Shown here: positions 1 through 64,000 of the stretch, in pieces | Layout of the letters: every line of letters begins with the position of its first letter | Numbering within the stretch: position 1 is the first letter of the stretch | Source of the DNA: Labrys monachus | GTDB lineage: Bacteria > Pseudomonadota > Alphaproteobacteria > Rhizobiales > Labraceae | Assembly (NCBI RefSeq): GCF_030814655.1 | Contig: NZ_JAUSVK010000001.1 | Span: 2,685,501-2,749,500, forward strand | Length of the DNA: 64,000 bases | Reading direction: 5' to 3' | Notes under the pieces: model-generated | What the model was told of the DNA's origin: nothing | The model's database searches: none | Seen by the model: only the letters and a program-made list of their open reading frames with translations | Translations under genes and position numbers: made by a program

Positions 1-197
1 TTGGCGCGTCTGGCCCGGCGGGAAAGGGGCGACGGCGGCCTTGCACAACATGCCAGGCCACGATTCCTCACGACCACGATCCTATACCGCACCACGGCTG
101 ACACGAGACCAGCCGTCGCCGCCCCGATCTTCCCCGTGCACAATCCGGCCCGCTCAGGGCGCGGCGACGAAGACGCATGTCTGCAGAGCCATCATCC

Positions 198-328
198 GTC
201 ATCCCGTGCGCACGGCACCCCGCAGGGGTGCGGTGCAGACACGGGACCGCGTGCAGGATGAGGTTCCTTCTGCGCGCGATCCCGGATCTGCGATGCGTCA
301 CGGATGACAGCACCGCGTCCGGGATGAC
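198..328. repeat. REP-like mosaic intergenic repeat
   Basis: The block is bounded by inverted copies of GTCATCCCG (198-206) and CGGGATGAC (320-328). Inside are further partial copies of the same words and short GC-rich palindromes. This resembles the mosaic repeats scattered between genes in many rhizobial genomes, but only one copy lies in this window, so its repetitive nature is inferred from resemblance. Confidence 0.45.
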
Positions 329-360
329 AAACCGCGTCGTCGCCGGTTTGGTGTTCTTCC

Positions 361-462
361 CTGGGAGCGCGGGCGTCTCGTCCGCTCTTGCCACCCCCAA
401 GTGCGACGTTTCAATCGGCGAGCGCGGCGTTTCCAGGGCGGGCGAGACGCCCGCGGTCCCAG
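361..462. repeat. Intergenic element with 24-bp inverted terminal repeats
   Basis: The left arm 361-384 and the right arm 439-462 are inverse complements at 22 of 24 positions, enclosing about 54 bp. RNA from either strand could fold into a long hairpin. No open frame inside looks like a gene, and there is no transposase, so this is a non-autonomous or REP-type element. Positions 1-197 to its left hold no gene that I can support. Confidence 0.5.
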
Positions 463-515
463 GAGACACGAAGGGCCGCGTCTCATCCCGGCCGCTCCTG
501 CCCCACCCAAGCGGG

Positions 516-926
516 TCATTCATCCGCCCCGGGCTGAAGCTGCGCCTTGATCGCAGCCTGGTCGATCACCGACCAGACGGCTTGGATCCTTCCGCCGCTG
601 AACCGGTAGAAGACGTTCTCGGTGAAGGCGACACGCCTGCCGTTGACGGGCAGGCCGAACAATTCGCCTATGGGCGTGCAATCGAACAGAAGCCTGGCGC
701 CGACGGAGGGCGGGTCGCAAACGAGGAAATCGATGGTGAACCGGAGGTCCGGAATGGCCGCGACGTCGCCTTCGAGCATGCCGCGATAGCCTGCGAGGCC
801 GAGCGCTTCGCCGTTGCGCCGGGCATCGTCGGCAACATAATCGCCGAGGCGCGACCAGTCGCGTCTGTTCAGGCAGTCGATGTAGCCTCGATACTGCGCC
901 AGCAAGTCTTCCTTCGTCATCGGCAT
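516..926 (-). CDS. SnoaL-like / NTF2-fold ester cyclase family protein
   Basis: This 136-aa protein has the length and pattern of the SnoaL-like polyketide cyclase/NTF2 fold: an N-terminal helix with RDW (about residue 23), a central stretch on dietary size around DLRFTIDFLV, and a C-terminal sheet with FTENVFYRF and a closing VWSVIDQ. Members of this fold are small pocket-forming enzymes or binding proteins, and the substrate cannot be read from the sequence. It starts 6 nt after the stop of the SemiSWEET gene, so the two are almost certainly co-transcribed. A divergent HxlR regulator lies beyond. A second in-frame ATG at 920 is an alternative start. Confidence 0.8.
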   Translation of the reverse strand: MPMTKEDLLAQYRGYIDCLNRRDWSRLGDYVADDARRNGEALGLAGYRGMLEGDVAAIPDLRFTIDFLVCDPPSVGARLLFDCTPIGELFGLPVNGRRVAFTENVFYRFSGGRIQAVWSVIDQAAIKAQLQPGADE

Positions 927-932
927 GATCCG

Positions 933-1214
933 CTATGGTTGCGTTCGCTTGTTGCAGGACAGGACGTTTTCCATCTTGATCGACAGGATGAGACCGGCGA
1001 GCGCGAAGGTGACGCCGTTGCCGAGCCAGATCGCCGGGGCGCCCCGCAGCACGCCGTAGAAGATCCAGAGGGCGGTGCCGGCCTCGATCATGAGCAGCGT
1101 GGACAGGCTGAAATCATTCGCCCTGCGGGTGCGCCACGTCTTCACCACCTGCGGCAGGTAGGCGAGCGTCGCCAGGCTGCTGGCGACGAGGCCGATATAT
1201 TCGATGCCGTCCAT
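933..1214 (-). CDS. SemiSWEET-type (MtN3/PQ-loop) small sugar transporter
   Basis: At 93 aa the protein has three predicted membrane helices (about residues 4-24, 37-57, 63-82) and the PQ-loop motif YLPQVVKTW with Pro21-Gln22 at the end of helix 1. This is the three-helix half-unit of bacterial SemiSWEETs, which dimerise and move sugars by alternating access in the inner membrane. The C-terminal tail (ENVLSCNKRTQP) is hydrophilic. It is the first gene of a two-gene operon with the SnoaL-like gene and is read divergently from the HxlR regulator at 1331. Substrate unknown. Confidence 0.85.
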   Translation of the reverse strand: MDGIEYIGLVASSLATLAYLPQVVKTWRTRRANDFSLSTLLMIEAGTALWIFYGVLRGAPAIWLGNGVTFALAGLILSIKMENVLSCNKRTQP

Positions 1215-1330
1215 GGCGTGCCTCCGGAGACGCGGGCCGTCACGGCCGCTCGCGAATTTGCGCTTTCAGGCCGGAACATAGCGGCGCAGGATGGACTTTG
1301 GCAGTACGCACAAACGGGACATGTAGGATC

Positions 1331-1693
1331 ATGGATGATAGTGCCGCCCGCCGATCGAGGCAGCGCAAGGCCGGCCGCACCGGCTGCGCGGTCGAAGCGA
1401 CGCTCTCCGTCATCGGGGGCGTTTGGAAGCCTGTCCTCGTCTTCCATCTGCTGAACGGCAAATTGCGCTTCAACGCCCTGTGCCGCGTCACGCCCTCGGC
1501 CACGCCGCGGATGATCACCTTGCAGCTGCGCGAGCTCGAGGCCGACGGGATCGTCAAGCGGACGGTGTTTCCCGAAGTTCCCCCGAAGGTGGAATATGAG
1601 CTGACGGAACTCGGCCAGTCGCTCGCGCCCGTGCTGCTGAGCATGCGCGATTGGGGGGAACGGCTCCAGCAGTCGGAGGCCGCAGAATCGTGA
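1331..1693 (+). CDS. HxlR-family transcriptional regulator
   Basis: The 120-aa protein is a winged-helix MarR-like regulator of the HxlR type. The pattern GCAVEATLSVIGGVWKP, followed by a recognition helix region PRMITLQLRELEADGIV and the wing VEYELTELG, is diagnostic. Cys19 sits at the N-terminal position that serves as redox or electrophile sensor in several family members. I chose the ATG at 1331 because TAGGATC lies just before it; an in-frame TTG at 1298 falls in the likely promoter. HxlR regulators often control a divergent operon, here the SemiSWEET/SnoaL-like pair. Confidence 0.85.
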   Translation: MDDSAARRSRQRKAGRTGCAVEATLSVIGGVWKPVLVFHLLNGKLRFNALCRVTPSATPRMITLQLRELEADGIVKRTVFPEVPPKVEYELTELGQSLAPVLLSMRDWGERLQQSEAAES

Positions 1694-1882
1694 GCGCGCG
1701 GGAGAGGATCGCCGCTTCCCGGCGCCGGCAGGCCGCCCGGGTGACGGGGCGATTGGCGGCTTGATCGAAAGATTTCTGCCAAGTCAATGCATTAGTGTCG
1801 AGTATGAGGGCTTGTATCCGGAAGACATTTTGAGAGTCCATTTTGCAAGTCGGGTCTGGATAGCTGTCTGCGAGGGATAGTC

Positions 1883-3181
1883 ATGATCGCACGATCGTTG
1901 CTGCGAAAGATTTTCGAGGAGGTCGGCGGGCAGTCCAAGGATACGGCACTCGACGTCGAATTTGCGGATGGTTCGGTCTGCCGGACCACTCCGAGCCGAA
2001 AGCAGAACGAGGTCTCCGTCAGGTTTCGAAATCGTCGCGGGGAATGGCACACGCTCCTGTTCTTCTACGAGGGCCTGTTCGAGAGCTTCGTCAGCGGCGA
2101 CGTCGACCTGGAAGGCGACCAGCCGATCGCGACGCTGGCCAGGCTGGGGCACGCCAGCGCGCTCGCCTCGCCCCGGTCCTGGGCCCGCATGCTGCGCAAT
2201 CCGCTGATCGAGATGCGCCAACAGGCACAGGAATGGCGGCAGAACGGCGATGACCATGCGCAGGCGGCCCGCAATGCGGATTTTCACTACGCTTTGCCGC
2301 CGGTGCTGTTCGAAGCCATGCTGGGACACACCGTCGGCTATTCCGAAGGCCTGTGGACCCCCGAGACGAAGACCCTCGATCAGGCCAAATTCAACAATTA
2401 CGAATATATCTGCCGCAAGCTGCGCCTCGAACCCGGCATGAAGGTGGTCGATGTCGGAGCAGGCTGGGGCTACCTGCCGATCTATCTGACGAAGCGCTAC
2501 GACGTCGAGGTCACCGTCTACAACCCCGTGCGACGGCAGAATGATTACATGCTCGAACGCTTTCGAAGGCATGGCGTGGACGGGAAGATCCGTCTGGTGG
2601 AGGGCGACCACCGGGACATCGTGCGGGAGGCCGGCCGCTTCGATCGGTTCGTCTCCATCGGCGTCCAGGAGCATGCCGGCTACAAGCTGAAGCAATACCG
2701 CCTGTGGGCCGAGGCGATAGCGGCCTCTCTGAAGGAGGGGGGCCTCGGCGTCGTCTCCACCACGAGCTGGATGGTCCGGCAGATGACCGGCCTGCTGACG
2801 CTCAAATATATTTTTCCGGGAGGCCATGTGCCGAGCCTGCCCGATACGCTGCGGGCTTTCGACCAGGCCGGGCTCATGCTTCTCGACGTCGAGAATCTCT
2901 GGCCGCACTACCAGCGCACGATGGAGGCGTGGCGGAAGAATTTCGCCGAGGCGTGGCCGCGGGTCCGGGCATCGGATCCGGATCTCTTCACGGAACGATT
3001 CAGGCGCCGATGGACCATGTATCTCGAAGCCACCGGAGAAGCCTTCGGCGATTCCCTCGACCTTTCCCACATCGTTTTCGCGAAGGGACGCCGGGCGGAC
3101 TGTTTTCAGCCGCGGCAGGAACGGCCCCATGGCGACATCGCCTTCGTCGGCGGGGACGAGGTGCCGGAATGCTACCGCTGA
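1883..3181 (+). CDS. Cyclopropane-fatty-acyl-phospholipid synthase-like methyltransferase
   Basis: This 432-aa protein has the two-part layout of the CFA synthase family: a lipid-binding N-terminal domain (residues 1-150) and a SAM methyltransferase domain. The SAM motif VVDVGAGWGYLP lies near residue 188, SIGVQEHAG corresponds to the family's SIGMFEHVG, and YIFPGGHVPSL is well conserved. Family members methylenate or methylate unsaturated acyl chains of membrane phospholipids. The usual LHTIG block, which carries a bicarbonate-binding His in E. coli Cfa, reads VVSTTSW here, so activity may differ. The gene stands alone, with about 190 nt of spacer before it. Confidence 0.82.
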   Translation: MIARSLLRKIFEEVGGQSKDTALDVEFADGSVCRTTPSRKQNEVSVRFRNRRGEWHTLLFFYEGLFESFVSGDVDLEGDQPIATLARLGHASALASPRSWARMLRNPLIEMRQQAQEWRQNGDDHAQAARNADFHYALPPVLFEAMLGHTVGYSEGLWTPETKTLDQAKFNNYEYICRKLRLEPGMKVVDVGAGWGYLPIYLTKRYDVEVTVYNPVRRQNDYMLERFRRHGVDGKIRLVEGDHRDIVREAGRFDRFVSIGVQEHAGYKLKQYRLWAEAIAASLKEGGLGVVSTTSWMVRQMTGLLTLKYIFPGGHVPSLPDTLRAFDQAGLMLLDVENLWPHYQRTMEAWRKNFAEAWPRVRASDPDLFTERFRRRWTMYLEATGEAFGDSLDLSHIVFAKGRRADCFQPRQERPHGDIAFVGGDEVPECYR

Positions 3182-3315
3182 GCCGGCGGGCGGCGTTCGA
3201 CGTGCCGGCAGCCCGGCCGGGGCAGGGTGCCCCGGCCGAGGCGATCAAGCCCAGGCCTGACGCCGGACGATACCGGCGCGACTGGGCGTTCGCTTTCGGA
3301 GCGCGACGGCTTTCA

Positions 3316-3558
3316 TCACGGTTCCTGCCCCAGGAGGTCGTAGGCTCCCTGGATCGGCCGGATGGCATGGAGCGCATTGTCATAGGCGATGGGCTCCGGC
3401 ACGGGGGTGATCGAAATCAATTTCCACGTGAAGCCGGACGAATCGCTCAACGGCCCGACGCGGACCTCCTCGATATCGGCAAGGCCAGGTGAGGCTCGGA
3501 GCGCATACAGGCATATGCGCTCGATTTCCGCTGCGGAAAGCTTTTCACGGTCGGTCAT
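3316..3558 (-). CDS. Small hypothetical protein
   Basis: An 80-aa acidic protein with a clear ribosome-binding site (GGGAGGG 6 nt before the ATG). The N-terminal half (REKLSAAEIERICLYALRA) predicts as helices; the second half (FTWKLISITPVPEPIAYDNAL) looks like strands. No signal peptide, membrane span or metal motif is visible, and I do not recognise the family. The good start signal and sensible composition favour a real gene of rhizobial hypothetical type. Confidence 0.6.
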   Translation of the reverse strand: MTDREKLSAAEIERICLYALRASPGLADIEEVRVGPLSDSSGFTWKLISITPVPEPIAYDNALHAIRPIQGAYDLLGQEP

Positions 3559-4155
3559 TTTCCCTCCCTACCTCGTCGGTCGACGATCACATGCGGGACA
3601 TCTTGCGCGGGCCCGCAGGCGCTTTCGAGATTGCGCGCCTGGCTGTCGGTGCGCGTAGGGGCACCCTTCCGGCACAGGTGTCCGGACGAAGAGAGGCGGC
3701 GCCGCATCGAGAGGCGCCCCGCGGTCGCGTATCGGCCAGCCGGATAACCGCGAGAGGAGCATGAACGTTCCCGTGCCGGTTTGCCGCCGCGCGCCGTCGG
3801 CCGCGATGCGCGATGACGATCTGCCGATATTCCTGCCGCCGCACGCGCGATCGCAGGGTATCGTTCGAGGAACGGATAGCGTGGACAGGGGTTTCCCGGG
3901 GGGAATAACGTTTCCGTGAGGACGATGCGGCTGGCCCTCGCCTCATCCGGGCCTGCTGCCCTTGCAACCGGGGCTTCGGATGCAGCTCGCTCCTTCCGAA
4001 CGCTCGCGCGGCCCGGCCGTTCCCGTTGACAAAGTGTGATTCCCTTAGGTAAGGTGACAAAATGTTGACGGCGGGTTTGTTCCGCCCCCGCCTTCGGCCG
4101 CAGCGTCAGTATCGCGCGGCCGGGACGAATATTTTCTGTTTTTGCAGGTACCGAT
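3559..4155. other. Intergenic region, about 600 bp
   Basis: No open frame here has convincing composition or start signals. Near the right end a promoter-like pair precedes the next gene (listed separately). The rest is GC-rich sequence in which I see nothing definable. Confidence 0.5.
4026..4055 (+). promoter_or_regulatory. Putative sigma-70-type promoter
   Basis: A consensus -35 TTGACA (4026-4031) is followed after 18 nt by TAAGGT (4050-4055). It would start transcription about 95 nt before the ATG at 4156. Confidence 0.4.
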
Positions 4156-4521
4156 ATGCCCGACCATACCGCCGAACGCCACGCATCAAGCGTTGAGGAA
4201 CGCTATGGCGGGTTGCGCGTCGAGATGGCGGCGATCAGCGCCGAGCTGATTGCGGCCGGCCTCGGCATGACGCCGGGAGAGGAGATCCGCAGGCTCGCGG
4301 CGTGCAGCCACCCGCTCGCCACGCGCTATGTCCGGGCGCTGGATGCATTCCAGGAGGTTGCCTATGAGAGGCACGCCCCCTCCAGCGGCAGCGCTTCGAT
4401 GAAGATGATGTGGCGTGGGATCTTCGACCTCTCCGGCGCGCCGGCCCGGCGGGCGAAGAAGGCGCGGCGCGTCTCGGCCCTGCCCGCGCTGTCGCCCTCC
4501 GCCGAGGCCATGCCGGGCTGA
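4156..4521 (+). CDS. Hypothetical protein, helical
   Basis: The 121-aa product is mostly helical in the first 75 residues (LRVEMAAISAELIAAGLGMT, then EEIRRLAACSHPLATRYVRAL). Its tail is basic and low in complexity (ARRAKKARRVSALPAL). There is no signal peptide or known motif. The ribosome-binding site is weak, but a promoter-like sequence lies about 100 nt upstream. A longer reading frame on the opposite strand has Arg-rich, unnatural composition, so the plus strand is preferred. Confidence 0.5.
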   Translation: MPDHTAERHASSVEERYGGLRVEMAAISAELIAAGLGMTPGEEIRRLAACSHPLATRYVRALDAFQEVAYERHAPSSGSASMKMMWRGIFDLSGAPARRAKKARRVSALPALSPSAEAMPG

Positions 4522-5024
4522 AGCGCTTCGCCCGCCCCCGTTTCGCAAATCGCCACGGCGCGGGCGGCCCGATCCCCGGCTTGGGGAGGCGGGCGGACGG
4601 TGCCGCTTTGCTTTCATGTCGGCACTTTTTGGCCGTCGATCACCGGCAAGTCCGCAGGGTAAGCCCCGGGCCTCGTCGCGTCCGTGTTTTCGCATCGGTG
4701 TCGCGGAGGTCTCCGTCTTCCGTGTAATCCAGTCCGGCTCCCCCTCGCCGATAAGCTCAAATCGTCGCGCGGCTCGGCTCGCCATTGCAATCGGTCTGTA
4801 TCCCGTCTAGGATCGCACCGGATTTTATTTATGGAAATAGCGCGAAAGTCCGGCCTTTTTCTTGCAGCGCTTTTTTCTTGAGAAATATTCGAGCGGCATT
4901 CCTCTCGGGATCGATGTTCCGAGTGTCGGGTCTGCGCACCCGTGCTTCTTCCGGGGCTATTGTCCCCCGCAACGGCCCCGTACGGACGAGGCGAGGCGCA
5001 GGTGTCTACCGGGAGTGGTATCAG
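4522..5024. other. Intergenic region, about 500 bp
   Basis: Open frames through this stretch have shadow-like, Arg/Pro/Ser-rich composition. I see no RNA gene or clear terminator; a T-rich patch lies near 4850-4880. Confidence 0.45.
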
Positions 5025-5270
5025 ATGGCGAAGGTCACCTATTACGCGGTGCTGCCGTTCATCCGCAACGATGAAGGGGATCTGGTTTCCGGTGAGGCGG
5101 CCGAAGCGCCGAGCGCCGGCGCGGCCAAGTCCCGGGCGGCTGCCGCCATCGGCAAATATGCCGGGGCCATCGCCTTTTCGCGTGCGGGCGATCCGAGCCT
5201 CGGTGATTTCGAGGACGCGGTGGTCTTGGCGCGGTATGGCGAGACGCCGGATGACGTCGCGCTGGAATGA
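5025..5270 (+). CDS. Small hypothetical protein
   Basis: An 81-aa protein beginning MAKVTYYAVLPF, with GGGAGTGG 7 nt before the ATG. It has an N-terminal strand, an Ala-rich helix (AAKSRAAAAIGKYAG) and a second strand-turn (IAFSRAGDPSLGDFEDAVVL). The pattern suggests a compact alpha/beta domain of unknown role. It lies 66 nt before the next small gene on the same strand and may be co-transcribed with it. The longer open frame upstream (from 4785) is not supported by a start signal. Confidence 0.6.
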   Translation: MAKVTYYAVLPFIRNDEGDLVSGEAAEAPSAGAAKSRAAAAIGKYAGAIAFSRAGDPSLGDFEDAVVLARYGETPDDVALE

Positions 5271-5336
5271 GGCCCTCTCGTCTGAGCGGGCAGGTACATG
5301 GAAAAGCCGGACATCTCCGGTGACAAAGGAAAATAA

Positions 5337-5663
5337 ATGGCAGTTGTAACGGGTCTGACCAACCAGGACGCCTCCATCGTCCTGGGCATGATTGCGCGCG
5401 GCGACAAGGATAACGACATCGCGGCTTGGTTCGGCGTGATCCAGGCGCGGGTCACCGAGGTGAAGAAGGGGGCTCACGGCCCCGCCGTCCGGGCGGTGGA
5501 CGACAATCTGCCGCCGAGGGGCGCCCCGGGGCCGAAGGGCCGGCGTGCGCGCTATTCCGTCGAGAAGGCGCTCGGCATCCTCAGGAAGGGCGGCGCCGAT
5601 TCGGTGGCCGAGGCCATCGCTGTCCTCGAGGGCGCCATCGCCAAGTTCGACAACGGCGCCTGA
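5337..5663 (+). CDS. Small protein with helix-turn-helix-like N-terminus
   Basis: This 108-aa protein opens with TNQDASIVLGMIARGDKDND, then IAAWFGVIQARVTEVK, which fits a sigma-like or resolvase-like helix-turn-helix. The middle is Pro/Gly/Arg-rich (PRGAPGPKGRR), and the end is a second helical unit (VEKALGILRKGGADSVAEAI). I take it for a small rhizobial DNA-binding-type protein of unknown target. A strong hairpin follows 50 nt after the stop. Confidence 0.6.
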   Translation: MAVVTGLTNQDASIVLGMIARGDKDNDIAAWFGVIQARVTEVKKGAHGPAVRAVDDNLPPRGAPGPKGRRARYSVEKALGILRKGGADSVAEAIAVLEGAIAKFDNGA

Positions 5664-5714
5664 CGGCCCGGTGCCGGACGCCGGGCGCCCGCCCGGGACG
5701 GGCGTTCCCCTCTT

Positions 5715-5744
5715 CGTCGGCTGACGTTCAGCCGACGCTTCCTT
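5715..5744 (+). terminator. Putative rho-independent terminator
   Basis: A perfect 10-bp stem, CGTCGGCTGA and its complement with a CGT loop (5715-5737), is followed by CTTCCTT. It lies 50 nt after the 5337 gene. The remainder of 5664-6128 shows no gene. Confidence 0.5.
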
Positions 5745-6128
5745 GCGCCGGGCTATCGGCGCGGCGGCGACGCCGGGCAACCGGCACGGCATCGCGGGCA
5801 GCACCCGCCGCCGTCTGCCCCCTTTTTCATGACGCGCGGAAGACCGGCGATACGGTTCCGCGCTCCCCTGCGAGCGGCGCCGGCACCCTGTGCGCGCTTC
5901 CCTGTGCTTCTTCCCTTTCCCTGTGCTCTCGGATCCGCGGCCGCGTCCGGATTCACCGTGGCCGCAGCGGGTTTGCGCGCGCCGGATCGTCCGCCTCGTC
6001 TCAAAAATTCCGTGTGATCACGCTCGACCAAGTCTCCACTGTTCCACAGCTTTCCATCGCCCAGGGGAAAGACAATTCAGAGGGAATCGATTAACAGATT
6101 TCAGTGTGGGAAACGCACGGGATGATCC

Positions 6129-7544
6129 ATGGTCTTCAGCTCCTATGGCTTTCTGTTCGTTTTCATGCCGGCATTCTTCCTGATCTATTTCTTGATCGGG
6201 AGCCGGTATCGGAATTTTGTGATCCTCGCGGGCAGCCTCATCTTCTATGCGCTCGGCGAGCGGTGGCGGATCGCCATCCTGCTGGTGTCGATGGGGGTCA
6301 ATTTCCTGCTCGGACTTCGCATCAGGAGGGGGCTCGCCGTCTCGCAGCATGCGGCCCGGCGCTGGCTGGTGGCGGGCGTCGTGTTCAACCTCGCTCTCCT
6401 CGCCTGCTTCAAATATCTCGGCTTCCTGGAGGAGAACGCCAATGAGGTGCTGAGGCTCTTCGGCGGGCATGATCTCCTGCCCATGGCCGGGATCGTCCTG
6501 CCGCTCGGCATCAGCTTCTTCGCCTTCCAGGGCATCAGCTATCTCGTCGATATCTATCGCGGCACCATCCGCGGCACGACGAACCTGCTGACCTTCGCAG
6601 CCTACAAGTCGATGTTTCCCCAATTGGTCGCGGGGCCGATCGTCCGCTATGCCGACGTCGCCGCCGAACTGGCGGACCCCAAGGCAGATACCGATGCGGT
6701 CTTCGCCGGCATCGGGCGCTTCATCCGGGGCCTGGCGAAGAAGGTGCTGATCGCCGACACGCTCTCGGTCACCGCCGATGCGATCTTCGCGCTGTCGCCG
6801 CGGGAACTCAGCCTCGAAACCGCCTGGCTGGGCGTGGCGGCCTACACGCTGCAGATCTATTTCGACTTCTCCGGCTATTCGGACATGGCGATCGGCATGG
6901 GCCGCATGATGGGGTTCAAATACCCGGAGAATTTCAACCACCCCTATGTCTCGCGCTCGATCGGCGAATTCTGGCGCCGCTGGCACATGACGCTCTCGGC
7001 CTGGTTCCGCGACTATCTCTATCTGCCGCTCGGGGGAAACCGCCGCGGCCGGGGCCGCACCTATCTCAACCTGGTCATCGTCTTCGCCCTCACCGGCCTG
7101 TGGCACGGCGCGTCCTGGACCTTCGTCGTGTGGGGGCTCTGGCACGGCCTGTTCATGCTCGTCGAGCGCCGGTTTGATCCCGGCGGCTGGCCGGTGCCCG
7201 GCTTCGTGCGGCACATCTATACGATGCTGGTGGTGATGGTCGGCTGGGCCCTGTTCCGCGCCGAGTCGGCCGCGGCCGCGGCCGGCATGCTCAAGGCGAT
7301 GTTCGGCTTCGGACCCGGAGGCGCCTTCGTCTGGCCGGTGGCGACCTTTATCGACCCGCTCGTCGCCGGCGCTCTGGTCGCCGGCCTCGTCTTCAGCATG
7401 CCGGTGCGTGCGCAGGTGGCCGCGAACCTTCCGGCGGCCTGGTGGATGCCGGCCTCGCTCGCCGTCGCCGGCCTCCTGCTGTCCGCGTGCGGCCTCAAGG
7501 TGCTCTCCGGCGCCTACAGCCCCTTCCTCTATTTCAGGTTCTGA
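6129..7544 (+). CDS. MBOAT-family O-acyltransferase, AlgI-like
   Basis: A 471-aa polytopic membrane protein of the membrane-bound O-acyltransferase family. It carries the AlgI-type blocks FFAFQGISYLVDIYRG, LVAGPIVRY, YFDFSGYSDMAIGMGRMMG and EFWRRWHMTLSAWFRDY, plus the catalytic histidine motif TGLWHGASW (His326). In alginate and cellulose acetylation systems such a protein passes acetyl groups across the inner membrane to a periplasmic partner. The next gene, 4 nt downstream, encodes such a partner, so the pair probably acetylates a surface polysaccharide. No polysaccharide synthase is nearby, so the acceptor is unknown. Confidence 0.92.
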   Translation: MVFSSYGFLFVFMPAFFLIYFLIGSRYRNFVILAGSLIFYALGERWRIAILLVSMGVNFLLGLRIRRGLAVSQHAARRWLVAGVVFNLALLACFKYLGFLEENANEVLRLFGGHDLLPMAGIVLPLGISFFAFQGISYLVDIYRGTIRGTTNLLTFAAYKSMFPQLVAGPIVRYADVAAELADPKADTDAVFAGIGRFIRGLAKKVLIADTLSVTADAIFALSPRELSLETAWLGVAAYTLQIYFDFSGYSDMAIGMGRMMGFKYPENFNHPYVSRSIGEFWRRWHMTLSAWFRDYLYLPLGGNRRGRGRTYLNLVIVFALTGLWHGASWTFVVWGLWHGLFMLVERRFDPGGWPVPGFVRHIYTMLVVMVGWALFRAESAAAAAGMLKAMFGFGPGGAFVWPVATFIDPLVAGALVAGLVFSMPVRAQVAANLPAAWWMPASLAVAGLLLSACGLKVLSGAYSPFLYFRF

Positions 7545-7548
7545 CGCG

Positions 7549-8685
7549 ATGGCGCCGCGAACGGGCAGGACGATCCTCATCGCCGCATTCTTCGCCGCCC
7601 TGCTGGTGCCGGTTTTCGCCACCGTGCTGTCGCCGGGCTTCCTCCCCTTCATCCGGAAGGTGCTGGCCGGCGACCATTCCATGAAGATCGAGACGGAGCT
7701 GCTGCGCCGTGCCACGCCGCTGTGGAAGGGCGGGGCGGATTTCTACAATGATCTGCTGTTCAAGCTCGGCATCTCCCCCAATCCGGACCAGCTGATGATG
7801 GGCAGGGACGGCTACATGTTCCTCGGCAACGCCCACAACAAGGCCTATGACGAGGATCTCAGGCGCTACGATGCGCCGGCGTCCGACCTCGAAAAATGGG
7901 TTGACGACCTCGCCGGCGAGCAGAAATACTTGTCGGACCGCGGCATTTGCATGTTCTTCATCGTGGCGCCGTCCAAGGGCACCATCTATTTCGACAAGCT
8001 CGGGCCTGTCCCGCCGGGCTTTGCCGATACGCCGACGCTCTTCGACCGCGTCCTGGCGATCGCGGAAAAGCGCGGCGTTTCCATCCTCGACGTCCGGTCC
8101 GAACTCATTGCGGCGCGTGAAACCGCCGATACCTATTCGCCGCTCAACTCGCATTGGACGGACTATGGCGGCTACGTGGCCTGGCAGAAGATCGCCTCGA
8201 TCGTCGGAGGGCAGATTCCCGGCATCAGGCTGGCCGGCACCGGCGGTCTCGCCGGCATCGGCCGCAAGGATTACGGCAACGAGGCGGCCGATCTCCTGAG
8301 CCTCGCCGAGCCGAACATCTGGACCTATCCGATCTACAAGCAGCCCTTTCCCACCTACTACGTGGTGGGAGCGGACGGGACGCAGACGCCCGTGCCGGGC
8401 GGCCGCCGGACGGAATTCAAGTCCCTGCCGGTCGAGACCTCTTCGCCGGCGGCGCCCAATCCCCAGCGCGTCCTCGTCATCACCGATTCCATGGGCGCGG
8501 CCCTGTCACCCTATTGGACGGCATCGTTCCGGCATGTGAAGCAGGTCGTCAACCATGTCAGGCCGCCGAAGGACCCGCTCCATTTCGAGCAGACCGTGGA
8601 CGACTACCGGCCCGATATCGTGTTCTACGTCATGGTGGAGCGCTATTTCGCGCAGCCCCTTCGATGGAAGCCGGGGCAGTCTTGA
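7549..8685 (+). CDS. AlgJ/AlgX-like SGNH-type O-acetyltransferase
   Basis: The 378-aa protein has an N-terminal signal anchor (residues 7-27) and the layout of AlgJ/AlgX acetyltransferases: a GRDGYMFLGN block near residue 85, a histidine motif SHWTDYGGY (His202) and a serine motif VITDSMG (Ser314). In the family a D-x-H pair and this serine form the catalytic triad. Here the expected Asp position is Asn200, a visible departure. Its start 4 nt after the AlgI-like stop shows coupling, and together they would form a minimal acetylation module in the envelope. Confidence 0.82.
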   Translation: MAPRTGRTILIAAFFAALLVPVFATVLSPGFLPFIRKVLAGDHSMKIETELLRRATPLWKGGADFYNDLLFKLGISPNPDQLMMGRDGYMFLGNAHNKAYDEDLRRYDAPASDLEKWVDDLAGEQKYLSDRGICMFFIVAPSKGTIYFDKLGPVPPGFADTPTLFDRVLAIAEKRGVSILDVRSELIAARETADTYSPLNSHWTDYGGYVAWQKIASIVGGQIPGIRLAGTGGLAGIGRKDYGNEAADLLSLAEPNIWTYPIYKQPFPTYYVVGADGTQTPVPGGRRTEFKSLPVETSSPAAPNPQRVLVITDSMGAALSPYWTASFRHVKQVVNHVRPPKDPLHFEQTVDDYRPDIVFYVMVERYFAQPLRWKPGQS

Positions 8686-8714
8686 TCTTCGTCCCACCAT
8701 GGAGAAGGGGACAC

Positions 8715-8749
8715 AAAAAATCACGGGCGGCCGCTGGGACCGCCCGTGA
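8715..8749 (-). terminator. Rho-independent terminator of the His-rich gene
   Basis: On the minus strand a perfect 10-bp stem (TCACGGGCGG with complement, 8721-8749) is followed by six T residues (8715-8720). It serves the gene ending at 8773 and may also stop plus-strand reading from the AlgJ-like gene. Confidence 0.8.
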
Positions 8750-8772
8750 ACGTCACGGCTTATGGCAAGCGA

Positions 8773-9057
8773 TTACTGGATGCGGCGATGTTCGCGGCGA
8801 TACTGGCTGTGCGGATCGTGGTGGAAGTAGAGATCCTTGCCCTCGCCCCGATGATAGCGCTTGTTGGGGTACATCTTGTAATGGTGATGCCTGTAGTGAT
8901 GGTGCCTGTGGTGCTTGTCCCACCGAACGTCCTGGACATCGGCGGAAGCACCGGTGTGCGAAACGGGAGCGGGCGCCATCGCCATGGCGGACGATGCGCC
9001 CACGCTGGCGGCAAGGCCGCCAACGGCAATCAATGCTGCGAAAACGAGTTTCTTCAT
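8773..9057 (-). CDS. Small secreted histidine-rich protein
   Basis: The 94-aa product has a standard signal peptide (MKKLVFAALIAVGGLAASVG, cleavage after about SSAMA). Its mature part is short and rich in His and Arg, including DKHHRHHHYRHHHY and later YFHHDPHSQYRREHRR. Such tails can bind Ni, Cu or Zn in the periplasm, but there is no recognised domain. I chose the MKK start because it begins the signal peptide and AGGA lies 12 nt upstream; the longer frame is unlikely. A strong terminator follows. Confidence 0.75.
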   Translation of the reverse strand: MKKLVFAALIAVGGLAASVGASSAMAMAPAPVSHTGASADVQDVRWDKHHRHHHYRHHHYKMYPNKRYHRGEGKDLYFHHDPHSQYRREHRRIQ

Positions 9058-9449
9058 GGCTTTTTGTCCTAGCGGTAATAATTCAACATCGGGGCAACGC
9101 ATCACCACGGGCTCCGGTTCCTGCTCGAACTAAATAAGCAGTACGATTCCGGAAGAAACTTCCTGCGGCGGCATTTTTTCGCGATCGCGACTTCGGGTTT
9201 GCGAGACGATTTCCGGGATCGTCTTGCCGGCAATGGCGGTGCACCGCTCGATCGGCCGGCTAGGCGGGTGCCCGATGCAATCTAGAGCTGTATCGGCGCG
9301 GGGGATCAATCAAGAGCGGAGACAACGAGGGCGTATGCGATGTAAAAGCCCGCTCAGCTCCATCGCAGCGTTGTTCTCCGGCTGAATTGCCGTTACGTCT
9401 TGCAGAAAAGGGATTGTGCGTCGAGTCGATTGAAAACGTCGGGGAGAGA
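9058..9449. other. Intergenic region between divergent genes
   Basis: This spacer of about 390 bp should hold the promoters of the His-rich gene and the MFS gene. One inverted repeat, AGACGAT-N7-ATCGTCT (9204-9224), could be an operator or a chance palindrome. Nothing else stands out. Confidence 0.4.
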
Positions 9450-10751
9450 ATGAAAATTGCAGCCATTACGCCGCGAGTCCGGCGAATTCAGACGATCGCA
9501 TTGGTTTTTCTCATTGCCGCAGGGGTCCTCAATTACATCGATCGGGCGACACTTTCCGTCGCCAACCCGCTCATCCGTGCCGACCTCGGCATCGACGTCG
9601 CCCAGATGGGCCTGCTGCTGTCGGCGTTCCTGTGGGCCTATGCCTTCGCGCAATTGCCGGCCGGCGCCCTGATCGACCGCGTCGGGCCCCGCCTGATGCT
9701 GACCTGCGGCCTCACCGTATGGTCGCTGGCCCAGGTCCTCGGCGGAATCGTCCTCAGCTTCTGGCAATTCATCGGCGCGCGCGTCCTGCTCGGCCTCGGC
9801 GAGGCGCCGCATTTCCCGACCTGTGCGCGCGTCGCCCGCGACTGGTTCAACATCCGCCAGCGCGGCACCGCGACGGGCCTGTGGAACTGCGCCTCCTCGC
9901 TCGGCACCGCAGTGGCCGTGCCGATCCTGACCGCCGTCATGTTCCTCGTCGGCTGGCGCTGGATGTTCGTCGTCATGGGCGCCGTGGGCATCGTCCTCGC
10001 CCTCGTCATCTATTCGCTGTTCCGCAATCCCTCGGAAGTCGACCTGACCCCGGGCGAGCGCGACTTCCTCAGCGAAGGCGACGACGCCGCGGTGGCCGAT
10101 CGCGTCAGCTGGGACGACTGGAAGCGTCTGTTCGCCTTCCGCACCACCTGGGGCATGATCGCCGGCTTCTTCGGCACGATCTATGTCCTGTGGATCTACA
10201 CGGCCTGGCTGCCGGGCTACCTGGAGATGGAGCGCCATTTCACCATTTCGAAGACCGGCATCGTCGGCGCCATTCCCTTCGTGTTCGGCGTGGTCGGCAG
10301 CATCTTCGGCGGCTGGCTGGTCGACTATCTCGCCCGCCGCGGCGTCTCGCCGCTCAACGCCCGCAAATATCCGATGGCGGCGTCCCTCCTGCTCACGGCG
10401 ATCTTCACCGCCGTCGCCGCGGAGACGCCGAACGACAGCCTGGCCATCGGCTGCATCTCGGTCTCGCTGTTCCTGCTGTATATTTCGAGCTCGGCCGCCT
10501 GGGCGATGGCCTCGGTGGCGGCGCCGGCCAACACCACGGCGTCGATCGGCTCGATGCAGAATTTCGGTGGCTATGTCGGCGGGGCGCTGGCGCCGACCGT
10601 CACCGGCTTCATCGTCAAGGCCAGCGGGTCCTTCGTGCCGGCGCTGCTGACCGGCGCCGTCATCGCCGTGGTGGCGGCGATCCTCTATATGGTGCTCATC
10701 GACCGGCCGATTCCGGCCAGGGATGCCGCCGGCCTCCGCGCCGCCTCCTGA
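9450..10751 (+). CDS. MFS transporter, anion:cation symporter type
   Basis: A 433-aa major facilitator protein with twelve predicted helices. The start of the fold (LNYIDRATLSVANPLIRADLG) and the loop motif DRVGPRLML are typical of the ACS subfamily (glucarate, galactonate and phthalate carriers). GLGEAPHFPTCARVARDWF is the characteristic helix-4/5 segment. The ATG at 9450 follows GGGGAGAG. The C69-like hydrolase begins 22 nt after its stop, so uptake and hydrolysis of one compound are probably coupled. The substrate is not readable. Confidence 0.9.
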   Translation: MKIAAITPRVRRIQTIALVFLIAAGVLNYIDRATLSVANPLIRADLGIDVAQMGLLLSAFLWAYAFAQLPAGALIDRVGPRLMLTCGLTVWSLAQVLGGIVLSFWQFIGARVLLGLGEAPHFPTCARVARDWFNIRQRGTATGLWNCASSLGTAVAVPILTAVMFLVGWRWMFVVMGAVGIVLALVIYSLFRNPSEVDLTPGERDFLSEGDDAAVADRVSWDDWKRLFAFRTTWGMIAGFFGTIYVLWIYTAWLPGYLEMERHFTISKTGIVGAIPFVFGVVGSIFGGWLVDYLARRGVSPLNARKYPMAASLLLTAIFTAVAAETPNDSLAIGCISVSLFLLYISSSAAWAMASVAAPANTTASIGSMQNFGGYVGGALAPTVTGFIVKASGSFVPALLTGAVIAVVAAILYMVLIDRPIPARDAAGLRAAS

Positions 10752-10773
10752 ACGCGAACGGCGAAGGCCCGCC

Positions 10774-12207
10774 ATGAGCTACGGACTCTATGTCGGCAGG
10801 AACCGCACCGCCGACGGCATCGCCTATCTCGCCGGCTATGGCGACGAGCCGTCGAGCCATTGGCTGGAGATCGTGCCGCGCCGCCGGCATCCGGACGGCG
10901 CCACCCTCCGCGTCGGCGTCACGCCCGAGGCGGACATGCCCGGCCGGCTGTCGGACATCCCGCAGGTCGGAGAGACGGCGCGGCACATCCGCGTCAGCTA
11001 CAGCTACTACAAGGGCGTGCCCGCGCCGCTCACCAATGGCGGCCTCAACGAATACGGAGTCGCGGTGCGGGACATCTGGTCGTCCTCGCGGCCGGAACTC
11101 GTCGCCATGACGCCGCCGGACCAGACGGGGCCGAACTACAGCGACCTCGCCCGCCTCGTGCTGGAGCGGGCCCGCACGGCGCGCGAAGGCGTCGACCTCA
11201 TCGCCGGCCTCATCGCCCGCCACGGCTATTCGGACTATGGCGGCAATTCACACATCGTCGCCGACGCCGACGAGGCCTGGGTGGTGATCGAATTCGCCGG
11301 CGGCCACGGCCTGTGGGTGGCCGAGCGGCTCGGTGCCGACAGCATCCGTGCCTCGCGTCCCGGCTATGTCGGCGAGGTGCCGATCCACGATCCCGTGCAG
11401 GACGACTTCCTCTATCCGCCGCATTTCGTCGATTTCGCGGTGGAGCAGGGCTGGTACGACGCCGGGCAGGGCGGCCCCTTCGACGCCAATGCGATCTATG
11501 GCGACGGCAAGGGGCGCTGGGCCGGCGTGCAATGGATCGAGGCGGAGATGGCCGCCCGCGCCGCCCGGTCGCAGAAGATCGGCATGCCCGATATGCTGTG
11601 GGCGGTCAGGACGCCGACGCTGACGGGCGATACCGCCGGCTACGGCCAGGTCGTGCCGCTCGGCAAGCCGGCGCATGATGCGCTGCGCGTTCTCTGGCAT
11701 ACCCAGGCCGGCGCCGTCGCCGCGCCCTTCGTGCCCGTCTTCATGGGCATGATCGAGGTGCCGGAGGAATATCGCCAGCACCGCTATCTCACCAGCGGCG
11801 AAGCCTCGCGCTTTCTCGACATGCGCCATGCCGGCCGGGGGGACACCGTCTCCATGGTGCCGCAGGGCGTGGAATCGACGCGCTCCGCCAGCCAGGCCTG
11901 CAAGCGGCTCCTCAACCTCGTCTTCCAGCACCATGAGGTGTTCCTGCCTGAAGTCACGGCGCTGTGGGAGGGCGTCGAAGACCAACTGCTGGCATCGCAC
12001 CGGCGCATCGAGCGCAGCGCTCGCATCCTGATCGAAGCCGGTGAGGCCGGCCTCGCGGCCGATCTCCTGACCTATTACGGCACGACGGAGCTGCGCCGCG
12101 CGCTCGACCTGGTGGAGCAGGTCACGCAGGGGCTGGAGATCCGGACCCGCTTCCTCTTCGGGTTCTCGGTCGATCCGATCCCCCGATGTCCGCCGCAGAT
12201 CTGGTGA
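10774..12207 (+). CDS. Peptidase C69/secernin-like protein lacking the N-terminal Cys
   Basis: This 477-aa protein aligns in layout with peptidase family C69 (PepD dipeptidases, secernins): an N-terminal strand followed by TADG, then TNGGLNEYGVAVRD, YGGNSHIVADADEAWVVIEFAGG and a long C-terminal half. In C69 enzymes an early Cys becomes the N-terminal nucleophile after processing. Here the start reads MSYGLYVGRN with no Cys, so it may use another residue, such as Ser2 after Met removal, or have changed function. It probably forms an operon with the MFS gene. Confidence 0.72.
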   Translation: MSYGLYVGRNRTADGIAYLAGYGDEPSSHWLEIVPRRRHPDGATLRVGVTPEADMPGRLSDIPQVGETARHIRVSYSYYKGVPAPLTNGGLNEYGVAVRDIWSSSRPELVAMTPPDQTGPNYSDLARLVLERARTAREGVDLIAGLIARHGYSDYGGNSHIVADADEAWVVIEFAGGHGLWVAERLGADSIRASRPGYVGEVPIHDPVQDDFLYPPHFVDFAVEQGWYDAGQGGPFDANAIYGDGKGRWAGVQWIEAEMAARAARSQKIGMPDMLWAVRTPTLTGDTAGYGQVVPLGKPAHDALRVLWHTQAGAVAAPFVPVFMGMIEVPEEYRQHRYLTSGEASRFLDMRHAGRGDTVSMVPQGVESTRSASQACKRLLNLVFQHHEVFLPEVTALWEGVEDQLLASHRRIERSARILIEAGEAGLAADLLTYYGTTELRRALDLVEQVTQGLEIRTRFLFGFSVDPIPRCPPQIW

Positions 12208-12213
12208 CGCCTC

Positions 12214-13515
12214 CTATGGCCTCGCGGCGGATTCGCGCCGCAGCGCCAGCGCGGCGCCGATCGTGGTCAGGATCAGCGCGAAGGGCACGAAGCGGAAGGT
12301 GAACGCCGCATGCATGAAGGTGTGGTTGGCCTTGAGCTCGAGAAGGAAGAGCGGGAACAGGGCCAGTGCCGTCACCGCCAACACCCCGGCGCTCCGCCGA
12401 CGCAGGACGGCGGATGCGAGCAGGGCGCACAGGACGACGGCGCATGCCGCCAGCGGCCACCAGCCGAGCGGCATGCGCGTGCTCTCGACCAGCAGGGCAT
12501 AGCTCGCCTTGAAGGGAACATAGGCCTGCTCGCCCCCCGCGATCCAGCGGTTGAAGTCCTGGGTGGGCATGAAGGTCTTCTCGGCGAGGAGATCGCCGCC
12601 GATGCGGACGAGGGCCCATTTGGCCGCCCACATCGCCATGTAGCCGACGATCGCGATCACCTGGACGGCGACCGCGCCGGACAAAGCCGGCCGGAGCGCC
12701 CGGCCCGGGACGGCGCGCATGAAGAAGCTCCAGCCGAGCAGGAAGGCGAGGAGATCGGGATTGTAGAGGAAGTCGAAGAAATTATAGACCGCTCCCATGA
12801 GGAAGGCGGCCGGCAGGGCGGTGTCGAGACCCGATCGCTCCGACGGGCGCGGCAGCATCGCAAAGGCCCAGCAGAGCAGGAGGACGGCCATGGAGACGGC
12901 GTGGGTCGGCATGCGGGCGATGGCCTGCCAGTCCACGGTCGCGGACAGGAAGAGGAGGCCGGCGCAGGGGGCGGCGAGCGAGCGGATCGTCCAGCGGGTG
13001 GAGCGGCCGGGCATGACGGCCGAGGCGATGACGCCGAGCGCGGCGACGCCGAGCAGGAGGCTGCACAGGCTCTGCAGGCTGCCATAGGACAGGAAGCTGA
13101 GGGCCGGCTCGGTGAGCAGCCGATAGCCGTGCCAGTAGCGGGAATAGGCGAAATAGGGCTGTTCCGCCTGGCCGCCGACCGCGTCCCTCAGGCTTTCGCA
13201 CATCGGCTTGGGAGGCTGCCAGAGCAGCGCCGGCGATTCCAGGGTGAACCACAGGGCATTCGCCGCCTTCGGGAGGATCGCCGTCGACAGGCCGACGCAC
13301 TCGCTGAAATGGCTGGCGCGATGAAGCCCGAAACGCTCGACGCCCTCGCCGTCGCCCAGGCGATGGTCCTGGAAGGCCTGGCCGACAGCGGCGCGGATGG
13401 CGGCGGGATCGCGCTGCAGGTCCGCGAGCCAGAGCGAGGACAAAGCGAGGACGACGAGGACGGCCAGGCCGCAGCAGGCGCGCAGACCGGCCTTGAAAGG
13501 CGGGGACAGGTTCAA
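12214..13515 (-). CDS. Polytopic membrane protein of unknown function
   Basis: A 433-aa protein with about ten hydrophobic helices and one larger loop after helix 1 (about residues 35-130) containing Cys and Trp residues (LWQPPKPMCESL). Blocks such as AVYNFFDFLYNPDLLAFLLG and ANHTFMHAAFTFRFVPFAL look conserved. The shape recalls GT-C-type glycosyltransferases or O-antigen-linked membrane proteins, but no diagnostic motif is present, so no function is assigned. It is convergent with the C69-like gene (6 nt between stops) and divergent from gnd. Confidence 0.7.
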   Translation of the reverse strand: MNLSPPFKAGLRACCGLAVLVVLALSSLWLADLQRDPAAIRAAVGQAFQDHRLGDGEGVERFGLHRASHFSECVGLSTAILPKAANALWFTLESPALLWQPPKPMCESLRDAVGGQAEQPYFAYSRYWHGYRLLTEPALSFLSYGSLQSLCSLLLGVAALGVIASAVMPGRSTRWTIRSLAAPCAGLLFLSATVDWQAIARMPTHAVSMAVLLLCWAFAMLPRPSERSGLDTALPAAFLMGAVYNFFDFLYNPDLLAFLLGWSFFMRAVPGRALRPALSGAVAVQVIAIVGYMAMWAAKWALVRIGGDLLAEKTFMPTQDFNRWIAGGEQAYVPFKASYALLVESTRMPLGWWPLAACAVVLCALLASAVLRRRSAGVLAVTALALFPLFLLELKANHTFMHAAFTFRFVPFALILTTIGAALALRRESAARP

Positions 13516-13854
13516 TGCGGAGGTCCTGGCGGATGGAACCGGCGGAACGGACGGCGGCGGGGAGGAGGCGGCAAAGCGCGCCGCTTGTCAATTCGGGCTT
13601 GCCGCGCGCTGCCGCGGACGGCTGGCGCATGGCTCGCGGGGATGACTCGCAATCTGCGGATCCGCTGGCAAGATCTTGAATCAAAACAAGGAGTTGCTGA
13701 CGGGTCACCTTCCACAGGAACTTGACGGCGCCGGCCGGGTCGCCAATTGGCATCTGTACAGATCGCGATAAAGGCGGCATACGCGCTGGGGACAAGGACG
13801 ATCTCCGGCTGGCACGTCACAGCCGGTCGAACACCGAACGAGGGAGACGGACAA

Positions 13855-15279
13855 GTGGCACAGGCAGATATCGCGGTCATCGGCTTGGCGGTGATGGGGC
13901 GCAACCTTGCGATGAACATCGCTGAGAAAGGCTTCAAGGTCGCCGTCTACAACCGGTCGTCGTCACGCACGGACGAAGCCATGGCCGAGGCGGGTGATCT
14001 CGCCGGCAACATGATCGCCTGCCATTCCATCGAGGAACTCGTCGCGGCCCTCAAGCCGCCGCGCGCCTTGCTGCTGATGGTGAAGGCGGGCGAGGCGGTC
14101 GACCAGACGGTGGAACTGCTCAAGCCGCATCTTTCCAAGGGCGACATCATCATCGATGCCGGCAATGCCAATTACCGCGACAGCATCGCGCGCAACGATG
14201 CCTTGACCGCCGAGGGCTTCCAGTTCCTCGGCGTCGGCGTCTCCGGCGGCGAGGAGGGGGCCCGCCACGGCCCCTCGATCATGGCGGGCGGCAACAAGGA
14301 CGCGTTCGCGCGGGTCGAGCCCGTGCTGATGGCGATCGCGGCGCGCTACGAGGGCACGCCCTGCTGCGCCTATATGGGACCGGCCGGCGCAGGCCATTTC
14401 GTCAAGACGCTGCATAACGGCATCGAATATGCGGATATGCAGATGATCGCCGAGGCCTATGGCCTGATGCGCGCGGGGCTCGGCATGTCCACCGCCGCCA
14501 TCGCCGACGTGTTCGAGGGCTGGACCAGCGGGCCGCTCGCCTCCTACCTGATCGAGATCACGGTGCAGGCGCTGCGCACGACGGATCCGGCGACCGGCAA
14601 GCCGATCGTCGACGTCATCCTCGACAGCGCCGGCCAGAAGGGCACCGGCCGCTGGTCGGCCATCGAGGCGCTCGACCTCGGCGTGCCGGCGAGCGCCATC
14701 GCCGCAGCGGTGGAGGCGCGCGGCCTCTCGAGCGCCCGCGCCCTGCGCCAGGCGGTCAACGCCGCGCTGGGCGATGCCGAGCGCGGTTCGATCGGCTCGG
14801 CCACGCCGGAAGCCGTCGCGGACATCGAGAAGACGCTGCTGGCGGGCAAGATCCTCGCCTATGCGCAGGGCTTCGACGTCATGGCGGCCGGCTCGAAGCA
14901 GTTCGGCTGGGACCTGCCGCTGGCCGAGATCGCCCGCATCTGGCGCGCCGGCTGCATCATCCGCTCGCGCATGCTCGACCGGATGTCGGAAGCCTATTCG
15001 GCGACGCCCGCGCCGGCCTCGCTGATCCTCGATCCCGACTTCGCCGGCCAGATCAAGGAGAGCCTGCCAGCGGCGAGGAAGACCCTCGGCCATGCGGTCG
15101 CCGAGGGGCATGCCGTGCCGGCGCTGACCTCGGCCCTCAACTACCTGCAGCAATTGCGGGCCAGCCGTTCGACCGTCGACCTCGTGCAGGCGCAGCGCGA
15201 TATTTTCGGCGCGCACGGTTTCGAGCGCATCGACCAGCCCGGCGCCCATCACGGCCCGTGGCATTCCGGCGCCGAATGA
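13855..15279 (+). CDS. gnd: 6-Phosphogluconate dehydrogenase (decarboxylating)
   Basis: The 474-aa enzyme converts 6-phosphogluconate to ribulose 5-phosphate, CO2 and NADPH in the pentose phosphate pathway. Seen: the Rossmann fingerprint IAVIGLAVMGRNLA, the NADP-type VYNRSSSRTDE, the signature GVSGGEEGARHGPSIMAGG, and KTLHNGIEYADMQMIAEAY with the catalytic Lys. Length matches the usual 470. I chose the GTG at 13855 because AGGGAG lies 8 nt before it and the protein then begins with the family's normal AQADIAVIG; the longer frame from 13747 adds a non-conserved extension. Confidence 0.95.
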   Translation: MAQADIAVIGLAVMGRNLAMNIAEKGFKVAVYNRSSSRTDEAMAEAGDLAGNMIACHSIEELVAALKPPRALLLMVKAGEAVDQTVELLKPHLSKGDIIIDAGNANYRDSIARNDALTAEGFQFLGVGVSGGEEGARHGPSIMAGGNKDAFARVEPVLMAIAARYEGTPCCAYMGPAGAGHFVKTLHNGIEYADMQMIAEAYGLMRAGLGMSTAAIADVFEGWTSGPLASYLIEITVQALRTTDPATGKPIVDVILDSAGQKGTGRWSAIEALDLGVPASAIAAAVEARGLSSARALRQAVNAALGDAERGSIGSATPEAVADIEKTLLAGKILAYAQGFDVMAAGSKQFGWDLPLAEIARIWRAGCIIRSRMLDRMSEAYSATPAPASLILDPDFAGQIKESLPAARKTLGHAVAEGHAVPALTSALNYLQQLRASRSTVDLVQAQRDIFGAHGFERIDQPGAHHGPWHSGAE

Positions 15280-15286
15280 CGAAAGG

Positions 15287-15314
15287 CGGGCCGGCGCCGC
15301 GAGGCGCCGGCCCG
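15287..15314. terminator. Strong hairpin between convergent genes
   Basis: A perfect 12-bp GC stem (CGGGCCGGCGCC and complement) with a 4-nt loop lies just after the gnd stop and before the end of the minus-strand gene at 15335. There is no long T run, but its place suggests a bidirectional terminator. Confidence 0.55.
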
Positions 15315-15334
15315 TTCGTGATCGTTGCGGCGTA

Positions 15335-15595
15335 TCAGAAGCGGTTCGGCAGGCAGCGGCGGCCCGACGGTGCCAGATGGGTGCCGCGCGGGCAGACCAG
15401 GCGCCGCATCACGGGCGCGCGGCGGTTCGGCACGCAACGATTGAACGCATTCGGCTGCATGCCCGGGCCGCAGCCCATGCGCACGTCGCTCGCGATCGAG
15501 GGGTTCGGCCCGATCGGGGCGGCCGTCATGGCCTGGGCGGCGCCGGCGGCGGCGACAAAGCCGAGGACGGCGACGAGCATGGTGATTTTCGACAT
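15335..15595 (-). CDS. Small secreted Cys-containing protein
   Basis: The 86-aa precursor has a signal peptide (MSKITMLVAVLGFVAAAGAA, cut after AQA). The mature part has four cysteines in two similar units: GCGPGMQPNAFNRCVPNR and VCPRGTHLAPSGRRCLPNR. Each unit holds a Cys pair about 12 residues apart, so two disulfide loops are likely. This looks like a repeat of a short C-x-P-G-x(n)-C-x-P-N motif found in small rhizobial exported proteins; function unknown. The start is set by the signal peptide. Confidence 0.72.
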   Translation of the reverse strand: MSKITMLVAVLGFVAAAGAAQAMTAAPIGPNPSIASDVRMGCGPGMQPNAFNRCVPNRRAPVMRRLVCPRGTHLAPSGRRCLPNRF

Positions 15596-15666
15596 GATTT
15601 CGGTCTCGCTCCTGTTGATGTCCGGCACGGCCCGCTGAACGAATCGAAGGGATGATCCGTGCTCTC

Positions 15667-15696
15667 GCCATCGATTCGTTGCTTCGAATCGATGGC
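15667..15696. other. Perfect 12-bp inverted repeat in the leader of the 15335 gene
   Basis: GCCATCGATTCG (15667-15678) and its exact complement (15685-15696) flank a 6-nt spacer, about 70-100 nt upstream of the start codon at 15595. It may be an operator for a dimeric regulator or an mRNA leader hairpin; the sequence cannot tell which. Confidence 0.5.
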
Positions 15697-15937
15697 TGTC
15701 GAGCCGGTGGCCCGTTTCGGCCTGAGCCGGCGGAGCCGTGCCGCGACGATCTGACGTTAGGGCAGGTCGGTTAAGATTCCCGTGCTCGCCGCTGCGCGTG
15801 CCGGCCCCATCGTTCAATTCCCCGTGAGGCGCGATGCCGCCGCGGGACCGCAGGACGATGACAGCGCCTGCTTCGGTCGACGATCCCACATCTGCCGGAC
15901 GTCGCTCACGTGCCGCATCGCGTGCGGCACGACGGCG

Positions 15938-16273
15938 TCAACGAGGCGGGCTTTCCATCTTATGGAAGACGGCGTCGACGGCGTTCATCAGCAGCTTGTC
16001 GGGGTGTTCGCGGCATTCGCGCCGGATCGCCATGGTGATGCCGAAGCCGTCCGTGTGGCCGCCGACCCAGTGATTGTTGTTGCGCGAATTGAGGGCCGAC
16101 CACCAGCCGAGGAGCCAGGCATTGCCTTCGCCTTCGAGCTGCGGCGTCGACAGCCAGTAGCGGCAGGGCATCGTCCCGACGCCGAGCGCCATGAAATCAT
16201 AGGCCGTCGCCGTCTGAGCCGCCAGCGTCAGAGGCATGGCGGCGAGCGCCACGGCAAAGAGAGACTGCCTCAA
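15938..16273 (-). CDS. Small periplasmic protein, Rap1a/Tai-like pattern
   Basis: A 111-aa precursor with a signal peptide (MRQSLFAVALAAMPLTLAAQ, cut near ATA). The mature part has two Cys (about residues 37 and 87) and a LLGWWSALNSRNNNHW segment, then a C-terminal helix CREHPDKLLMNAVDAVF. The order resembles Rap1a/Tai-type periplasmic proteins, in which two Cys form a disulfide, but the match is loose. It stands alone, well separated from its neighbours. Confidence 0.65.
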   Translation of the reverse strand: MRQSLFAVALAAMPLTLAAQTATAYDFMALGVGTMPCRYWLSTPQLEGEGNAWLLGWWSALNSRNNNHWVGGHTDGFGITMAIRRECREHPDKLLMNAVDAVFHKMESPPR

Positions 16274-16486
16274 CCCTTCATTCCCATCAATGATCAGATC
16301 GGGACGTCTGTCCCGTCGGCGCGGTGATGCGCAGGCCGGACGCGTCCGTCATGGTTCCCCATCGCGCCCCGGCGCATCGTGCCGGCCGGATCGCAACGCC
16401 GCCGGCGGCAGAGCATCTGCTGCGCGGCTGTTCATCGTATCCGCTGGCCTCGCGGTTGCAAGGCCTCGTCCGGATATCGCATCGAT

Positions 16487-17758
16487 TCACGCGCGGGCAA
16501 GCGGCCGGGCGTTCGTCCCCAGCCAGCCCTCGAGGGCCGCCAGAAGGCGATCGACCTCGGCTCCGGTGTTGTACTGGCCGAGTCCGATGCGGACCACGCC
16601 GCCCTTGTCGAGGAGCCCCAGCCGCCGGACCGGTTCCACGCCGTAATTGTGGCCGTGCCACAGCGAGATGCCTTCGCGCGCCATGCCTTCGCAGATCGCC
16701 CGCGGATCGGCGCCGGGATGGACGAAGGAAACCGTCGGCACGCGGCGCGGCATGGCCTGGCGGGCCGTCAGTCCCTGGATCGCAACGCCCGGGATCCGGG
16801 CGAGGCCCTCGATCAGCTGCGCGGTGAGGGCCTGCTCATGCGCATCGATCGCCCGGATGCCGGCGACGATCTGCGCGCGGCGCCGGTCAACCGGCTCGGC
16901 GCCGCCGAATCGGGTACCGACCCATTGATAGTGCTCGATTGCGCCGAGCACGCCCGCAAGCGCCTCGCGGCTGGCGGTGCCGGTCTCGAACTTGCCGGGC
17001 GGCTCCGCGGGCGCCGGACGCACGCGGTAGGCGGTGAGGCGGTCGAGCACGTCGCGGCGCCCCCACAGGATGCCCTGGTGCGGCCCGTAGAACTTGTAGG
17101 CCGAGCAGACGAGGAAGTCGCAGCCGAGCGCCTTCACGTCGACGATGCCGTGCGGGGCGAACTGCACCGCGTCGACATAGACGAGGGCGCCGGCCTGCTT
17201 GACCCGGCGGGTGATCGCCGCCACGTCGTTGATGGTGCCGGTGACGTTGCTGGCATAGTTGATCGCCGCCAGCCTGAGCCGGTCCGTGACGAGGCCGTCG
17301 AGCTGCGACAGGTCGAACTCGAAGCTCGCCGGATCGAAATCGAGCCAGCGCACCACCAGCCCCTTCTCCTCGGCCAGCATCAGCCACGGGGCGACATTGG
17401 CGTCATGCTCCATGCGGGTGAGCAGGATCTCGTCGCCGGCCGCGAGTTCCCGTCCGATCGAGCGCGATATCGCGAAGGTCAGCGTCGTCATGTTCTGGCC
17501 GAAGACGATCTCGTCGGGCTCGCCGTTGAGGAAGGCGGCCATCGCCGCATGCGCCTCCTCGACCATCGCCTCGGCGGCGATCGACGTCGCGAACAGGCCG
17601 CCGAGATTGGCGTTGAGGCCGATCATCGCGTCCTCCATGCGGCGGAGCACGCGGCGCGAGACCTGGGTTCCCGCGGGATTGTCGAAGAAGACGCAGGGGT
17701 GCCCGCCGACCTCGCGCTCGAGGGCGGGAAATTCGGCACGGACGGCGTCGATATTCAT
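16487..17758 (-). CDS. Cysteine desulfurase-like PLP aminotransferase (class V)
   Basis: The 423-aa protein is a fold-type I, class V PLP enzyme of the SufS-like branch. Seen: VFFDNPAGTQVSRRVL at the start, MEHDANVAPWLMLAE, YVDAVQFAPHGIVDVKALGCDF, and CSAYKFYGPHQG with the PLP lysine. The position that carries the persulfide Cys in SufS (GHHC) reads WHGHNYG here, with Tyr in place of Cys. This matches the cysteine-desulfurase-like family known from VC1184, whose reaction is not settled. It is not part of a suf operon. Confidence 0.85.
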   Translation of the reverse strand: MNIDAVRAEFPALEREVGGHPCVFFDNPAGTQVSRRVLRRMEDAMIGLNANLGGLFATSIAAEAMVEEAHAAMAAFLNGEPDEIVFGQNMTTLTFAISRSIGRELAAGDEILLTRMEHDANVAPWLMLAEEKGLVVRWLDFDPASFEFDLSQLDGLVTDRLRLAAINYASNVTGTINDVAAITRRVKQAGALVYVDAVQFAPHGIVDVKALGCDFLVCSAYKFYGPHQGILWGRRDVLDRLTAYRVRPAPAEPPGKFETGTASREALAGVLGAIEHYQWVGTRFGGAEPVDRRRAQIVAGIRAIDAHEQALTAQLIEGLARIPGVAIQGLTARQAMPRRVPTVSFVHPGADPRAICEGMAREGISLWHGHNYGVEPVRRLGLLDKGGVVRIGLGQYNTGAEVDRLLAALEGWLGTNARPLARA

Positions 17759-17949
17759 GGGCGATTCCCCAAAAGCCTCTTGCTGATCGCGTCCCAGATA
17801 CCGATTTCAGCACGCCGGGGAAAGGCGCATGGTGGCGCGTCCCATACCGCGGGACCGGGCTTGTCCGGCAATGCAGCCCCGCGGCGCATGCGGGTTGCGT
17901 TTCAGGCGGCTTCTGTTACCTGACGGCCCGCAACGATACGACAGGTCTG

Positions 17950-18585
17950 ATGGCTTATTCGGTCAAGGAAATCTTCTACACCCTGCAGGGCGAGGGCCGG
18001 AATGCCGGCCGTGCCGCCGTGTTCTGCCGCTTTGCCGGGTGCAATCTGTGGAACGGACGCGAGGCGGACCGCGAGAGGGCCGTCTGCACCTTCTGCGATA
18101 CGGATTTCGTCGGCACGGACGGGCTCAATGGCGGCCGTTTCGCAGAGGCGCCGGCCCTGGCCCGGGCGGTCCGTGCCGCCTGGTCGGGCGATGCGGCCGG
18201 CCGGCCGCTGGTGGTGCTGACCGGCGGCGAGCCGCTGCTCCAGGTCGACGATGCCCTGATCGAGGCCCTTCACGCGGAGGGCTTCGAGATCGCGGTCGAG
18301 ACCAACGGCACGATCGAGCCGCCGCCCGGCCTCGATTGGATCTGCGTCAGCCCGAAAGCGGACGCCGCGCTGGCGATTTCGCGCGGCGACGAGCTCAAGC
18401 TCGTCTATCCCCAGCCGCAGGCCGGCCCGGCGCGCTTCGAGCATCTCGCTTTCGACCATTTCCTGCTGCAGCCGATGGACGGGCCGTCGCGCGACGCCAA
18501 CACCCGGGCCGCCGTCGCCTATTGCATGGCCCATCCCCAATGGCGGCTCTGCCTGCAGACCCACAAATATCTCGGTATCCCATGA
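17950..18585 (+). CDS. queE: 7-Carboxy-7-deazaguanine synthase
   Basis: A 211-aa radical-SAM enzyme that contracts the ring of 6-carboxytetrahydropterin to 7-carboxy-7-deazaguanine in the queuosine pathway. It opens with the family block VKEIFYTLQGEGRNAGRAAV. The cluster cysteines are Cys31, Cys46 and Cys49 (C-x14-C-x2-C, a spacing known for QueE). TGGEPLLQ and ETNGT follow as expected. Its stop overlaps the start of queD by 4 nt (ATGA), giving translational coupling of two successive steps; here the downstream gene encodes the earlier step. Confidence 0.95.
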   Translation: MAYSVKEIFYTLQGEGRNAGRAAVFCRFAGCNLWNGREADRERAVCTFCDTDFVGTDGLNGGRFAEAPALARAVRAAWSGDAAGRPLVVLTGGEPLLQVDDALIEALHAEGFEIAVETNGTIEPPPGLDWICVSPKADAALAISRGDELKLVYPQPQAGPARFEHLAFDHFLLQPMDGPSRDANTRAAVAYCMAHPQWRLCLQTHKYLGIP

Positions 18586-18938
18586 AGATCACCCAAGCCT
18601 TCACCTTCGAGGCGGCGCACCGGCTTCCCAACGTGCCGCCGACCCATCGCTGCAGCCGCATGCACGGCCATTCCTACCGGGTGGAACTGTGCCTGCAGGG
18701 ACCGGTCGATCCCCATACCGGCTTCGTCGTCGATTTCTTCGATGTCGAGGCCGCCTTCGGGCCGCTGCTGGCCCGGCTCGACCACCACTGCCTCAACGAG
18801 ATCGAGGGGCTCGCCAACCCGACGGCCGAGAATATCGCCGTGTGGATCTGGGACCGCGTCAAGCCGCTGCTGCCGGCGGTGGCCGCCGTCAGGGTCTATG
18901 AGACGGCCCAGTGCTGGGCCGAATATGAAGGCGTCTGA
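18582..18938 (+). CDS. queD: 6-Carboxytetrahydropterin synthase
   Basis: The 118-aa protein has the T-fold of QueD/PTPS enzymes, which turn 7,8-dihydroneopterin triphosphate into 6-carboxytetrahydropterin. Zinc ligands His13, His28 and His30 (EAAHRLP, RMHGHSY) and the catalytic Cys24 are present. FVVDFFDVE, LDHHCLNE and NPTAENIAVWIWD are family blocks, and VYETAQCWAEY closes the chain with the pterin-binding Glu. Start ATG overlaps the queE stop. queC and queF are not in the window. Confidence 0.95.
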   Translation: MKITQAFTFEAAHRLPNVPPTHRCSRMHGHSYRVELCLQGPVDPHTGFVVDFFDVEAAFGPLLARLDHHCLNEIEGLANPTAENIAVWIWDRVKPLLPAVAAVRVYETAQCWAEYEGV

Positions 18939-18949
18939 GGCCGCCGCGT

Positions 18950-21193
18950 TCAGGTCCGCTGCGCGGCACCCCCGCTCTTGTTGACCACGCCGAGGCCCTC
19001 CTCGCCGGCGAGGACCTCCACCACCGTCTGCCGGCCCGCGCGCTTGAGGACGACGTCGATCGCCTTGCCTCCGAGCGACAGGCGCCGGAGCGTGATGTCG
19101 TCCAGGAATTCCGGCAGCACCGGGTGGTCGAACACGATCTCGCCGGCATCGGCATCGAAGACCAGGCCGATGCTCGATTGCAGCAGGGAAAGCGGCGCAG
19201 CGGCCGCCCAGGCCTGCGGCGAGCAGGCCACGGGATAGAAGGTGGGTCCCTGTCCGCGCCGGCGCGGAAATCCGCAGAACAGTTCGGGAAGGCGCTGCAG
19301 GTCGATATAGGTCGAGGCCGCGAACAGGCCCTCGAAGATCCGGGCCGCTTCCCGCCGGAAGCCGTAGCGTGAAAATCCCGCGGCGATCATCGCGTTGTCG
19401 TGCGGCCAGACGGAACCGTCGTGATAGCTGATCGGATTGTAGCGCGCTTCCCTGGAGGCGACCGTCCGCACGCCCCAGCCGGAGAAGGAATCGCTGGTCA
19501 TCAGGCATTTGACGACGGAGGCGGCCCGCTCGGGATAGGCGATGCCGGAAAACAGCGCATGCCCGGCATTGGAGGTGCGGACCCTGCAGGGCCGCTTGTC
19601 GCCGTCGAGGGCGAGGACATAGGCCCCGAGTTCCTCGTCGAAGAAGTGCCGATCGAACTGCTCGCGCAGCGTCTGCGCCCTGGCGGCCTGCTCCCGGGCG
19701 CGGGAGGCCTGCCCGGTTCGCTCCAGGATATCGGCCATGGCGAGGCGCGCGCCATAGACATAGCCCTGGACTTCGGCGAGGGCGATCGGTCCGCGCGCGA
19801 GGGTGCCGTCGGCGTGGAAGACCGCGTCATAGCTGTCCTTCCAGCCCTGATTGGTCAATCCCTTGGCGGTGCGGCTGCCATATTCCACGAAACCGTCGCC
19901 GTCGCGGTCGCCATAGGCGTCGAGCCAGGCGGTCGCCGCCTCGAGGTGGGGAGCAAGGCCGCGGATGAAATCGAGGTCGCCCGTCCGCGTCAGATAGGCC
20001 CCGGCCAGAAACAGGAAGAGCGGCGTCGAATCCACGCTGCCGTAATAATGCTTGAACGGCACCTCGCCGAGGGACGCCATCTCGCCGCCCCGCGCCTCAT
20101 GCAATATCTTGCCGGGTTCGGCATCCGCCGCCGGGTTTTCCTCCGTTGCCTGGTTGAGCGCGAGATGGCGCAGAACGCCCCTGGCGATGGTCGGATCGAA
20201 CCACAGCATTTCCCACGCCGTGATCAGGGCATCGCGCCCGAAGACCGTGCTGAACCAGGGGATGCCGGCATAGGGATAGGGCCCGGAGGGCAGATTGGTC
20301 GTCAGCGTGTAGAGATCGGAGATGCTGCGGCTCACCGTCCGGTTGAAGACGTCGTTCGACGTGGTGACGCCGGCAGCCTGGGCGCATCGGGTGCGCAAAG
20401 CGCGGCGGCTGTCGCGCAGGGCGAGGAGGAACGATGCGGGAACGGGCCGGCGGGTCCCTTCCGAGTTGCAGCTGACCTCGATGAAGACGATCTGCGTCTG
20501 CCGGGCCGGGACCTCGACGTCGAAGACCGCCATGTCGCCGGTGAGCCTGGCGGGCGTGGGAAAGAAGCGGACAGCCGTCGTCAGCCGCTTCTTGTCGAGG
20601 CCGGTATAGCTGAGCGTCACCCGGTCGCTCCCGACCGCAGGCGGATGATGCTGGCCGTGGCGCCGGCGTTTGGTTCCCCGCACCTCGAAGAGATCGGCAA
20701 AATCGGCGGCGAAGGCGACCTCGATCCGGATGCGGCGAGGCCTGTCCCCGAAATTGGTGATCGCCATGCGGCCGAAGAGCCCGGCCTCCCAGAGAATGAA
20801 CGAGCGGCGGAAATGGAGCGAGCCTTGGGGCAGAGCCAGCTTGCCGCCGGCGTCGTAGAGATCGGGATTGGTGAGGTCGCAGGTGAACGTCGTATTGTCG
20901 TCGCTCAGCCCCGAGCTGAGCAGCTTGGGCTGGGACTGCTCCACGGTGAGCTGCAGATGGGAGAGGAAGCGCGTATCGCAATTATAGAGGCCCTCGGGGC
21001 CGCTGGGACCGGCGAGCGCGTCGCCGCTGTGGTCGAAGACGGCGAAGGTGTCGTCATGCTTGAGCGTGCGGAACTGCCCGTCCTGCAACGAGGTGGTTGC
21101 CGGTCCATGCGACACGAGACGCTCGATCTCGGGGGTCGGATTCGCCTCGAAGGTCCCGGGTGTCCGACGACGTTCGAGCGCTCGCTGCGTCAC
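18950..21193 (-). CDS. Amylo-alpha-1,6-glucosidase/glycogen-debranching-like protein
   Basis: A 747-aa protein with two parts: an N-terminal beta-rich glycogen-debranching domain (about residues 30-260, LKHDDTFAVFDHSGDA, LYNCDTRFLSHLQL) and a C-terminal alpha/alpha toroid (about 290-700) with GIPWFSTVFGRDALITAWEM, YGSVDSTPLFL, GWKDSYDAVFHADG and DGSVWPHDNAMIA. The acidic residues in these blocks are those of related glucosidases. It probably trims alpha-glucans, though bacterial members also act on other glycans. The start is GTG with GGAGAAAAGAA before it. It lies 94 nt after the ABC exporter and is probably in its transcript. Confidence 0.88.
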   Translation of the reverse strand: MTQRALERRRTPGTFEANPTPEIERLVSHGPATTSLQDGQFRTLKHDDTFAVFDHSGDALAGPSGPEGLYNCDTRFLSHLQLTVEQSQPKLLSSGLSDDNTTFTCDLTNPDLYDAGGKLALPQGSLHFRRSFILWEAGLFGRMAITNFGDRPRRIRIEVAFAADFADLFEVRGTKRRRHGQHHPPAVGSDRVTLSYTGLDKKRLTTAVRFFPTPARLTGDMAVFDVEVPARQTQIVFIEVSCNSEGTRRPVPASFLLALRDSRRALRTRCAQAAGVTTSNDVFNRTVSRSISDLYTLTTNLPSGPYPYAGIPWFSTVFGRDALITAWEMLWFDPTIARGVLRHLALNQATEENPAADAEPGKILHEARGGEMASLGEVPFKHYYGSVDSTPLFLFLAGAYLTRTGDLDFIRGLAPHLEAATAWLDAYGDRDGDGFVEYGSRTAKGLTNQGWKDSYDAVFHADGTLARGPIALAEVQGYVYGARLAMADILERTGQASRAREQAARAQTLREQFDRHFFDEELGAYVLALDGDKRPCRVRTSNAGHALFSGIAYPERAASVVKCLMTSDSFSGWGVRTVASREARYNPISYHDGSVWPHDNAMIAAGFSRYGFRREAARIFEGLFAASTYIDLQRLPELFCGFPRRRGQGPTFYPVACSPQAWAAAAPLSLLQSSIGLVFDADAGEIVFDHPVLPEFLDDITLRRLSLGGKAIDVVLKRAGRQTVVEVLAGEEGLGVVNKSGGAAQRT

Positions 21194-21287
21194 TTCTTTT
21201 CTCCATGTCCGGCCGTGATTCGAGGGTGGAACACTCCGATGCCAACATGACGAAACTGTGCACGCTCATCGCATTGTGAAGGCCGGC

Positions 21288-23057
21288 CTATGCCGCCTGC
21301 TCCGAAAGACGGCCGAGTTCGCGGGTGACGAGGTCGTAATAGACGCCGCGGCTGCGCATCAGCGCCTCCGGCGCGCCGTCCTCGATCATCTTGCCGCCCT
21401 CCAGCACGAGAATGCGATCGAAATTGCGCAGGGTGGACAGGCGATGCGCGATGGTGATCACCGTGCGGCCCGCCATCAGGCTCTCCAGCGCCTGGCGGAT
21501 CGCTTCCTCCGAATCGCTGTCGAGGGCCGACGTCGCCTCGTCCAGGATGAGCAGGGGCGCGTTCTTGAGGAAGGCCCGTGCGATGGCGATGCGCTGGCGC
21601 TGCCCGCCGGACAGCTTCACGCCGCGGTCGCCGACCACGGTTTCGAGGCCCTCGGGCAGGTTCTCGATGAAGGAGCGGCAGCGCGCCGCCGTCGCCGCTT
21701 CCCAGACCTCCTCGTCGGTGGCGTCGGGGCGGCCGTAGCGGATGTTCTCCATCAGCGTGCGGTTGAGGAGGGCGGTGTCCTGCGGCACGATGGCGATCGC
21801 GTTGCGCAGGCTCGTCTCGGTGGCCTTGGCGATGTCATGGCCGTCGATGAGGATCCGCCCGCCCTGTACGCGGTAGAAGCGCTGCATCAGGCCGACGAGC
21901 GTGGACTTCCCGCTGCCCGAGCGGCCGACGAGGCCGACGCGCTGGCCGGGCTCGATCTCGGCGTTGAAGCCGTTGAAGACCAGCTTCCCGCCGCTGCCGG
22001 GATAGCCGAAGGTGACGTTCTCGAACGTCACGCGCGCCCCGTTCGGAACGAGGGCCGAGGCCTCCGGATGGTCGTGCATGTCGTGCGGCGACAGGAGCGT
22101 CGCCAGAGCTTCGGTCAGGCGCGCCATGTGCTGGGTGACGTCGACGAGGGCGACCGCCAGATCGCGGGTGGCACTGAGCACCGACAGGCCGAGCGTGCAG
22201 ACGAGCACCACGTCGCCGGCCGTCGCCTGTTTCTCCTCCCACAGCGTGATCGCCCAGGCGAGCAGCACCAGCGTCATGACCACGACGACGAGCGCATGGG
22301 TGAGGCGCAGCTTCTCCAGATATTGCAGGCTGCGCCGGCGCGCCGTCATCTCTTCGGCGACCGTCATGTCGAAGCGCGAATGTTCGCGGGCCGTGCCGCC
22401 GAAGGCGCGCACCAGGGCCATGTTGCCGATGACGTCGACCATCTCGCCGTCGACGGCGGCGGCCTTGTTGGCGAATTTGTGGTGCAGCGGGCGGCCGGCT
22501 GCCGCGATGTGGAACATCGCCAGCATCACCACCGCGGCGATGACGATGAGGACCGCCGCCATCTTGACGCTGACCATGGTGAGAAAGGAAATCGCGCCGA
22601 CCGTCGCGACGCAGGGAGGCAGCACATTCCAGACGAACATGTTCTCGATCTGGAACACCGCGTTCGACGTCGCGGTGATTCGGCTGGTCAGCACCCCCGG
22701 GAGACGGTCCGCGAAGTAGCCGGGCGAATGGCCGGTGAGGTGCCGGAAGAGTTCGGACCTCAGATCCCCGGTCACATTGACGAAGGCATAGCTGGCGACC
22801 CAGCTCGCGACGCGCCACAACAGGTTATCGGCGGCGACGAAGGAGACCAGCACGGTGAAGGCGAGCCACGGACTCTTGCCCTGGCCCGGCTCCTGCGACA
22901 GACTGTCGACAAGAAACTTGACGCCGTACTGTGTGCTGACAGAAAAGGCCACGGCGCCGAGCACGGCAAGAAGGATCACCGCATGGGCGACAGCATGGCG
23001 TGCGATGTAGCGCGCGAAAAAAGCCAGCGGCCGATGCCGATATTCCGTCAACGGCAT
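21288..23057 (-). CDS. ABC exporter, fused permease/ATPase
   Basis: The 589-aa protein is a half-size type IV ABC exporter: about six membrane helices in residues 20-320, then an ATPase domain with Walker A GRSGSGKST, Q-loop IVPQDTALLNRTLMENI, signature LSGGQRQRIAIARAF, Walker B LLILDEATSALD and switch His in TIAHRLS. It would work as a homodimer, exporting a lipid, glycan or drug from the cytoplasm. It sits between a debranching-like enzyme and a divergent GT4 glycosyltransferase, which suggests a glucan or glycolipid cargo, but that is inference. Confidence 0.92.
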   Translation of the reverse strand: MPLTEYRHRPLAFFARYIARHAVAHAVILLAVLGAVAFSVSTQYGVKFLVDSLSQEPGQGKSPWLAFTVLVSFVAADNLLWRVASWVASYAFVNVTGDLRSELFRHLTGHSPGYFADRLPGVLTSRITATSNAVFQIENMFVWNVLPPCVATVGAISFLTMVSVKMAAVLIVIAAVVMLAMFHIAAAGRPLHHKFANKAAAVDGEMVDVIGNMALVRAFGGTAREHSRFDMTVAEEMTARRRSLQYLEKLRLTHALVVVVMTLVLLAWAITLWEEKQATAGDVVLVCTLGLSVLSATRDLAVALVDVTQHMARLTEALATLLSPHDMHDHPEASALVPNGARVTFENVTFGYPGSGGKLVFNGFNAEIEPGQRVGLVGRSGSGKSTLVGLMQRFYRVQGGRILIDGHDIAKATETSLRNAIAIVPQDTALLNRTLMENIRYGRPDATDEEVWEAATAARCRSFIENLPEGLETVVGDRGVKLSGGQRQRIAIARAFLKNAPLLILDEATSALDSDSEEAIRQALESLMAGRTVITIAHRLSTLRNFDRILVLEGGKMIEDGAPEALMRSRGVYYDLVTRELGRLSEQAA

Positions 23058-23254
23058 TGCTGCCCTTCTCCTTGACGTCGTACCGTAACTTCGACTCGAA
23101 GCAATACGGAAACAATGGGAAAACCTACTCGACTAACGCACGCCCGAGTCATTGTCGCAATATGTCCTCGGACGGGCTGCCTTGGAACAAGGCCCGTGAT
23201 CTAGGGATTACAGGCTTCAGCCGCAAAAGCACAGCACAGAAGGAGAAGTGTTTC

Positions 23255-24310
23255 ATGAGGATTGCGCAAATTGCTCCCCTGACGGAGGCGGTTCCGCCGA
23301 CATTATACGGCGGGACCGAGCGTGTCATCTCCTGGCTTACCGAAGAATTGGTTGCCCTCGGCCAGGACGTGACGCTCTTCGCCAGTGGAGACTCGGTGAC
23401 CACGGCCAAGCTGGAGCCGATATGGCCGCGTGCCCTGCGCCTCGACGGCACCGTTCGCGATCCGAACGCCCTGCACAACATGATGATCGAGCAGGTCTAC
23501 CAGCGGGCCGGCGAATTCGACCTCATGCATTTCCACCTCGATTATTTTCCCTTCTCGCTGATGTCGAGGCAGCCCACGCCCTTCGTCACCACGCTGCACG
23601 GCCGGCTCGACCTTCCCGAGCATCAGCCGGTCTTCGCGACCTTCTCCTCCATTCCCATCGTTTCGATCTCCAATTCGCAGCGCCGTCCGGTGGCCAAGTC
23701 CAATTGGGTGCAGACGGTGTATCACGGCCTTCCTGCCGATCTTCTCACGCCGCAGCCGGTCGAGCCGAGCTATCTGGCCTTCCTCGGCCGCATCTCTCCG
23801 GAAAAGCGGGTGGACCGGGCAATCCGCATCGCGCAGCGCTGCGGCATGCCGCTGAAGATCGCAGCCAAGGTCGACAATGCCGACAAGGATTATTTCGACG
23901 AGCAGATTCGCCCGCTGCTCTCCACCTCCGGCGTGGAGTTCATCGGCGAGATCGGCGACGGCCAGAAATCGGAATTCCTCAGCGGCGCCAGCGCGCTTCT
24001 CGTGCCGATCGACTGGCCGGAGCCGTTCGGCCTGGTGATGATCGAGGCGATGGCGTGCGGAACGCCGGTGATCGCCTTCAACCGGGGTTCCGTTCCCGAG
24101 ATCATCGAGGACGGCCTCACGGGCTTCGTGGTCGAGGACGAGACGAGTGCCGCCGGCGCGGTGCACAAGGCGCGGTCGCTTTCTCGCGCCGCCATCCGCC
24201 AGCGCTTCGAGGAACGCTTCACCGCCCGCCGCATGGCCGAGGATTATCTTGCGCTCTACCGCAAGCTGATCGACGCCAAGCGCGCGCGGCCGCGCCTGGC
24301 CACGGTCTGA
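23255..24310 (+). CDS. Glycosyltransferase family 4 protein
   Basis: A 351-aa GT-B fold enzyme. The N-terminal nucleotide-free half opens with IAQIAPLTEAVPPTLYGGTE, and TLHGRLDLPEH closes the first cleft. The C-terminal donor-binding half has FLGRISPEKRVDRAI and the family signature EPFGLVMIEAMACGTPVIAF (E-x7-E), followed by GSVPEII. It transfers a sugar from a nucleotide donor to an unknown acceptor in the cytoplasm. The ATG at 23255 follows AGGAGAAG. It is divergent from the ABC exporter and ends in a strong terminator. Confidence 0.93.
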   Translation: MRIAQIAPLTEAVPPTLYGGTERVISWLTEELVALGQDVTLFASGDSVTTAKLEPIWPRALRLDGTVRDPNALHNMMIEQVYQRAGEFDLMHFHLDYFPFSLMSRQPTPFVTTLHGRLDLPEHQPVFATFSSIPIVSISNSQRRPVAKSNWVQTVYHGLPADLLTPQPVEPSYLAFLGRISPEKRVDRAIRIAQRCGMPLKIAAKVDNADKDYFDEQIRPLLSTSGVEFIGEIGDGQKSEFLSGASALLVPIDWPEPFGLVMIEAMACGTPVIAFNRGSVPEIIEDGLTGFVVEDETSAAGAVHKARSLSRAAIRQRFEERFTARRMAEDYLALYRKLIDAKRARPRLATV

Positions 24311-24403
24311 TTCGCCGGGCCGGCCTTCGGGATCGGCGCGGCGCCTCTGCATGCGAAAAAGGAAGCGGCGCCGGCCTTTCGGCGGCGCACGCCTTTCTTC
24401 CGC

Positions 24404-24409
24404 TATAAT
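24404..24409 (+). promoter_or_regulatory. Consensus -10 hexamer just before a terminator
   Basis: TATAAT at 24404-24409 has no convincing -35 partner. Transcription from it would begin near 24416 and meet the terminator at 24431-24460, or read into the phosphatase gene if termination fails. Confidence 0.3.
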
Positions 24410-24430
24410 TCCATCATGATAGAGAGCTAG

Positions 24431-24460
24431 AGGTCCAGCGGGTTGCCCGCTGGACCTTTT
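24431..24460 (+). terminator. Rho-independent terminator
   Basis: A perfect 12-bp stem (AGGTCCAGCGGG and complement, 24431-24457) with a TTG loop ends in a T run reaching 24460. It lies about 120 nt after the GT4 stop and just before the phosphatase gene. Confidence 0.85.
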
Positions 24461-24481
24461 CCTTGGGGCCGCGGCGCGGAT

Positions 24482-25063
24482 ATGGCGATGCAGTTGAGCT
24501 TTAAGCGTGTTGCGGCCTGGGGCGGAGCGGTCTGCCTCGCCGCTGTTCTTGCGGTCGGCGCCTATGCCGGCGTCGTCATCTATACCGGCAATTTCAACGC
24601 GGTGATCGTCGGCGAACTCTATCGTTCGGCGCAGCCGGATGCCCGCTCGATCGAGCGGGACGCCAATCGATACGGCATCAAGACCATCATCAACCTGCGC
24701 GGCGCCAATCCCGGAAAACACTGGTACGACAAGGAAGTCGCCGAAGCCAACCTGCTCGGCATCCGGCATGTCGATTTTTCCATGTCCGCCCGCCGCCAGC
24801 TGACCCAGGCCCAGGCCGTCGAGTTGATCGGCCTGATGGACAGCGCCGCCAAGCCGATCCTGATCCACTGCGAATCCGGGGCCGACCGTACCGGCCTCGC
24901 CTCGGCCCTCTACCTCGCCTCCATCGCCAAGCGCGGCGAGACGGCCTCGGAGGCCCAGCTTTCGCTGCGCTTCGGCCATTTGTCGCTGCCCTTCGTGTCG
25001 AGCTATGCCATGGACCGGACCTTCGAGGCCCTTGAGCCCTGGCTCGGCTTTCACGATTCCTGA
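24482..25063 (+). CDS. Membrane-anchored dual-specificity/tyrosine phosphatase-like protein
   Basis: A 193-aa protein with one N-terminal membrane anchor (about residues 11-34) and a periplasm-facing phosphatase domain. [10 protein letters not shown] and [11 protein letters not shown] are typical of the PTP/DSP family found in bacteria. The P-loop [10 protein letters not shown] gives the C-x5-R motif with Cys130 and Arg136. Its substrate could be a phosphoprotein, phosphosugar or phospholipid. I place the start at ATG 24482; a TTG at 24443 lies in the terminator loop and is rejected. Confidence 0.85.
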
Positions 25064-25192
25064 CGGGGGGATCCGCTTCGGAAGGCCATGGGACGGCGCC
25101 GGCAAGGGGGTGCGAACGCCTCGATCCCGGGGCGATAGGGCCGGGCTGCGCAATTCCTGGCGGGAAACTCGCTTCGAATTCGTTCGCGATGC

Positions 25193-25221
25193 TTGCATTT
25201 TCGCAGTTTTTTCCACATAGG
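25193..25221 (+). promoter_or_regulatory. Putative promoter of the cold-shock gene
   Basis: TTGCAT (25193-25198), 17 nt, then CATAGG (25216-25221). It predicts a leader of about 140 nt before the ATG at 25366; long structured leaders are usual for temperature-controlled csp genes. The rest of 25064-25365 holds no gene. Confidence 0.4.
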
Positions 25222-25365
25222 TGTGCGATCGATCTCGGCCGGACGTTTTGGCCCGCTTGGCTTTACCGGCCGTGCATGCTGATGACCTTCCATCCAATTT
25301 CGACCAATCGACTCCTGCGCATTCCGTTTCAGGATAGCGATCGTGCCCATAGGAAAGGTTTCATC

Positions 25366-25575
25366 ATGAGCACTGGCACCGTTAAATGGTTCAACTCCCA
25401 GAAGGGCTACGGCTTCATCCAGCCGGACGACGGCAGCAAGGACGTTTTCGTCCACATCAGCGCCGTCGAGCGTGCTGGCCTGCGTGATCTGCAGGAAGGC
25501 CAGAAGATCAGCTATGAGCTGGTCGAAGACCGCCGCTCGGGCAAGCTGTCGGCTGACCGCCTGCAATCCGCCTGA
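25366..25575 (+). CDS. CspA-family cold-shock protein
   Basis: The 69-aa single cold-shock domain protein binds single-stranded RNA/DNA and acts as an RNA chaperone. RNP1 (KGYGFIQ) and RNP2 (VFVHIS) are intact, after the usual start [17 protein letters not shown] lies 8 nt before the ATG. It is monocistronic, with a long leader upstream and a terminator-like hairpin downstream. Alphaproteobacteria carry several such paralogues, so no specific symbol is given. Confidence 0.96.
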
Positions 25576-25627
25576 ACGGACGGATGACGACGCCGGCACG
25601 GGCTGACGCCCTCGAGCCGGTATGAAG

Positions 25628-25653
25628 GAGGAGGCAGTTTCGGCCCCCTCTTT
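25628..25653 (+). terminator. Probable terminator of the cold-shock gene
   Basis: GAGGAGGC (25628-25635) pairs with GCCCCCTC (25643-25650) with one mismatch and is followed by TTT. It is about 50 nt downstream of the stop. Confidence 0.45.
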
Positions 25654-25807
25654 CGCCCTGCGTCCCGCCAGAGCGGGATGATGCGCGAACCCGCGGCGAT
25701 GCCCGTGGAAGCCGATCACGGCCGCCGAGCCAACTCCCGACATCGTCGTCTTCGACGCGCCCCGCCGAACAGCAGGCGGGGGAGTAACCATGTCGTAGAG
25801 TCGCGAC

Positions 25808-26144
25808 ATGACTGCGACGATTGCCCGCCTCACGATCACGTCGAACCCAAGGTGATGCGCCGTCTCGAGGTGCCCGCTACCCTTCGGCTCGACCTCCGGA
25901 TCCCGACATGGCCTATCCTCGCCTCGTCGAGGCGACCGGCTGCTGTCCGCCCGAGGATATCGGCGGGCCCTGGAGCTATGCGGAGTTCATCGCGGTTCTT
26001 GCCGACCCCGAGCATGAACGCCACGGCGGGGCCGGTGACGTCGATCCTGTCCACCTCGACCGCCAGGAACTCGCCGGCAGGGTCGCTGGTCTTGCCCGCC
26101 GATGGACGCGCAAGACCGCCGCGCCGCGCGCGAAAGCATCATAA
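25808..26144 (+). pseudogene. Decayed plasmid pRiA4b ORF-3-like gene
   Basis: Family hallmarks occur in three different frames. An ATG at 25808 starts MTATIARLTIT; another frame then gives HVEPKVMRRLEVPATLRLDL; a third gives YPRLVEATGCCPPEDIGGPW and SYAEFIAVLADPEHERHG, ending with ELAGRVAGLARRW. In intact family members (about 180-200 aa) VEPKVMRRLEVP is near the N-terminus and the CPPEDxGGPWGY block near the C-terminus, so the middle third is missing and two frameshifts are present. The family is common on rhizobial plasmids and accessory DNA; its role is unknown. Confidence 0.72.
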
Positions 26145-26252
26145 CCCGTTCTACAGCCCTGCTCGTTGCTTCGGCGTAGTATCCAGCCGTCCGGGGCGCC
26201 TGCGCGATGTCGGCCGGATCGGCGGGCGCGGGCTGCGGGCGGCTCCCCGGCG

Positions 26253-27809
26253 TCAGCGCGAGCCGGTCAGGTCCAAGGCGCTGGTCAGGTCGCCCAGAGG
26301 CGGCTGGTTGTAGGACGCAACGGCATCGTCCCGCACCGTGATCCCGTGCAGGGTCGGCAATTCGAAGCGGCGGGTGATGAAGCGCAGGATCGAGGTCGTA
26401 TCCATCGGCGTGTGGTCGACGAAGCCGCGCCGGGCGAAGGGGGAGATGATGATGGCGGGAATGCGCGAGCCCGGTCCCCAGCGGTCGCCCTTGGGTGGGG
26501 CGACATGGTCCCAGAGGCCGCCATTCTCGTCATAGGTGACGACCACGAGCATGTGCGCCCATTGGGGGCTCTTTTCCAGATGGGCGACCACATCCGCGAT
26601 ATGGGCATCGCCGGCCTGGATGTCGGCATAGCCGGAATGCTCGTTGAGGTCGCCCTGCGGCTTGTAGAACGACACCTGCGGCAGCGTGCCGGCGTCGATC
26701 GCCTTGATGAACTCGGACCCGCCGAGGCCGCCGTCGCGCAGATGCTCGGCGCGCGCGGCCGTGCCGGGCGCGAAGCTCGCATAATAGTTCAGGGGCTGAT
26801 GGTGGTATTGGAAATTGGGCACCGGCGTCTTGTTGCCGTGGTCGAGGACATATTGCCAGGCGCCGCCATACCATGCCCAGCCGATCTTCCTGAGGCTGAG
26901 GAGATCGCCGATCGTCGGCTCCGTCTGGGGAGGCAGGGTCGTCGGATTGGCCGGATCGGCGGTCGCCGGGTCCGCTCCCTTGGCCGGGGCGTTCCCGCTC
27001 GGCTGGTAAGACGGCTGCATGGTGTTCACGGCATGAAAATCGGGCGTCAGATTGCCGTCGCCGACGAATTTCGGAATGCCGTCGAGTGCGGATGCAGGCG
27101 AATTGACGGCGAGCTTCAGCGTGACCCCGTCCGGCTCGACGACCGCGATGGACGGCTTGGCCGGACTGGTGTCGGCGCCGGGATAGGAGGGCGCGCAGGC
27201 GCAGACGAGCCACTGATGGTTGAAGAAGGAGCCCCCGAAGCCACCCATGAAGAAATCGTCGGCGAGGACATATTTCCGCGCCACCTTCCACATCGCCGTC
27301 TTCGAACCGTCCCACAGGCTCATGGGCATGGCGCCGCTGTCGGCCCAGGCGACGAATTTGTCGTTCCTGCCGCCGTCGATCTGCATCTGGTTTTGATAGA
27401 AGCGATGCCACAGATCATGGGTGATGGATCCAAGCGGCAGGTTGAACCCGTCGGGGTCGTCGACCCTGAACGGCCGATTGGGCAGATGCGCGCTGTCGGC
27501 CTGCGTCACCGGCGGCGTTACCCCTTTGGCCGTGAGCCCGTCCCAGACCGGCGGCAGTTCCTTCAGAGGCATGCCGTCGCGGTCGCGCTGGAGGAGCGCT
27601 GTGCCCGACGCGTTCTGAAGGCCGTTGGCGCCGGGAAAACTGCCATAGAGATTGTCGAAGCTGCGGTTCTCCGCATAGATCACCACGACGGTATCGATCA
27701 ACTTCAGGTTCTGGGAAGGATCGTCATTGTATCCGGCGGCCAGCGCCGGCGACAGGATGCCGGCGGCAAGGCCGGCAAGGGGCGCGGCCACGATCAGTCT
27801 CGTCAGCAT
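26253..27809 (-). CDS. Secreted acid phosphatase/phospholipase C-like phosphoesterase
   Basis: A 518-aa precursor with a signal peptide (MLTRLIVAAPLAGLAAGILS, cut near ALA). It belongs to the phosphoesterase family of AcpA and bacterial phospholipase C (alkaline phosphatase fold). Seen: VVIYAENRSFDNLYG near the mature N-terminus, GGFGGSFFNHQ with the probable nucleophile Ser, QGDLNEHSGYADIQAGDAHI, and VTYDENGGLWDHVAPP followed by GPGSRIPAIIISPFAR. It should free phosphate from periplasmic esters. The ATG at 27809 with GGAAGG before it begins the signal peptide. Monocistronic. Confidence 0.9.
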   Translation of the reverse strand: MLTRLIVAAPLAGLAAGILSPALAAGYNDDPSQNLKLIDTVVVIYAENRSFDNLYGSFPGANGLQNASGTALLQRDRDGMPLKELPPVWDGLTAKGVTPPVTQADSAHLPNRPFRVDDPDGFNLPLGSITHDLWHRFYQNQMQIDGGRNDKFVAWADSGAMPMSLWDGSKTAMWKVARKYVLADDFFMGGFGGSFFNHQWLVCACAPSYPGADTSPAKPSIAVVEPDGVTLKLAVNSPASALDGIPKFVGDGNLTPDFHAVNTMQPSYQPSGNAPAKGADPATADPANPTTLPPQTEPTIGDLLSLRKIGWAWYGGAWQYVLDHGNKTPVPNFQYHHQPLNYYASFAPGTAARAEHLRDGGLGGSEFIKAIDAGTLPQVSFYKPQGDLNEHSGYADIQAGDAHIADVVAHLEKSPQWAHMLVVVTYDENGGLWDHVAPPKGDRWGPGSRIPAIIISPFARRGFVDHTPMDTTSILRFITRRFELPTLHGITVRDDAVASYNQPPLGDLTSALDLTGSR

Positions 27810-27878
27810 CCTTCCACTCCCAAATCGTCGTGATGGCGTTCTCAGCCGGAGCCTTGATCGCTGGCCCTGCACGGCAAG

Positions 27879-28091
27879 CTAGATTTCCCCCGGCGCTGCG
27901 GGGATATCGAGCGCTTGGGCGACGGCTTCGATGCCCTTGCCCTCCATCGCGACCTCGCCGCTGTCATGCACGGTGACGAGGGCGCCGTTGGCGAAGCTCA
28001 GGCGCCAGCCGTCGTCCTCAGGGTTTCGCCGGCGGTCCGTCAGTTCGAGACCGGCGGCGGAAATTCGCGCGATGGCTTTGTCGACATCCAT
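27879..28091 (-). CDS. Small hypothetical protein
   Basis: A 70-aa protein with a strong ribosome-binding site (GGAGG 7 nt before the ATG). It has an N-terminal helix (VDKAIARISAAGLELTDRR), two or three strands (WRLSFANGALVTVHDSGEVAMEG) and a closing helix (IEAVAQALDI). The beta-hairpin around a GEVAMEGKG turn resembles N-terminal modules of small nucleotide-binding or stress proteins, but the family is not recognised. It precedes the phosphoesterase by 69 nt on the same strand. Confidence 0.65.
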   Translation of the reverse strand: MDVDKAIARISAAGLELTDRRRNPEDDGWRLSFANGALVTVHDSGEVAMEGKGIEAVAQALDIPAAPGEI

Positions 28092-28249
28092 GGGCGATCC
28101 TCCAAGGGGCGCTCGAAGGGGGGGCGCTCGCTCGCGCGATATTGGATATCCGGAATGCAGGGTGTCAAGGCAGTGGCGCTGCTGCGATCCCCGCCACGCC
28201 CCCGGAAGGCGAGGGGCATGTTGTGGCATGCGCAGCCTATGTCCCTGTC

Positions 28250-28500
28250 TGGCGTGAAATACTGTCGGGGAAATGATATCGAAATTGATTCATTGAATAT
28301 CCCTCCAGGGGAATACAGATAAAATCAAAATGTTCATTTAAACTATTTAATATAAATTACAATATATTTAATATTAATCTATATATATTTGATTGAAGAT
28401 TTAAAATGATATAAATGCACGGATTTACGCGGGACTAAATTAGGTTCGAAGATTTTACAAAAAAAGATAGGCTCATAATGACCTGTGTTGTAGATATGAG
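28250..28500. other. AT-rich island in GC-rich DNA
   Basis: Within the gene-free stretch 28092-28725, about 250 bp are strikingly AT-rich, especially 28320-28440, which is mostly A and T. No gene with a start signal is seen. It could be a curved or nucleoid-protein-bound promoter region or a relic of foreign DNA. Confidence 0.6.
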
Positions 28501-28725
28501 TCCATTCCCGCGGGGCGTCCAGCATAAAAATGCAGTTTAAGATCTCTGTTGCCATTGTCGCTGAAGTGCAACCTGCGCGTGTATTGTGGCTTTCCTCCTG
28601 ACCTGGGCAGATCGAAGGGCGGCGTCTGTCCGCCTGCATTTGGAAAACGCCGAGGCGTGAACCTGCCGCGTCGAAGCTCGCGGCGCGCATCTCCAGACGC
28701 TGCCATACGTAACTCCGGATAGGCG

Positions 28726-29133
28726 ATGACCCGCAAGGTCTTGATTGTGAGTGACAGTGAACTCGTACGCATGCGGGTCGTCGAGGCGCTCGCCGCCATG
28801 CGGCCAGGCTGGGCCTGTGCCGAGGCCGGGAGCGCCGACGAGGCGCACGCCATTGCCGAAGATCGTCCGATCGATGTCGCGTTCCTGGATTTCGAACTGC
28901 CCGGCGGCGGCGGCCTGCGGCTTGCCGTCGAGCTCCGGGCGCGGCAGCCGTCGCTGATCGTCGGCATCCTGGCGGACGCCCGGTGGGGACGGATCCGCCC
29001 GGGCGCGGTGGGGTTGCGGGCGGCATTCCTGCCGTCTCCGCTGACGGAGACGGCGCTCGGCGCCTTCCTGGACGCGGCCCTTCCGGCCGAACAGCCGAGC
29101 GAGCAGGATCTTCTTCCGGCGCAGGGCGCTTGA
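28726..29133 (+). CDS. Stand-alone response-regulator receiver domain protein
   Basis: The 135-aa protein is a single receiver domain with no output domain. The first strand VLIVSDSELVRMRVVEAL and the phosphoacceptor FLDFELPGGGG (Asp55) are clear. The acidic pocket reads SDSE rather than DD, and the usual Lys-Pro near the end reads SPLT, so phosphorylation chemistry may be altered. It has no adjacent kinase. It ends 64 nt before the end of the convergent epimerase gene. Confidence 0.8.
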   Translation: MTRKVLIVSDSELVRMRVVEALAAMRPGWACAEAGSADEAHAIAEDRPIDVAFLDFELPGGGGLRLAVELRARQPSLIVGILADARWGRIRPGAVGLRAAFLPSPLTETALGAFLDAALPAEQPSEQDLLPAQGA

Positions 29134-29197
29134 CTTTCGCCGGCATGGAGGCCGGCCGGTGCAGGATGCCTCTATCGAAGAAGGGGCGCCGACGGCG

Positions 29198-29821
29198 TCA
29201 CGCGGCCAGGGCGGCAGCCAATTCGCGGGCGCGATCGGCAATGTCGCCGCTGTCGAAGAGCGCCTTCCCCAGAACCGCGAGCTCCACCCGCGACAGCATC
29301 GGCAACCGGAGGTGCTGGGCCTGGAGGCTGCCGTCTATGATGGCGCGAGTCGTGGCCGGCAGCTTTTCGAGCCTTGCCAGAGCCTCCTCGGAGAAGGGGC
29401 CGCCGCCGGGAGGGGCGGTGAGAAGCAGCACGCCATCGGCCGCCGGCAGGAAAGGCTCCGCTGCAGCGACGGGCGTGTCGGGGAGCAGAGCCAGATAGGC
29501 GCGGGCTCCGGCCGCGCGGATGGCGAGAAGAAGCGCTGCGGGCTCGGGCATGGCTTCGAGGTGGAACGCGACGCTGCGGACGCCCATCCCTGCAAAACGG
29601 ACGGCCCAGGTCTCCGGCTGCTCGATCATCAGGTGGACGTCCACCGGGATCGGGCATTCCCCGACGAGGCGGCGGACGAGGCTTTCGCCGAGGCCGAAGG
29701 CCGGGGCGAAGCGCCCGTCCATGATGTCGACATGAAGGGAGGCGCTATAGGGGGCGACGGCCTCGATCGCTTCGTGCAGCCGAAGGGGATCGGCAGCATA
29801 GAGGCTGGGGGAAAGTCTCAT
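29198..29821 (-). CDS. Ribulose-phosphate 3-epimerase family protein
   Basis: A 207-aa TIM-barrel protein of the RPE family, which interconverts ketose phosphates at C3 (ribulose 5-P/xylulose 5-P, or allulose 6-P/fructose 6-P). Seen: LSPSLYAADPL, SLHVDIMDGRFAP with the metal-binding His and Asp, and VDVHLMIEQPE with the next His. The second catalytic Asp lies in IIDGSL. It is about 10-15 residues shorter than housekeeping Rpe. It overlaps the ABC ATPase gene by 4 nt and is last in the sugar operon, so it probably serves that pathway. Confidence 0.82.
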   Translation of the reverse strand: MRLSPSLYAADPLRLHEAIEAVAPYSASLHVDIMDGRFAPAFGLGESLVRRLVGECPIPVDVHLMIEQPETWAVRFAGMGVRSVAFHLEAMPEPAALLLAIRAAGARAYLALLPDTPVAAAEPFLPAADGVLLLTAPPGGGPFSEEALARLEKLPATTRAIIDGSLQAQHLRLPMLSRVELAVLGKALFDSGDIADRARELAAALAA

Positions 29822-31338
29822 GCCGCTTGCGACCAGGCATGGCGGCGCAGCGTCGCGATCGACAGGTCGTCCTCGGGAATGGCGTTGCCGTCGCAGGCGC
29901 CGTGCCGGAAGACAACGATCCTGTCGGCGATATCGAGAAGCTCCTCTTCCTCGCTGGATACGACGATCACCGACCCGCCGGAACGCGCGAAGCTGGAAAT
30001 GATCTCGTAGATCTCCGCCTTTGCGCCGATGTCGACGCCCTTGGTCGGCTCGTCGAGCAAAAGCAGTCTCGGCGCCTGCAAAAGTGCCCGCGCGAACAGG
30101 ACCTTTTGCTGGTTGCCGCCGGAAAGCGCCGTGATCGGCTGGCCGATGTCGCCGCGGACGGGGACGTGTCCGAGCGCGTCGGCGGCCGCCTTGCGAAGCG
30201 CGTCCCACCGCAGCAGTCCCGCTGACACGAACCGGTCGAGCACAGGCAGCAGGACATTGTCGATCGACGTCATCTGGGGAATGAAGCCGTCCGATTTGCG
30301 CTCTTCCGACAGGAAGGCGATGCCGGCCGCGATGGCGTGCTCGGGATCGCGCGGCGCGAAGGCCTTGCCGTTCAGGACCATCGCGCCCTCGGGAGAGGTC
30401 TCGGCGCCGTAGACGGTGCGCAGGAAGCGCGAACGTCCCGCGCCGATCAGCCCGTAGATGCCGAGTATCTCTCCGGCGTGAACCGCGAGGCTGACGCCGT
30501 CGAGGCCGTTGCCGGCCAGCGCGCGAGCTTCGAAGACGACATCGCCCGGGGCTCCGCCGCCCGGCGATCGCGCGCGACGGCCGGCCCCGGCCTTGCCTTC
30601 ATGGCCGGCGCCGACAATGGCCTCGACGACATCCTCGCGCCCGATCTTCGTCGCGTCGCCCGACAGCACGGTCCGGCCGTTCGACAGGCCCACGATGTGA
30701 TCGGCGACGGCGAAGACCTCGTCGAGCTTGTGATCGATCAGCAGGATGCCGACCCCCCGGTCGCGCGCCAGGCGCCGAAGGACGGCGAGAAGCTCTTCGA
30801 TCTGCTTCTGCTCGAGGGCCGTCGTCGGCTCGTCGAGCAGGAGATAGCGGACATCGCGATGAATGGCGCGCGCGACCTCGAGAAGCTGCCTGTGGGCGAC
30901 CGAAAGATGAGCCACGCGATCGGTGGAGGCGGCGGGAATGCCATATTCGGCGCAGAGCGCGTCGGCCTCCCGGTTCATGGTCCGGCGGTCGAGCAGGCCG
31001 CCCGACAGCTTCTCGGTGCCGAGGAACAGGTTCTCGGCGACCGTGAGCTCGCCGATCAGGCTGAGTTCCTGATAGACACAGGCGATTCCCGCCGCGCTCG
31101 CCTCGGACGGTGCTTGAAAGCTGACCGGCCGGCCGTCGATGCTGAGCGATCCCGCGGAGGGCGTGTCGGCCCCCGACAACAGGCGCAGCAGCGTCGACTT
31201 GCCCGCACCGTTATGGCCGATGAGCGCCACGATCCGGCCTGCCGGTATTTCGAGGCTGACATCCGTCAGGGCCTTGGTGGCTCCGTATGACTTGGAGACC
31301 TCGGCCACAACCAGACTTTCCCGGGCGCTCATCGGCAT
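29818..31338 (-). CDS. Sugar ABC transporter, ATP-binding protein (RbsA/MglA type)
   Basis: The 506-aa protein has two fused ATPase domains, as in ribose/galactose importers. Domain 1 has Walker A GHNGAGKST and LLLDEPTTALEQKQ. Domain 2 has a degenerate Walker A (GLIGAGRSRF), typical of the family, with LSGGNQQKVLFARALLQ and LLLDEPTKGVDIG. It powers import by the adjacent permease. It follows the binding-protein gene by 18 nt and overlaps the epimerase gene by 4 nt. Confidence 0.95.
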   Translation of the reverse strand: MPMSARESLVVAEVSKSYGATKALTDVSLEIPAGRIVALIGHNGAGKSTLLRLLSGADTPSAGSLSIDGRPVSFQAPSEASAAGIACVYQELSLIGELTVAENLFLGTEKLSGGLLDRRTMNREADALCAEYGIPAASTDRVAHLSVAHRQLLEVARAIHRDVRYLLLDEPTTALEQKQIEELLAVLRRLARDRGVGILLIDHKLDEVFAVADHIVGLSNGRTVLSGDATKIGREDVVEAIVGAGHEGKAGAGRRARSPGGGAPGDVVFEARALAGNGLDGVSLAVHAGEILGIYGLIGAGRSRFLRTVYGAETSPEGAMVLNGKAFAPRDPEHAIAAGIAFLSEERKSDGFIPQMTSIDNVLLPVLDRFVSAGLLRWDALRKAAADALGHVPVRGDIGQPITALSGGNQQKVLFARALLQAPRLLLLDEPTKGVDIGAKAEIYEIISSFARSGGSVIVVSSEEEELLDIADRIVVFRHGACDGNAIPEDDLSIATLRRHAWSQAA

Positions 31339-31356
31339 TCTCGTCGTTTACGGCAA

Positions 31357-32337
31357 TCAGCCGACTTCGCCCGGGCCGGGCTTCTGTCCGTTCAGGAAGA
31401 TCTTGAGCGGTTGCAGCACCTGCTGCGGCACATCCTGTCCGCCGAGGTATTTCTTGAGGTTCTCCAGCGCGATGCGGGCGTAATCGGCCGGCTCCTGAGC
31501 GGCGCAGGCGGCATAATTCGCGGTCAGCGCCGTGTCCGCGGCGCAGAAGGCATAGAGCTTCACGCTGTCGGCCTTGTCCTGCTGCGCGATGGCCTGCAGG
31601 GCGCCGACGGCGCCCGGCCCCGTGTCGGCCCAGATGACATTGATGTCGGGATGGCCCTGCAGAAGGTCTCCGGTCACCTGCAGGCTGACATTGGGGTCGA
31701 CCTTGCTGTTCACGGTGCCCGCGACCTTGGCGTTGGGGTTCTTCGTGATCGCGTCGGTGAAGCCCTTGTCCCTCTGGTTGGTCGGGATCTGGTCGGGATC
31801 GCCGACGATCCCCGCCACGACGGTGGCGCTGTCGCCGAGATCCTTGAGGAGCTGCTCGCCGATCTGTCGGCCGCCGGCGACCTGGTCGGCGCCGACATAT
31901 TCGACGAAGGAGGCGCCCTGCGCCTTGAGGTCCTCGTCCGAGACGATCACGTTCACCGTGAAGACCGGGATGCCGGCGTCGTTGAGGGCCTTCACGCTCG
32001 CCGCGCCCGGCCCGGAGTTGACCGCGTTCAGCACGACCGCGCATACGCCTTGCTGGACGAAGGCGTCGATCTGCGAGAGCTGGTTGGAATCATTGTCGTT
32101 GGCGATGGCGACGTTGACGGCGAAGCCCAGCTTCGCGCCATTCTTCTCGAAACTGTCCTGCATCGCGATATAATAGGGGTTGACGGTGTTCGGCAGCGCG
32201 ACGCCGATGGTCGGCTTGGCCTGGCTGCAGTTCGCCGGCAGCTTGGGGGCGGCGATCGCACTGCCATCCGCCAGAAGCATGCCGGCGCCGAGCGCCGCCG
32301 CGCCCAACAGCATCGATTTGAGGGTGGTGATCTTCAT
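31357..32337 (-). CDS. Sugar ABC transporter, periplasmic binding protein (type 1 fold)
   Basis: A 326-aa precursor with a signal peptide (cleavage near ADGSAIAA). The mature protein is an RbsB-like bilobal binder: IGVALPNTVNPYYIAMQDSFEK, AIANDNDSNQLSQIDAF, VVLNAVNSGP, FVEYVGADQVAGGRQIGEQLL and NVIWADTGPGAVGAL. Cys39 and two later Cys are present. AAGGAGGAAAGAA precedes the ATG. The ligand is a sugar or polyol, not identifiable from motifs. Confidence 0.93.
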   Translation of the reverse strand: MKITTLKSMLLGAAALGAGMLLADGSAIAAPKLPANCSQAKPTIGVALPNTVNPYYIAMQDSFEKNGAKLGFAVNVAIANDNDSNQLSQIDAFVQQGVCAVVLNAVNSGPGAASVKALNDAGIPVFTVNVIVSDEDLKAQGASFVEYVGADQVAGGRQIGEQLLKDLGDSATVVAGIVGDPDQIPTNQRDKGFTDAITKNPNAKVAGTVNSKVDPNVSLQVTGDLLQGHPDINVIWADTGPGAVGALQAIAQQDKADSVKLYAFCAADTALTANYAACAAQEPADYARIALENLKKYLGGQDVPQQVLQPLKIFLNGQKPGPGEVG

Positions 32338-32387
32338 TTCTTTCCTCCTTGGTTCTTCATGCTCATGCCTGTGCCTCGGCCTACGAG

Positions 32388-33455
32388 CTAGGCCGGTCCC
32401 TCCGGCTTTGTCGGGCCGGGGGTAATGCGTGCCGCAGCGTGAGGGACGGCGCGATTTTCGGGAGCTTTGCGGAATGTCCGCTTCGTGTTGTTGGCGCGGC
32501 GGTAGGTGTCGAAGGTGACGCCGAGCAGGATGATGACGCCGATGACGAGCGACTGCCAATAGCTCTGGACATTGACGACGTTCATGCCGTTGCTGACCAC
32601 GGCGATGAGCACGGCGCCGATCATGGCGCCCAGCACCGTGCCCACGCCGCCGAACAGCGAGACGCCGCCGACGACGGCGGCGGCGATCGAATAGAACAGC
32701 TCGTTGCCGGTTCCGGTCGCCGGGAAGCCGACCATCAGGCGGGAGGTGGCGATGAGGCCGCCCATGCCGGCACAGAATCCGCTGACGGCATAGGCGCAAA
32801 GCGTGGTGCGGCCGATATTGACGCCGGAGAGCCGCGCGGCGGCGCGGTTGCCGCCGAGCGCATAGATGTGGACGCCGCGACGGGTCATGTTGAGGAAGAG
32901 CCCCGCGATGACGGCGGCGACCACGATCAGCACCACCGGCATGGGCAGGCCCAGGATCCGGGCCCGGCCGATGAGGGAAAAGCCCATCTGATGAATGGAG
33001 ATGGACTGCGCCCCGGTAATGATCAGCGGGACGGCGAGCGCGACGCCCTGCGTCGAAAATGTCGCGATGAAGGCGGGTATGCGCAGGAAGTGAATGAGCG
33101 CGCCGTTGATCAGTCCGAGGGATGTCGCGACGGTCAGGGCCAGCAAGGCTGCCAGCGGCCAGGGCACGCCGAGCTGCATCAGCAGGGCGGCGAGGACACC
33201 GGTCATGCCGATCGTCGCGCCGGTGGACAGGTCGATCCCCCCGGTGAGGAGCACGAAGGTCTGGCCGAGGGCGAGGAAGGCGATGACCGTGCCGTTGACC
33301 AGGAGGACGAAGGCGTTGCTCACGGTCCGGAAGGAGGGCGAGAGCAGGCTCAAGGCCAGGATGACGACCAGCAGGACCAGGAAGATGCCGATTTCCTCGG
33401 GAAAGCGGCGCTTCCTGGACATGGCGGCTACCGTTTGGCTGGGAGGAGAGGCCAT
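32388..33455 (-). CDS. Sugar ABC transporter, permease (RbsC type)
   Basis: The 355-aa membrane protein has eight to ten helices of the BPD_transp_2 family. Landmarks are LGQTFVLLTGGIDLSTGATIGM, GLINGALIHFLRIPAFIATFSTQG, the EAA-like loop HIYALGGNRAAARLSGVNI, and GGVSLFGGVGTVLGAMIGAVLIAVVSNGMN. Its unusually long C-terminal tail (about 35 residues after TFDTYRR) is basic and Pro-rich. I used the ATG at 33455, 13 nt after the kinase stop; ATG 33422 is an alternative nearer the first helix. Confidence 0.92.
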   Translation of the reverse strand: MASPPSQTVAAMSRKRRFPEEIGIFLVLLVVILALSLLSPSFRTVSNAFVLLVNGTVIAFLALGQTFVLLTGGIDLSTGATIGMTGVLAALLMQLGVPWPLAALLALTVATSLGLINGALIHFLRIPAFIATFSTQGVALAVPLIITGAQSISIHQMGFSLIGRARILGLPMPVVLIVVAAVIAGLFLNMTRRGVHIYALGGNRAAARLSGVNIGRTTLCAYAVSGFCAGMGGLIATSRLMVGFPATGTGNELFYSIAAAVVGGVSLFGGVGTVLGAMIGAVLIAVVSNGMNVVNVQSYWQSLVIGVIILLGVTFDTYRRANNTKRTFRKAPENRAVPHAAARITPGPTKPEGPA

Positions 33456-33468
33456 TTGAGGTTGAGCC

Positions 33469-34923
33469 TTACGCGCGTTGGGTTGCAGATGCGGCCGCCG
33501 CAGCCTGGCGATAGGCCTGCCTGACGGCGCCGGGATCGGCGCCCATCGGCTCGGCCGCGATTTCAAGCGCCGGCGCCCACGCCGCCGCGATCGCGTCGGT
33601 CGCGGCCGCGGTCAGCGCCGCAGCGGCTTGCACCGCTGCGCCGGCGGCGGCGGTTTCCGCCAGCGGGCAGACCCAGACGGGGCGGCCCGTCAGATCCGCG
33701 AGGATCTGCCGATAGGCTTTCGAGCGGGCCGCCCCGCCCGTCAGGATGAGCCGGCCGCCCTGCGGCACCCCGTGCCGGGCGAGCAGATCGCCGCCCTCCA
33801 GAAGGCCGCAGAGCACGCCTTCGATGGTGGCCCGCGCCATGCAGGCCCGCGTGAGGGTCGAGCGCAGGCCGAGGAGCGTTCCAGTCGCGTCCGGCAGGTT
33901 GGGGGTTCGCTCCCCATCGAAATAAGGCACGAGGACGAGCCCGTCGGAGCCGAGGGGGGCTTCCAGCGCCAGTTCGTCGAAGCCCTCATAGGACAGGCCG
34001 AGCAGCCGGCGGATGGCATCGGTGACCTTGGCCGCATTGAGCGTCGTCACCATTGGCAGGAAGCCGTCCGCCGCGTCGGCATAGCCGTTGATCGCACCCG
34101 TGACATCCTTCACGCCGGTGCTGGACCGGCCGTAGATCGTGCCGCTGGTGCCGAGGGAGACGACGATATCGCCTTCCAGCACGTTCAAGCCGAGGGCCGC
34201 CGTCATGTTGTCGCCGGTCCCCGCACCGACGACGGCTCCCGCGAGGGCGCCGACGCCTGCGGCATCGCCGACGATGCCGGCACGTTCGTTGGAGGCCACG
34301 ATCGCCGGCAGCTTGGCAGACCAGTCGATGTCCGGCACGGCGAGGTCCGCGAGCGCGAAGTCCCACGCGTTCCGGAAGGGATCGAAATAGCCGGTGCCCG
34401 ACGAGCCGCCGCGCTCGGTGACGGCGCGCCCGGCGAGGCGATAGACGATATAGTCGGAAGGCAGCATGACGCGCCTGGCCCTGGCGACGAGGCCGGGATG
34501 GTTGCGCTCGGTCCAGGCGAGCTTCGATACGGTGAGGGCGGGAGCGGGCACCGAGCCGGTTCGCTCCGCCCATTCCGACGCCGGCAATGCCTTCAGCAAC
34601 CGTTCGGCGTCCGGCGCCGATTGCGTATCGTTCCAGAGCTTGGCGGGCCGCAGCGAGCGATCGGCGCCGTCGAGCATGACGAGACCGTGGCCCTGGCCGC
34701 CGACGGAGATGGCGGCGATGCGTGGAAGATATCCCTCGATCTGGGCGAGACAGGCCCTGAGAGCGTCCCACCAGGCTTCCGGCGCCTGCTCGCTGAGGGG
34801 CGGCGTGGTGGGGGGATGCGGGGCTCGTGCTTCCGCGACGACTGCGCCGTCGTCGAGGCGGCGAAGTTGCACCGTGCATGACTGCGTGGAGGAATCCACG
34901 CCCGCGACGAGGTCCCGTGCCAT
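33469..34923 (-). CDS. FGGY-family carbohydrate kinase, xylulokinase-like
   Basis: A 484-aa kinase with the two actin-like domains of the FGGY family. Seen: LVAGVDSSTQSCTVQL, AISVGGQGHGLVML, LWNDTQSAPD, LPSDYIVYRLAGRAVTERG, GAGTGDNMTAALGL, VSLGTSGTIYGRS, VPYFDGERTPNLPDATG and LTGGAARSKAYRQILADLTG. The GGQGHG and ERTPNLPDA blocks are close to xylulokinases, so a ketose such as a pentulose is a likely substrate. AAGGGG precedes the ATG, which lies 3 nt after the SIS-domain gene. Confidence 0.9.
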   Translation of the reverse strand: MARDLVAGVDSSTQSCTVQLRRLDDGAVVAEARAPHPPTTPPLSEQAPEAWWDALRACLAQIEGYLPRIAAISVGGQGHGLVMLDGADRSLRPAKLWNDTQSAPDAERLLKALPASEWAERTGSVPAPALTVSKLAWTERNHPGLVARARRVMLPSDYIVYRLAGRAVTERGGSSGTGYFDPFRNAWDFALADLAVPDIDWSAKLPAIVASNERAGIVGDAAGVGALAGAVVGAGTGDNMTAALGLNVLEGDIVVSLGTSGTIYGRSSTGVKDVTGAINGYADAADGFLPMVTTLNAAKVTDAIRRLLGLSYEGFDELALEAPLGSDGLVLVPYFDGERTPNLPDATGTLLGLRSTLTRACMARATIEGVLCGLLEGGDLLARHGVPQGGRLILTGGAARSKAYRQILADLTGRPVWVCPLAETAAAGAAVQAAAALTAAATDAIAAAWAPALEIAAEPMGADPGAVRQAYRQAAAAASATQRA

Positions 34924-34926
34924 CGG

Positions 34927-35568
34927 CTACCCCTTCGTCGGCGCGCCGGCCAGGCGCTGGAGGCTTGTCGCCGCGTCCCGTCCGACGGCACCGGAGGGAT
35001 GGGTGTAGAGCAGGCGCTGCCAGTCATAGTCACGGCTGACCCGCCCGATTTCGGCGAGGGCATCGAGAAGCGCCGAGATTGCGAGCGAGCTGCCCGTCGC
35101 GACGACCGAGCCGAGATCGGCGTCGTCGTCGAGCGAGAAGCAGATGACATGATCGGCCAGGACGGCCAGCGCGGAAGCCGGCGCGGCGGTGATGGCGATG
35201 ACGCCGGCGCATAGCGGCCTCGCCCTGCTGCAGAACGTGTTGAGCTCCTCGGAGCTGCCGCCCTTCGACAGGGCGATCACGAGATCCTGCGGCTGAAGCA
35301 CGCCGAGCCCGCCATGCAGGCCGTCGCCCGGCGAGAGGTAGAAGGCGGGCGTCCCGCACACCGACATCAGATGGGCCGCGCGCGCGGCGATGGTCCCCGA
35401 TGTGCCGCTTCCCGTGATCAATATCTTGCCGGTGGCCGATGCGATCGCCCGGGCGGCGCGCACGAAGCCGGAGTCGATGGCGCGGGCCATGCCGTGCACG
35501 GCGCGCCCTTCGGCTTCGATCACCGCGCGCGCCAGTTCCGCCAACCCTTCGTCGCTCAATGCCGGCAC
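34927..35568 (-). CDS. SIS-domain sugar-phosphate isomerase, KdsD/GutQ-like without CBS domains
   Basis: The 213-aa protein is a single SIS domain. ILITGSGTSGTIAARAAHLM, YLSPGDGLHGGLGVLQPQD and VIALSKGGSSEELN follow the order of arabinose-5-phosphate isomerases (PAEALHGDLG, ALSNSGET), but the CBS pair of KdsD is absent. 6-Phospho-3-hexuloisomerase is another relative of similar size. The start is GTG at 35568, with GGGAGGC about 8 nt before it; frames beginning further upstream run through the promoter. It is the first gene of the six-gene operon. Confidence 0.85.
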   Translation of the reverse strand: MPALSDEGLAELARAVIEAEGRAVHGMARAIDSGFVRAARAIASATGKILITGSGTSGTIAARAAHLMSVCGTPAFYLSPGDGLHGGLGVLQPQDLVIALSKGGSSEELNTFCSRARPLCAGVIAITAAPASALAVLADHVICFSLDDDADLGSVVATGSSLAISALLDALAEIGRVSRDYDWQRLLYTHPSGAVGRDAATSLQRLAGAPTKG

Positions 35569-35633
35569 CTGGCTGCCTCCCGATGGAATATTGTTGCCGC
35601 CAGCATAGTGACGTCGAGCGCTTTGCGTCAAGA

Positions 35634-35657
35634 GAGCATATGTGTGCTCAAATGAGC
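35634..35657. promoter_or_regulatory. Putative SorC operator upstream of the sugar operon
   Basis: GCTCAAATGAGC (35646-35657) is a perfect GCTC-N4-GAGC palindrome. It overlaps a second inverted repeat GAGCA-N6-TGCTC (35634-35649). The cluster is about 80 nt upstream of the SIS gene start. The same 12-mer type occurs upstream of the SorC gene. Confidence 0.55.
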
Positions 35658-35720
35658 GAATTATGCGGGCGCGAAAAAGCCTTTCCCGGCGAGCTGTGCC
35701 GGAACTCGGATGGCGGCGGT

Positions 35721-36656
35721 TTAGACGAGCAGGCGGCGGGCGACGCCGGCGTCGGTCACGAGGACATCGACCCAATTGCCGCGGAGGACGGCGGCGATGG
35801 CCTCGGCCTTCTGCAGGCCGCCGCCGATGCCGATGATCTCGGGAACATGCTCGAGCTGCTCACCGGTGATCGTGATGCCCTGTTCGTCCAGCCTGCTGGG
35901 AATTTCCTGGCCGTCCGAGCCGATCAGCGATCCGCACACATCCGCCACGACGCCGGCGGCGAGGGCCTCCCGGCGCCAATCGTCGGGAAAGCCCGAACAC
36001 AGGCAGGATTCCGCCGGATTCCATGAGCCGATGCCGACGACGAGGACGTCGATGCTGGCATATTTCTCGATCGCCGCCGCGACGGCGGGCTCCTGCCGCA
36101 GGCGCTGGGCCAGCGTCGGATCTTCGGTCCACATGGGACCGTAGATCGGGTAGGCCTTGCCACCGCTCAGGCTGGTCAGCCGGCGGACGAGTTCGACGGG
36201 ATTTTGCGAGATCTCGAGGCCTCCCGGCGTGCCCGCCACCTGGACGACGTCGACCTTGGGCAGATGCACCAGGGCTCTCGCCATGGCCGCGAGGGTCCGG
36301 CCCCAGGCGACGCCGAGCGTCTGGCCATCCTCCAGCCTCTCGTCGAGCAGGGAGGCGGCGAGATTGCCGAGCGGCGTGGTGAGATCGCTCGTCGACATGT
36401 CCGGACCGTCCAGAACCAGCACGGCCTTCAGGCCGTATTTGTTACGCACGGCCTGGCCGAGCTCGGCATTCAGGTCATCGGGTTCGGTGATGACGAACTG
36501 CACGATCTTCTGTTCGATGGCGGCATCGATCAGGCGGGCCACCTTGAAGCGCGAGACGCCCAGCTCATCGGCGATCTGTGACTTCGTCTGTTGCCCCAGG
36601 AAGTAGCGGCGGGCGGCGAGCGCGGCCTGGACGCGCTGCAGGGGACGACGGGGCAT
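35721..36656 (-). CDS. SorC-family (SorC/DeoR-like) transcriptional regulator
   Basis: A 311-aa regulator with an N-terminal helix-turn-helix (KSQIADELGVSRFKVARLIDAA, about residues 25-47) and a C-terminal sugar-phosphate-binding domain. Family blocks include LGVAWGRTLAAMA, VVQVAGTPGG, VLVVGIGSWNPAES and VCGSLIGSDGQEI, plus a closing IIGIGGGLQKAEAIAAVLRG. SorC proteins usually sense a phosphorylated intermediate of the pathway they govern. It lies just upstream of the operon, on the same strand. The ATG at 36656 is chosen because the DNA-binding domain begins right after it. Confidence 0.92.
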   Translation of the reverse strand: MPRRPLQRVQAALAARRYFLGQQTKSQIADELGVSRFKVARLIDAAIEQKIVQFVITEPDDLNAELGQAVRNKYGLKAVLVLDGPDMSTSDLTTPLGNLAASLLDERLEDGQTLGVAWGRTLAAMARALVHLPKVDVVQVAGTPGGLEISQNPVELVRRLTSLSGGKAYPIYGPMWTEDPTLAQRLRQEPAVAAAIEKYASIDVLVVGIGSWNPAESCLCSGFPDDWRREALAAGVVADVCGSLIGSDGQEIPSRLDEQGITITGEQLEHVPEIIGIGGGLQKAEAIAAVLRGNWVDVLVTDAGVARRLLV

Positions 36657-36741
36657 GGGAGCACTCGGAGTTGGGAAGGTCGACGGTCCGCAGAAGGCCG
36701 TCCTGCGGCTGCAGGAACCCGGCGACGATAAGTCACGTTTC

Positions 36742-36753
36742 GCTCGTATGAGC
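36742..36753. promoter_or_regulatory. Putative SorC operator upstream of its own gene
   Basis: GCTCGTATGAGC at 36742-36753 shares the form GCTC-N4-GAGC and the ATGAGC half with the site at 35646-35657. It lies 86 nt before the regulator start, consistent with autoregulation. The remaining spacer 36657-37040 shows no gene. Confidence 0.5.
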
Positions 36754-36974
36754 AAGAGAGACGCTCCGGCGAGCGTCGGCTCGCCTCGTTTGGCGCGCGG
36801 ACACGGCAGTGCAACCGAGGCGCCAGGGCCTGATGGCTTCAAATGGGAATGAAGGGCCCCCGCCGGCCCCTGCGACGCGCAGCAGCTCGCGCGTGGAGCC
36901 TCCTATGCTATGGCGTGCAAGCCGCGGTCGAGGACGCCGACCGCATCGCCGAGCAGTACACGGCATATTTCAGT

Positions 36975-37008
36975 CGAGGGCGGCGATCGGCCGAGGGCGG
37001 CGATCGGC
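36975..37008. repeat. 17-bp tandem duplication
   Basis: CGAGGGCGGCGATCGGC occurs twice back to back (36975-36991 and 36992-37008), just beyond the end of the small coiled-coil gene. Confidence 0.8.
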
Positions 37009-37040
37009 GGCGTGAGAGCGCGCGCGGGTATGGCCCGGCC

Positions 37041-37265
37041 TCAGCTTTCCACCAAATCGAGCCGGCGCTCGATCCGGTCCAGCCGCCCTTCGATGCGATC
37101 GATGCGGACGGAAAGACCGGTCATCTGCACATGCACATGCGCGACTTCGGTTTCGAGATTGCCGACGCGCGTCTTCAGGTCCCCGAGATCCTCGACCATG
37201 CGGTCGAGCTTGGCGTCCATGCGGCACAGCATCCGGAGAATGAGGCTGTCGGGCTCGTCGTTCAT
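37041..37265 (-). CDS. Small coiled-coil protein
   Basis: The 74-aa protein is one long amphipathic helix with heptad spacing (DAKLDRMVEDLGDLKTRVGN, then SVRIDRIEGRLDRIERRLDL). Small coiled-coil proteins of this form are frequent in rhizobial genomes, and their function is unknown. The ATG at 37265 starts the sensible region; the open frame continues upstream through the tRNA gene, which rules out the longer form. The ribosome-binding site is weak. Confidence 0.6.
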   Translation of the reverse strand: MNDEPDSLILRMLCRMDAKLDRMVEDLGDLKTRVGNLETEVAHVHVQMTGLSVRIDRIEGRLDRIERRLDLVES

Positions 37266-37444
37266 GGCGAAAACGTACCGCAGATCTGGGGGGACGTCGA
37301 CCAGTACCCACATCGGCAAAGATTTGGATGCCGAATTCGCGGCGCGCCGTGCCGCTTTTGTCAAACCTTCCGCGGAAGGTGTCAAACCGCCTGTCGGGAT
37401 GCCAAGGCTAAAAAAGAGACCAAAGGCAAGATCAATGGCATAAG

Positions 37445-37521
37445 TGGTACAGTTGGGTGGACTCGAACCACCGACCTTCGGAGCCACAATCCGACGCTCT
37501 AACCAACTGAGCTACAACTGC
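37445..37521 (-). tRNA. tRNA-His (GTG)
   Basis: The minus strand folds as a full cloverleaf of 77 nt with encoded CCA. D-arm GCTC/GAGC, anticodon stem TCGGA/TCCGA with loop TTGTGGC (anticodon GTG), T-arm GGTGG-TTCGAGT-CCACC, acceptor GCAGTTG/CAACTGT. The discriminator is A73 and the base before position 1 is T, so the usual bacterial G-1:C73 pair is not encoded. This is the known alphaproteobacterial variant of tRNA-His that pairs with a divergent HisRS. Confidence 0.95.
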
Positions 37522-37640
37522 ATCCTGGCGAAGCGTTTAGCGGGATCGACCCGCCATTTCAAGTGTGCATCGAACGGTTGGCCGGGAATAAATCGCACCG
37601 CCATGGGGCGTGGGCGGAGGATGGCGCCGCCGCGGTCGTC

Positions 37641-37666
37641 AAAAAGCCCGGAATTCGATTCCGGGC
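37641..37666 (-). terminator. Rho-independent terminator of the first phasin gene
   Basis: On the minus strand a 9-bp stem (GCCCGGAAT and complement, 37646-37666, TCG loop) is followed by five T (37641-37645), 30 nt after the phasin stop. Confidence 0.85.
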
Positions 37667-37695
37667 CTTGTCGGTCGGTGCTGTCAGCCAGGAGG

Positions 37696-38145
37696 TCAGA
37701 TGGCGGGACGGAAGCTCTTCTCGACCTGCGCCTTCACCGGTGCGATCGTCTCGTTGGCGACCTTCTGGGCGAGCTCGCCGAATTCCTTGACCTGAACCGT
37801 CACCGTCTCGCTCTGCTTGCGCAGGAAGGAGGTGTTGAGTTCGATGATGTCCGACAGCGTCTTCACGCCGAACAGAGCGATGGCATGGTCGAAGGAGGCG
37901 TTCGCATTGGTCCGGGCCGATTCGAGCACCTTGAGGCCGAGCGTCGAAGCGCCTTTGGACGCGGTCGTGTAGGCGCCTTCGAAGGCATCCGAAGCCTCGT
38001 CCGTGACAGCCTTGATCTTGGTATAGGTGTCCTTGGCCTGGGCGGCGCCCTTTTCGGCAAAGTCACGCACCGAAGCGGGGATTTCGAGCTTGGAAAGATT
38101 TTCGAAGGCCATTTCGGTCTCGGACTTGTTCTTGGCGGCGACCAT
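37696..38145 (-). CDS. Phasin family protein
   Basis: A 149-aa helical protein of the phasin family, which coats polyhydroxyalkanoate granules. The family core is visible: EIPASVRDFAEKGAAQAKDT, DAFEGAYTTASKGASTLGLK, ARTNANASFDHAIALFGVKT and IIELNTSFLRKQSETVTVQV. CCAAGGAGC precedes the ATG. Another phasin gene lies 271 nt upstream on the same strand. PHA synthase and depolymerase genes are not in the window. Confidence 0.93.
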   Translation of the reverse strand: MVAAKNKSETEMAFENLSKLEIPASVRDFAEKGAAQAKDTYTKIKAVTDEASDAFEGAYTTASKGASTLGLKVLESARTNANASFDHAIALFGVKTLSDIIELNTSFLRKQSETVTVQVKEFGELAQKVANETIAPVKAQVEKSFRPAI

Positions 38146-38416
38146 GGGGAAGCTCCTTGGACAGAGAGAGGGGGGAGGGGCGGGGCCAATCCGGCCTGGC
38201 GGAAAATCCGTAAGGACGAGCCCTGCAGGCTGAATGCGCCTACTCAGGCGCCTTAACTGCCTCAATCTATAGCAAATGCCCGTGTGCGATGCAATAACAA
38301 TGTTGCACCGCACAATGAAAGCTTCTCGATTTTCGCGGCGGCGCGCTCCCTGCCATCGTGCCTTGTCCGCGAGGGCGGGCGGGCCGCTTCCCGCCGCCGG
38401 TCGCCTTGCCCGGAGA

Positions 38417-38800
38417 TCACTTGCCTCGGGGCTTGGCCACGTCGGTGGCCAGCTTGCCGGCGCTGGAGCCGATGTCCTTGGCCTGTTCACCGAAGGCCTG
38501 GAGCTGGCTGCGGATGAACTCGCTCTGCAAGTGCAGCACCTGCTGCGGATCGCCGGCCTTCACGACCTTCGACGCAAAGTCGAGCGCCGCGGCGACGTTC
38601 TGCTCGGCATAGGTCAGCGCCTTGCGGCTGATGTCCTTGGTGCCTGCCTGAAGGGTGTCGCTGGACTCCTCCAGCGCCCCCGCCGCCTTGAAGGCGGCGC
38701 CCATGAAGCTGTCGAAGGCTTTCTTGGCCTGCTCGACGCTTTTTTCCGCCACCTCGCGCATGTCTGCGGGGATTTCGAAGTTCGGTGGTCTGGTTGCCAT
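38417..38800 (-). CDS. Phasin family protein
   Basis: The 127-aa protein is a second phasin: FEIPADMREVAEKSVEQAKK, GALEESSDTLQAG, ALTYAEQNVAAALDFASKVV and VLHLQSEFIRSQLQAFGEQA. The last block is the most conserved part of the family and is shared in pattern with the neighbouring phasin, so the two are diverged paralogues. GGAGGA lies 7 nt before the ATG. It is divergent from the PdhS-like kinase, with 332 nt between starts. Confidence 0.92.
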   Translation of the reverse strand: MATRPPNFEIPADMREVAEKSVEQAKKAFDSFMGAAFKAAGALEESSDTLQAGTKDISRKALTYAEQNVAAALDFASKVVKAGDPQQVLHLQSEFIRSQLQAFGEQAKDIGSSAGKLATDVAKPRGK

Positions 38801-39132
38801 GAAACATCCTCCGTCAGCCGGCCTGGCGCGCCTTGCCGCCACGCGGGACGGGGGGGACGATAACCCAGCCGCTGGATTTTTGCCCGCGTTTTTCACGTTC
38901 TGCGGCGACCGGGGTCGGCATCATCGGGGGCTCGGCCCGGTTAACCATGTGCGGCAACAGGCGGGGAAGGAGCCGGCGCGGCGATTTACCGTTTTGTTTT
39001 CCATCTATATTCATATTTTGTTAGGAATTGAGGCGGTCCGCGCTCTGCACGGGCGTGCCGAGCCGCTGCCGCATCATCGGCCGCTGTGGAGCGGCCCGGC
39101 CGAGGGCCGGGTCTCGGAAGACTGGGGAAGAC

Positions 39133-42030
39133 ATGATCGAGGCTATGCTGCGGACGGCTTTGATGGTCGATCAGCGCCTGCAGGCTCTGATGGATGATCC
39201 GCGCCCGGCCTTCGTCTGGCATCTGGACGGCCGTTCGCTGGTCTGGGCCAACCGCGCGGGAGGAGACAGCCTCGGCCTGTCCCCGGCCGACATCGTGCGC
39301 CAGGAGTCGAACGCCGCGGTCGTCGCCTTGTCGTCCCAGATCGCGGCGATCGCCCGCAAATTGCCGCGGCCCGGCGCCATGCGGCTCGAGCGCCTGCGGC
39401 TTCCCGGGATGGGCGCCCTCGATACGCTTGCCTGTGCCTGCCGATCCTTCGCCGGGCCCGAGGGCTTTCTTGGCCTGATGGTGCAGGCTCTCGATCCGCC
39501 CCGCCGCGGCAGGCGCCCGCCGGCCTGGGCGCCGCCTTCGGTGGTCGAGACCCTGCCGCCGCTCGCCGCTCCCGAGCCCCAGCCCGAGGCGCCGGTGCGC
39601 ACGCCCTATGAACGCAAGGGGGCATGGAGCTGGGTGGACCAGGAGGGCGAACGGGGCCAGGCTGCGAGGCCTGCCGACCCACCTGCGCGTCCGGCGGCAG
39701 CCGAGCCGGTCCGGATCCCGCGCGACAGGCCGGTGCGCTTCGTCTTCCATACCGACGCCGCAGGCCGCTTCGTCTCGGTCTCGAGCGACCTTGCCTCCGT
39801 GCTGGGGAAGCGGGCGGAAAAATGGGTGGGCAAGCGCTTCGAGGAGATCGCGGCGGAGGAAGGTTTCCGCGGCGGCGAGGCGATCGGCGCTGCCTTTGCC
39901 GCCCGGGAGACCTGGACGGCGCTCACCTTCCTCTGGCGCGACGAGGGAAGGCGTGAGGAGACGATGTTCACGCTCAGCGCCGCTCCGGTGTTTCGTCGCC
40001 GGCTTTTCGCCGGCTTTCGCGGCTTCGGCATCGCCGATCCGCCCCGGCCCCTCGCTGTCCTGCCTGCCGTCGCCGCGCTTCCCGCTCCCATCGAGGTCTC
40101 TCCGCCGGCGATCGTCTGGCAGGAGGCCGAGCCCGGCGAGGACGACGAACGGGATTTCCCGCCGGCGCCGTCCAATCCGGTCATCGACATCGCCGAGGCC
40201 CGCAATGCCCGGCAGCCGGCCGGCGGCAAGGTCGTCCGTCTGCACGGCAAGCCGGGTAGCGGCGAGCGCCACGGCGGTCTGACGCCGACGGAGCGCAATG
40301 CCTTCCACGAGATAGCCCGCGCGCTGGGAGCCCGGATCGAAGGCGGCATGAAGCCCCTGCCGGAACCGGCGTCGAGGCCCGAAGCCGCGGCACCCGCCGC
40401 GCCGCCGCCGGCGGACGAGGAGGCTGCGCGGCAGGCCGAGGACGAGGCCATGTGGCGCGCCGACATCGAGGCCGAGCCGGCCCCCGAAGAGCCTGCGTTC
40501 GAAGAGCCCGCGTTCCAAGAGCCCCGGCCGCGGGATGCCGCCGATGCGTCTTCGGGGCAGGGCCGGCTCGAGGAGGTGCCCGTCGCCCTGATCGACCGCC
40601 TGCCGATAGGCATCTTCGTCGCGCGCGGGGACGAGCTGCAATTCGCCAACCGCACCATGCTCGACCTGCTGGGCTATGAGGATATCGACGCGATCCACAG
40701 GGCTGGCGGGCTCGACAACGTCTTCGCGGGCACCGGGCTCGTCAGCCTGTCGGCGGGCGAGGAGGCGTGCTATCCGGGCGTGCTGCTCCGGACGGCGGCC
40801 GGCGAGACCATCGTCGTCGACGGCCGGGTGCAGACGACGCAGTGGTGCGGCGAAAGCGCCCTCCTGATTTCCGTGCGCCGTCCCGCCGCCGCGGCCAATG
40901 ACGAGAAGCTGCGCTTTGCCGAACGCAAGGCCGACGAATTGCAAGCCGTGCTCGACACGGCGACCGACGGCGTCGTCATCCTCGACGTCGAAGGGCGCAT
41001 CATCAGCATCAACCGCAGTGCGGAAGCCCTGTTCGGCTATGAGCAGCGGGAAGTCGCCGGCAAGGATCTCCTGCTCCTCTTCGCGCCGGAGAGCCATCGC
41101 GCCGCCTTCGACTATCTCGACAGCCTGCGGGCCAACGGCGTCGCCAGCCTGCTCAATGACGGGCGGGAGGTGATGGGGCGCGTGCGGCAGGGCGGATCGG
41201 TGCCGCTCTTCATGACGATCGGACGTCTCGGCGACGACGGCAAACGCCTGTGCGCCGTGCTGCGGGACGTCACCAGCTTCAAGAAGGCCGAGGGCGAGCT
41301 CGTCGCCGCCAAGCGGCAGGCCGAGGAGGCCTCGTCCCAGAAGTCCGACTTCCTCGCCAAGATCTCGCACGAGGTCCGCACGCCGCTCAATGCGATCATC
41401 GGCTTTGCCGAGGTGATGATGGAAGAGCGTTTCGGCCCGATGGGCAACGAACGCTACCGCAGCTATGCCCGCGACATCCACACCTCGGGCGAGCACGTCA
41501 TCAGCCTCGTCAACGACCTCCTCGACCTTTCCAAGATCGAGGCCGGCCGGCTCGACCTCGCCTTCACCAGCGTCAACCTCAACGAGGTGGTGCAGCAGTC
41601 GGTCAGCCTGATGCAGCCCCAGGCCAGCCGCGACCGCATCATCATCCGCATGGCGCTGGCCAACGGCCTGCCGAACGTCGTCGCCGACATCCGGAGCATG
41701 CGCCAGATCGTGCTGAACCTGCTGTCGAACTCGATCAAGTTCACCCAGGCAGGCGGCCAGGCGATCATTTCCACCACGCTGTCGGAGCGTGGCGAAGCGG
41801 TGCTGCGGGTGCGCGATACCGGCGTCGGCATGACCGAACGCGAGCTGGCCATCGCCATGGAGCCGTTCCGGCAGGTCGCCTCGACGACGCTGGGCGGCAC
41901 CGGCCTCGGTCTGCCGCTCACCAAGGCGCTGGTCGAGGCGAATCGGGCGGCCTTCACCATCCAGTCGACGAAGCATGCGGGGACGCTGGTGGAAGTGATC
42001 TTCCCGCCGACGCGGGTGCTGGCGGAGTAG
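39133..42030 (+). CDS. PAS-domain sensor histidine kinase, PdhS-like
   Basis: The 965-aa protein has no membrane span. An N-terminal PAS-like region is followed by a long Pro/Ala/Glu-rich linker (about residues 130-490), PAS domains (about 480-570 and 595-725), then HisKA (ISHEVRTPLNAIIGFAEVM, His746) and HATPase (N862, DTGVGM, GTGLGLPLTKAL). FAEVMMEERFGPMGN and the RYRSYARDIHTSGEHVISLV stretch are close to PleC/DivJ/PdhS kinases, which set the phosphorylation of DivK and cell polarity. The gene name is inferred from resemblance. Start ATG follows GGGGAAG. Confidence 0.85.
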   Translation: MIEAMLRTALMVDQRLQALMDDPRPAFVWHLDGRSLVWANRAGGDSLGLSPADIVRQESNAAVVALSSQIAAIARKLPRPGAMRLERLRLPGMGALDTLACACRSFAGPEGFLGLMVQALDPPRRGRRPPAWAPPSVVETLPPLAAPEPQPEAPVRTPYERKGAWSWVDQEGERGQAARPADPPARPAAAEPVRIPRDRPVRFVFHTDAAGRFVSVSSDLASVLGKRAEKWVGKRFEEIAAEEGFRGGEAIGAAFAARETWTALTFLWRDEGRREETMFTLSAAPVFRRRLFAGFRGFGIADPPRPLAVLPAVAALPAPIEVSPPAIVWQEAEPGEDDERDFPPAPSNPVIDIAEARNARQPAGGKVVRLHGKPGSGERHGGLTPTERNAFHEIARALGARIEGGMKPLPEPASRPEAAAPAAPPPADEEAARQAEDEAMWRADIEAEPAPEEPAFEEPAFQEPRPRDAADASSGQGRLEEVPVALIDRLPIGIFVARGDELQFANRTMLDLLGYEDIDAIHRAGGLDNVFAGTGLVSLSAGEEACYPGVLLRTAAGETIVVDGRVQTTQWCGESALLISVRRPAAAANDEKLRFAERKADELQAVLDTATDGVVILDVEGRIISINRSAEALFGYEQREVAGKDLLLLFAPESHRAAFDYLDSLRANGVASLLNDGREVMGRVRQGGSVPLFMTIGRLGDDGKRLCAVLRDVTSFKKAEGELVAAKRQAEEASSQKSDFLAKISHEVRTPLNAIIGFAEVMMEERFGPMGNERYRSYARDIHTSGEHVISLVNDLLDLSKIEAGRLDLAFTSVNLNEVVQQSVSLMQPQASRDRIIIRMALANGLPNVVADIRSMRQIVLNLLSNSIKFTQAGGQAIISTTLSERGEAVLRVRDTGVGMTERELAIAMEPFRQVASTTLGGTGLGLPLTKALVEANRAAFTIQSTKHAGTLVEVIFPPTRVLAE

Positions 42031-42134
42031 GGCGTTCCAGTGCCATGGGGCGTCCGCGCCCGCTGCCGCGGCATGGCTCCCGCCGGTCGAAACCGTCTTG
42101 ACAGCGCCATCGCTTTGCCGTGGTCTGTGCCCGC

Positions 42135-42512
42135 ATGAGATGGATGGACCAATCCGTTCTGAGGCGGACCATCGCCGCCCTGGTGATGCTGGCGCTGTCG
42201 CTGGCAGGCCTCGGGCGTGCGCTCGCCGCCGCCACGGACAGCGGCCCCGCCACCATCATCGTCGGCGGCTTCGTCATCTCGCTCTGCCATACTGACGACG
42301 GATCGGGATCGCCGCAGGACACCGCCCGTCACGATTGCTGCGACCAGTGCACGCTGCACGCGCCCGTGACCCTGCCGGGAGCGGCCGGGCTGGCGGCGCC
42401 CCTGCGGATCGTGCATGTCGTCGAATCCGAGCCGGCCGTCATGCCGGTGGCGGCGATCGCGCGGCCGCGCACGCCGCGCGTCTCGCAGGGGCCCCCCTTC
42501 GCACGAGCCTGA
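42135..42512 (+). CDS. DUF2946-like small exported protein
   Basis: A 125-aa protein with an N-terminal hydrophobic segment (LRRTIAALVMLALSLAGLGR), a His/Cys cluster (CHTDDG then HDCCDQCTLH) and a tail ARPRTPRVSQGPPFA. These are the marks of DUF2946 proteins, often found beside copper genes; the Cys/His cluster could bind a metal. It begins a four-gene plus-strand cluster with PepSY, CopC and CopD. The ATG at 42135 is preferred over the frame start at 42120. Confidence 0.75.
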   Translation: MRWMDQSVLRRTIAALVMLALSLAGLGRALAAATDSGPATIIVGGFVISLCHTDDGSGSPQDTARHDCCDQCTLHAPVTLPGAAGLAAPLRIVHVVESEPAVMPVAAIARPRTPRVSQGPPFARA

Positions 42513-42603
42513 GCGTGCGAAATCCATTTCCGATCAAAAGCCCGGCCTGAATCGCGGCGCCTTCGCGCCCGCGTCGGCGCATGGGCGAACTCAGGACATC
42601 TTC

Positions 42604-43968
42604 ATGGCTACCGCCGATCTGAGCCAGGCCCCTGGCTCGTCGCGCCTGTCGCTGCAACGAGCGATCTGGCGCTGGCATTTCTATGCCGGACTCCTCAGCG
42701 TCCCCTTCCTGATCCTTCTGGCGATCACCGGTTCGCTCTATCTCTTCAAGGGTGAGATCAATCACACCGTCTTCGCCTATCGCACCGTCGTCACCGAAAC
42801 GGGCACGCCGGCTCTGCCGCCGAGCGCGCTGGTGGCGAAGGCCGTCGCGGCGCTGCCGGGATCGACGGCGACATCCTTCGGCGAGCCCGCCTCGCCGGCC
42901 GCGTCCGCCGTGGTGACGGTGACGACGGGAGACGGCCCGCATCTGGTCTATCTCAACCCCTATACCGGCGCCGTGCTCGCTACGATGCGCAGCGACCGCG
43001 AGCCGATGTATCTCCTCAAGAAGATCCACAGCCTCGAATTGTTCGGCACCTTAGCCAATCGCCTCATCGAGGCGATCGCCGGCTTCGCCCTCGTCCTGGT
43101 GGTGACGGGCTTCTATCTGTGGTGGCCGCGCGGCCGGTCCGGCGGCGTCCTTACGGTCCGTGCAACGCCCGGCCGGCGGATCTGGTGGCGCGACGTCCAC
43201 GCCGTGACCGGCGCACTGGCGGGCCTCGTCATCTTCTTCCTGGCGCTGACGGGCATGCCGTGGTCGGGCTTCTGGGGCGCCAACCTCAGCACCTATTCGG
43301 CAAAGCTCGGCATCGGTTTTCCCGCGCAGCTTTGGGACGACGTGCCCAAATCGGCCCTGCCGACCCAGGCCGTTCTCCCCAATGCGGGTTGGGCGGTGGA
43401 GAACGCCCCCGTTCCCCTGTCGGCGCCCGCAGCAGGCGCCGCGCCGATCGGCATCGACCGGGCGATGGCGGTCGCCCATGGCCTCGGCCTTGCGCCCGGC
43501 TTCGAGATGGCCCTGCCGTCCGACGGAACGGGGGTCTACACCGCCGCGATCTATTTCGGTGACCTGTCGAAGGAGCGCACCGTCCACATCGACCAGTACA
43601 GCGGCAAGCCGATCGTCGATCTCGGGTTCAAGGATTACGGCCCCGTCGGCAAGGCGATCGAATTCGGCATCAATGTCCACCAGGGCATGGAATGGGGGCT
43701 CGCCAACCAACTGGTGATGCTCGCCACCTGCCTTTCCATCGTCCTGGCTTCGGTCTCCGCCGTGGTGATGTGGTGGAAGCGCCGGCCGGCGGGCAAGATG
43801 GGCGTGCCGCCCTATCCGGCCGATCCCGGCGTCTTCCGCTTTCTCTGGGCCGCCGCCGTTGCCGTGGGGATCGTCTTTCCGATCACCGGCCTCGCCGTCC
43901 TGGCGATGCTCGCCTTCGATCTCCTGGCGATCCGCACCATTCCTCCTCTCCGGCGAGCATTCGCCTGA
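42604..43968 (+). CDS. PepSY-domain membrane protein
   Basis: The 454-aa protein has the PepSY_TM layout: helix 1 in IWRWHFYAGLLSVPFLILLAI, a periplasmic domain, helices near residues 150-170 and 205-225 (REVHAVTGALAG-like RDVHAVTGALAG), a second PepSY-type stretch with DGTGVYTAAIYFGDLSKERT and IDQYSGKPIVDLGFKDYGP, then three C-terminal helices. Such proteins are linked to iron-siderophore reduction or copper handling. Its place between a DUF2946 gene and copCD favours copper. Confidence 0.88.
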   Translation: MATADLSQAPGSSRLSLQRAIWRWHFYAGLLSVPFLILLAITGSLYLFKGEINHTVFAYRTVVTETGTPALPPSALVAKAVAALPGSTATSFGEPASPAASAVVTVTTGDGPHLVYLNPYTGAVLATMRSDREPMYLLKKIHSLELFGTLANRLIEAIAGFALVLVVTGFYLWWPRGRSGGVLTVRATPGRRIWWRDVHAVTGALAGLVIFFLALTGMPWSGFWGANLSTYSAKLGIGFPAQLWDDVPKSALPTQAVLPNAGWAVENAPVPLSAPAAGAAPIGIDRAMAVAHGLGLAPGFEMALPSDGTGVYTAAIYFGDLSKERTVHIDQYSGKPIVDLGFKDYGPVGKAIEFGINVHQGMEWGLANQLVMLATCLSIVLASVSAVVMWWKRRPAGKMGVPPYPADPGVFRFLWAAAVAVGIVFPITGLAVLAMLAFDLLAIRTIPPLRRAFA

Positions 43969-44049
43969 GCCTGCCGCGGCGGGCAGGAGCCTGCCGCGAT
44001 CCAAGCCGATGATCGGCGGCCGATCCGATCTCAACCTGAAGGTCATTCC

Positions 44050-44418
44050 ATGTCCAAGACGTTCCAGAGCGCCGCCCTGGCGGCCATCGCCCTTTTCGCC
44101 CTTGCCGGGCAGGCGTTCGCCCATGCCCATCTCCAATCCGCCACCCCTGCGGTCGACGGCACGGTCGCCGCCGCCCCGACCGAACTCGACCTGAATTTCA
44201 GCGAGGACCTCAATCTGAAATTTTCGGGCGTGAAGGTCACCGGCCCCGGCAAGGCCGCGGTGGCGACCGGCGAACCCATGCTGATGAACAAGAACGCCAC
44301 GCTGATGGTTCCCCTGTCGGGAACGCTCGGCGCGGGCGTCTACACGGTCAGCTGGCATGCCCTGTCCGCCGACGGCCACAAGACCCATGGCAGCTACAAG
44401 TTCACCGTGAAGCCATGA
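44050..44418 (+). CDS. copC: Copper-binding periplasmic protein CopC
   Basis: A 122-aa precursor with a signal peptide ending AFA, so the mature protein begins HAHLQSATP. CopC binds Cu(II) through its N-terminal His and residues in the C-terminal WHALSADGHKTHG motif, all present. The Met-rich Cu(I) site is only partly kept (GEPMLMNKNATLM). The stop overlaps copD by 4 nt. It hands copper to CopD or sequesters it in the periplasm. Confidence 0.94.
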   Translation: MSKTFQSAALAAIALFALAGQAFAHAHLQSATPAVDGTVAAAPTELDLNFSEDLNLKFSGVKVTGPGKAAVATGEPMLMNKNATLMVPLSGTLGAGVYTVSWHALSADGHKTHGSYKFTVKP

Positions 44419-45299
44419 TCGGCCCGGACGCCGCGCTCGACATCTGCCGGTTCCTGCATGACGCATCGCTGATGCTGGTATGGGGCGCGTCCGCCTATCT
44501 GGCCGTGCTCGTGCCGCGCAGGCTGGCTGACGACGTGGCGCGGCGTCTGCGCATCCCGGCCATCGTCGCGGTCGCGGCGGCGCTCGCCACGACGCTCGCG
44601 GCCCTGCCGATCGAGACGGCGACGATCGGGGAGGGGTGGAGCGCGGCCACCGATCTCGCCACGCTGCACGACGTCCTGTTCGACACCACCGTCGGCCGGG
44701 CCTGGCAGGCGCAGGCGGCGGGGGCGGCGCTGCTCTTCGCGGCGGTCTTTTTCCCGCTCCGGATCCGCAGGAAAGCCGTCGCGCTGGCCTCCGGCCTGCT
44801 CCTTGCCGGCGTGGCGCTCACCGGCCACGCGGTGATGCAGGACGGCTGGCTGCGCATCGCCCATGTCGCCAACGACGGCGTTCATGTCCTGTCGGCCGGG
44901 GCGTGGCTGGGGGCGATGGTTCCGCTGCTGCCGATCTTGGCGAGGCTGGACACGGCCGCCCGCCCGGAGGCGGGGCTCGCCCTGCGGCGCTTCTCCAATG
45001 CGGGCCATGTCGCCGTCGCTTTGGCGATCGCTTCCGGCCTCGTCAACACCTGTCTCGTCCTCGGCCGCCTGCCGACCGACTGGTCGTCGCCCTACCAGGC
45101 CCTGCTCGCCGCCAAGATCGCCGCCGTCGCGGCGATGACCGGCCTGGCGCTGGTCAATCGCTACGGCCTCGTGCCGCGTATGGCGCGGCGAGGCTCCGGT
45201 TCCGTCCGCCTGATCCGCTTCGCCACGCTCGCCGAGATCGTCCTCGGCCTGGGCGCCGTCGCGGCCGTGTCGGTGCTCGGAATGCTCGAACCCGTCTGA
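44415..45299 (+). CDS. copD: Copper homeostasis membrane protein CopD
   Basis: The 294-aa polytopic protein has about eight helices. Conserved His-bearing segments include CRFLHDASLMLVWGASAYL, DLATLHDVLFDTTVGRAWQ, LTGHAVMQDG, IAHVANDGVHVLSAGAWLGAM and RFSNAGHVAVALAI, which are CopD family features. It probably imports copper or passes it across the inner membrane with CopC. It is translationally coupled to copC by an ATGA overlap. Confidence 0.92.
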   Translation: MIGPDAALDICRFLHDASLMLVWGASAYLAVLVPRRLADDVARRLRIPAIVAVAAALATTLAALPIETATIGEGWSAATDLATLHDVLFDTTVGRAWQAQAAGAALLFAAVFFPLRIRRKAVALASGLLLAGVALTGHAVMQDGWLRIAHVANDGVHVLSAGAWLGAMVPLLPILARLDTAARPEAGLALRRFSNAGHVAVALAIASGLVNTCLVLGRLPTDWSSPYQALLAAKIAAVAAMTGLALVNRYGLVPRMARRGSGSVRLIRFATLAEIVLGLGAVAAVSVLGMLEPV

Positions 45300-45424
45300 A
45301 CGTCGCTGCCCGGCCGAGCCGGCTGCGGCGACAGAAGCAGGAGAGGGCGCGTCGCGGAGGGGTGCCGAACCGGCCTTCGCCGCGCAATCCCCCTTCTGCG
45401 CCCTCCCGCATCCGTGCTATGCAG

Positions 45425-46423
<999 letters not shown>

Positions 46424-46438
46424 TGCCGGCGACCGCCC

Positions 46439-47977
46439 TCATCGGGCGTCATGTCCGAGCAGGCTCCGGACGGCGGCCACCAGCGCCGGCTGCGGCTTCG
46501 GCGGGGCTGCGAAGGCGCGGTCGTCCTGCCAGCCGTCTCCCAAGGCCTGGTAGAGCGCGATGAAGGCCTCGGCGGCGGACTGCTGGGCCGATACATATTG
46601 CTTTTCCAGGTCATATTGCTGGCGCTCGGCGTCGATGACGTTGAGCGAATCGGTCAGCCCTCGCTGAAAGCGCTGGTTGGCGAGCCCGACCGCCTTGCGG
46701 CTGTCGCCCAGCGCCACGGAAAGCGCGCCGAGCCGGTCCTCCTGCCCTTTATAGGCGGCGGCGGCGACATCGACATCGCGGACGGCGTTCAGCACCGTCT
46801 GCCGGTATCGCGCCGCCGCTTCCTTCGCCTGCAGCCCCGCCTGCTGCACGAGGGCGTCGAGCCGGCCGAAATCCAGCAGGGGGACGCTGAGCGAGGGACC
46901 GATCGACCAGATGAGGCTGGCGGCATTCGGGCCGACGCCGGCGCCGCGGCCCTCCAGTCCGCCGCCGGCCGTCACGAAGAGCCGCGGGAAGAGGTCCGCG
47001 GTCGCGACGCCGATCTGGGCGGTGTCGGCGGCGAGCTCGCGTTCACCCTCCAGGATGTCCGGGCGCTGGCGCAGCAGGTCCGCCGGCAGGCCCAGCGGGA
47101 TCCGTCCCGGCAGACGGGGGAAGGGTCCGGGCCGCTGGAGTTCCTTCGCCAGGGTCTCCGGAAATTCCCCGACCAGTCCGGCGATGACATATTGCTGTTG
47201 CCGGATTTCGGCCTCGATCGGACCCTTCTCGGCCTCCACCGTCGCAAGCTCGCGCTGGGCCAGGGTGAAGTCGAGTTCGTTGCTGATGCCGCGGCTGAAC
47301 TGCTGCTGGTTCAGCCCGACATATTCGCGCAGGGCGCCTGCCGTCTCGCGCACCACATCGGCCTGCCGCTGGGCCGCGCGCATCTCGACATAGGCCCGGG
47401 CGACATCCGCCACGACCGAGACGAGGACGGAATGCCTGGCATCGGCGGCGGCCTGCCTGTCGGCCTGCGCCGCCTCCATCTCGCGCCTGTAGCGGCCGAA
47501 CAGGTCGATCTCCCAGCCGCCGTCGAAACCGGCGATGCCGTCGACCTGCTTCGACTGCCGCCGCGTTTCGGCGGCGACGAGGGCAGAGGCGGCGCGGCCG
47601 CTGGCGAGGTCGGTGCCGGTGCCGCGCGCCGCGCCCGCGCTGAAGCCGGCGCTCGGCAGCGCACTTCCCAGCACGACCGCCTCCTGCGTCCGCGCTTCCT
47701 GCATGCGGTCGAGGGCGATCTCGAGGTCGGTATTGCCGGCGAGGGCGCGGGCGACAAGCGAATCGAGCTCGCGGTCATGCAGCGTCAGCCACCATTTCGC
47801 CGGGTCGACAGGCGCTTCCCGCATCGGGCCGCCCGCCTGCAGCCCGGCCGCGGCGAAGCGGCTGGGGACCGCCATCAGGGCGGGATGGTAGTCGGGGCCG
47901 ACGGCGCAGCCCGCGAGGCAGGTCAGGGCCGCCGACCCCATGAGGAGGCGGCCGGCATCTCGGATGATCTTGAACAT
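46439..47977 (-). CDS. RND efflux outer-membrane lipoprotein (OprM/NodT family)
   Basis: A 512-aa TolC-type channel. The lipobox LAGC (Cys25) makes it a lipoprotein; GPDYHPALMAVPSRF is the usual start of the mature NodT/OprM protein. Two long helical repeats follow, with PARWW-like DPAKWWLTLHDRELDSLVARAL and a second half with GLPADLLRQRPDILEGERELA. FQRGLTDSLNVIDAERQQYDLE is the family's second-helix motif. It is the last gene of the efflux operon, 3 nt after the adaptor gene. Confidence 0.94.
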   Translation of the reverse strand: MFKIIRDAGRLLMGSAALTCLAGCAVGPDYHPALMAVPSRFAAAGLQAGGPMREAPVDPAKWWLTLHDRELDSLVARALAGNTDLEIALDRMQEARTQEAVVLGSALPSAGFSAGAARGTGTDLASGRAASALVAAETRRQSKQVDGIAGFDGGWEIDLFGRYRREMEAAQADRQAAADARHSVLVSVVADVARAYVEMRAAQRQADVVRETAGALREYVGLNQQQFSRGISNELDFTLAQRELATVEAEKGPIEAEIRQQQYVIAGLVGEFPETLAKELQRPGPFPRLPGRIPLGLPADLLRQRPDILEGERELAADTAQIGVATADLFPRLFVTAGGGLEGRGAGVGPNAASLIWSIGPSLSVPLLDFGRLDALVQQAGLQAKEAAARYRQTVLNAVRDVDVAAAAYKGQEDRLGALSVALGDSRKAVGLANQRFQRGLTDSLNVIDAERQQYDLEKQYVSAQQSAAEAFIALYQALGDGWQDDRAFAAPPKPQPALVAAVRSLLGHDAR

Positions 47978-47980
47978 GGA

Positions 47981-49294
47981 TCACCGGCCCGTCGAAGCGG
48001 TCGTCACGGCGCCGGGGAGCGCGTGGGTCCGGACGATCGCACCGTCGGCGATCTGGTTGCCGACATTGAGCGCGATCTTGTCGCCGACCGACACGCCGGA
48101 GCTCACATCCACCGTCGCGCCGTCGTCCCGGGAGATCGTGACGTTACGGAATTCGACGTCGCTCCGCTTGCCGATCATGGCGACCTCGGCGCCGCCGGAG
48201 CGGAAGATCAGCGCAGCGGCGGGAAGCTGCGCGGCGCCGTCCGACGGCACCCTGAAGGTCACGCTCACATAGAGCCCGGAGACGAGGGCGTGGTCGGCAT
48301 TCGGGATGTCCACTTCCACCCGCAGCGTGCGCGTCTTCTGGTCGATCGAAGCGGCCGTGCGCGCGACGGTGCCGCGGAAAACCCGGCCGGCCGACGCGCT
48401 GGTGCGGATCTCGGCCGGCTGCCCGTTCCGGATGTCCTGCGCCTCGCTTTGGGGGACGTCGACGAAGACCCGGATCGGATCGTCCTTCACGATGCGGTAG
48501 AGCGGTGTTGTGCTCGCCGCGCTGCCCGCGGTCACCAGATTGCCGATATCGATGTGGCGCTGCGTGATCGTGCCGTCATAGGGGGCGATCACCTTCTTGA
48601 ATTCGGTCAGTGTGGTGTAGCGGTCGACGTCGGCCCGCGCGAGGCCGACCTGCGCCTGCGCCTCCTTGAGCTGGGCCACCGCATTGTCGCAAGCCGCCTT
48701 CTTCTCCTCGCGCTCCTGCTCGGAAACGACGCCCGTCGGCGAATTCTTCCAGCGCTCATAGGTCGCCGTCGCGAAGACGACGTCGCTCTGGCGCGAGACG
48801 ACGAGCGCCTGCGCCGCCGTGAGCCTGGCTTGCGCCGCCGTCAGCTGGGCGTCGAGGTCGGGCGTCTCGATCGTCGCGAGCACCTGGCCCCTGCGCACCT
48901 TGTCGCCGATATTGGCGGCCCAGTCGGCGACATATCCGTTGACGCGGGCATAGATGACGCTTTCGTACCAGCCCTGGGTTTCCCCGGGAAGCACGAGGGG
49001 AAAGGTCGGCGAGGATCGTCCGACCGTGAGGACGTCGACGGTCGGCGGCTCCGCATTCACCTGCGCCGTGGCCCGGGCCAATTCGTCCTCCTCGCGCGCC
49101 TTGAGATGGCTGACCAGCGAGAAGCAGCCGATGAGGACGAGGCCGACGACGCTGCCGGTGATCATGAATTTCCGGCGCGTCCCCGAAGGGGAGGCCCCGT
49201 GACCGGCCGAAGCGGCGAAGCCGTGGGCTTCCGGATCCGCGGCGACGACGGCCTCCGGTCGGGTCTGCACTTCCGCTTTCTCACTGACGGGCAT
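47981..49294 (-). CDS. RND efflux periplasmic adaptor (membrane fusion protein)
   Basis: The 437-aa protein has an N-terminal membrane anchor (MITGSVVGLVLIGCFSLV, about residues 43-60), a lipoyl/barrel-sandwich region split by an alpha-hairpin, and a beta-barrel. ESVIYARVNGYVADWAANIGDKVRRGQVLATI is the family's lipoyl half, and IAPYDGTITQRHIDIGNLVTAG is the second half. Its start lies inside the 3' end of the pump gene (14-nt overlap), so the two are coupled. Confidence 0.94.
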   Translation of the reverse strand: MPVSEKAEVQTRPEAVVAADPEAHGFAASAGHGASPSGTRRKFMITGSVVGLVLIGCFSLVSHLKAREEDELARATAQVNAEPPTVDVLTVGRSSPTFPLVLPGETQGWYESVIYARVNGYVADWAANIGDKVRRGQVLATIETPDLDAQLTAAQARLTAAQALVVSRQSDVVFATATYERWKNSPTGVVSEQEREEKKAACDNAVAQLKEAQAQVGLARADVDRYTTLTEFKKVIAPYDGTITQRHIDIGNLVTAGSAASTTPLYRIVKDDPIRVFVDVPQSEAQDIRNGQPAEIRTSASAGRVFRGTVARTAASIDQKTRTLRVEVDIPNADHALVSGLYVSVTFRVPSDGAAQLPAAALIFRSGGAEVAMIGKRSDVEFRNVTISRDDGATVDVSSGVSVGDKIALNVGNQIADGAIVRTHALPGAVTTASTGR

Positions 49295-52200
49295 GGCGAA
49301 GGATCCGATACAGGGTTGGAACGAGGATGAGGGTGGCGAATGTCGCGAAGAGCAGGCCGCCGATGACGGCGCGGGCGAGCGGCGCGTTCTGCTCGCCGCC
49401 TTCGCCGACGCCCAGCGCCATCGGGATCATGCCGAGGACCATGGCGCCGGCCGTCATCAGCACCGGGCGCATGCGCGTGAAGCCGGCGATTTCGGCGGCG
49501 AGCCAGGCGCTGTCGCCCGCCTCCATGCGCTGGTTGGCGAAGGCGACGATGAGGATGCTGTTGGCGGTCGTCAGGCCGATGCACATCAGCGTGCCCATCA
49601 GGGCGGGCACGCTGAGATGGGTCTGCGTCAGGAACAGCATCCACATCACCCCGCTGAGGGCGAAGGGGACGGCGATGAGGACGATGACCGGGTCCACCCA
49701 GCTCTGGAAGTTGATCGCCAGCAGGAAGTAGACCAGCACCACCGCCAGCGCCATGCCGCCGAACAGGCCCGAATAGCTCTGGCGCATCGTCTCGATCTGG
49801 CCGCCGAGCGTGACGGTCGTCGCCTTGGCCGACGGAGGCCGGTCCGCCGCGATCACCCTGTCGATGTCGGCGGCGACGGATGCGAGGTCGCGTCCCTGCA
49901 CGTCGGCGTTGACGTCGAAGACCGGCCGCAGATTGTATTGCGACAGGGCCATCGGGGTGGCGTCGCGCCGGAAATGGGCGACATTCGTCAGCAGTTCGGT
50001 GCCGTGGGCGCCGGTTTGCGAGGTCACGGGCATGGTTCGCAGCGCCTGCGTGGAATCGATGCGGTAGGTCGGCATCTGCACGACCAGGGGGTAGCTCACG
50101 GCATTGTGCGGATCGATCCAGAAATTCGGCGTGGTCTGGGCGCTGGAATTGGTGGTCACCAGCATGTCGCCCGCCATCGTCCGCTGGTCCAGGCCGAACT
50201 CGGTCGCCAGCGTGCGGTCGATGTCGATGCCGAGGGCGGGGGCGTCCGGCACCTGGAAGACATGGGCGTCGACGACGCCGGGAACGGCCTCAAGGTCGTG
50301 CACCAGCTTGGTCGCCAGGCCCCAGGCGAAGCCCTGGTCCGGTCCGGAGACGCGGACGTCGATCGGTTCCGGCTGGCCGAAATTCAGCACCTGGTCGACG
50401 ATGTCCGCCGGCTGGAAGAAGAACTGCATTTCGGCGAACTTGCGCGGCAGAAGCCTTCTCAGGCGCTGAACCAGCAGCGCCGTCGGCGTGTGGACCTTCT
50501 TCAGCGAGATCAGGATCTCCCCGTCCATCGGGCCGACGGTGGCCGAATCGCTGAGGGCGAGATTGATGCCACTATAGGGCAGGCCGATATTGTCGAGGAT
50601 GACGCTGATCTGGCCGCCGCCGACGATCTGGCGGATGGCGGCCTCGATCTGCGCGAAATCCTGCTGCGTTTCCTCCAGGCGCGTGCCGGGCGGGGCACGG
50701 ACATGGAGCCGCATCTCGCCGGCATCGACCTGCGGAAAGAAGTCTTCGCCGAGTTGCGGGAACAGCAGGAGAGAGCCGGCCATGAGGATGGCGAAGAAGG
50801 CGATGGCGGTCTTGGGCTGGGAGAGGGCCGCCGCCAGGGTGTGACGATAGCCCGTCCTCAGCACGTTGAAGCCGGATTCGAACTTGCGGTGCGCGATCGC
50901 GAACAGGTTCCACCGGCCCGGCGGCACGGCCGGGCCGGCATCGGCATGATGCACGCTCGACCGCATCAGCGAGCGGAACAGGATCGGCACCAGCGTGAAG
51001 GAGAGCACCAGGCTGGCGATGAGCGACAGGCAGACCGACAGCGACAGCGGCGAGAACAGATATTTGGCCGTGCCCTGGAGCAGGAAGATCGGGACGAACA
51101 CGATGCAGATGCACAGCGTGGACAGCAGGGTCGGAATGCCGACTTCGCCGGCGCCGCGGATGATCGCCAGCTCGAGCGGCTCCCGGCTGGCGAGATGGCG
51201 TTCGATGTTCTCGATGACGACGGTGCCGTTGTCCACGAGGATGCCGACCGCCAGGGCGAAGCCGCCGAGGGTCATCGTGTTGAGCGTCTGGCCGCCGATA
51301 TACATCGCGAGGACGGCGGCGACGATCGAGAGCGGCACCGACACCAGGATGATGAGCGTCAGCCGCCAATTGCCGAGGAAGAGGAGGATCATCAGCGCGG
51401 TGAGGCCGGCGGCCATCGCGCCGCCCATCAGCACGCTGCCGAGGGCGGCCTTGACGAAGATCGACTGATCGAAGATGGCCTTGATGGAGACGCCCGGCGG
51501 CAGCACCTTCTCGATATCGGGAAGCGCGCTGCGGACGCCGTCGATCACCGCGAGCGTGGAAACGCCTCCGGTCTTGCGGATCGTCATCAAGGCGCCGGGG
51601 GTGCCGTCGACGGCCACCGAATTGGTCTGCACCTGGAAGCCGTCATGGACATGCGCCACGTCGCGCATGAAGATGACCTTGCCGTCCACCTGCTTGATCG
51701 GGAAGTCATTGATCCTGTCGATGACGTCCGGACTGTTGTTCATCGTCAGGGCATAGTCCCGCGTGCCGATCTTCACGTCGCCGGACGGCAGGATGACGTT
51801 CTGCTCCTGCAGCGCCCGGCTGACGTCCGACGGCGACAGGCCGCGGGAACTCAGCGCCTGCTGGTCGAGGTCGGCCATGACGACGCGGGGCTTGCCGCCA
51901 TAGGGGTAGGGCACCTCGGCGCCGTGCACCACGGCGAGGTCCGGCCGGATGATGTTCTGTCCGAGGTCGTTGAGCTTGGTGTCCGGCAAGGAGGGGCTGG
52001 ACAGGCTCAGCTGGATGATCGGGACGTCCGTCGCGCCATAGCGGATGACCAGCGGCGGCGTGATGTTCGGCGGCATGTATTTGAGGACGACGAGCGCGCT
52101 GCTCGACAGCTGCGAGATCGCCCGCGTGACGTCGGCGCCCTGGTGGAGATAGACCTTCTCGACGCCGACGCCGTCATAGCTGGTGGTCTCGATCCGCGCG

Positions 52201-52433
52201 ATGTCGTCGACCAGCGACGCCATCTGCCTTTCGTGCAGTGTCAGGATCCTGTCCTGGATGTCCTTGGCGTCCATGCCATTATAGGTCCAGACGACGCTGA
52301 CGACGGGAATGTCGATGTCCGGAAAGATGTCGATGGGCATGCGCAGCCCCGCACCGACACCCAGGATGCAGACCAGGATCAGGATCGAGATGACCGTATA
52401 CGGCCTTCGTAATATATACGCGACGACAGACAT
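49281..52433 (-). CDS. RND efflux pump, inner-membrane transporter (HAE-1/AcrB-like)
   Basis: A 1050-aa RND pump with twelve helices and two large periplasmic loops. Seen: N-terminal RPYTVISILILVCILGVGAG, MPIDIFPDIDIPVVSVVWTY, and TM4 GFALAVGILVDNGTVVIENI. In the helix-4 motif the proton-relay Asp pair of AcrB appears as a single Asp before NGTVVIENI (IVDDAI-like position LVDNGT), so relay details may differ. SLVLSFTLVPIL and the C-terminal GLTTANSILIVAFANQRM also match. It is first of the pump-adaptor-channel genes and is driven by the adjacent two-component system; drug range unknown. Confidence 0.93.
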   Translation of the reverse strand: MSVVAYILRRPYTVISILILVCILGVGAGLRMPIDIFPDIDIPVVSVVWTYNGMDAKDIQDRILTLHERQMASLVDDIARIETTSYDGVGVEKVYLHQGADVTRAISQLSSSALVVLKYMPPNITPPLVIRYGATDVPIIQLSLSSPSLPDTKLNDLGQNIIRPDLAVVHGAEVPYPYGGKPRVVMADLDQQALSSRGLSPSDVSRALQEQNVILPSGDVKIGTRDYALTMNNSPDVIDRINDFPIKQVDGKVIFMRDVAHVHDGFQVQTNSVAVDGTPGALMTIRKTGGVSTLAVIDGVRSALPDIEKVLPPGVSIKAIFDQSIFVKAALGSVLMGGAMAAGLTALMILLFLGNWRLTLIILVSVPLSIVAAVLAMYIGGQTLNTMTLGGFALAVGILVDNGTVVIENIERHLASREPLELAIIRGAGEVGIPTLLSTLCICIVFVPIFLLQGTAKYLFSPLSLSVCLSLIASLVLSFTLVPILFRSLMRSSVHHADAGPAVPPGRWNLFAIAHRKFESGFNVLRTGYRHTLAAALSQPKTAIAFFAILMAGSLLLFPQLGEDFFPQVDAGEMRLHVRAPPGTRLEETQQDFAQIEAAIRQIVGGGQISVILDNIGLPYSGINLALSDSATVGPMDGEILISLKKVHTPTALLVQRLRRLLPRKFAEMQFFFQPADIVDQVLNFGQPEPIDVRVSGPDQGFAWGLATKLVHDLEAVPGVVDAHVFQVPDAPALGIDIDRTLATEFGLDQRTMAGDMLVTTNSSAQTTPNFWIDPHNAVSYPLVVQMPTYRIDSTQALRTMPVTSQTGAHGTELLTNVAHFRRDATPMALSQYNLRPVFDVNADVQGRDLASVAADIDRVIAADRPPSAKATTVTLGGQIETMRQSYSGLFGGMALAVVLVYFLLAINFQSWVDPVIVLIAVPFALSGVMWMLFLTQTHLSVPALMGTLMCIGLTTANSILIVAFANQRMEAGDSAWLAAEIAGFTRMRPVLMTAGAMVLGMIPMALGVGEGGEQNAPLARAVIGGLLFATFATLILVPTLYRILRHARQ

Positions 52434-52524
52434 CGGAACGATCCCGTTTGGGTACAGTTAAAGGCGCGTATCGCGACGGAATTGAATAAAAAGGCTCTCA
52501 AGACAGACGAGGGACGCCACGATA

Positions 52525-53958
52525 TTATGTGGCCGCACTCGTCCGGGGATTTGTTTGACTGGAGAGCGGGAGATCGACTTCGACCGTCGTTCCCTGCGCT
52601 TCGGCACTCTCGACGCTGACCTGCCCGCCATGGGCCTGACAGATGGAGCGGACGATCGAAAGACCGAGGCCGGTCCCCTCGATGTCGCTCGATCGCGCGG
52701 TGCTCGCCCGGTAGAACCGCTCGAAGATATGCGGCAGCTCGGCCGGCGGAATTCCGATGCCGTTGTCCCGGACCTGCAGCTTGACCCCCGCATGGGAGGT
52801 CGTGATCGTCAGCACGATCTCGCCACCCGGCCGGGTATATTTGATGCTGTTGTCGAGGAGATTGACGACCGCCTGCTTCAGGCGAACCGTATCGCCGGTG
52901 ACGAAGGCCGGCCTTGGAGCCTCCAGGCCGATGGCGATGTTCTTTTCCTCGCCCAGCAGGCGCATCTGCTCCAGCGTGGTGCGGACCAGATCGGCGAAGT
53001 CGAACACCTCCTGCTTCGTCTTCGCCTCGCCGGCATCGAGCCGGACCATGGCGAACAGGCCCTCGACGATATGGGAGAGGCGCTCGGCCTCCTCCAGCGA
53101 GCCGCCGATCCGGGTCGTGATCACCTGGGGCAGGTCCGATTCGCGAAGCAGCCCCTCCAATTCGCTGCGGATGATGGCGAGGGGGGTGCGCAGTTCGTGG
53201 GAGGCATCGGCCGAGAAGCGGCTTGCCTGCTCATAGGCCTGGTCGAGCCGTTCGAGCATCTGGTTGAGCGTCTGCGAGAGGTGCTCGATGGCGTCGCCGG
53301 TCTGCACGATCGGCAGTCTCTGGCGCTGGCCTCCGAAGCTGATCTTCTGCGCGGTGTCGCTGATGCTCTTGATGGGCATCAGCGCATGCCGGACGATGGC
53401 GACGCCGCCGAGCACGGTGATGGAGAAGAGGAAAGGCGCGCCGATGAAGAAGATCTCGAGCAACTTGTTCATGGCGGTGCGGATGGGCAGCGTCGAGGCG
53501 CCCATTTCGAAGACGTAATGCGTACCGGCTATATCGGCGTCGACGCCGACGAGCATGAAATTCGCGCTCTTCCTGAGCTTCTCCATCCGTTCGGAGATGA
53601 CGCCGCTGTAGTCCCGCGGCAACGGAATATCGCCGCTGCTGAACGAGTGGTCGCTGGGGGCACCCGAAACATAGAGGATCTCTCCGTCCCGCTTGCTGAT
53701 CCGTATGAAGCGGTCATTCTCCTCGGGAGAATAGACATCCTGGATCTTGCGATAGATTTCGCCGTTGCTGTATCCGGAGATGTCGGGAAGAACGTCCCGG
53801 CGCAGATGCTCCACTCGCTGCGTCAGATTGCTCAGCAGGTCGCCGTAAAGCCAGTCGTAAAGCCTGTAATATGTGTAGGTGCCGAATACCAATATCATCG
53901 CCAGTATGAAGGCCGTATACCATACGATTATTCTTACTTGTATGGATCGTATGTTCAT
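52525..53958 (-). CDS. Two-component sensor histidine kinase
   Basis: The 477-aa kinase has two membrane helices (about residues 8-30 and 168-190) around a periplasmic sensor of about 135 residues, a HAMP segment, HisKA with SADASHELRTPLAIIRSELE, and HATPase with NLLDNSIKYTRPGG, DNGIGIPPAELPHIFERFYR and GTGLGLSIVRSICQAHGG. The layout is that of heavy-metal or CusS/QseC-type sensors. Its start overlaps the response-regulator stop by 4 nt. The RND pump begins 91 nt downstream, so the pair probably senses the pump's substrate. Confidence 0.94.
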   Translation of the reverse strand: MNIRSIQVRIIVWYTAFILAMILVFGTYTYYRLYDWLYGDLLSNLTQRVEHLRRDVLPDISGYSNGEIYRKIQDVYSPEENDRFIRISKRDGEILYVSGAPSDHSFSSGDIPLPRDYSGVISERMEKLRKSANFMLVGVDADIAGTHYVFEMGASTLPIRTAMNKLLEIFFIGAPFLFSITVLGGVAIVRHALMPIKSISDTAQKISFGGQRQRLPIVQTGDAIEHLSQTLNQMLERLDQAYEQASRFSADASHELRTPLAIIRSELEGLLRESDLPQVITTRIGGSLEEAERLSHIVEGLFAMVRLDAGEAKTKQEVFDFADLVRTTLEQMRLLGEEKNIAIGLEAPRPAFVTGDTVRLKQAVVNLLDNSIKYTRPGGEIVLTITTSHAGVKLQVRDNGIGIPPAELPHIFERFYRASTARSSDIEGTGLGLSIVRSICQAHGGQVSVESAEAQGTTVEVDLPLSSQTNPRTSAAT

Positions 53959-54635
53959 CAGGTGCTGGAATCTCCGAAGATGTATCCGGCGCCTCGCACC
54001 GTCCTGATCAGCTTGTGCGGGTATCCCTCGTCGATCTTGTTGCGGAGCTGGCGGATATAGACCTCGACGATGTTGGTCAGGCTTTCGAAGCTCTGGTCCC
54101 AGACATGTTCGAGGATCATGGCCCGCGAAAGGACGCGGCCGGCATTGGCCGCCAGATATTCCAGCAACGCATATTCCTTGCCGCTGAGTTCGATGCGCCG
54201 GTCGGCGCGCTTGGCCCGGTGCGTCACGCGATCGAGTTCGAAATCGGCGATATGGATGACGTCGGTCTGTTGCGCCGACCGCCGCCTCAGCAGGGCGCGC
54301 ACCCTGACGAGCAACTCCATGAAGGCGAAGGGCTTGGTGAGGTAGTCGTCTGCCCCGCTCTCGAAATGGGTGACCTTGTCCTGGACCGAGGATCTCGCGG
54401 TGAGCATGATCACCGGCGTCTCGCAGTCGTCCTGGCGGATCTGCTTGAGAATTTGCGTACCGTTCGGCTCGGGCAGCGTGATGTCGAGGATGACGAGGTC
54501 ATAGGCGTAATTCGTCGCCATGAGGATGCCTTTGGCGCCGTTTTCGGCGACGTCGACGCCAAGGCCCTCGCTTTTCAGGTTATTGACGAGGGTGGCCGCC
54601 AACTTTTCTTCATCCTCAACTAATAGTAATCGCAT
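53958..54635 (-). CDS. OmpR-family response regulator
   Basis: A 225-aa regulator: receiver with acidic pocket VEDEE, phosphoacceptor Asp51 in VILDITLPEPNG, and DYLTKPF, followed by a winged-helix DNA-binding domain with LSGKEYALLEYLAANAGRVL, EHVWDQSFESLTNIVEVYIR and RTVRGAGYIF. It should bind direct repeats near its own promoter and that of the pump. An AT-rich spacer of about 130 nt precedes it. Confidence 0.95.
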   Translation of the reverse strand: MRLLLVEDEEKLAATLVNNLKSEGLGVDVAENGAKGILMATNYAYDLVILDITLPEPNGTQILKQIRQDDCETPVIMLTARSSVQDKVTHFESGADDYLTKPFAFMELLVRVRALLRRRSAQQTDVIHIADFELDRVTHRAKRADRRIELSGKEYALLEYLAANAGRVLSRAMILEHVWDQSFESLTNIVEVYIRQLRNKIDEGYPHKLIRTVRGAGYIFGDSST

Positions 54636-54941
54636 TTTTATAGCGTCCGTATCCGTTTCGGCAGAGATGTTCTTATATAAGCAATGAAAATATGTAAGTT
54701 AAGATTCGTTCATGTCTCTCCGGTGAGTGAATATTAATTTTTTACTTTATTTCATCGAAATTCAACTGCTCGGCAAGCGTGTATCGCGGGGGCGGATGGT
54801 TGTGCCGGGAGCAGGTTGCGAACCTCGATGGTATAATTTTCCCGCGCGGCGTGTGGGCGACTCGCAATAGACGCGCCACAGCCGGGTCGGCCATTTCTTT
54901 GGCGGCATTATGGCGTCTGCGCTCCCGCGGAGAACGTTCCC

Positions 54942-54981
54942 ACACCCGGACACCCGGACACCCGGACACCCGGACATCCGG
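54942..54981. repeat. Five-copy 8-bp tandem repeat
   Basis: The unit ACACCCGG is repeated five times without gaps; the last copy reads ACATCCGG. Being 8 bp, it is likely to vary in number by slippage, yet it is outside any gene. Confidence 0.92.
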
Positions 54982-55210
54982 TGCCGGCGATGCGTTGGGG
55001 AGCGCGGCCGTGGAGGGCACGTGCGGCGTCATGGATGGGACAGGCGGAATCGCGGCGAGGTGCATGGCCGGCTCGCCGGAATGGCGCTGTCCTCGCCGTC
55101 GAAGCCTGCCGGGGCGCCGGACGGCTGCCCCGATCCGGTGGCACGAGCGTGACCGGCTTTTGGGGGCGGGGGAACTCGGGCCGGCAGGCCTTGTTCGCGC
55201 GGAGGCGGCT

Positions 55211-55255
55211 TGCAAACAATTGCCCGCCGCCGGGCGGTCCCCGGCGGCGGGCAAT
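55211..55255 (-). terminator. Terminator of the small secreted-protein gene
   Basis: ATTGCCCGCCGCCGGG (55219-55234) pairs perfectly with 55240-55255 (16 bp). On the minus strand it is followed by TTGTTTG, about 50 nt after the stop at 55306. Confidence 0.75.
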
Positions 55256-55305
55256 GATGTCAGTCAGGTCCCGGCCGGGCCGCCTGTGGCGCGGCGCCGA
55301 TCCGG

Positions 55306-55545
55306 TCAGCGGGCTCCGGGGAGGGACACGAAGTGAGGCCTGCCGGCGTCCGCCTTGCGCGCGGACTTCGACGCCTGGGTATGGAGTTGGGGAAGGGACG
55401 CTGCGCTCGCCTGATGCGCATAGAAATAATGTTCCGCCAGGATCGGGTTGTCCGGATAGTTCCTGTCGGCCGCGTCGGCGAGGGCGCTGGACGCGGACAG
55501 GGCAAGAAGGATGGCGGCGAGTGATGAAGGGATGATCTTGTTCAT
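55306..55545 (-). CDS. Small secreted protein with ADAADR-PDNPILAE motif (paralogue 1)
   Basis: The 79-aa precursor has a signal peptide (MNKIIPSSLAAILLALSASS, cut after ALA). The mature N-terminus reads DAADRNYPDNPILAEHY, then FYAHQA, followed by a Ser/Ala/Lys-rich tail. The same motif is found in the gene at 58311 with 18 of 24 positions identical, on the other side of the porin gene. The family is not recognised. GAGGAG lies 6 nt before the ATG. Confidence 0.75.
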   Translation of the reverse strand: MNKIIPSSLAAILLALSASSALADAADRNYPDNPILAEHYFYAHQASAASLPQLHTQASKSARKADAGRPHFVSLPGAR

Positions 55546-56362
55546 GGTCTGCTCCTCATGTTCGGCGGCATCGGCCGTCGTCGAGGGAGAAATTAGCGGT
55601 GGGGGGCTCATGCTGCAATTAAAAACGAGACGGTCAGGATTGAAATAAATGTGAGAAAAAGATGAGCCGGCTCTCCGGATTTGTGATCGATAACGTGTTT
55701 TAGGACGGAATATGCTCCATTCCTGCCTTTATTCGGAGGCGCCCGCCAAAGTCGGAGAAGGGCAAGGAGCTGTCGCAGCCCGCAGGCTCCCGATCTGGCG
55801 GCTATTTGCGGAACCAGCGGTATTCCCGCGTGCTCGCCATGCGCGCCTCAGCCGGGCAGCCGACGGCCTTCCGCCCTGTGACGATGGGTGGAAGCAAAAC
55901 AGCCCGGATTGCTCCGGGCTGTTTCTGATGGATGCTTGGAGGTCACCATCATGGGATCCGGCCTCGCGAACCGGATATTTCCCCGCCCAGATTGTTGCCT
56001 GGCCGGAAAAATTCAGTTTAGTTCCACAAGTATATTAAATTGAGTGTCGTTACGCCTCGTTATGAAGATAAGCTACAGGTGAAAAAACCGTCAAGTCAAT
56101 GTGAAAACATTCTCCAGCGGCAGGATGAATAAAACTTAATATAAATACTTTCTCATCGTAAATAGCGGGCCGTGCCGGTCCGACGGGGCGCCGCGTCCCC
56201 GATGAATGACAAGGCGACCCCGCTGGACGCGGAGCCGCCAATGCTGCGCAGGTCAGGCGGCGGGCCGGATGCCGCGACATCCGGCGTCGGACGCCTCGTC
56301 CTGCAAGGGGCTTCGTTCCAGCCGCCGATGCCCCTGTCGGCGACCGTCGTCTTCGTCGGGGC
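55546..56362. other. Gene-free region between small secreted gene and porin
   Basis: About 800 bp, part of it AT-rich (55600-55700 and 56030-56160). It contains an orphan terminator at 55897-55924. The open frame 55712-56038 crosses that terminator and has no start signal. A small RNA ending at the terminator is possible. Confidence 0.45.
55897..55924. terminator. Orphan bidirectional terminator
   Basis: AAACAGCCCGGA (55897-55908) and its exact complement (55913-55924) flank a TTGC loop, giving A-rich and T-rich ends suited to both strands. No gene ends within 350 nt on the plus strand; on the minus strand the porin ends about 440 nt upstream. Confidence 0.65.
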
Positions 56363-57649
56363 TCAGAAGGTGCGCTTGAGCCGCACGCCGGCCACCAGGG
56401 CGTTGGTCTTCTGCTTCGCCAGTTCCTCTCCATCGGCCAGCATCACCTGCGCGAGCCCCTTGGCATTGGTGCCGACATAGGACACTTCGGCGCCGATCGA
56501 CATGTTCTTGACGATTTCATATTCGAGCTGGCCGCCCGCGACATAGGAGGTGAAATCGCCGTCGTCGAGCGCGCCGGACGGGGCGTTGTACCGACCGTAG
56601 CTGCCGAAGATCATGGCCTTCAGCTGGGGCGTCAGGTTGACACCCGCTTCGCCCGTGAGCGCCCAGCTGGTGGTGGTCTTGGTGCCGCCGCCGGCCACGA
56701 TGTCGGCGTCGTAGGCATTCGGCGCGCCGGCGGGCGAGAACTGGTTGTTCCTCACGCCGGTGAAGGCGCTCGCGCCATTGCCGTAATCGCCTTCGAGGGC
56801 GACATAGGCGCCCGTCATCACGGGCAGGTTGACCGACAGGCCGGCGCCGAATGCGTAGCCATATTTGGTCTCGCCGGAGCTGAGCCCGAGCGCATCCGCC
56901 TCGTGGATGGCGCCCATCACCTGGGCCTTGCCCCAAGCGCTGTCATACAGGACGTTGGCGACGAAGTTCGGCATCTTCGTTCCGCCGTTCACCAGCGCGC
57001 CGTCCGCGCCGCCGAAGCCGCCGCGGCCGGAGCCGGGATCTTCCATCGAAACCGTCGCGCTCAGGCCGCCGCCGAACTGGGCCGTATAGGCCAGCAAATT
57101 CTGCGTGAAGATGCCCGATCCGAAGTAGGGGGCGAAATAAGTGTCGCCGAAATAATTATCGTAGAAGGAATAGAAGGATTCGGCATAGCCGGCGGTCAGG
57201 CCGCCGAACTGGATATAGGCCTTGTCCACGTAGAAGGTGCTGCTGGCGGTGGAATTGAATCCGGTCTGCCATTGCTGGCTCCCGGTCGTGCCCGTCAGCA
57301 CGTCGATCAGGATGAACGAGCGCAGCAAGCCGTAATCCGTGTCGGTGCGGGCATCGAAGCCGAGCTGGAACCTGCCCTGGAAGGCCGTCTGGTTGGTGGC
57401 CCGGTTCGACTGTCCGGCCTGGCGGTTGGAATTGGTCGCCGTGTTGAAGCCGTAGTCGGCGCGGATGTTGCCGCTGATCTTCAGGCATGTATCAGTACCC
57501 GGAATATAGAAGAATTCCGGCCCGAACTGGGAGCAGACCTTCACATATTCAGCCGGCGCCGCCTTTTCCATCGGCAGATCGGCCGCGTGTGCGGCACAGG
57601 CGGTAGCGAGGCTTGCGGCTGCGCCGAGAAGTACTGCTTTTGATCTCAT
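56363..57649 (-). CDS. Rhizobiales-type porin (Porin_2 family)
   Basis: A 428-aa precursor of the Omp2b-like general porin family. The signal peptide ends AAHAADLP. The mature start has KAAPAEYVKVCSQFGPEFFY and the conserved disulfide stretch IPGTDTCLKISGNIRADYGF. Sixteen-stranded barrel features follow, and the chain ends in Phe (RLKRTF), the outer-membrane sorting signal. GGAGAC lies 6-12 nt before the ATG. It is flanked on both sides by genes of the PDNPILAE paralogue family. Confidence 0.95.
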   Translation of the reverse strand: MRSKAVLLGAAASLATACAAHAADLPMEKAAPAEYVKVCSQFGPEFFYIPGTDTCLKISGNIRADYGFNTATNSNRQAGQSNRATNQTAFQGRFQLGFDARTDTDYGLLRSFILIDVLTGTTGSQQWQTGFNSTASSTFYVDKAYIQFGGLTAGYAESFYSFYDNYFGDTYFAPYFGSGIFTQNLLAYTAQFGGGLSATVSMEDPGSGRGGFGGADGALVNGGTKMPNFVANVLYDSAWGKAQVMGAIHEADALGLSSGETKYGYAFGAGLSVNLPVMTGAYVALEGDYGNGASAFTGVRNNQFSPAGAPNAYDADIVAGGGTKTTTSWALTGEAGVNLTPQLKAMIFGSYGRYNAPSGALDDGDFTSYVAGGQLEYEIVKNMSIGAEVSYVGTNAKGLAQVMLADGEELAKQKTNALVAGVRLKRTF

Positions 57650-58310
57650 CTTATTGTCTCCGGGACGTAGATTGTTGTGGGCGCCGCCTGGTGCTCTGGC
57701 CGGTCTCGTCGGAGAACGGGACACCACGCGTCCGCATGCGGGGCACGATCACTCTGGATCGATGCGCGGAGACTGCTTCAAGTCTTTGATGTCGGCAATG
57801 TATATGGCGCGTAAAATCGCACGCAAAAATACAATTGCGGGGTCCGTGTTACATAAAAGACACTATTGTGCGTGTATTATTAGAATTTACTCATCCCTCT
57901 AGCGTATAAGTTTGCATAAACTACATTATACAACCAAAGGTATTATTGAATTTTAGACGGACATATTTGATAAATCCCGAGATTAACGAATTTTAATACA
58001 GGAAATCGATTCTGTCCGGGACGCCTTCATACTTTTCGGATGGCCTGAATGGCCGGAAGGGACACGGTCGTCGGGTGTCGCCCGCCTTAGCCGGGTCACG
58101 TTGATCCCCGCACCGTCGGGGAGGGGCTCAAAGAAGCAGCAGATGATATCTGAAGATTAAGTTTCACTAATCCAAGAGCAATGAGCGAATATTAACTTCA
58201 AATATTTGCTTTCCGGGGAGACAGTACTGATACGACAACCAACTGAAGGAGAAATGCATGAGGAGATCTGCGATGCCCGGATCGCTCCGTCGCCCCCGCC
58301 GGAGGATGCA
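57650..58310. other. AT-rich intergenic region upstream of the porin
   Basis: About 660 bp between divergent genes. 57770-58020 is notably AT-rich and should hold the porin promoter. A short hairpin, CCCCG-N6-CGGGG, lies near 58108-58123. I see no gene. Confidence 0.5.
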
Positions 58311-58547
58311 ATGAAGACGCTGCTTCTCGTCGGCACCCTGGTGTCGTTGGCGCTTCCGCTGTCATCATCCCTGGCCTGGGCCGACGCGGCCGACAGGGAC
58401 TTCCCGGACAATCCCATCCTTGCCGAGCAATATTACTACAGCCACAAGGCGGCGCTCGCCGCGGCCGCCGCGGCACGGACGCCCGCCCGCAGCACCGGCC
58501 TGGTCCACAAGCCGTATCGGCATAGCTGCTCGTGCCGCCCGCGATAG
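58311..58547 (+). CDS. Small secreted protein with ADAADR-PDNPILAE motif (paralogue 2)
   Basis: The 78-aa precursor has a signal peptide (MKTLLLVGTLVSLALPLSSS, cut after AWA). The mature N-terminus DAADRDFPDNPILAEQY, then YYSHKA, matches the protein at 55306. The tail differs: Ala-rich, then basic with two Cys near the end (HSCSCRPR). GGAGGA lies 7 nt before the ATG. Duplication of an unknown exported family is the simplest reading. Confidence 0.75.
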   Translation: MKTLLLVGTLVSLALPLSSSLAWADAADRDFPDNPILAEQYYYSHKAALAAAAAARTPARSTGLVHKPYRHSCSCRPR

Positions 58548-58631
58548 GCGCGCCGTTCGAAGTACCCCCTGCGCGCCGCGCGGCGGCACGGCCTCGATAC
58601 CGCGAAATCCACTCGTCAGAAAGGTAAGTTC

Positions 58632-58880
58632 ATGAAGACCATTTTTTGCAGCGCCCTCATCGTTTTCGGATGCGCCCTCCCTCTCTCCCCGGCCTTCGCG
58701 ATCAGCAACAGTCCGCAGGGCGCCGTCATCGTCGGCGGCGGCGAGGCGCCGTGGTTCGGCAGCGATACCGCGAGCGAGCCGAGCCAGGCGCGCTTTCTCT
58801 CCGGCGATCAGTCCTCCGACATGCCGGCTGTCCACCACAGGCGCGTCCCAGTGCGCCATCATATCGTGTGCGACCGGTGA
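58632..58880 (+). CDS. Small secreted protein of unknown function
   Basis: An 82-aa precursor with a signal peptide (MKTIFCSALIVFGCALPLSP, cut after AFA). The mature part (ISNSPQGAVIVGGGEAPWFG, then SQARFLSGDQSSDM) has no cysteine except one at the end (HHIVCDR). AAAGGTAAG lies about 6 nt before the ATG. It follows paralogue 2 by 84 nt on the same strand and shares only the exported nature, not the motif. Confidence 0.6.
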   Translation: MKTIFCSALIVFGCALPLSPAFAISNSPQGAVIVGGGEAPWFGSDTASEPSQARFLSGDQSSDMPAVHHRRVPVRHHIVCDR

Positions 58881-58964
58881 TCCCCGGATGACGCGCTCGT
58901 TGCCGCCTTGACCGCGGCTTTCCCATAGGCGCCGGCTCGTCCGAACCACGGTCGGTGCCATTGC

Positions 58965-58994
58965 GATGCCCACGCTTCAGCGAGCGTGGGCATC
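58965..58994 (+). terminator. Probable terminator after the small secreted genes
   Basis: GATGCCCACGCT and its exact complement (12 bp, 6-nt loop) followed by TGCATTTG, 85 nt after the stop at 58880. A second perfect hairpin, GGCGCCGGGA with a 3-nt loop (59033-59055), sits just beyond the end of the convergent porin gene. Confidence 0.55.
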
Positions 58995-59072
58995 TGCATT
59001 TGGAGGAGAAGGAAGGCGGCCGATGGCGCGTCGGCGCCGGGAAGGTCCCGGCGCCAGCCTTCTCGCAAGGCA

Positions 59073-60701
59073 TCAGAAGGGATAGTATCGCAGGCTGGTC
59101 ATGACGATGTTGTCGTCGGCCTTCGGCGTGCCGCCGACACCGGCGAACCCCGTCCGTTCGGTGAAGGAATATTGCAGGCCGGCCCGCATCATGCCGAAAT
59201 TGCCCTTGTAGAGGGTATCCCACAGCCCGATCGTCGCCTGTGCCACGGATTTGGTGTTGCCGACGCAGGTGGCCGTCGACAACTCGTCGAAGCAGCCTGA
59301 ATTGATCGAGGCGGGATTGCCGAAGCCGAAGCCGGAGGCGGAGCCGGGGGTGAATTTCGCGCGGGCGATTTCCTCGCCGGCATAGGCGTAGACGTCGAGC
59401 GTCGGCAGGGGATGCACGATCAAACCCGCGAGCAGCTGCGTCTCGCTGATCGGCATCAGGGCCCCCGTGTTCGCGTTATAGGTCACATCCGGAAGGCCGC
59501 TTGTTCCGTAGCGGCCGATGCCGCTGCCCGTCAGGCCCGAGAATTGGACGTCCACCAGCTTCGGCAGCACTTCGGCCGTCACGCCGAAGCCAACGCCGCC
59601 GCCGAACACGTCGTGATTGCCTCCCGTACCGGCCACGCCGTCGGTGCGGTCGTAGAAATCACGCAGGAGGCCATAGGCCTCGAAATGCAGTTTGCGTCCG
59701 TCGATGACGGGATCGTAGGAAACCTTGCCCACGAAGTCCGGCACCCGGTTGGTCGATTGTGCGTTGCAGGCATTGAAGTTGCTGGCGCCCGAGGGATTGA
59801 CGGACGACGATCCACCGCATCCGTTCAGCGAGGTCGCCACGACGCCCGCGCCGGCCGGAGCCGTGCCGGAGAAGGTCGTCTGCGCGTTTTCCGCGGAGAA
59901 GCCGACGGCGAGATCGGGGCCGAAATTCTTGACGACGCGGATCTGGGCCTGGCGTGCCCATGTGAAGCCGGGAACGTATTGGGCGTCGATGGTCAGCGGG
60001 ATCTGCTCCTGCCGGGGCACCATTCCGGGGCTCAGCGTCGTCAGCGACCAGGTCTGGCCCGCCAGCACGTGCAGTCCCCAGTCCGACTGATCCCAGGCAG
60101 CGTAGAGGTGGCGAATGCGGGGATTGTAGGAATTGGATTCGTTCGAATTGGCGGTCTGCGCGGCGCCGAGGAAATCGAACTCGCCATAGCCGGACAGTGT
60201 CGTCGCCGGATCGATCTGGCCCTGCGCAAGGAGCGAGAGCCGGCTCTGGCGTGCCGAAAGGCGCGTCTCCTCGGTGTGTCCGATCTTGTTGTTGCCAAAG
60301 GGAATGGAATTCCAGGGCGATGCGACGTCGGATTCGAGACTGCGGCCGCGGTTGAAGCCTTCGAGGGCGAAGAAGCCGCCGGGCGTGATGGTGAGGCCTC
60401 GATAGCAGAAGGAGCCGGGCAGGCAATTGGGCGAGGCGGCCCGGGCCTGGGTTGCACCCTGGTTCGCCGCTTGGGCCGCCGCAGGCGACCCCGCCTTCCT
60501 CGCATCCCGCGCCGCGATTTCCCGGCTGGCCTTCGCCTCCCGGTCGACCTTCCGCTCCAGCTTGTTCAACTGGGCCTTGAGGAGCTTGATCTCGCTTGCC
60601 GTGTTGTCGTCGGCCCGGGCCGAAAGGGAAGACGAAGCAGCCAGACCGGCTGACGCAATAAGATATATTGCCGCCATTCTATAGATGGAATTCATGTTCA
60701 T
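59073..60701 (-). CDS. Outer-membrane porin with N-terminal coiled coil
   Basis: The 542-aa precursor has a signal peptide (cut near LSARA), a short coiled coil (TASEIKLLKAQLNKLERKVD) and a long barrel region rich in aromatic strand ends. It ends in Phe (SLRYYPF). Landmarks are FALEGFNRGRSLESDV, SRLSLLAQGQIDPATTLSGYGEFDFL and LHVLAGQTWSLTTL. It resembles DcaP/sugar-porin-like trimeric porins, whose coiled coil sits in the periplasm. Cys pairs occur near the start (NCLPGSFC) and in loops. Start at 60701 is tentative; 60695 and 60713 are alternatives. Confidence 0.85.
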   Translation of the reverse strand: MNMNSIYRMAAIYLIASAGLAASSSLSARADDNTASEIKLLKAQLNKLERKVDREAKASREIAARDARKAGSPAAAQAANQGATQARAASPNCLPGSFCYRGLTITPGGFFALEGFNRGRSLESDVASPWNSIPFGNNKIGHTEETRLSARQSRLSLLAQGQIDPATTLSGYGEFDFLGAAQTANSNESNSYNPRIRHLYAAWDQSDWGLHVLAGQTWSLTTLSPGMVPRQEQIPLTIDAQYVPGFTWARQAQIRVVKNFGPDLAVGFSAENAQTTFSGTAPAGAGVVATSLNGCGGSSSVNPSGASNFNACNAQSTNRVPDFVGKVSYDPVIDGRKLHFEAYGLLRDFYDRTDGVAGTGGNHDVFGGGVGFGVTAEVLPKLVDVQFSGLTGSGIGRYGTSGLPDVTYNANTGALMPISETQLLAGLIVHPLPTLDVYAYAGEEIARAKFTPGSASGFGFGNPASINSGCFDELSTATCVGNTKSVAQATIGLWDTLYKGNFGMMRAGLQYSFTERTGFAGVGGTPKADDNIVMTSLRYYPF

Positions 60702-61045
60702 TCTCTTAAACATCGCTGTCGAGAATGGCTGAAATATCGATACAGAATGACATTCATGCAACAACAGTAGTCATTCGGCGTATGTAAATATTAAAAATAA
60801 CTCATTTAGTAAGATTAAATTCCACTCATATTCCAATATGAGCGTTTATTAATTCAGATTCTGCGCGACTTCGATCTAGCTAAGCAGGGATATAGTTTCA
60901 TTCCTTCATGAAGGGGCGGGGTGTCTCCGCTCGCCGTGCTTTGACCGGGCCGAGTTCCACAAGGTCCCCTGGCGCGCCGTCGAAGGCGAACGCCGGTACG
61001 TCGGGGCGCGCGAGCGATGCCTGCCGCCAACCCGCGAGGCGGAAA

Positions 61046-61336
61046 ATGGGATTCAAGAACCCCACTTTGGTCCAGATCGACTGGAATAAGTTCGGACACG
61101 ATATCCGCAGCCGGCGCGAAGGCAGCAACCTGACCGTCCGGCAGCTTCAGAAGCTGACCGGCGTGTCCTACGGCACGATCGCGCGCATCGAGCGCGCCGA
61201 TTGTCCTTGCGGTGCCGACGTCTTCATCACGCTGGCCCTGTGGATAGGCAGCGATCCGCAGGCCTATCTCCTGTATCCGACCAGCCGGCGCTCCTGGCCG
61301 TCGGCGGCTTCGTCCGCGAGGCCCTCGGCCGGCTGA
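61046..61336 (+). CDS. Small XRE-type helix-turn-helix protein
   Basis: The 96-aa protein holds one lambda-repressor-like domain: FGHDIRSRREGSNLTVRQLQ, KLTGVSYGTIARIERADCP, then ITLALWIGSDPQAYLL. The recognition helix is VSYGTIARIERA. The tail is Ser/Arg/Pro-rich with no effector domain. GAGGCGGA lies 4-10 nt before the ATG. It converges with malate synthase, and its target is unknown. Confidence 0.8.
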   Translation: MGFKNPTLVQIDWNKFGHDIRSRREGSNLTVRQLQKLTGVSYGTIARIERADCPCGADVFITLALWIGSDPQAYLLYPTSRRSWPSAASSARPSAG

Positions 61337-61393
61337 CGGCCGAAGCGACGCGCGAGGGCGGGACCGCCCTCGCGGGGGGATGGCGCGGCCGGC

Positions 61394-62989
<1,596 letters not shown>

Positions 62990-63080
62990 GAAGAACTCCG
63001 TATCGATGGCTATGAAATATCGAGGAAATGGGTTGGAGCAAACGGGCGAGCGCGCGGCAAGGATGGTGAAACGGCCTGGA

Positions 63081-64000
63081 TCAGACCTTCTCGGCGACTC
63101 CCCGCGCTTGTTGCAGGGGTTTGGGCATCGGCCCGCCGGTGGCCCAGTCGAGCAGTTCGACGGTATGGACGACGGGTGTGGCCGTGCCCTGCGCGAGCTG
63201 CGTCATGCAGCCGATATTCCCGGCCGCGATGATGTCGGGGCCGGTCGCCTCGATATTCTTCAGCTTGCGTTCGCGCAGCCGGGCGGAGATCGCCGGCTGC
63301 AGCATGTTGTAGGTGCCGGCGGACCCGCAGCAAAGATGCCCCTCGGCCGGCTCCTTCACGGTGAATCCGGCCCGGGCGAGCAGCGTCTTCGGGGCGGAGC
63401 GCACCTGCTGGCCGTGCTGGAGCGAGCAGGCGGAATGGTAGGTCACCGTCTGTCCGGTCTGCCGCGTCGCGGGCAAGGGCGGCAGGCCGTCGAGATATTC
63501 GCTGATGTCCCTGGCGATGGCCGAGACCGCGGCCGCCTTTTCGGCATAGGCCGGATCCTCGCGCAGCATGAAGCCGTAATCCTTGATGGTGGTGCCGCAG
63601 CCCGAGGTCGTCACCAGGATGGCGTCGAGGCCGTTTGCCTGTTCCGCCGTCCAGGCGTCGATATTGGCCCGGGCATGCGCGAGGGCGGCCTGCTCCTTGC
63701 CCATGTGATGGACGAGCGCGCCGCAGCACCCCTCGCCCTTGGGCAGCACGACCTCGACGCCCATGCGGTTGAGCAGGCGGATCGCCGCCTCGTTGATGCC
63801 CGGCGCGAGTTCGGCCTGCGCGCAGCCGGTCAGCAGGGCGACGCGTCCCTTGCGGGGGCCGGCGGCAGGGAAGACCCCGGGGCGAGCCGCCGGCGAGGGC
63901 GCGGGCAGCGAGGCGGGGGCGAGAGCCAGCATCGCCGCGAGCCTTTCGCTCTGGGGCAGCTTGCGGACGATGCCGGCGAGGGGCCTCCCCAGCCGGGCCA
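63081..64000 (-). CDS. glcF: Glycolate oxidase iron-sulfur subunit GlcF (5' end beyond the window)
   Basis: The frame stays open to the window edge, reading LGRPLAGIVRKLPQSERLAA before the first internal Met, so the gene continues upstream. Two CCG domains are visible: LLTGCAQAELAPGINEAAIR with GEGCCGALVHHMG, and YHSACSLQHGQQV with GHLCCGSAGTYNMLQP. These bind the iron-sulfur or haem-linked centres in GlcF. The N-terminal ferredoxin part is outside the window. GlcD and GlcE would be expected further upstream on this strand. Confidence 0.95.
   Translation of the reverse strand, partial: ARLGRPLAGIVRKLPQSERLAAMLALAPASLPAPSPAARPGVFPAAGPRKGRVALLTGCAQAELAPGINEAAIRLLNRMGVEVVLPKGEGCCGALVHHMGKEQAALAHARANIDAWTAEQANGLDAILVTTSGCGTTIKDYGFMLREDPAYAEKAAAVSAIARDISEYLDGLPPLPATRQTGQTVTYHSACSLQHGQQVRSAPKTLLARAGFTVKEPAEGHLCCGSAGTYNMLQPAISARLRERKLKNIEATGPDIIAAGNIGCMTQLAQGTATPVVHTVELLDWATGGPMPKPLQQARGVAEKV

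Follow-up and report, generated by a model that had tools for sequence, protein, structure and literature searches.

Positions 29,198 to 36,656 of the window, the 64,000-nucleotide stretch of Labrys monachus DNA that was analysed, hold seven genes that look like a variant of the D-ribulose utilisation system Rbl, with a different importer and kinase and an additional RPE-like gene, and not like a wholly new pathway. Gene content, conserved gene order and residue patterns, together with a locus where a window-type regulator and SIS isomerase stand beside an Rbl-like importer and kinase, make it on balance probable that this is a SorC-controlled operon for scavenging a ketopentose, which would be D-ribulose, D-xylulose or perhaps the two of them. 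The genes are:

35721–36656, minus strand: SorC/DeoR-type sugar-binding transcriptional regulator, 311 aa (PF04198, 177.9 bits)
34927–35568, minus strand: SIS-domain phosphosugar isomerase without CBS domains, 213 aa, GTG start (PF01380 only)
33469–34923, minus strand: FGGY sugar kinase of the xylulokinase type, 484 aa (TIGR01312, 398.6 bits; cutoff 380.25)
32388–33455, minus strand: ABC importer permease, ribose type, 355 aa (PF02653, 107.1 bits)
31357–32337, minus strand: RbsB-like periplasmic sugar-binding protein with altered pocket positions, 326 aa (PF13407, 136.7 bits)
29818–31338, minus strand: two-domain ABC importer ATPase, AraG/RbsA type, 506 aa (PRK11288, 413.5 bits; below the cutoff of 689)
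29198–29821, minus strand: RPE-like 3-epimerase, 207 aa (PF00834, 118.5 bits)

A preliminary description of this DNA had proposed a tight operon, and the layout bears this out: all genes lie on the minus strand, the SIS and FGGY genes are separated by 3 bp, and the start of the RPE-like gene overlaps the stop of the ATPase gene in a shared ATGA. The seven genes recur in identical order at five further loci among those examined, so that the cluster is no chance grouping. The regulator gene falls within the same interval and had been absent from the earlier gene list. The parts that had been listed, a KdsD-like SIS isomerase without CBS domains, a xylulokinase-like FGGY kinase, a ribose-type importer and a short RPE-like epimerase, were all confirmed. 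The accompanying statement that no standard pathway uses this set stands only for the exact combination, for which no published description was recognised in the literature searched; the core of importer, FGGY kinase and KpsF-like SIS is the already published Rbl system.

Rbl of Citrobacter rodentium, described in 2025, consists of an ABC importer together with an FGGY D-ribulokinase and a KpsF-like SIS isomerase; growth on D-ribulose depends on importer and kinase but not on the isomerase, and the system carries no cognate transcription factor (PMC12307932). The window likewise combines an ABC importer, an FGGY kinase and a KpsF-like SIS in one operon, but has another type of binding protein, one permease, a kinase of the xylulokinase type, an added RPE and its own SorC regulator. 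The two arrangements meet in genome G1045, which belongs to the same bacterial order as the window. In Pantoea sp. SO10 and Duffyella the Rbl-like layout runs binding protein, ATPase, two permeases, FGGY kinase and SIS, and G1045 carries these Rbl-like genes with the SIS placed in front. The kinases of G1045 (622.7 bits) and Pantoea SO10 (690.3 bits), both scanned, pass TIGR01315 (cutoff 408.7), whereas the window kinase scores 23.6 bits and is not of the Rbl class. The binding proteins of G1045, Pantoea SO10 and Duffyella each have K, W, E, H, E and S at all six positions of the D-ribulose contacts of AauA (K37, W43, E118, H167, E196 and S223; PMC12307932), which were placed by the published numbering with a shift of one, AauA itself being outside the alignment; the window protein has none of the six. 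The G1045 SorC and SIS proteins are 64.4% and 57.4% identical to those of the window and fall in both trees among window-type proteins of the same order, with some inner supports weak, in a genome that is 8% contaminated and on a contig of only 10,098 bases. At another locus, G044, the same SIS, FGGY and SorC genes are joined to another importer type, and substrates may therefore differ between loci.

By family the window kinase is of the xylulokinase type, and it may act on D-xylulose. Its best solved relative is the xylulokinase XylB (3i8b; 6.3e-70), whose model it passes and whose H78 and D233 positions it keeps in the alignment; the operon differs from a XylB setting in that it has no xylose isomerase gene. 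The window-type kinase clade adjoins MDR dehydrogenases in G1015 and Rhodococcus (the latter judged by eye), as expected if the kinase substrate is a 2-ketose.

The permease has a ribose permease as its top NCBIfam match (204.7 bits, under the cutoff of 398), and permease, binding protein and ATPase all match ribose-, arabinose- or allose-type models with scores below the cutoffs among the matches listed (25 of 193 for the ATPase). The binding protein has N, V, T and C at RbsB positions 89, 90, 190 and 215, where we take D89, R90, N190 and D215 to be the ribose contacts. These positions are changed in all nine aligned members, while N13, N64, R141 and Q235 are kept in 9/9. An AlphaFold2 model of the binding protein (two sequences; mean pLDDT 47.2) was unused in the readings, as was one of the window SIS (mean pLDDT 67.2).

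The likeliest start of the SIS gene is the GTG at 35568, which is preceded by GGGAGG and gives the 213-aa protein. A Pfam scan found no match to a CBS domain in it; the genome also encodes a separate KdsD-like protein with CBS. Like the D-arabinose 5-phosphate isomerases KdsD and GutQ it belongs to the SIS family, but its scores stay under the cutoffs of the KdsD equivalog model (99.3 against 505 bits) and of the KpsF/GutQ model TIGR00393 (94.9 against 203.7 bits). The KdsD active site comprises K59, H88, E111, E152 and H193. The H88, E111 and H193 positions are kept in all 15 aligned SIS proteins, the window's included, and that of E152 is D in the window protein and D or E in 14 of the 15 (G in Nakamurella). 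The K59 position is T in 15/15 and K in both KdsD references; this SIS type scores best against KdsD models despite lacking the KdsD active-site lysine. With 37% identity to the Rbl-like SIS of Pantoea and 34% to a Listeria SIS, the window SIS is only about as close to these as to the genome's own KdsD (34%), and in a tree that left out RblI there are three separate groups, one of the window type, one of the Pantoea/Listeria type and one of KdsD. A scan of the genome contigs with the SIS protein as single-sequence query returned one relative, from Nakamurella.

By sequence, the best solved structure match is 3fxa (6.4e-27), the SIS of Listeria monocytogenes, which shares the T at position 59, the phosphate-loop Lys and an rpe in the gene run, but which is only 34% identical; where the window has ABC importer and FGGY kinase, it is accompanied by a PTS and a dehydrogenase annotated for galactitol 1-phosphate. 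In the Listeria run the SIS (T59, S-K pattern) lies with a galactitol-type PTS, rpiB, a polyol-type dehydrogenase, a gene of the transaldolase family and an rpe that scores above cutoff; this is a pentose-phosphate setting.

The RPE-like protein keeps the His, Asp, His and Asp positions that we take to be the RPE metal site, and its HVD, VHLM and IDG motifs align with E. coli Rpe. It scores 118.2 bits on TIGR01163 (cutoff 212.6) and 88.9 bits on the AlsE model PRK09722 (cutoff 271), and in a tree with long branches it groups with SgcE and not with housekeeping Rpe, AlsE joining at a support of 0.40. These sub-cutoff scores and the SgcE grouping suggest that its substrate may be a different ketose phosphate. 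Among 11 loci with a window-type kinase, eight have an RPE-like gene that BLAST with the window RPE or Pfam supports (the window, Rhizobium L51/94, G049, G305, G259, G332, Nakamurella and Rhodococcus), G1015 has a candidate that lacks a Pfam hit, and two, G004 and G044, have none in the stretch. In these two genomes the best RPE matches elsewhere are 28–37% identical; a housekeeping RPE would suffice to interconvert D-ribulose 5-phosphate and D-xylulose 5-phosphate. Where the kinase is of the Rbl type, at three loci (two by scan, Duffyella by annotation and layout), the stretch examined holds no RPE-like gene. The count omits Paraburkholderia, which has a different type of kinase, and the Pantoea plasmids L028 and L029, where a separate convergent operon holds rpe; as the loci are related, it carries no significance value. 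PHI (hxlB) genes accompany the window kinase and binding-protein clade in the Pantoea plasmids and the binding-protein clade in Paraburkholderia; a search for the Pantoea PHI/SDR/rpe cluster in E. coli genomes and plasmids found an enteric PTS cluster and no substrate clue.

In the proposed route a free ketopentose would be brought in by the ABC importer and phosphorylated by the FGGY kinase, as its family suggests, to D-xylulose 5-phosphate or D-ribulose 5-phosphate. The RPE-like enzyme, going by family and metal-site positions, would interconvert these two by epimerisation at C3, and the SIS would interconvert D-ribulose 5-phosphate and an aldopentose 5-phosphate by KdsD-type chemistry, with His88, Glu111 and His193 kept and Thr at the Lys59 position. 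The products would enter the pentose phosphate pathway, and SIS and RPE would probably be auxiliary for growth, by analogy with RblI in C. rodentium. The Rbl precedent, the bridging G1045 locus, the passed xylulokinase cutoff, the Listeria setting, the MDR neighbours and the lack of RPE from the operon in G004 and G044 argue for a ketopentose. Against it stand the absence of AauA contacts, a kinase outside TIGR01315, the distance of the window SIS from the Rbl-like SIS, the sub-cutoff RPE, and the fact that housekeeping enzymes, with no dedicated SIS or RPE, would do for a single ketopentose.

A rather unlikely alternative is an undescribed pathway of three enzymes that depends on both the T59-type SIS and the short RPE-like protein, for example for a tetrulose or for D-arabinose with an FGGY aldose kinase. 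Of its specific forms, the import of D-arabinose, phosphorylated by the FGGY kinase to D-arabinose 5-phosphate and converted by the SIS to D-ribulose 5-phosphate and by the RPE to D-xylulose 5-phosphate, would use the three enzymes in series, each exactly once. It also fits the KdsD-like SIS with its H88, E111 and H193, and a plasmid of L. paracasei that pairs a T59-pattern SIS and an RPE with a PTS; no kinase or dehydrogenase is annotated in that gene run, so that the PTS should there deliver a sugar phosphate directly. However, Thr replaces the KdsD Lys59 throughout the aligned SIS proteins, and the FGGY functions among Table 1 rows of PMC3245297 concern ketoses, glycerol and gluconate, not aldoses; we consider this route improbable.

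A series starting from L- or D-erythrulose, with phosphorylation, C3 epimerisation by the RPE-like enzyme and conversion by the SIS to D-erythrose 4-phosphate, would need all three enzymes. The shortened phosphate loop of the RPE-like clade would suit it, and the MDR neighbours in G1015 and Rhodococcus could, by analogy, be erythritol or threitol dehydrogenases. It is nevertheless very doubtful, given a kinase above the xylulokinase cutoff and a locus (G1045) that joins window-type SorC and SIS with a pentulose kinase and a binding protein with the AauA contacts.

Slighter still are the prospects of a hexose route like E. coli als, from D-allose or D-allulose through allulose 6-phosphate to fructose 6-phosphate. 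The window shares with als the combination of ABC importer, RPE-family 3-epimerase, isomerase and kinase, and its RPE-like protein groups with SgcE and, at the support of 0.40, with AlsE; but the als isomerase is RpiB and not a SIS, and its kinase AlsK is presumably not an FGGY protein, unlike that of the window. The allose-binding protein AlsB has D89, N190 and D215 where the window protein has N, T and C, the AlsE model score is far under cutoff, and the route would need RPE, yet the operon gene is missing in G004 and G044. The preliminary description had proposed that the SIS and RPE pair could connect an aldose phosphate or a 3-hexulose phosphate to xylulose 5-phosphate or fructose 6-phosphate; the link through pentulose phosphates is plausible, but a PHI-type step from 3-hexulose phosphate to fructose 6-phosphate is hardly credible, as, despite the hxlB genes that accompany related kinases and binding proteins, the window SIS reaches 34.2 bits on the HxlB model TIGR03127 (cutoff 160), keeps the KdsD His88 loop that three aligned PHI proteins lack, and has a T59-pattern relative that shares one operon with a PHI in L. 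paracasei, where the same step for both is unlikely.

Even published Rbl offers no explanation of what the SIS does, given that deleting RblI left growth unimpaired (PMC12307932). Were the three-enzyme pathway true, this SIS type would be a new catabolic isomerase family, whose members occur in the order of the window and also in actinomycetes, Enterobacterales and Bacillota. If the favoured ketopentose reading is true, regulator and SIS isomerase would have been retained while importer and kinase were swapped, and ketopentose scavenging would reach beyond enteric bacteria into genomes of rhizobia-like bacteria and actinomycetes.

The operon is a run of seven minus-strand genes (window 36656-29198), transcribed in the order SorC, SIS, FGGY, permease, binding protein, ATPase, RPE-like:

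35721-36656, minus strand, SorC/DeoR-type regulator, first in transcription order
34927-35568, minus strand, SIS-domain protein, second, 213 aa from a GTG start
33469-34923, minus strand, FGGY kinase (xylulokinase model), third
32388-33455, minus strand, ABC permease, fourth
31357-32337, minus strand, periplasmic binding protein, fifth
29818-31338, minus strand, two-domain ABC ATPase, sixth
29198-29821, minus strand, short RPE-like protein, last

A gap of 3 bp separates the SIS and FGGY genes, and the stop of the ATPase gene shares ATGA with the RPE-like start. The SIS start was taken as the GTG at 35568, which is preceded by GGGAGG. The parts named in the preliminary description were borne out: a domain search placed no CBS domains in the SIS protein, the FGGY kinase scored 398.6 bits against the xylulokinase cutoff of 380.25, the importer matched models of ribose/arabinose/allose type (among the matches listed, all below their own cutoffs), and the short epimerase-like protein matched PF00834. 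Nearby lie a TIGR03397-family acid phosphatase (26253-27872, minus strand; 837 bits, cutoff 362.75), a response-regulator receiver domain that stands alone and converges on the operon 3' end (28726-29133, plus strand) and, upstream, a tRNA-His gene (37445-37521, minus strand).

The operon is real, conserved and rare. All seven genes occur in the same order at six loci: the window, Rhizobium sp. L51/94 and the compared genomes G049, G305, G259 and G332. At three loci of G305's genus no additional sugar enzyme was found beside the operon (gene calls judged by eye), so it appears self-contained. A genome of the window's own genus (G004) has 6 of the 7 genes at the locus; RPE is absent from the stretch examined, and matches elsewhere in that genome have 32-37% identity. 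Nakamurella has all seven gene types, the RPE-like one being divergent. At 1e-50, and counting the query genome each time, SIS matches were found in 7 of 397 genomes sampled from the window's order, probably Hyphomicrobiales. For the class to which Nakamurella belongs the figure was 2 of 296 sampled genomes, and within G305's genus it was 4 of 14; the phylum sample gave 1 of 398, the window's own. At 1e-30, 4 of 149 relatives matched. In Rhizobium sp. L51/94 the annotation splits the FGGY kinase into two overlapping frames (L007 14603-16068), and the gene may be broken. At the Nakamurella locus (L006), a lipoyl-type 2-oxoacid dehydrogenase E2-like gene begins where the RPE-like gene ends (15820 onward), and genes similar to a dehydratase of the enolase superfamily and to CutC lie near the SorC gene (5409-7463, minus strand; all by eye).

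The Rbl D-ribulose system of Citrobacter rodentium is reported to combine an ABC importer with a D-ribulokinase of the FGGY family and RblI, an isomerase resembling KpsF; growth on D-ribulose needs the importer and kinase, not the isomerase, whose deletion caused no growth defect, and the EHEC D-ribulose-binding protein AauA contacts its ligand through K37, W43, E118, H167, E196 and S223 (PMC12307932). The Rbl layout is present on Pantoea sp. SO10 and Duffyella plasmids and, with the SIS gene placed in front, in the compared genome G1045; these proteins, rather than C. rodentium RblI and RblK themselves, formed the Rbl side of our comparison. In all three binding proteins the contact positions read K, W, E, H, E, S, as placed without the AauA sequence by a uniform shift of one in Pantoea numbering and by alignment for G1045 and Duffyella. 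The two kinases scanned with TIGR01315 (cutoff 408.7) scored 622.7 (G1045) and 690.3 bits (Pantoea SO10).

The SorC and SIS genes of G1045 are accompanied by two permeases, an ATPase, the TIGR01315 pentulose kinase and a binding protein unlike that of the window. The regulator and SIS are 64.4% and 57.4% identical to those of the window, and each falls in its tree beside window-type proteins from the same order, some inner branches being weakly supported. A single type of regulator and of SIS thus occurs beside Rbl-like importer and kinase genes in G1045, and beside those of the window kind in other genomes. It is mainly on this pairing, in a genome that is 8% contaminated and on a contig of 10,098 bases, that we interpret the window operon as serving a ketopentose. 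What argues most strongly against treating it as an Rbl system is its binding protein, which has 0 of 6 AauA-type contacts and must hold its ligand another way. Relative to RbsB, positions 89, 90, 190 and 215 are changed and 13, 64, 141 and 235 are the same (9 of 9 members aligned); AlsB shares positions 89, 190 and 215 with RbsB. Ribose and allose are thus both improbable ligands of the window protein.

Fifteen SIS proteins of the window, Pantoea/Duffyella, Listeria and L. paracasei types were aligned and numbered after KdsD. All 15 have Thr at the Lys59 position (T59 type), S-K or S-R in the phosphate loop, and the H88, E111 and H193 positions; at the E152 position 14 have D or E and one has G. 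In three 6-phospho-3-hexuloisomerases (PHI, from hxlB) the H88 loop is absent and position 59 is Arg. The retained residues make KdsD-type aldose-ketose chemistry likely for the window SIS. Its score falls short of the KdsD family cutoff (99.3 against 505 bits), by which measure it is not a KdsD, and the genome encodes a separate KdsD-like protein with CBS domains (335 aa) elsewhere. Compared with the SIS of Pantoea SO10, that of the window shows 37% identity, and with the Listeria SIS and its own genome's KdsD 34% each; the tree separates window type, Pantoea/Listeria type and KdsD into three groups. Listeria, which is not known to make KDO, carries a T59-type SIS.

The FGGY kinase retains the positions of XylB H78 and D233. 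A xylulokinase-type kinase would give xylulose 5-phosphate, the RPE-like enzyme would convert this to ribulose 5-phosphate, and the SIS could act on the latter. Of 11 loci with the window-type kinase, 8 also have an RPE-like gene and a ninth is unconfirmed; of 3 with the Rbl-type kinase, none has one in the stretch examined. This distribution, over a small number of related loci, fits the order proposed. The RPE-like protein keeps the four metal-site positions and has a shortened phosphate loop; because its nearest group is SgcE (support 0.87-0.90) and, weakly, AlsE (0.40), not housekeeping Rpe, and its branches are long, its substrate is uncertain. Three rival readings stand: entry via D-arabinose phosphate, a route through a tetrulose and one through allulose.

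Parts of the operon recur in other settings. G044 keeps SorC, FGGY and SIS with an importer of another type; RPE is absent from the stretch examined, the single match elsewhere having 28% identity. G1015 combines SIS, window-type kinase and importer with an RPE-like candidate lacking a Pfam match and two MDR dehydrogenases, which passed no model cutoff among the matches listed. In Rhodococcus opacus the importer, kinase and RPE-like gene are found with an MDR dehydrogenase (by eye), and the stretch examined has no SIS match. Pantoea plasmids, many onion-derived, carry a kinase and a binding protein of the window's clade (59.7% and 45.6% identity for L028) and a convergent neighbour operon of hxlB, SDR, rpe, galactitol-type PTS and SorC-type regulator. 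In Paraburkholderia graminis the binding-protein clade adjoins a second ABC system with dehydrogenase, xylB and rpe. The PTS-rpe-SDR-hxlB cluster occurs on Pantoea/Klebsiella plasmids (L028 14971-20541, L034 5949-10071, L038 3771-9327), and its hxlB-SDR-rpe part has DNA matches in 226 of 5426 E. coli genomes. An L. paracasei plasmid (L036 4316-10721) has a run of PTS, YjbQ-family protein, T59-pattern SIS, RPE and PHI with no dehydrogenase annotated; a Listeria run (L035 4973-13728) holds rpiB, two RPE genes, a transaldolase-family gene, the 3fxa SIS, a galactitol-type PTS and an annotated galactitol 1-phosphate dehydrogenase.

The preliminary description had proposed an undescribed sugar pathway, and full-text searches of PMC, from which most subscription papers are missing, yielded no recognisable account of the seven-gene set. 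Most likely the window operon belongs, as a new variant, to ketopentose scavenging of the Rbl type, its ligand being predicted and the part played by its SIS protein putative.
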